Source: Lachnospiraceae bacterium | GTDB lineage: Bacteria > Bacillota_A > Clostridia > Lachnospirales > Lachnospiraceae | Assembly (NCBI GenBank): GCA_900764695.1 | Contig: CAAFOY010000008.1 | Span: forward strand, 1 to 15,314 | Reading direction: 5' to 3' | DNA length: 15,314 nucleotides | Shown here: positions 1 to 15,314 of the stretch, piece after piece | Numbering within the stretch: position 1 is the first letter of the stretch | Layout: the number at the start of each line of letters is the position of its first letter | Notes under the pieces: model-generated | Databases searched by the model: none | What the model saw: the letters and a program-made list of their open reading frames with translations, nothing else | Told to the model about the DNA's origin: nothing | Position numbers and translations under genes: made by a program

Positions 1-61
1 AATTTAGATAACAATTTCATAATGCTAACAATTTAGATAACAATTTAGATAACAATTTCAT
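1..61. repeat. 12-bp direct-repeat cluster upstream of the yibE/F-like promoter
   Basis: The 12-mer AATTTAGATAAC occurs at 1-12, 30-41 and 42-53. Positions 1-20 and 42-61 are identical over 20 bp. AATTT starts recur at 1, 13, 30, 42 and 54. The last unit runs directly into the -35 hexamer at 62-67, so the cluster abuts a promoter and may be a multi-site operator. The array may continue beyond the left edge. It could instead be a neutral AT-rich tandem repeat; the sequence does not decide. Confidence 0.8.
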
Positions 62-90
62 TTGACAAATTACTTTTAAAAATCTATATT
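62..90 (+). promoter_or_regulatory. Sigma-A-type promoter of the yibE/F-like pair
   Basis: TTGACA at 62-67 (perfect -35) is followed by 17 bp and TATATT at 85-90 (5 of 6 to TATAAT). A transcript would start near 97, leaving a leader of about 120 nt before the ATG at 217. It is the best promoter match in the window and lies against the direct repeats at 1-61. Confidence 0.7.
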
Positions 91-121
91 ATTTTGTTAG
101 AATAGATTAAATAAAATATAA

Positions 122-198
122 TAATTATTCAGAATATGTGCTAAAAAATTTTCATATATCAACAATGATTTATTCTTATCTTCATGGCTGAATAATTA
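122..198 (+). other. Leader inverted repeat (possible stem-loop) before the yibE-like gene
   Basis: TAATTATTCAG at 122-132 and CTGAATAATTA at 188-198 are perfect 11-bp inverted complements. A further short CATG-type pairing is possible inside the stem after a bulge. The right arm ends 8 nt before the RBS (206-211). Most stem pairs are A-U and the loop is 55 nt, so stability is modest. It lies inside the predicted 5' leader and matches no riboswitch class I recognise. Confidence 0.45.
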
Positions 199-216
199 CA
201 AAAAACAGGAGTTATT

Positions 217-1338
217 ATGAACTTTAAAGCACTTTTAAAAAGCAATAAAAAACTTATATTTAAATTCTGTCTTTTAATCGGTTGCTTTCTTATAATGACA
301 TTATTTATTTTTAATAATGAATCTTTTTACAAAAGGACAATAATAAATATTACTGATATTTCCACATCAAATGCAGGTGTTAATACAAGTCCGACCGATA
401 AAACAGAAAATACATTTGTGCAAAACATTAAGGCAAAAATTTTAAATGGTAAATACAAAGGTCATACTGTTTCATTTGATAATTCATACTCTGAATCAGA
501 AATTACCTCTGTAAAATATAATAAGGGTGATAAATTATTTGCTTCTATAAAAAAAAGTAACGATAATTTAACTGCAACAAATATTTCTCCAAAACGTGAT
601 TCATTTCTATTTTTACTTATTGGAATGGTTATGCTTTTACTTATCTTTACCTCAGGACGTTTAGGATTTTTAACTATAATTTCAGTTATTATTAATATCT
701 GCTCTTTTATATATTGTATGAATTTTATTACAGAAGACTCAGTCAATTTTCCCGTGTGGATATGTGAAATAATTCTTTTCACAGTTGTTACTCTTATTTT
801 GGTAAGTGGTTTTCATATAAAGACTTTAGGAGCAATTATTTCAACTTTAGCATCTGTATTAATCATTGCCGCTTTATACTATGTAACAATTTATGCAAAT
901 GGTGATTTGCCTTACGACATGCAGCAATACGAAGTTGCGTCACTGCCTCTTAAAGATATATTCTTTTTAAGTTCATTGCTTGGTCTTTTAGGTGCGGTTA
1001 TGGACAATGCAATTACCATTAATACTGCTGTAAGTGAAATTGTTGCCACAAATCCATCTGTTTCCTACAGTAAACTTGTAAATTCAATATATGAAATTAT
1101 TTATGATGTAATGGGAACAATGATTAATGTATTATTTTTTGCTTACTTAAGCAGTTCTTTACCTATTATTATTTTAAAATTGAGTAATGGATACAACCTG
1201 ATATCCGTTTTTACTATTGATTATATTTTTGATATTGTAAGATTTTTAATTGGTTCTATAGGGATTGTTATTTCTCTTCCAATTTCAGGAATTATTGCTG
1301 TTTTACTATTTAAGAAAGGATTTAGAAAATGCGAATAG
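217..1338 (+). CDS. YibE/F-like family membrane protein (first of pair)
   Basis: 373 residues. A hydrophobic helix at about 14-32 is followed by a polar, probably extracytoplasmic segment (33-125), then about seven hydrophobic stretches between 128 and 365. The family signatures are GLLGAVMDNAITINTAVSEI-like at 256-274 and DVMGTMINVLFFAY at 297-310, the two conserved loops of the YibE/F-like family (Pfam PF07907). That family is multipass and of unknown biochemical function, often encoded as tandem paralogues in Firmicutes, as here. The ATG at 217 follows CAGGAG at 206-211 with a 5-nt spacer. The stop overlaps the next gene by 10 bp, implying translational coupling. Family membership is well supported; substrate and role are unknown. 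Confidence 0.85.
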   Translation: MNFKALLKSNKKLIFKFCLLIGCFLIMTLFIFNNESFYKRTIINITDISTSNAGVNTSPTDKTENTFVQNIKAKILNGKYKGHTVSFDNSYSESEITSVKYNKGDKLFASIKKSNDNLTATNISPKRDSFLFLLIGMVMLLLIFTSGRLGFLTIISVIINICSFIYCMNFITEDSVNFPVWICEIILFTVVTLILVSGFHIKTLGAIISTLASVLIIAALYYVTIYANGDLPYDMQQYEVASLPLKDIFFLSSLLGLLGAVMDNAITINTAVSEIVATNPSVSYSKLVNSIYEIIYDVMGTMINVLFFAYLSSSLPIIILKLSNGYNLISVFTIDYIFDIVRFLIGSIGIVISLPISGIIAVLLFKKGFRKCE

Positions 1339-2120
1339 TTTATATATTATTTTTCATTTTGTTTGTTCTAATGCTTGTATTAGGTGGCGAAAGAGGTGCA
1401 AAATCATTTATAACTTTAGTTTGCAATGTTTTTATTGGAGCAATTAGTATTTTTCTCCTCTTAATTGGAGTTTCACCTTATTTGATTATAATTGTAAGTT
1501 CTTTGGTATTTTGCCTTGTTACAATAAAATTTCAGAATGGATTGAACATTAAAACTGTTAGCAGCCTGATTTCTGTTTTAATGGTCTGCATTTTTTCATG
1601 CGTGATTATTTATATTTTCAGTATTAAAGGACATATTGGTGGATTTAATGAGATTGAAATGCAGGAAGAAGAGGTTTTCTTTTTAGGAAGCGCAGTTGAA
1701 TTTAAAATGGTAAATATTTTAATGGTTGCTTTTGTGTGGGGCCAATTAGGTGCAGTTATTGACACAAGTATGGCTATATCCTCATCTTTACACGAAATAT
1801 TTATTCATAATCCAGACTATTCTAAAAGAAAGCTCATTTATGAAGGAGCTGTTATTGGGAAAGATATATTAGGAACAACAGTAAACACTTTGTCATTTGT
1901 TTTCCTTGGTGAATCTCTTATGTTGTTTATTTATTACCGTACTTATGTATATTCAACTAATACCATTATTAATTCTTCTTCATTTTTTCAGGAAATCTTT
2001 TCTTTATTATTATCATGTATTGGTTGCTTAATAATAATACCTCTTACTTCTTTTATTTATGCAATCATATGCAGAAATAAAAAAATTCATAATTTCATTG
2101 CAAAATTTTCGGAGGAATAA
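1329..2120 (+). CDS. YibE/F-like family membrane protein (second of pair)
   Basis: 263 residues, paralogous to the preceding protein but lacking its extracytoplasmic domain. It opens with a hydrophobic helix (about 3-18) and the GGERG turn at 19-23, then further membrane segments. It repeats both family signatures: WGQLGAVIDTSMAISSSLHEI at 137-157 and GKDILGTTVNTLSFVFLGESL at 177-197. The ATG at 1329 lies inside the 3' end of the first gene, with AAAGGA at 1315-1320 as RBS, so the pair is co-translated and probably forms one complex (inference). Its last codons form the left arm of the terminator at 2107-2142. Function unknown. Confidence 0.85.
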   Translation: MRIVYILFFILFVLMLVLGGERGAKSFITLVCNVFIGAISIFLLLIGVSPYLIIIVSSLVFCLVTIKFQNGLNIKTVSSLISVLMVCIFSCVIIYIFSIKGHIGGFNEIEMQEEEVFFLGSAVEFKMVNILMVAFVWGQLGAVIDTSMAISSSLHEIFIHNPDYSKRKLIYEGAVIGKDILGTTVNTLSFVFLGESLMLFIYYRTYVYSTNTIINSSSFFQEIFSLLLSCIGCLIIIPLTSFIYAIICRNKKIHNFIAKFSEE

Positions 2121-2142
2121 ACTAATCCCTCCGAAATTTTTT
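2107..2142. terminator. Bidirectional intrinsic terminator between convergent genes
   Basis: TTTCGGAGG (2107-2115) pairs with CCTCCGAAA (2128-2136) around a 12-nt loop. Six T residues follow on the + strand (2137-2142). On the - strand a shorter run, ATTTT, follows the stem, so it can also end the MATE transcript converging from the right. The left arm overlaps the stop codon of the second YibE/F-like gene. Confidence 0.85.
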
Positions 2143-2181
2143 GTCTTAATTTATTTTATATAGTCTTTTACTAATCTTTAC

Positions 2182-3534
2182 CTATTGTCCTGCTTCTATT
2201 CTTTTTCTAATAATCAAATATGAGGTCATTACCATTGCCCCGGTTATTACCCATGTTACAGGATATACATTCATAAGCATTGTAAATGTCGGAACAACCT
2301 TAAATACTGTATATAACCATACTACTCTAAATCCGCAGGAACCTATTACAGTAAGTAGTGCCGGAAGAAGTGAATGTCCCATTCCTCTGAGCGCTCCTCC
2401 TGATATTTCATATACGCCTGTAAGGCATTCCAGCAAAGTTACATGTTTCATTCTTATTATCGCATATTTTATTGCTACAGGATCATTTGTATAGATACCT
2501 GCGAAAAAGTCCGTTGCGCCCACAAAAATAAAACTCATGACAAGTGTTAATGCCATACCTGTAACAAGACTTATTCTAAATGCCCGCTTACATCTTTCAA
2601 GATCCTTTGCTCCATAATTCTGGCTTGTAAATGTAACCGCTGTCTGATTAAAGGCATTTATCATGTAATATGTAAAATATTCGTAATTTAATCCCGCAGA
2701 AGAGCCTGCCATCGCATGTGTTCCAAATCCATTAATAGCTGACTGAATAAATACATTTGACAAAGAGAATACAACTCCCTGTAATCCTGCCGGTGCTCCT
2801 ATTTTGATTACCTTAACAACTATTTCTTTATTTAACGATAATTCTCTAATATTTAATCTTATTGCATCATCACTATGCGATAGAAAATATACTACTAAAA
2901 AAGCACTAACTCCATCTGCTATAACTGTTGCTATGGCAACACCTGCAACGCTTAAATGAAATACTATTACAAGTAATAAATTTAGTAATATATTTATAAT
3001 TCCTGAAATAATAAGGCAATATAAAGGCTTTCTGGTTTCACCTGTACTTCTTAGTATCGCTGCTCCAAAGTTATAAACCATGACAAATGGCATTCCTAAA
3101 AAATAAATTCTTAAATATAGTACTGCAAGATTTATAACTTCTGATGGTGTATTTATCATTAAGAGAATTGGTTTTGCTATGATTATACCTATCACAAGCA
3201 ATGATACTCCGCTTATAAGTGCCACTGACATAACAGTGTGTACTGCTTCTTTAACCTTGTCTTCTCTTCCCTGTCCAATAAAATTTGCAATTATTACATT
3301 TGCACCTATTGATAATCCAACAAACATATTTATAAGCAAATTAATTACGGGACTGTTTCCTCCTACAGCTGCTAAAGCTGCACTTCCTGCAAATCTTCCA
3401 ACTACAGCCACATCTGCCGAGTTAAATAACTGCTGCAGAATGCTACTTGCGGCTAATGGAAGTGCAAAGAACAATATCTTATAAAACATCGGTCCATGTA
3501 TCATGTCCATTTGCTTTTTCTTTACTTTACTCAT
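2182..3534 (-). CDS. MATE family multidrug/cation efflux transporter
   Basis: 450 residues from the ATG at 3534. An in-frame GTG at 3552 adds six residues, but GGAG at 3540-3543 sits 5 nt before the ATG and lies inside the longer reading, so the ATG is preferred. Two homologous halves of about six membrane helices each span roughly 16-220 and 240-445. MATE signatures: QQLFNSADVAVVGRFAG at 34-50, AILRSTGETRKP at 159-170, its second-half counterpart GALRGMGHSLLP at 380-391, and QNYGA at 305-309. The length is typical. MATE proteins are Na+- or H+-coupled antiporters that export drugs or metabolites; the substrate cannot be read here. It lies 106 bp downstream of the ADH gene on the same strand and may share its transcript. 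It ends at the terminator shared with the YibE/F-like pair. Confidence 0.95.
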   Translation of the reverse strand: MSKVKKKQMDMIHGPMFYKILFFALPLAASSILQQLFNSADVAVVGRFAGSAALAAVGGNSPVINLLINMFVGLSIGANVIIANFIGQGREDKVKEAVHTVMSVALISGVSLLVIGIIIAKPILLMINTPSEVINLAVLYLRIYFLGMPFVMVYNFGAAILRSTGETRKPLYCLIISGIINILLNLLLVIVFHLSVAGVAIATVIADGVSAFLVVYFLSHSDDAIRLNIRELSLNKEIVVKVIKIGAPAGLQGVVFSLSNVFIQSAINGFGTHAMAGSSAGLNYEYFTYYMINAFNQTAVTFTSQNYGAKDLERCKRAFRISLVTGMALTLVMSFIFVGATDFFAGIYTNDPVAIKYAIIRMKHVTLLECLTGVYEISGGALRGMGHSLLPALLTVIGSCGFRVVWLYTVFKVVPTFTMLMNVYPVTWVITGAMVMTSYLIIRKRIEAGQ

Positions 3535-3539
3535 TTTTT

Positions 3540-3543
3540 CTCC
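3540..3543 (-). promoter_or_regulatory. RBS deciding the MATE start
   Basis: GGAG on the - strand, 5 nt before the ATG at 3534. The alternative upstream GTG (3552) has no comparable purine-rich site in front of it. Confidence 0.65.
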
Positions 3544-3567
3544 ATATTTCACTTAATCTAATATTCT

Positions 3568-3637
3568 GATGTTAAGGGTAAAAGTTACCAACTTATGCGT
3601 AAACTCATGTGGGCTTAGGACTTTTGGCCCCGGCATC
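3568..3637 (-). other. 70-bp imperfect inverted-repeat element between the ADH and MATE genes
   Basis: On the - strand the element opens with GATGCCGGGGCCAAAAGT (3637-3620) and closes with ACTTTTACCCTTAACATC (3585-3568). Counting G-U pairs, 14 of 18 positions pair as 4 bp, a 2x2 internal loop, 4 bp, a 2x2 internal loop and 6 bp, with a 34-nt apical region. The wobble pairs exist only in the - strand RNA; the + strand copy has A-C mismatches there. There is no U-tract, so it is not a terminator. It could be an RNA processing or regulatory element of an ADH-MATE transcript, or a palindromic intergenic repeat. No known family is assigned. Confidence 0.5.
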
Positions 3638-3640
3638 GTA

Positions 3641-4819
3641 TTATCTTGCCATTTTATATATTTTTACAATGTCTTCCCTATATAAAACTTTTGCTGAACC
3701 TTTATGTCCACCACACGCATCACAACACTGGTCTGCAAGTTTCTCTATATCTGCATCTGACAATTCTAATCCCAGTTCTTTTATCGATGTTGGCATTCCT
3801 ATACTATGATAAAATTTTTCCATTGCTTCTATTCCCTTTAGAGCAATCTCTTCATCACTTCCTACCTCTTCAACATTCATTACATTTATTGCAAATTTCT
3901 TAAATCTTCCAAGGCATTCTTTATATACATATCTTGCCCAGCTTCCCCATACAGCAGCTAATCCTGCTCCATGTGCCACATCATATACTCCGCCTAATTC
4001 ATGCTCTAACATGTGCGTTGCAAAATCTTTGCTTTTAATACCGCATCCTGTAAGTCCGTTATGTGACAAACTTCCTGCCCACATTACTTCTGCTCTTGAT
4101 TCATAATTATCCGGTTGTTCTAAAAGAATTGGGGCATTTTTAAGAACTATCTGCATTACAGATTCTGCTATTTTATCTGTAAGTTCCATCGTTTCTCCTG
4201 CTGTAAAATAACGCTCCATTGTATGCATCATTATATCTGTGCATCCACATGCCGTCTGATATTCCGGTAATGTCATTGTAAATTCAGGATTCATTATTGC
4301 AAATCTTGGTCTTGAAATTTCAGTATGATATGAACGCTTTAGCCCTGTTTCATCATTTGTAATAACCGAGCTGTTACTCATTTCACTTCCTGCTGCTGCA
4401 ATTGTAAGCACGACACCTACAGGAGCACACTTATCCGTAACACGCTTCTGTGCATAGAAATCCCATACATCTCCTTCATTTGCAATTCCATATCCGATTG
4501 CTTTTGCAGAGTCGATAACGCTTCCTCCACCTACTGCAAGAATAAAATCAACATTCTCTTTTTTCGCTAACTCAATTCCTTTATAAACTAATGAAAGCCT
4601 TGGATTAGGAACAACTCCTCCTAATTCTACATATGGTATATTTTCTTCTGTTAATAATTTTTCTATTTTATCAATTAATCCTGATTTTTTTGCACTATGT
4701 CCACCGTAATGAATCAAAACTTTTTTACAATTCTGTGCCTTTATAAGCTGTGCCACTTTTTCTTCTGATTTTTTTCCAAATTCTATAAATGTTGGTGTGT
4801 AATATTCAAAATTGTACAT
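3641..4819 (-). CDS. Iron-containing (butanol-type) alcohol dehydrogenase
   Basis: 392 residues, the usual length for group III (Fe-dependent) alcohol dehydrogenases of the BdhA/YqhD subgroup, which reduce aldehydes to alcohols with NAD(P)H in the cytoplasm. The N-terminal Rossmann-like half carries the dinucleotide-binding GGGSVIDSAKAIG at 97-109. The C-terminal helical half carries the metal ligands D195, H199 (DIMMH), H269 (FATHMLEH) and H283 (DVAHGAG), with the YqhD spacing. The C-terminus has a cysteine-rich QCCDACGGH (364-372) near the end. AGAGG lies 9 nt before the ATG. A candidate promoter lies at 4867-4895 and the previous operon's terminator at 4926-4959, so it begins its own unit, possibly with the MATE gene. 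Substrate and cofactor (NADH or NADPH) are not determined by the sequence. Confidence 0.95.
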   Translation of the reverse strand: MYNFEYYTPTFIEFGKKSEEKVAQLIKAQNCKKVLIHYGGHSAKKSGLIDKIEKLLTEENIPYVELGGVVPNPRLSLVYKGIELAKKENVDFILAVGGGSVIDSAKAIGYGIANEGDVWDFYAQKRVTDKCAPVGVVLTIAAAGSEMSNSSVITNDETGLKRSYHTEISRPRFAIMNPEFTMTLPEYQTACGCTDIMMHTMERYFTAGETMELTDKIAESVMQIVLKNAPILLEQPDNYESRAEVMWAGSLSHNGLTGCGIKSKDFATHMLEHELGGVYDVAHGAGLAAVWGSWARYVYKECLGRFKKFAINVMNVEEVGSDEEIALKGIEAMEKFYHSIGMPTSIKELGLELSDADIEKLADQCCDACGGHKGSAKVLYREDIVKIYKMAR

Positions 4820-4866
4820 ATTTCATTACCTCTTTTCTGTTTGTTGACTATTAAATTCTCTACCTT

Positions 4867-4895
4867 ATTTTATTCTTCATTTATTATTTTTTCAA
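4867..4895 (-). promoter_or_regulatory. Candidate promoter of the ADH gene
   Basis: On the - strand TTGAAA (4895-4890), a 17-bp spacer and TAAAAT (4872-4867) match sigma-A hexamers at 5 of 6 each. It lies just downstream of the terminator at 4926-4959 and 47 bp before the ADH start. The region is very AT-rich, so chance matches are possible. The rest of 4820-5019 shows nothing else. Confidence 0.45.
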
Positions 4896-4925
4896 TTTAT
4901 TTTTTAAGATATTATTTTTTCAAGC

Positions 4926-4959
4926 AAAATAGGACACTTCCATTTTCTGAAAGCATCCT
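4926..4959 (-). terminator. Terminator of the GH3-gtrA-like operon
   Basis: On the - strand AGGATGCTTTC (4959-4949) pairs with GGAAGTGTCCT (4941-4931) over 11 bp including G-U pairs, with a 7-nt loop, followed by ATTTTG. It lies 60 bp beyond the GtrA-like stop. As with the ADH-MATE element, the wobble pairs only work in the - strand RNA, which supports the direction. Confidence 0.65.
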
Positions 4960-5019
4960 CTTTATTATTTGTTTATGGCTTTTTAATTTTTAATATAATT
5001 TTATTTACTATAAATCAAT

Positions 5020-5604
5020 TTATTTATCCTTTTCTCCTTCAGGGAAAATAATTTTAAATACGAAGAAGAATATTACCATTGATACACCACCTGTAATAAA
5101 TGTTACAAGAATATTGTAAATTGCAGGTGATACATATGCTGATGCTATCGGCATCCATAAGTTATTAAATCCGTTACAGATTAATGAAATTACAACCCAT
5201 GCGATAAAATACCACATTGCCTGATACCATGGATTTCCTTTACTTTTAAAAGTAATGTTTCTCTGTAATGGGAAGTTAATACACTGTGCTAAAAATGAGC
5301 CTACCTCATAACTAATAAAGTATCCTAATCCACCACCGATTACTACTGCACCTGCTGCATTTTTTACAACATTGTATCCTAGTAAACTCCAAGTGAAATC
5401 CACACCGAATATATGCATGTCAATCTGTGGCCACATAAATTCTGTTCCTGCAAGTCCAACTCCTAACATCTTTGGCATAAATGTAAATATTAAATACTGA
5501 AATATTGTTACACCTTCGCTGAATACTATAAAGTAAAAAATCTGGTATAACCACTTTGCTAATTCAGGATGTTTTTCTTTAAAATTGCTCCAAATCTGTT
5601 TCAT
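5020..5604 (-). CDS. GtrA-like family small membrane protein
   Basis: 194 residues with four likely membrane helices (about 21-45, 78-108, 128-146 and 160-188) and a charged C-terminal tail. The segment NFPLQRNITFKSKG (110-123) matches the conserved loop of the GtrA-like family (Pfam PF04138), whose better-studied members are thought to move polyprenyl-linked sugars across the membrane. It is somewhat longer than the usual 120-150 residues, with an extra N-terminal stretch and a 45-75 loop. AAGGAG sits 6-7 nt before the ATG. It follows the GH3 gene by 95 bp with no terminator or recognisable promoter between, so the two look co-transcribed. A role in handling a glycosylated lipid or sugar linked to the GH3 activity is only a guess. 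Confidence 0.75.
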   Translation of the reverse strand: MKQIWSNFKEKHPELAKWLYQIFYFIVFSEGVTIFQYLIFTFMPKMLGVGLAGTEFMWPQIDMHIFGVDFTWSLLGYNVVKNAAGAVVIGGGLGYFISYEVGSFLAQCINFPLQRNITFKSKGNPWYQAMWYFIAWVVISLICNGFNNLWMPIASAYVSPAIYNILVTFITGGVSMVIFFFVFKIIFPEGEKDK

Positions 5605-5646
5605 TTTATCTCTCCTTGTACTTCTTATATCTTTTTAAGTTCTCAC

Positions 5647-5697
5647 ATTAATCAATAATTTTAATTTTGTTCCTAACAATTTCTATATTTGATTAAT
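5647..5697 (-). other. Weak intercistronic inverted repeat (GH3 / gtrA-like gap)
   Basis: ATTAATCA (5647-5654) and TGATTAAT (5690-5697) are perfect 8-bp inverted complements, all but one pair A-T, enclosing a smaller TTGTT/AACAA pairing. There is no U-tract after it in the gene direction. It may affect mRNA processing between the two genes or mean nothing in such AT-rich sequence. Confidence 0.25.
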
Positions 5698-5699
5698 AT

Positions 5700-8123
5700 T
5701 TATTTTTCTTCTAAAAGTCTTTTCTCGTATTCTTTATTTGCTTTGTTATTTGCAAAGAATCCTTTAATAACTTTTCCGACACCCTTAAAGAAATGCCCAT
5801 TCCAAATGCTTACAATTCCCTGTGCCATTTCTGTACTAACCATTCCACCTGTCATTTTTGCTAATGCATAAAAAGGCATATTGTAAATAAATAATATATT
5901 TAAATCCGGTTTTCCTTTTGCTTCGCTCTTCTTCTTTATGCTTGTTAAAATTTTATAAACTAATCGTCCTACCCATCTTTTAGCATAATATAACTGGCAA
6001 AATGCATCATACATTGATAGTTCACCTGACCAGCTTCCATCAGGGATTTTCCTTCCAAGCAAAGTTTCAAACTGCTTATCATCTACATTTTTGATATCTG
6101 CATTGTAATATGATGGCATTTTTTCTTTGTCATATGGATTTTCTGCCTCTGTTCCTTTTATAGAAATTTCTGCTGAAATTCTTACGTCTTCTACATTTGA
6201 AGCTATGTTAATAACATATTCTGCTGTTTCAATTTCAAACTTATTTGTTTTTACATTGAAATATCTAAATGTCTTATCATCAAATGGTATTTCAACCTGT
6301 TTGCTTTCGCCTGCCTTCAAAAATACTTTTTTGAATCCTTTTAATTCTTTTTCAGGTCTGTATATTTTATCTGACTTACAGCTTACATACATCTGGGCAA
6401 TTTCTTCGCCATCCATTTTTCCTGTATTTGTGATTGTAAATGTAACCTTGTCCTCTGCAACATTTATATCTGAATATTCAAATGTTGTATATGAAAGTCC
6501 ATATCCAAATGGATATTTTACAGGAACTTTAGCTGTGTCATAGTAACGATATCCTACAAATATTCCTTCTCTGTATTCTGATGTTCGTTCCTTTGATGGA
6601 AAATAATTGTATGAAGGTACATCTTCATATTTTACAGGTAATGTTTCGTTTAATTTCCCTGATGGATTTATCTTTCCTGTAATAATATCAAGTAATGCAC
6701 CTGCTCCTGCCTGTCCTGACAAATATCCATGCAAAAGTCCTTTGCAATTAACATCCCAAGGTGTTTCAATTGCTGAACCTGCACTTAATACTCCTACAAT
6801 GTTTTTATTTACCTTGCTTAATTCTTCAAGTAATTTAATCTGGTTTGCAGGAATTTTCATATGTTGTCTGTCTAATCCTTCTGACTCGCTTAATTCATCT
6901 AATCCAAAGAAATAGAGAACTACATCTGCTTTTGAAGCTATTTCTTTCGCTTCTTCAAGCAATTGATTATTTTCCTTACCTATTCTGTCATAACCTTTTG
7001 CTATTCCTATATTTTCAAGTTTATATTGTGCTATTGTATTTGCTATTGTTTCTATTTTTGTAGCATTTACAACTGATGAACCTGCTCCCTGAAATCTTGG
7101 TTCAATTGCAAAATCTCCTATAACTGCTACCTTTGTTCCTTCTTTTAATGGAAGAATATTTTCTTCGTTCTTGAGTAATACAGCACTCTTTCCTGCTACT
7201 TTTTTTGCTATCTCATGATGCAATTCTTTATCATACTTACTATTGCTTTTTTCTTTTTTTGCAAATGTTAAAATTGCATCCAACAATGTATCTACACACT
7301 CATCTAATTCTTTTTCAGTAAGTCTTTCTTCTTCAATTGATTTTAAAAGTTCTCTTGCTGAACCTAGTCCCGGTGCCGGCATCTCTAAATTAGAACCTGC
7401 TGCAACGCCTGCTGTATGGTCATTTGATGCTCCCCAGTCTGTAATAACTATTCCATCAAATCCCCATTCATCTCTTAAAATTTCCTGTAATAAATGCTTA
7501 TTCTCATTTGCATATACTTCATTTACCTGATTATATGCACTCATAATAGCTTTGGCATTTCCCTCTTTTACAGCAATTTCAAAATTTGTTAAATATATTT
7601 CTCTTAATGTTCTTTCATCTAATACAGAATCAGAAGCCATTCTTCTTAATTCCTGACTATTTACTGCATAATGTTTTGGGCATGCTGCAACACCTTTACT
7701 TTGAATTCCCTTAATATATGAAGCAGCCATTTTTCCTGCTAAATATGGGTCTTCTGAAAAATATTCAAAATTTCTTCCACATAAAGGATTTCTTTTTACA
7801 TTTAATCCCGGACCAAGTATTACATTTACATTTAAAGCTACTGCTTCCTCGCCTAAAGCTTTTCCTATTTCTTCGCCTAATTCCGGATCCCAGCTGTTTG
7901 CAACTGTTGCTGCTGTTGGGAAACATGTTGCTGGAACTGATGCATTTAATCCTAAATGATCGCCATCACCTTCCTGCTTACGAATCCCATGAGGTCCGTC
8001 AGAGCAAAACATTGACGGTATATTTAATCTGTCAATATTTCTTGTTTCCCACTCTGTCATTCCGCTTAATATTGCTGCTTTTTCGTCCAAAGTCATTTTA
8101 TTAAGTAAGTCCTGATGTTTCAT
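5700..8123 (-). CDS. GH3 beta-glycosidase (conventional domain order, cytoplasmic)
   Basis: 807 residues from the ATG at 8123. A TTG at 8147 is in frame but lies upstream of the strong AAGGAG (8130-8135), so the ATG is chosen. Order: GH3 TIM barrel (about 1-295) with SDGPHG at 41-46, GRNFEYFSEDP at 116-126, KHYAVN at 150-155 and the nucleophile D229 in VITDWGA; the GH3 C-terminal alpha/beta domain (about 305-500), where SEGLDR at 414-419 places the likely acid/base at E415; a fibronectin-III-like domain (about 515-650); and a further 150-residue tail with a hydrophobic patch at 741-765, as in many Firmicute GH3 enzymes. There is no signal peptide, so it probably cleaves imported oligoglycosides in the cytoplasm. 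Beta-glucosidase is the commonest activity, but xylosidase or others cannot be excluded. The gene heads an operon with the gtrA-like gene behind a tandem-box promoter. Confidence 0.95.
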   Translation of the reverse strand: MKHQDLLNKMTLDEKAAILSGMTEWETRNIDRLNIPSMFCSDGPHGIRKQEGDGDHLGLNASVPATCFPTAATVANSWDPELGEEIGKALGEEAVALNVNVILGPGLNVKRNPLCGRNFEYFSEDPYLAGKMAASYIKGIQSKGVAACPKHYAVNSQELRRMASDSVLDERTLREIYLTNFEIAVKEGNAKAIMSAYNQVNEVYANENKHLLQEILRDEWGFDGIVITDWGASNDHTAGVAAGSNLEMPAPGLGSARELLKSIEEERLTEKELDECVDTLLDAILTFAKKEKSNSKYDKELHHEIAKKVAGKSAVLLKNEENILPLKEGTKVAVIGDFAIEPRFQGAGSSVVNATKIETIANTIAQYKLENIGIAKGYDRIGKENNQLLEEAKEIASKADVVLYFFGLDELSESEGLDRQHMKIPANQIKLLEELSKVNKNIVGVLSAGSAIETPWDVNCKGLLHGYLSGQAGAGALLDIITGKINPSGKLNETLPVKYEDVPSYNYFPSKERTSEYREGIFVGYRYYDTAKVPVKYPFGYGLSYTTFEYSDINVAEDKVTFTITNTGKMDGEEIAQMYVSCKSDKIYRPEKELKGFKKVFLKAGESKQVEIPFDDKTFRYFNVKTNKFEIETAEYVINIASNVEDVRISAEISIKGTEAENPYDKEKMPSYYNADIKNVDDKQFETLLGRKIPDGSWSGELSMYDAFCQLYYAKRWVGRLVYKILTSIKKKSEAKGKPDLNILFIYNMPFYALAKMTGGMVSTEMAQGIVSIWNGHFFKGVGKVIKGFFANNKANKEYEKRLLEEK

Positions 8124-8129
8124 TTTACT

Positions 8130-8135
8130 CTCCTT
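8130..8135 (-). promoter_or_regulatory. RBS deciding the GH3 (5700-8123) start
   Basis: AAGGAG on the - strand, 6 nt before the ATG at 8123. It lies within the codons of the longer TTG-initiated reading, so the shorter start is favoured. Confidence 0.8.
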
Positions 8136-8206
8136 TTCTAATCGCAATATTTATGTACTAACTTTCTTTTTTTGTTGCTAAATTCTTCTTTCATTTTGTT
8201 AATCTT

Positions 8207-8272
8207 AATATATCATCTAAAATATCAAATATATTCTTTTGTCATAAACTGCCGTTTTAGAGACATAAACGG
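8207..8272 (-). promoter_or_regulatory. Tandem LytTR-type boxes and -10 of the cytoplasmic GH3 operon
   Basis: On the - strand CCGTTTATG (8272-8264) and CAGTTTATG (8251-8243) are direct repeats with a 21-bp period. Exactly 30 bp after the second box is TATATT (8212-8207), a 5/6 match to a -10. The hexamer 17 bp upstream of it (AATATA) is not a -35, as expected for an activator-dependent promoter. The same layout stands before the other GH3 gene at 11478-11543. Tandem GTT-containing repeats about two turns apart are the known target type of LytTR regulators, one of which is encoded at 12937-13647. The assignment is inference; the pattern is directly visible. Confidence 0.65.
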
Positions 8273-8363
8273 TGCTTTTATACGGGTATCTTTAAGGAAT
8301 GCTTTTACTGATTGTAAACATAGATACTATATTAAAATCAGGTGTATTTAGCGAATTGTGCAT

Positions 8364-8413
8364 AAAAAAGATGCATCCTTACTTAAGTTTTAATCACTTA
8401 AGTAAGGATGCAT
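8364..8413 (-). terminator. Strong intrinsic terminator after the anchored GH3 gene
   Basis: ATGCATCCTTACTTAAG (8371-8387) and CTTAAGTAAGGATGCAT (8397-8413) form a perfect 17-bp stem with a 9-nt loop. On the - strand the stem is followed by C and six T residues (8369-8364). It lies 84 bp past the GH3 stop at 8498. In the 374-bp gap 8124-8497 it separates that gene's 3' region from the tandem-box promoter at 8207-8272. Confidence 0.92.
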
Positions 8414-8433
8414 TTGAGGGAGTTTTCCGGTCG

Positions 8434-8455
8434 TCATGCCCTACAAATAGCATGA
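8434..8455 (-). other. Small hairpin in the 3' UTR of the anchored GH3 gene
   Basis: TCATGC (8434-8439) and GCATGA (8450-8455) are perfect 6-bp inverted complements with a 10-nt loop, between the stop codon and the terminator. There is no U-tract. The surrounding 8414-8445 is less AT-rich than its neighbourhood. No function assigned. Confidence 0.3.
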
Positions 8456-8497
8456 TTACCTTTAGTTATAATCTATAATTATTCTTAAACAACTATA

Positions 8498-11425
8498 TTA
8501 TTCTGCCTGTTCTACAACAACTTCTTTTCTTCTCTTGTTGAAGTTTACTATTAATAAGATTTCCCAGGCAATTAAGATAATTGCTGCGCAAACATCTACA
8601 ACTTTAAGAATTGTTTCCCAACGGTTTGGCTGCTGTGACTGTTCAATTCCAAGTTCACTGTACTGACGGCTATTTGCTACAACATAGAGAATACGCTTTG
8701 CTGACTGACGTAATTTCTGCTGTGCTCCTGCTGTTTCAGTATATTTCATATCATTTGCTTCTGTTGCATAGTTTACTAACATAAGGTCTGTACCGTTACG
8801 AATTGCCTGGTCAGCGTTCATGTAACCATATACACCAAAGTAGTCAGTTTCAACAAATCCCTTGAATCCCCATTCACCACGGAGAACATCTTCTAATAAT
8901 TCTGAGCATCCACCAGCCCAGCAGTTTCCAATGTAGTTGAATGATGACATAACTGCTAATGAGCCACCGTCTTTAACTGATTTTTCAAATGGCTTTAAGT
9001 AAACTTCACGGATTGCCTGTTCATTTGCCCATGTGCAAAGCATACTTGTTCTATTTGTTTCCTGATCATTTAATGCAAAGTGTTTCATATATGCATATAC
9101 TCCGTGAGCCTGTGCACCCTGAATTGCGCTTGTAGCGATATCTCCTGACAATACACCATCTTCTGAATAGTATTCAAAGTTACGTCCTGCAAATGCTGTA
9201 CGATGAATGTTCATAGCCGGGCCATACCAACCTGCTGTATCCATCTGATCTGCCATTGTTCCGATTGAATCACCAAATTTATTTGCTAATTCATTATTCC
9301 ATGTAGCTGCAATTACTACTGCTGCAGGGAATCCTACAGAACCCTGTCCTGTAAAGTTGTTATTAATAGAAGCCGGACCATCACAGTCATTTGTTCTATA
9401 TTTTCCTACTGATTTAATTGCTGCAGTCTGATATCCACCAAGAGATGTCATACTGTTCATTTCCTTAATTGTTAACTGATCCATAAATGTATCCCATTTT
9501 TCATCATCATAGTCTACACCACGCATGTCAACTAAATTAATTCCTGCATTCTTTCCTGTTGTTGGATATTCTGCATCAGGATCTTCATCTTTTTCACCTG
9601 CTTTTGCATCATAATTTGATACATTATAAAATCCTGCTTTAGCTTCATCTGACATCTCTGTACTTGTTGGAGCCTTTGTTGCTTCTTCATAGTTTGCAAA
9701 TTTATCTGCTCTTGAAAGGTATGTTACATCACCTTCTGCGAAATCAAATTCGTTTGTTGCAACTGATACATCACTTTCACGTTTGTTATCTTCGCCATAT
9801 GTAATTGTTTCAGGAACATTTACATTAACGCTGTCTAATACTGTATGTGAATCTGAATTTATAGATACCACATAGTCACCTTGTTCTAAAACATATGCTT
9901 TAGCTGTCTTTGAATCATAAGATGCCATATCTTCTTTATCAAATGAAACCTCAACTGTTTGAGTTGCACCCGGTTCAATTGAACCTGTCTTAGTATATGT
10001 AACTAAGTTTGCACTTGATTTTTCAATACCACCATTTGTATATGGAGGATTATAATATACTTCTACAACATCCTTACCAGCAACTGATCCTGTGTTCTTA
10101 ACTTCAACTGTCAATGTTACAGTATCACCTTCTGTGCTTGAATTTACAATTTTTTGTTCAAATGTGCTGTAGCTAAGTCCGTATCCAAATGGGTACTGAA
10201 CTGTCTTATCATAATCAATAAGACCTTCTGTAGCTGCTGTTTCATAGAACTTATATCCTACATAAATTCCTTCAACATAATTTACAAAAGTTGGCTGTGT
10301 TTCAGGACTGAAAGCTGTTGCATCAACCTTGAAATCACTCATATTTGTATATTCAAATTCTCCCATGTTATTCCATGTTGGAGCTTTTGTCAAATCATAT
10401 ACAAATGTATCAACTAATCTACCTGATGGGTTAACTTCACCTGATACGATACGTCCAAATCCGTCAAATCCTGACTGACCTGCACCTGCACACCAGTATG
10501 CACCCTTAATCTGTTTGTAATCATTAATAAATCCTAATTCAAATGGGTTTGCACCATTGTATACAACAATTACGTTGTCAAAGTTTTTACATACAAGATC
10601 AAGCATTTCTTCTTCTCTGTTTGATAACTGTAAGAAATGATCTCCTTTGTCCCAGTCTTTTCCTTCATTTACTGAATCGTCATATGTCATCGGAATATCT
10701 GCTTTGTATGTTCCGTCAGCAACTGCTGCCATATCTGTTGGAAGGTCAGCACCTTCACCACCTACACGTGAAATAACTACCATTGCTGTGTTTGAAAATT
10801 CTTTTGCATTGTTCATCATTTCATCTGTGTAAAGACTTACATTTGGCTCAGGTAATGTCCAATCACAACTCATCATTCCTACTTCAGGATGTTTATCTTC
10901 ATAATCTGTGTAAAATTTTGTTAATTCCTTGTTTGTTTCGATTCCTGCGTCATTTAAACCTTTGATTAAATTAACTGTAGGATATGCATCATTTAATGCA
11001 CCTGAACCTGTACCACCATAGCAAGGATTTGTTGAACCCCAGCCAAATACGTTTAACTTACCACTTGTTACAGGAAGAACGTTATCATCATTCTTTAAAA
11101 GAACTGCTCCTTCTTCCACAATTTCTGAAACTAAATCAGTAGCTTCTTCAGTTGTCTTTGCGTCGATTTTGCTAACCGGCTTTCCTGCTACTGATGTTAA
11201 CAATGTGTTCATTGGTCCTGTACAAATTAAATTTGCTAACACAACAATTACCAATACCATTGCTACCAAAACCTCTCCACGAACCAAACGCTTTAAAGGT
11301 TTCTTTAATCCTTTTACTGCTACGATAGCAATTATACCGACAATAATTGCTATTACACCTACTATTAAATGTGTTGAAATACTCTGAATAACTCCTATAA
11401 CGTCATCCCAGTTAATAGCTAACAT
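8498..11425 (-). CDS. Membrane-anchored GH3 beta-glycosidase with circularly permuted domains
   Basis: 975 residues. The order is reversed from ordinary GH3: two membrane helices (about 18-37 and 52-70); the GH3 C-terminal alpha/beta domain (about 95-345), with RVGGEGADLP at 220-229 placing the likely acid/base at E224; a fibronectin-III-like domain (about 380-540); a polar, acidic linker (about 540-635); the TIM barrel (about 640-915), with GRNFEYYSED at 747-756, KHFALND at 781-787 and the nucleophile D861 in ETDYFG; and a final membrane helix (about 941-961). This permuted order is known from R. albus and B. fibrisolvens beta-glucosidases. The basic loop 38-51 and basic tail NKRRK (963-967) put both ends inside and the catalytic part outside. 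AAGGAGG lies 7 nt before the ATG. It forms its own unit between terminators, behind a tandem-box promoter. The substrate is unknown. Confidence 0.95.
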   Translation of the reverse strand: MLAINWDDVIGVIQSISTHLIVGVIAIIVGIIAIVAVKGLKKPLKRLVRGEVLVAMVLVIVVLANLICTGPMNTLLTSVAGKPVSKIDAKTTEEATDLVSEIVEEGAVLLKNDDNVLPVTSGKLNVFGWGSTNPCYGGTGSGALNDAYPTVNLIKGLNDAGIETNKELTKFYTDYEDKHPEVGMMSCDWTLPEPNVSLYTDEMMNNAKEFSNTAMVVISRVGGEGADLPTDMAAVADGTYKADIPMTYDDSVNEGKDWDKGDHFLQLSNREEEMLDLVCKNFDNVIVVYNGANPFELGFINDYKQIKGAYWCAGAGQSGFDGFGRIVSGEVNPSGRLVDTFVYDLTKAPTWNNMGEFEYTNMSDFKVDATAFSPETQPTFVNYVEGIYVGYKFYETAATEGLIDYDKTVQYPFGYGLSYSTFEQKIVNSSTEGDTVTLTVEVKNTGSVAGKDVVEVYYNPPYTNGGIEKSSANLVTYTKTGSIEPGATQTVEVSFDKEDMASYDSKTAKAYVLEQGDYVVSINSDSHTVLDSVNVNVPETITYGEDNKRESDVSVATNEFDFAEGDVTYLSRADKFANYEEATKAPTSTEMSDEAKAGFYNVSNYDAKAGEKDEDPDAEYPTTGKNAGINLVDMRGVDYDDEKWDTFMDQLTIKEMNSMTSLGGYQTAAIKSVGKYRTNDCDGPASINNNFTGQGSVGFPAAVVIAATWNNELANKFGDSIGTMADQMDTAGWYGPAMNIHRTAFAGRNFEYYSEDGVLSGDIATSAIQGAQAHGVYAYMKHFALNDQETNRTSMLCTWANEQAIREVYLKPFEKSVKDGGSLAVMSSFNYIGNCWAGGCSELLEDVLRGEWGFKGFVETDYFGVYGYMNADQAIRNGTDLMLVNYATEANDMKYTETAGAQQKLRQSAKRILYVVANSRQYSELGIEQSQQPNRWETILKVVDVCAAIILIAWEILLIVNFNKRRKEVVVEQAE

Positions 11426-11477
11426 CTCATTTCCTCCTTTTTCATCTGAGCGATATCCGCTGTTTCCTTGTAACTAT

Positions 11478-11543
11478 AATTTACCACATCCTAATTTAAT
11501 TTGAGTTTTCTGTCATAAACTGTCGAAAATCACTCATCAACTG
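11478..11543 (-). promoter_or_regulatory. Tandem LytTR-type boxes and -10 of the anchored GH3 gene
   Basis: On the - strand CAGTTGATG (11543-11535) and CAGTTTATG (11522-11514) repeat with a 21-bp period. TAAATT (11483-11478) lies exactly 30 bp after the second box. The -35 position (ACTCAA) is poor. Spacing is identical to that at 8207-8272, and CAGTTTATGACA is shared letter for letter between the two proximal boxes. The site lies immediately after the kinase terminator. The -10 choice is the least certain part. Confidence 0.65.
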
Positions 11544-11566
11544 CATTTTACATATACTTTTTGCAC

Positions 11567-11595
11567 AAAAAAAGTGCACTTATATGTGCACTTTT
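11567..11595 (-). terminator. Terminator of the two-component operon
   Basis: AAAAGTGCAC (11570-11579) and GTGCACTTTT (11586-11595) form a perfect 10-bp stem with a 6-nt loop. On the - strand it is followed by an unbroken T-run (to 11567). It begins 17 bp after the kinase stop at 11612 and ends 24 bp before the first LytTR-type box of the next gene. Confidence 0.9.
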
Positions 11596-11611
11596 CACAT
11601 TTATTTAACAA

Positions 11612-12937
11612 TTATTTGTTACTACAAGGAATTAATATTGTGAGTTCAAACCAATCTTTATTCATTCCTGCTTTCATGGTTCCGTCATATTTGTCAACTG
11701 TATATTGAATACTCTTAAGTCCGAATCCATGATTTCTTTTGTCAGCCTTTGAACTCTCAAATAATCTAATTCCTCTTTTATCCTCATTTGGTTTAACTTC
11801 GCAATAATTCTGAAATTGAATAAGTACAAATTTATTCTTTGCAGAAACAGTCACGTGTATAATTCTTTTTTCAATATCCTTAATCATTACTACATTTTCA
11901 ATTGCATTATCAATTGCATTTCCAAATATAGTACAAATATCAGTAACATGCATAAACTCAAGTAATTTTCCATCAATAACACAGGTAAACTTAATATCAT
12001 ATTTCTGTCCATGCATTATCTTTCCCGCTATAATAGTATCTAATACCTTATTTCCTGTATTAGTAACACTCTCAAATCCTCTAATATCATCTTCCATTGC
12101 ATCAAGCCACTCTGTTCTTTTATCGATATCCGTTTCTGCCCTAAGACCTGCAATCTGATGCTTTAAATCATGATATTTCATATTAATTAAATCTATGCTT
12201 TCCTGATAATTTCTATATTGATTGTACTGGCTCTTTAACATTGAATCCATTGTTACAATTTCTGACTCAGCCATAAGTTCACAAACTCTACTTTGATAAG
12301 CATAAAGAATTGTCATTCCTGCTAAATCAAATAATGTTCTAATGTTAAATATGTCACTTCTAAATCCACTTGAAAATGGAGTATTTTTCCAAATAAAACT
12401 TAAATTACTAAATGTAAATGCTACTGCCACTATAGCTATAACTGCAATAAATTCTTTATATGTAATTTTATTTAAATATTCAGGATTCATTAACGGCTTT
12501 TCCATAAATGCAACTAATACAAAAATTGCTGTATATATAACAACCAGCATTACTATCTTTGCAAATACAAAATGCTCAACATCAACTCTTGCATTCAGAT
12601 AACAATCCAACTGCCACTGAAATGATGCTGTAAACTCAGCAATAAGAAATGCTCTCGCACATAAATATGCCGCCGTAATTGAATGCACATTTCCTACCGT
12701 ATATATGAATAAATACATTAAAAGTGCCGCAGCCACCATACATGGAATCCACCATACTGTTGGCAAATCTCCCGTTGGAACTAACAACGCAATCTGTGCA
12801 ACTAAAAATAACGTTGATAATGCAACTGTTATTTTATTATTGAACCTCTTCTTAATAAGGCAAATATAAATTACACACGCTCCCCATTCTGCTAATGCCG
12901 TATAAAATCTTGGAATATCCTGATAAATTGTTTCCAT
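11612..12937 (-). CDS. AgrC-like sensor histidine kinase (GHKL, HPK10-type)
   Basis: 441 residues. The N-terminal 215 residues hold six or seven membrane helices, an integral-membrane sensor with no extracellular PAS or Cache domain. A linker helix (about 220-250) leads to the phosphoacceptor motif KYHDLKHQI at 254-262, with H256 the likely phosphorylated residue. The ATP-binding domain (about 295-440) has the N-box FGNAIDNAIE at 338-347 and the G-box HGFGLKSI at 403-410. This is the kinase class that partners LytTR regulators (AgrC, PlnB, ComD). Its ATG shares one base with the regulator's stop (TAATG), so the two are translationally coupled and almost certainly cognate. AgrC relatives usually sense peptides, but no peptide or AgrB-like processing gene is in the window, so the ligand is unknown. 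Confidence 0.9.
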   Translation of the reverse strand: METIYQDIPRFYTALAEWGACVIYICLIKKRFNNKITVALSTLFLVAQIALLVPTGDLPTVWWIPCMVAAALLMYLFIYTVGNVHSITAAYLCARAFLIAEFTASFQWQLDCYLNARVDVEHFVFAKIVMLVVIYTAIFVLVAFMEKPLMNPEYLNKITYKEFIAVIAIVAVAFTFSNLSFIWKNTPFSSGFRSDIFNIRTLFDLAGMTILYAYQSRVCELMAESEIVTMDSMLKSQYNQYRNYQESIDLINMKYHDLKHQIAGLRAETDIDKRTEWLDAMEDDIRGFESVTNTGNKVLDTIIAGKIMHGQKYDIKFTCVIDGKLLEFMHVTDICTIFGNAIDNAIENVVMIKDIEKRIIHVTVSAKNKFVLIQFQNYCEVKPNEDKRGIRLFESSKADKRNHGFGLKSIQYTVDKYDGTMKAGMNKDWFELTILIPCSNK

Positions 12938-13647
12938 TATTCAGTCACCCCACTCATATAATTAACTAAAGCCTCCATAAACGGCTTTTTCTTTGCTCTA
13001 CTTATTAATAACTCCTCGTCATTAATAAGGCACACTCCCTCTTTTACCCCATCGACGTATTTGAGATTAACAATATATCCTTTATTGCATCTGAAAAATC
13101 CATATGGCGATAATATTTCCTCCATATCTTTCATTGTACCTCTTGCAGTAAATTCGCCTTTCTTAGTTCTATATATGAGAGAATGTCCCATACTTTCAAC
13201 ATAATATATATCATCAATTTCCATTTTTAAAACACCATCTTCTACAGGAATTGATACAAATACTTTCTTTTTATTTTGTAGTCTTCCTATCGCTCTATCA
13301 AGTTTCTGCGAAAACGGAAAATATTCAACCGGTTTTACAACGTAATCTAATGCATCAACTTCATATCCTCTTATTGCATATTGGGTCATATTTGTAATAA
13401 ACATTATAATTACCTCGCTGTCTAATTTTCTAATCTGTTCAGCAGCCGTCATTCCATCCATATATTTCATCTGAATATCCATAAGAATTATGTCAAAATC
13501 TCCTGAATAATTTTCAACTATTTCCGCTCCATCCGGAAATACTCTTACATTAATTCTGTTTCCGCTTTCCTTCTCATATCTTGATATATATTCTTTTAAT
13601 TGAGATACGTATAATTTCTCATCCTCAACTATTGCAATATTAATCAT
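12937..13647 (-). CDS. LytTR-family response regulator (AgrA/LytR type)
   Basis: 236 residues. The receiver domain (about 1-122) has the acidic pair E8-D9, the phosphoacceptor D57 (ILMDIQM), T85 in FITN and K105 in VVKPV. The C-terminal LytTR DNA-binding domain (about 130-232) includes DDIYYVESMGHSLIYRT (145-161) and FFRCNKGYIVNLKYVDGV (184-201), typical of the fold that binds tandem repeats with its beta-sheet loops. AGGAGG lies 6 nt before the ATG. It is the first gene of the operon, one base overlapping the kinase. Its likely targets are the tandem boxes in front of the two GH3 genes. No such pair stands before its own gene, so autoregulation is not evident. Confidence 0.93.
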   Translation of the reverse strand: MINIAIVEDEKLYVSQLKEYISRYEKESGNRINVRVFPDGAEIVENYSGDFDIILMDIQMKYMDGMTAAEQIRKLDSEVIIMFITNMTQYAIRGYEVDALDYVVKPVEYFPFSQKLDRAIGRLQNKKKVFVSIPVEDGVLKMEIDDIYYVESMGHSLIYRTKKGEFTARGTMKDMEEILSPYGFFRCNKGYIVNLKYVDGVKEGVCLINDEELLISRAKKKPFMEALVNYMSGVTE

Positions 13648-13712
13648 TGTATCCTCCTACTCTTCGTAATTTTAAAATTAACCACTACACCCTCATAACT
13701 TTATTTTCAAAT

Positions 13713-13741
13713 ATTAAAATCCGTTATTTATAACTGTGCAA
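13713..13741 (-). promoter_or_regulatory. Candidate promoter of the two-component operon
   Basis: On the - strand TTGCAC (13741-13736), a 17-bp spacer and TTTAAT (13718-13713) form a moderate sigma-A match, giving a leader of about 60 nt. An isolated TATAAT at 13768-13763 is an alternative -10 but lacks a well-spaced -35. Confidence 0.35.
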
Positions 13742-13780
13742 CTATTGTAAAACTCCTTATAAATTATATCTTAACATACA

Positions 13781-13821
13781 AAAAAATTAGTGTAAACAAA
13801 ACCTTAATGTCTTGTTTACAC
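13781..13821 (-). terminator. Second hairpin with T-run downstream of feoB
   Basis: GTGTAAACAA (13790-13799) and TTGTTTACAC (13812-13821) form a perfect 10-bp stem with a 12-nt loop. On the - strand TAA and a run of seven T residues follow. It can act as a backup terminator after 13851-13906. The palindrome could also be a protein-binding site upstream of the two-component operon. Confidence 0.6.
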
Positions 13822-13850
13822 CATATATTGGAAGATAGTGCGCTAAAAAC

Positions 13851-13906
13851 AAAAAAGGACTTTACAGGATACGATTGGCATTAACCTACATATCCTATAA
13901 AGTCCT
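13851..13906 (-). terminator. Main terminator of feoB
   Basis: AGGACTTTA-c-AGGATA (13856-13871) pairs with TATCCT-a-TAAAGTCCT (13891-13906): 15 pairs and one mismatch, with a 19-nt loop. On the - strand the stem ends in a T-run (13855-13851, plus the paired terminal T). It lies 27 bp past the feoB stop. Confidence 0.9.
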
Positions 13907-13933
13907 CTGTATAAATATTTTATTATGTTTAAA

Positions 13934-15314
13934 TTAGTTTTTTGCTAATTTTTTAGAGTCAATTTTTAAAGATGTACTTTCCTTGTATGGTCTGAATAAT
14001 AAGTATCCAAATCCGATTACAAGTAAGATTGCCACTACTGTTCCAACTCCAAATGTTCCTGCTGTAAATAATGTACCTAACTGGTAAATACATAATGCAA
14101 CTACATATCCAAGAATTGTCTGGTATCCAATTGCAAAGAAGAACCATTTTTTGTTGTTCATCTCTCTCTTAATAGCACCCATAGCTGCGAAACATGGTGC
14201 GCAAAGAAGGTTAAATACTAAGAAACCATAAGCAGCGATTGGTGTCATAATCTGTGCAAGATTTCCCCAGATTTCTGTACCATCTTCTGCAACTTCTGCA
14301 AAACCGAATAACATACCAAATGTTGCTACTACATTTTCTTTTGCAATTAAACCTGAAATAGCTGCTACAGCCATCTTCCATCCTTCACCTGCTTTTGTCC
14401 ATCCAAGTGGTGTGAAGATAGGGGCGATTACACTACCAATTGAAGCAAGAATACTGTCGTTTAACTGTTCTGCTTCTAACATTCCAAATTTTCCATCTAC
14501 CCAACCAAAGCTCATTAAGAACCAAAGTACGATTGTTGAAAGAAGAATAATTGTTCCTGCCTTCTTAATGAATGACCATCCTCTTTCCCACATACTTCTA
14601 AGTACGTTGCTAACTGTTGGCCAGTGATATGCAGGAAGTTCCATTACGAATGGAGCAGGATCTCCTGCAAACATTTTTGTTTTCTTTAAAATAATACCTG
14701 AGCAGATAATTGCTGCAATACCAACAAAGTATGCACTTGTTGCTACCCAGCCTGCATTACCAAAGAATGCACCTGCGATTAAAGCTATAATAGGAAGTTT
14801 TGCTCCACAAGGAACAAATGTTGTTGTCATAATTGTCATCTTACGGTCACGGTCATTTTCAATTGTTCTTGATGCCATGATACCCGGAACACCACATCCA
14901 CTACCAATTAACATTGGAATGAATGATTTTCCTGAAAGACCGAATTTTCTAAAGATTCTGTCCATGATAAACGCAACTCTTGCCATATATCCACAGCTTT
15001 CAAGGAAAGCTAAGAAAATAAATAATACAAGCATCTGTGGTACGAAACCAAGTACAGCACCAACACCGGCTACAATACCATCAAGGATTAATCCCTGCAA
15101 CCAGCCTGCACAGTTAATAGCTTCAAGTGCATTTCCAATAATCACAGGAACACCTGGTACCCAAACTCCATAATCTGCAGGATCAGGTTCTTCAGCTTCT
15201 GTTGCTGTCTTAAATTCATTAACTGTTACGTCAAACTTGTCTGTTACTTTTCCATCTTCATCTTCAAGTTCTGCTTTTGCAGTAATGTCTGATACTCCGG
15301 CTTCAGCAACAAAT
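13934..15314 (-). CDS. feoB: Ferrous iron transporter FeoB (5' part outside the window)
   Basis: The frame is open to the right edge, giving 459 visible residues. The GTG at 15145 is internal, not a start. Full FeoB proteins are roughly 650-800 residues, so the N-terminal G-protein domain and first helices lie beyond 15314. Visible order: an acidic loop (about 4-46), the conserved WLQGLILDGIVAGVGAVLGF region (71-90), the gate motifs GSGCGVPGIMASR (137-149) and FVPCGAKLP (166-174), FVMELPAYHWP (222-232), KENVVATFG (325-333) and LCAPCFAAMGAI (370-381), then a short basic tail. These cysteine-bearing motifs are the Firmicute FeoB form. The protein imports Fe2+ under anoxic conditions, usually with the small FeoA, whose gene would lie to the right if present. 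It ends at a strong terminator and seems unrelated to the GH3 regulon. Confidence 0.95.
   Translation of the reverse strand, partial: FVAEAGVSDITAKAELEDEDGKVTDKFDVTVNEFKTATEAEEPDPADYGVWVPGVPVIIGNALEAINCAGWLQGLILDGIVAGVGAVLGFVPQMLVLFIFLAFLESCGYMARVAFIMDRIFRKFGLSGKSFIPMLIGSGCGVPGIMASRTIENDRDRKMTIMTTTFVPCGAKLPIIALIAGAFFGNAGWVATSAYFVGIAAIICSGIILKKTKMFAGDPAPFVMELPAYHWPTVSNVLRSMWERGWSFIKKAGTIILLSTIVLWFLMSFGWVDGKFGMLEAEQLNDSILASIGSVIAPIFTPLGWTKAGEGWKMAVAAISGLIAKENVVATFGMLFGFAEVAEDGTEIWGNLAQIMTPIAAYGFLVFNLLCAPCFAAMGAIKREMNNKKWFFFAIGYQTILGYVVALCIYQLGTLFTAGTFGVGTVVAILLVIGFGYLLFRPYKESTSLKIDSKKLAKN

What the first reader, a model, noticed from the sequence alone, without database searches (positions are those of the whole stretch)
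8207..11543. Identical tandem-box promoters before both GH3 genes point to a local LytTR regulon
On the - strand, C(A/C)GTT(T/G)ATG occurs twice with a 21-bp period before each GH3 gene (8243/8264 and 11514/11535). In both cases exactly 30 bp separates the proximal box from a TA(T/A)ATT hexamer (8207-8212, 11478-11483), with no usable -35. The proximal boxes share CAGTTTATGACA. I did not find the pair before the ADH, GtrA-like, RR or yibE-like genes. LytTR regulators are known to bind tandem GTT-containing 9-mers about two turns apart, and a LytTR RR/AgrC-like kinase pair is encoded just upstream. AgrC/AgrA-type systems are best known for quorum sensing and bacteriocins, so control of glycoside hydrolases would be an uncommon use.
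Basis: partly seen in the sequence, partly recalled or inferred. Interest (0 to 1): 0.78.

Follow-up and report, generated by a model that had tools for sequence, protein, structure and literature searches.

The report
LytTR operator pairs controlling GH3 glucosidases
Two sugar-cleaving enzyme genes in this gut-type bacterium each start with the same two-box DNA switch, which recurs before related enzymes next to the same kind of signalling proteins in many bacteria, so a nearby sensor most likely turns these enzymes on together.

Summary
A matrix built only from 21 relatives' sites ranks exactly these two sites first in the window (26.1, 21.8 bits; next 11.0). A GH3 relative lies in the fetched stretch around the RR in 41 of 51 loci. 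Left-group-out models rank the operator before the GH3-containing unit first in 20 of 21 loci. In 299 genomes of one family, 18 of 34 strong sites lie within 13 kb of an RR relative, 15 of 30 outside two training genomes. A Roseburia inulinivorans GH3a on another contig carries the boxes too. Predicted terminators separate the GH3 genes, explaining two operators. Best explanation: the adjacent LytTR regulator activates both promoters. The LytTR-GH3 linkage was printed in 2010 (PMC2914790); searches listed no paper on the operator. Binding is untested. In ten genomes no AgrB lies on the RR contig, so this is not classic Agr quorum sensing. The same box grammar also precedes unrelated genes.

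The parts
12937..13647 (-). LytTR response regulator (receiver + LytTR), the presumed activator
   Evidence: Pfam Response_reg and LytTR; D57 invariant in the 22 aligned sequences, this one included; LytTR motif FFRCNKG
11612..12937 (-). GHKL sensor kinase with multi-TM N-terminal part and an HDLKHQ motif (taken as the phospho-acceptor histidine, recalled)
   Evidence: HATPase_c_5; motif and 4-5 hydrophobic segments by hydropathy
11570..11595 (-). predicted terminator hairpin between kinase and GH3b (one search lists it on +; on - its 3' arm runs into seven T)
   Evidence: -14.5 kcal/mol, z -2.7
11535..11543 (-). distal LytTR box of the GH3b promoter (CAGTTGATG)
11514..11522 (-). proximal LytTR box of the GH3b promoter (CAGTTTATG, followed by ACA)
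11478..11486 (-). extended -10 of GH3b (TGG-TAAATT), 30 bp from the proximal box
8498..11425 (-). GH3b: membrane-anchored GH3, permuted order (GH3_C, Fn3, GH3_N), two N-terminal and one C-terminal hydrophobic segments
8371..8413 (-). strong predicted terminator between GH3b and GH3a
   Evidence: -27.2 kcal/mol, z -9.1
8264..8272 (-). distal LytTR box of the GH3a promoter (CCGTTTATG)
8243..8251 (-). proximal LytTR box of the GH3a promoter (CAGTTTATG, followed by ACA)
8207..8215 (-). extended -10 of GH3a (TGA-TATATT), 30 bp from the proximal box
5700..8123 (-). GH3a: normal-order GH3 without a hydrophobic segment (start taken as ATG 8123)
5020..5604 (-). GtrA-like membrane protein (Pfam match below the cut-off), frequent partner of the module in relatives; no own box here

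Best explanation
The two box pairs are operators of the LytTR response regulator encoded at 12937-13647. The GHKL kinase encoded beside it senses an unknown signal and phosphorylates the regulator. A regulator dimer binds the two direct repeats about two helical turns apart on one DNA face, centred near -57, and recruits RNA polymerase to an extended -10 promoter that lacks a -35, switching on GH3b (extracytoplasmic, membrane-anchored) and GH3a (cytoplasmic). Shown here: sequence, spacing, conservation, linkage, and predicted terminators that part the two genes. Inferred: binding, phosphorylation, activation rather than repression, protein locations, and that there is a signal.
For: Exact boxes. 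A model from relatives alone ranks the two window sites first. Leave-group-out rank 1 in 20 of 21 loci; in the other (L002) rank 1 is a second operator, before its own GH3b. TGnTAnnnT at 29-32 bp from the proximal box in 26 of 28 sites, which were chosen by boxes alone. A GH3 relative in the fetched stretch of 41 of 51 RR loci. Box presence and RR presence co-occur in 299 genomes: 16 of 27 box genomes have an RR relative versus 37 of 299 overall, Fisher p 6e-10; 14 of 25 without two training genomes, p 1e-8. The unlinked GH3a of R. inulinivorans has the boxes, 26.7 bits (R1 E 0.001). Actinomycete loci have 21-bp pairs as their best site: Cellulomonas timonensis L029 (10.2 bits, about 210 bp before GH3b) and Schaalia L030 (25.2 bits, about 840 bp before GH3b with a small ORF between). 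Geometry fits published LytTR promoters (passages).
Against: The sites used to build the matrix were chosen with a seed resembling the window box, so within-region choice is partly circular; the ranking against the rest of each locus is not. At least one of 100 Markov windows reached beyond the GH3b site's 21.8 bits (maximum 22.7). The same grammar precedes unrelated genes: 16 of 34 strong hits are not near an RR relative, so another LytTR protein could bind. Among further LytTR-linked GH3 genes only 6 of 16 show a pair of 12 bits or more, and three of those six are orthologues. Only 15 of 74 RR relatives, though 9 of the closest 12, have a strong site within 13 kb; of 12 further regions fetched around RR relatives without one, 2 (L178, L179) reach 17 bits. 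The window's own genome was not available. No binding or expression data.
Confidence: 0.86

Rival explanations
1. The boxes are LytTR operators, but of a different LytTR regulator elsewhere in the genome (cross-regulation or a global LytTR factor).
For: Ten related genomes have 5 to 31 LytTR domain matches each, and very similar operators precede unrelated genes away from RR relatives.
Against: In ten genomes the strongest site lies beside this RR and few others come near it (nine of the ten sites trained the model); outside two training genomes 15 of 30 strong sites adjoin RR relatives; RR and boxes keep company across genera.
Confidence: 0.1
2. An Agr-like quorum-sensing circuit: the kinase senses a cyclic peptide and the GH3 genes are density-controlled.
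For: GHKL kinase and LytTR regulator are the protein families of Agr; operator geometry resembles AgrA sites.
Against: No AgrB match on the contig of the RR locus in any of 10 genomes, 4 of which have no AgrB match at all; the RR scores 34 bits against a cut-off of 400 for AgrA. AgrD peptides were not searched.
Confidence: 0.05
3. The shared boxes reflect recent duplication of promoter DNA or chance and carry no regulation.
For: Two promoters in one locus; 9-mers are short.
Against: Only the boxes, their period and the extended -10 look alike; the sequence between and around them differs (by eye). The same layout recurs in relatives with diverged flanks.
Confidence: 0.02

Closest known systems
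AgrA (S. aureus) tandem direct-repeat promoters P2/P3
   Same: LytTR response regulator with a GHKL-type kinase (kinase type recalled); two direct repeats upstream of a weak promoter, proximal repeats centred about -60 (passages of PMC4227749); here the pair centre is about -57 if the TA is at -12 (my arithmetic)
   Different: Here no AgrB on the RR contig; targets are GH3 enzymes; extended -10 without a -35 instead of long-spacer promoters; DNA-contact motif FFRCNKG instead of FFRCHNS
LytTR Regulatory Systems (HdrRM, BrsRM; PMC6193735)
   Same: Direct repeats mostly 12 bp, sometimes 11 or 13 bp, apart, upstream of promoters; an extended -10 at hdrRM (passages read)
   Different: LRS regulators work with an inhibitory membrane protein and activate their own operon (passages); here a receiver domain and a kinase, and no operator before the RR in the window
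LytTR-GH3 pairs of Butyrivibrio proteoclasticus B316 (PMC2914790)
   Same: Authors note three LytTR regulators, each close to a secreted GH3 with a C-terminal TM helix (passage read)
   Different: The words promoter, binding site and operator do not occur in the text; here the operator, its spacing and its reach are given
Roseburia gpPUL Ros-7 with RR[LytTR] (PMC5320581)
   Same: LytTR regulator plus kinase beside glycoside hydrolases (table passage read)
   Different: GH25, GH43 and GH51 with transporters, predicted arabinoxylan locus; no GH3 listed in that row

Membership tests
LytTR-type direct-repeat operator | Two 9-bp direct repeats with GTT core, 11-13 bp apart | tested here: met
   12 bp between the 9-mers in both window sites; 20- or 21-bp period, i.e. 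11 or 12 bp between, in relatives, where the GTT core itself varies
LytTR-type direct-repeat operator | Placed just upstream of the promoter of a gene linked to a LytTR regulator | tested here: met
LytTR-type direct-repeat operator | Bound by a LytTR domain | not testable with these tools
   needs EMSA or footprint
Agr quorum-sensing system | LytTR regulator and GHKL kinase | tested here: met
Agr quorum-sensing system | AgrB peptidase at the locus | tested here: not met
   AgrB (PF04647) absent from the RR contig in 10 of 10 genomes; none among the 10 window proteins scanned
Agr quorum-sensing system | AgrD signal peptide gene | not tested
   no search for AgrD was made
LytTR Regulatory System (LRS) | LytTR regulator paired with an inhibitory membrane protein (no receiver or kinase, recalled), self-activating operon | tested here: not met
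   receiver domain and kinase present; no pair before the RR in the window
Gram-positive polysaccharide utilisation locus | Glycoside hydrolases with a sugar transporter and regulator | tested here: inconclusive
   no sugar transporter family among the 10 window proteins scanned, but the window covers only 15 kb

The most novel reading that the evidence does not exclude
LytTR regulator, GHKL kinase and a membrane-anchored permuted GH3 form a dedicated, paralogously expanded glycoside-sensing system found in Bacillota and Actinomycetota, in which the surface GH3 releases the ligand that its partner kinase senses, and each paralogue keeps its own operator variant so that several such systems run side by side in one cell.
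Probability: 0.25. Interest if true: 0.72.

Novelty: new member of a known kind. Interest (0 to 1): 0.52.

Why it matters
LytTR regulators are known mostly from quorum sensing, bacteriocin and virulence control (recalled), while regulators in the polysaccharide utilisation loci of the Roseburia/E. rectale group were reported to be mainly LacI and AraC types (passage of PMC5320581). A defined operator at a fixed distance from an extended -10 makes this LytTR regulon predictable from sequence and the regulator-target link directly testable, in cultured species such as Roseburia inulinivorans and Butyrivibrio proteoclasticus.

Tried and rejected
Scan of the window's own genome: none is held. Rfam: 0 matches over gathering scores, so no known RNA family is recognised there. 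Box as a disguised -35 (ATGACA, 17 bp, TAGGAT): rejected because TGnTAnnnT lies at 29-32 bp in 26 of 28 sites. First narrow regex over relatives found no pair at the RR-GH3 loci (one match elsewhere, in L037) and seemed to speak against conservation; the general LytTR consensus, written from memory, found strong pairs in L010, L011, L013 and L047 and some weaker matches, and reading 29 intervals of 22 loci showed diverged pairs in the rest. L020, one of the 22, was left out of the matrix; its best site (12.7 bits) lies between kinase and GH3b. Autoregulation of the RR: no site in the window; sites just before the RR were seen in L043 and G055, but this was not examined systematically. Further LytTR-linked GH3 modules: no pair in several (L111, L124, L131, L136, L146, L152, L159, L173), so the operator does not extend recognisably to all paralogues. 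A G001 C44 GH3 with a 20.6-bit pair but no LytTR match on its 24.8-kb contig is unexplained. An R1 hit before a GH3 of G009 C28 (E 0.011) was not confirmed by the matrix.
Full report
What is there. On the minus strand lie, in order of transcription, a LytTR response regulator (12937-13647), a GHKL kinase (11612-12937), GH3b (8498-11425), GH3a (5700-8123) and a GtrA-like gene. GH3b has the permuted order GH3_C, Fn3, GH3_N and hydrophobic segments at both ends; GH3a has normal order and none. Predicted terminator hairpins follow the kinase and GH3b, so each GH3 gene most likely needs a promoter of its own.

The boxes. In both, TGnTAnnnT follows 30 bp after the proximal box. There is no usable -35.

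Conservation. A genome-contig search with the RR gave 51 loci; in 41 of 51 the fetched stretch carries a GH3 relative, among them Cellulomonas timonensis and Schaalia vaccimaxillae. Of the ten without, six end within about 1 kb of the RR or kinase (L019, L026, L037, L039-L041), three match the RR only in part (L049-L051), and L003 runs 3.5 kb past the kinase without one. I read 29 intervals in 22 loci. In 21 of them (L020 left out as weaker) a tandem element of about [AG]C[AC]nTTyRTGmCA repeats with a period of 20 or 21 bp before the unit that holds the GH3 genes; in L015 and L047 a GtrA-like gene comes first in that unit. The sites were picked inside those regions with a seed like the window's box, so I tested them against the rest of each locus: with the locus and its close kin left out of the matrix, the site ranks first in 20 of 21 loci; in L002 it ranks second behind another operator, before that locus's own GH3b. 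The matrix without any window sequence puts the window's two sites first at 26.1 and 21.8 bits; the third is 11.0. In 100 Markov windows the best score averaged 13.0 with a maximum of 22.7, so the GH3b site alone is not quite beyond chance by score; its position is what tells. TGnTAnnnT lies at 29-32 bp in 26 of 28 sites checked; the misses are L014 (TATAAT at 31, TG shifted by one) and L045.

Actinomycetes. In L029 the best pair of the locus (10.2 bits, period 21) lies about 210 bp before its GH3b; in L030 a 25.2-bit pair lies about 840 bp before GH3b with a small ORF between.

Genome scale. A sequence-only model R1 from 24 sites (2 from the window) was run on ten genomes: the RR-locus site is the best hit in all ten, as expected, since nine of those sites trained the model and the tenth (L013) is a near copy; what is informative is how little else comes close. 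Extras are L002's GH3b (also a training site) and, in R. inulinivorans, the GtrA-like gene (E 5e-5, not in training) and weaker hits before a gene that looks like a GPH-type transporter (L072, E 6e-4, by eye) and before a GH3 on contig C10 (E 0.001). That C10 gene is a GH3a relative (58% over 792 residues); its contig has no LytTR match, yet its upstream pair scores 26.7 bits. A separate draw of 299 genomes of that family gave 34 strong hits in 27 genomes. Of these hits 18 lie within 13 kb of an RR relative; leaving out the two training genomes G009 and G046 it is 15 of 30 (my recount of the lists). By genome, 16 of 27 with boxes have an RR relative against 37 of 299 overall, Fisher p 6e-10; without the two training genomes 14 of 25, p 1e-8. 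The closest RR relatives do best: 9 of the top 12, 13 of the top 24, 15 of all 74 have a strong site within 13 kb. I fetched 12 regions around RR relatives without such a hit: two (L178, L179) show a pair of 17 bits or more; two pieces (L180, L186) end just after the kinase, and in L187 GH3a starts only some 40 bp after it. A looser R1 run put weak hits beside the RR of G052, G208, G055 and G120. So conservation is strong near this RR and fades with distance.

Linkage. In the ten genomes, 25 of 30 GH3 genes with frames of 940 residues or more lie within 12 kb of a LytTR gene (2.3 expected by density) against 10 of 55 shorter ones (4.6 expected) (of the 86 GH3 matches one, a second piece of the same gene, was dropped). 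The genomes were chosen for one such locus each; 11 of the 25 lie at those loci, leaving 14 of 19 elsewhere, some of them orthologues among three Butyrivibrio genomes. Upstream scans took 62 of the 85 genes: 19 at the chosen loci were not fetched and 4 were dropped because no upstream stop was in the piece. Of these 62, 6 of 16 LytTR-linked and 2 of 46 unlinked genes have a pair of 12 bits or more (2.1% of random pieces do). Three of the six are orthologues and one lies in the L015 locus; one of the two unlinked is the R. inulinivorans GH3a.

Not specific to GH3. Of the 16 strong hits away from RR relatives I looked at 15: several precede genes that look like ABC exporters or secreted proteins, while four lie inside a predicted ORF on one strand and may be chance. 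L091, which is beside an RR relative and kinase, precedes a gene that looks like GH43. These names are by eye. The operator is thus a general LytTR grammar, here used for GH3.

Mechanism. Published LytTR promoters have direct repeats mostly 12, sometimes 11 or 13, bp apart upstream of the promoter, with an extended -10 at hdrRM (passages of PMC6193735), and AgrA sites centre near -60 (passages of PMC4227749). Taking the hexamer at -12, this pair centres near -57. The absent -35 argues for activation; that is inference. The recognition motif FFRCNKG differs from AgrA's FFRCHNS. The signal is unknown; AgrB is not on the RR contig in any of ten genomes, and AgrD was not searched.

Prior art. Kelly et al. 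2010 on B. proteoclasticus (authors recalled) state that three LytTR regulators each lie close to a secreted GH3 with a C-terminal TM helix (passage of PMC2914790); the words promoter, binding site and operator do not occur in that text. Searches for LytTR with GH3 or beta-glucosidase terms, Roseburia, PUL, Butyrivibrio and binding-motif terms listed no other paper whose title or abstract start points to this operator. I saw listings and, for five papers, passages (PMC5320581, PMC6222199, PMC6193735, PMC2914790, PMC4227749); most subscription journals are not in that library.

Noticed in passing
8498-11425: GH3b has a permuted domain order (GH3_C and Fn3 before GH3_N) and hydrophobic segments at both ends; eight relatives checked have segments at the same places.
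   Followed up: partly
5020-5604: A GtrA-like membrane protein accompanies the module in relatives (L007, L009-L011, L013, L014, L016, L023, L030, L047) and has its own operator in Roseburia inulinivorans (L063). Its role beside two GH3 enzymes is unexplained.
   Followed up: partly
L164 (G009 C10:131500-136500): Roseburia inulinivorans GH3a sits on another contig than its presumed regulator but has a 26.7-bit operator and, by eye, a TGnTAnnnT 31 bp further on.
   Followed up: yes
L083, L085, L100, L103, L108, L109: The same operator-plus-extended -10 layout precedes genes that look like ABC exporters or secreted or membrane proteins, so R1 may serve as a general LytTR promoter model.
   Followed up: partly
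L091 (G159 C2:566432-569493): An RR relative and kinase are followed by an operator and a gene resembling GH43 (by eye), hinting at LytTR control of other glycoside hydrolase families.
   Followed up: no
relatives in alignment A1: The repeat period is 20 bp in most relatives but 21 bp in the window, Butyrivibrio (L010, L011, L013), L015, L018, L026, L027 and L047; what sets it was not worked out.
   Followed up: no
217-2120: Two adjacent YibE/F-family genes of different length on the + strand.
   Followed up: no
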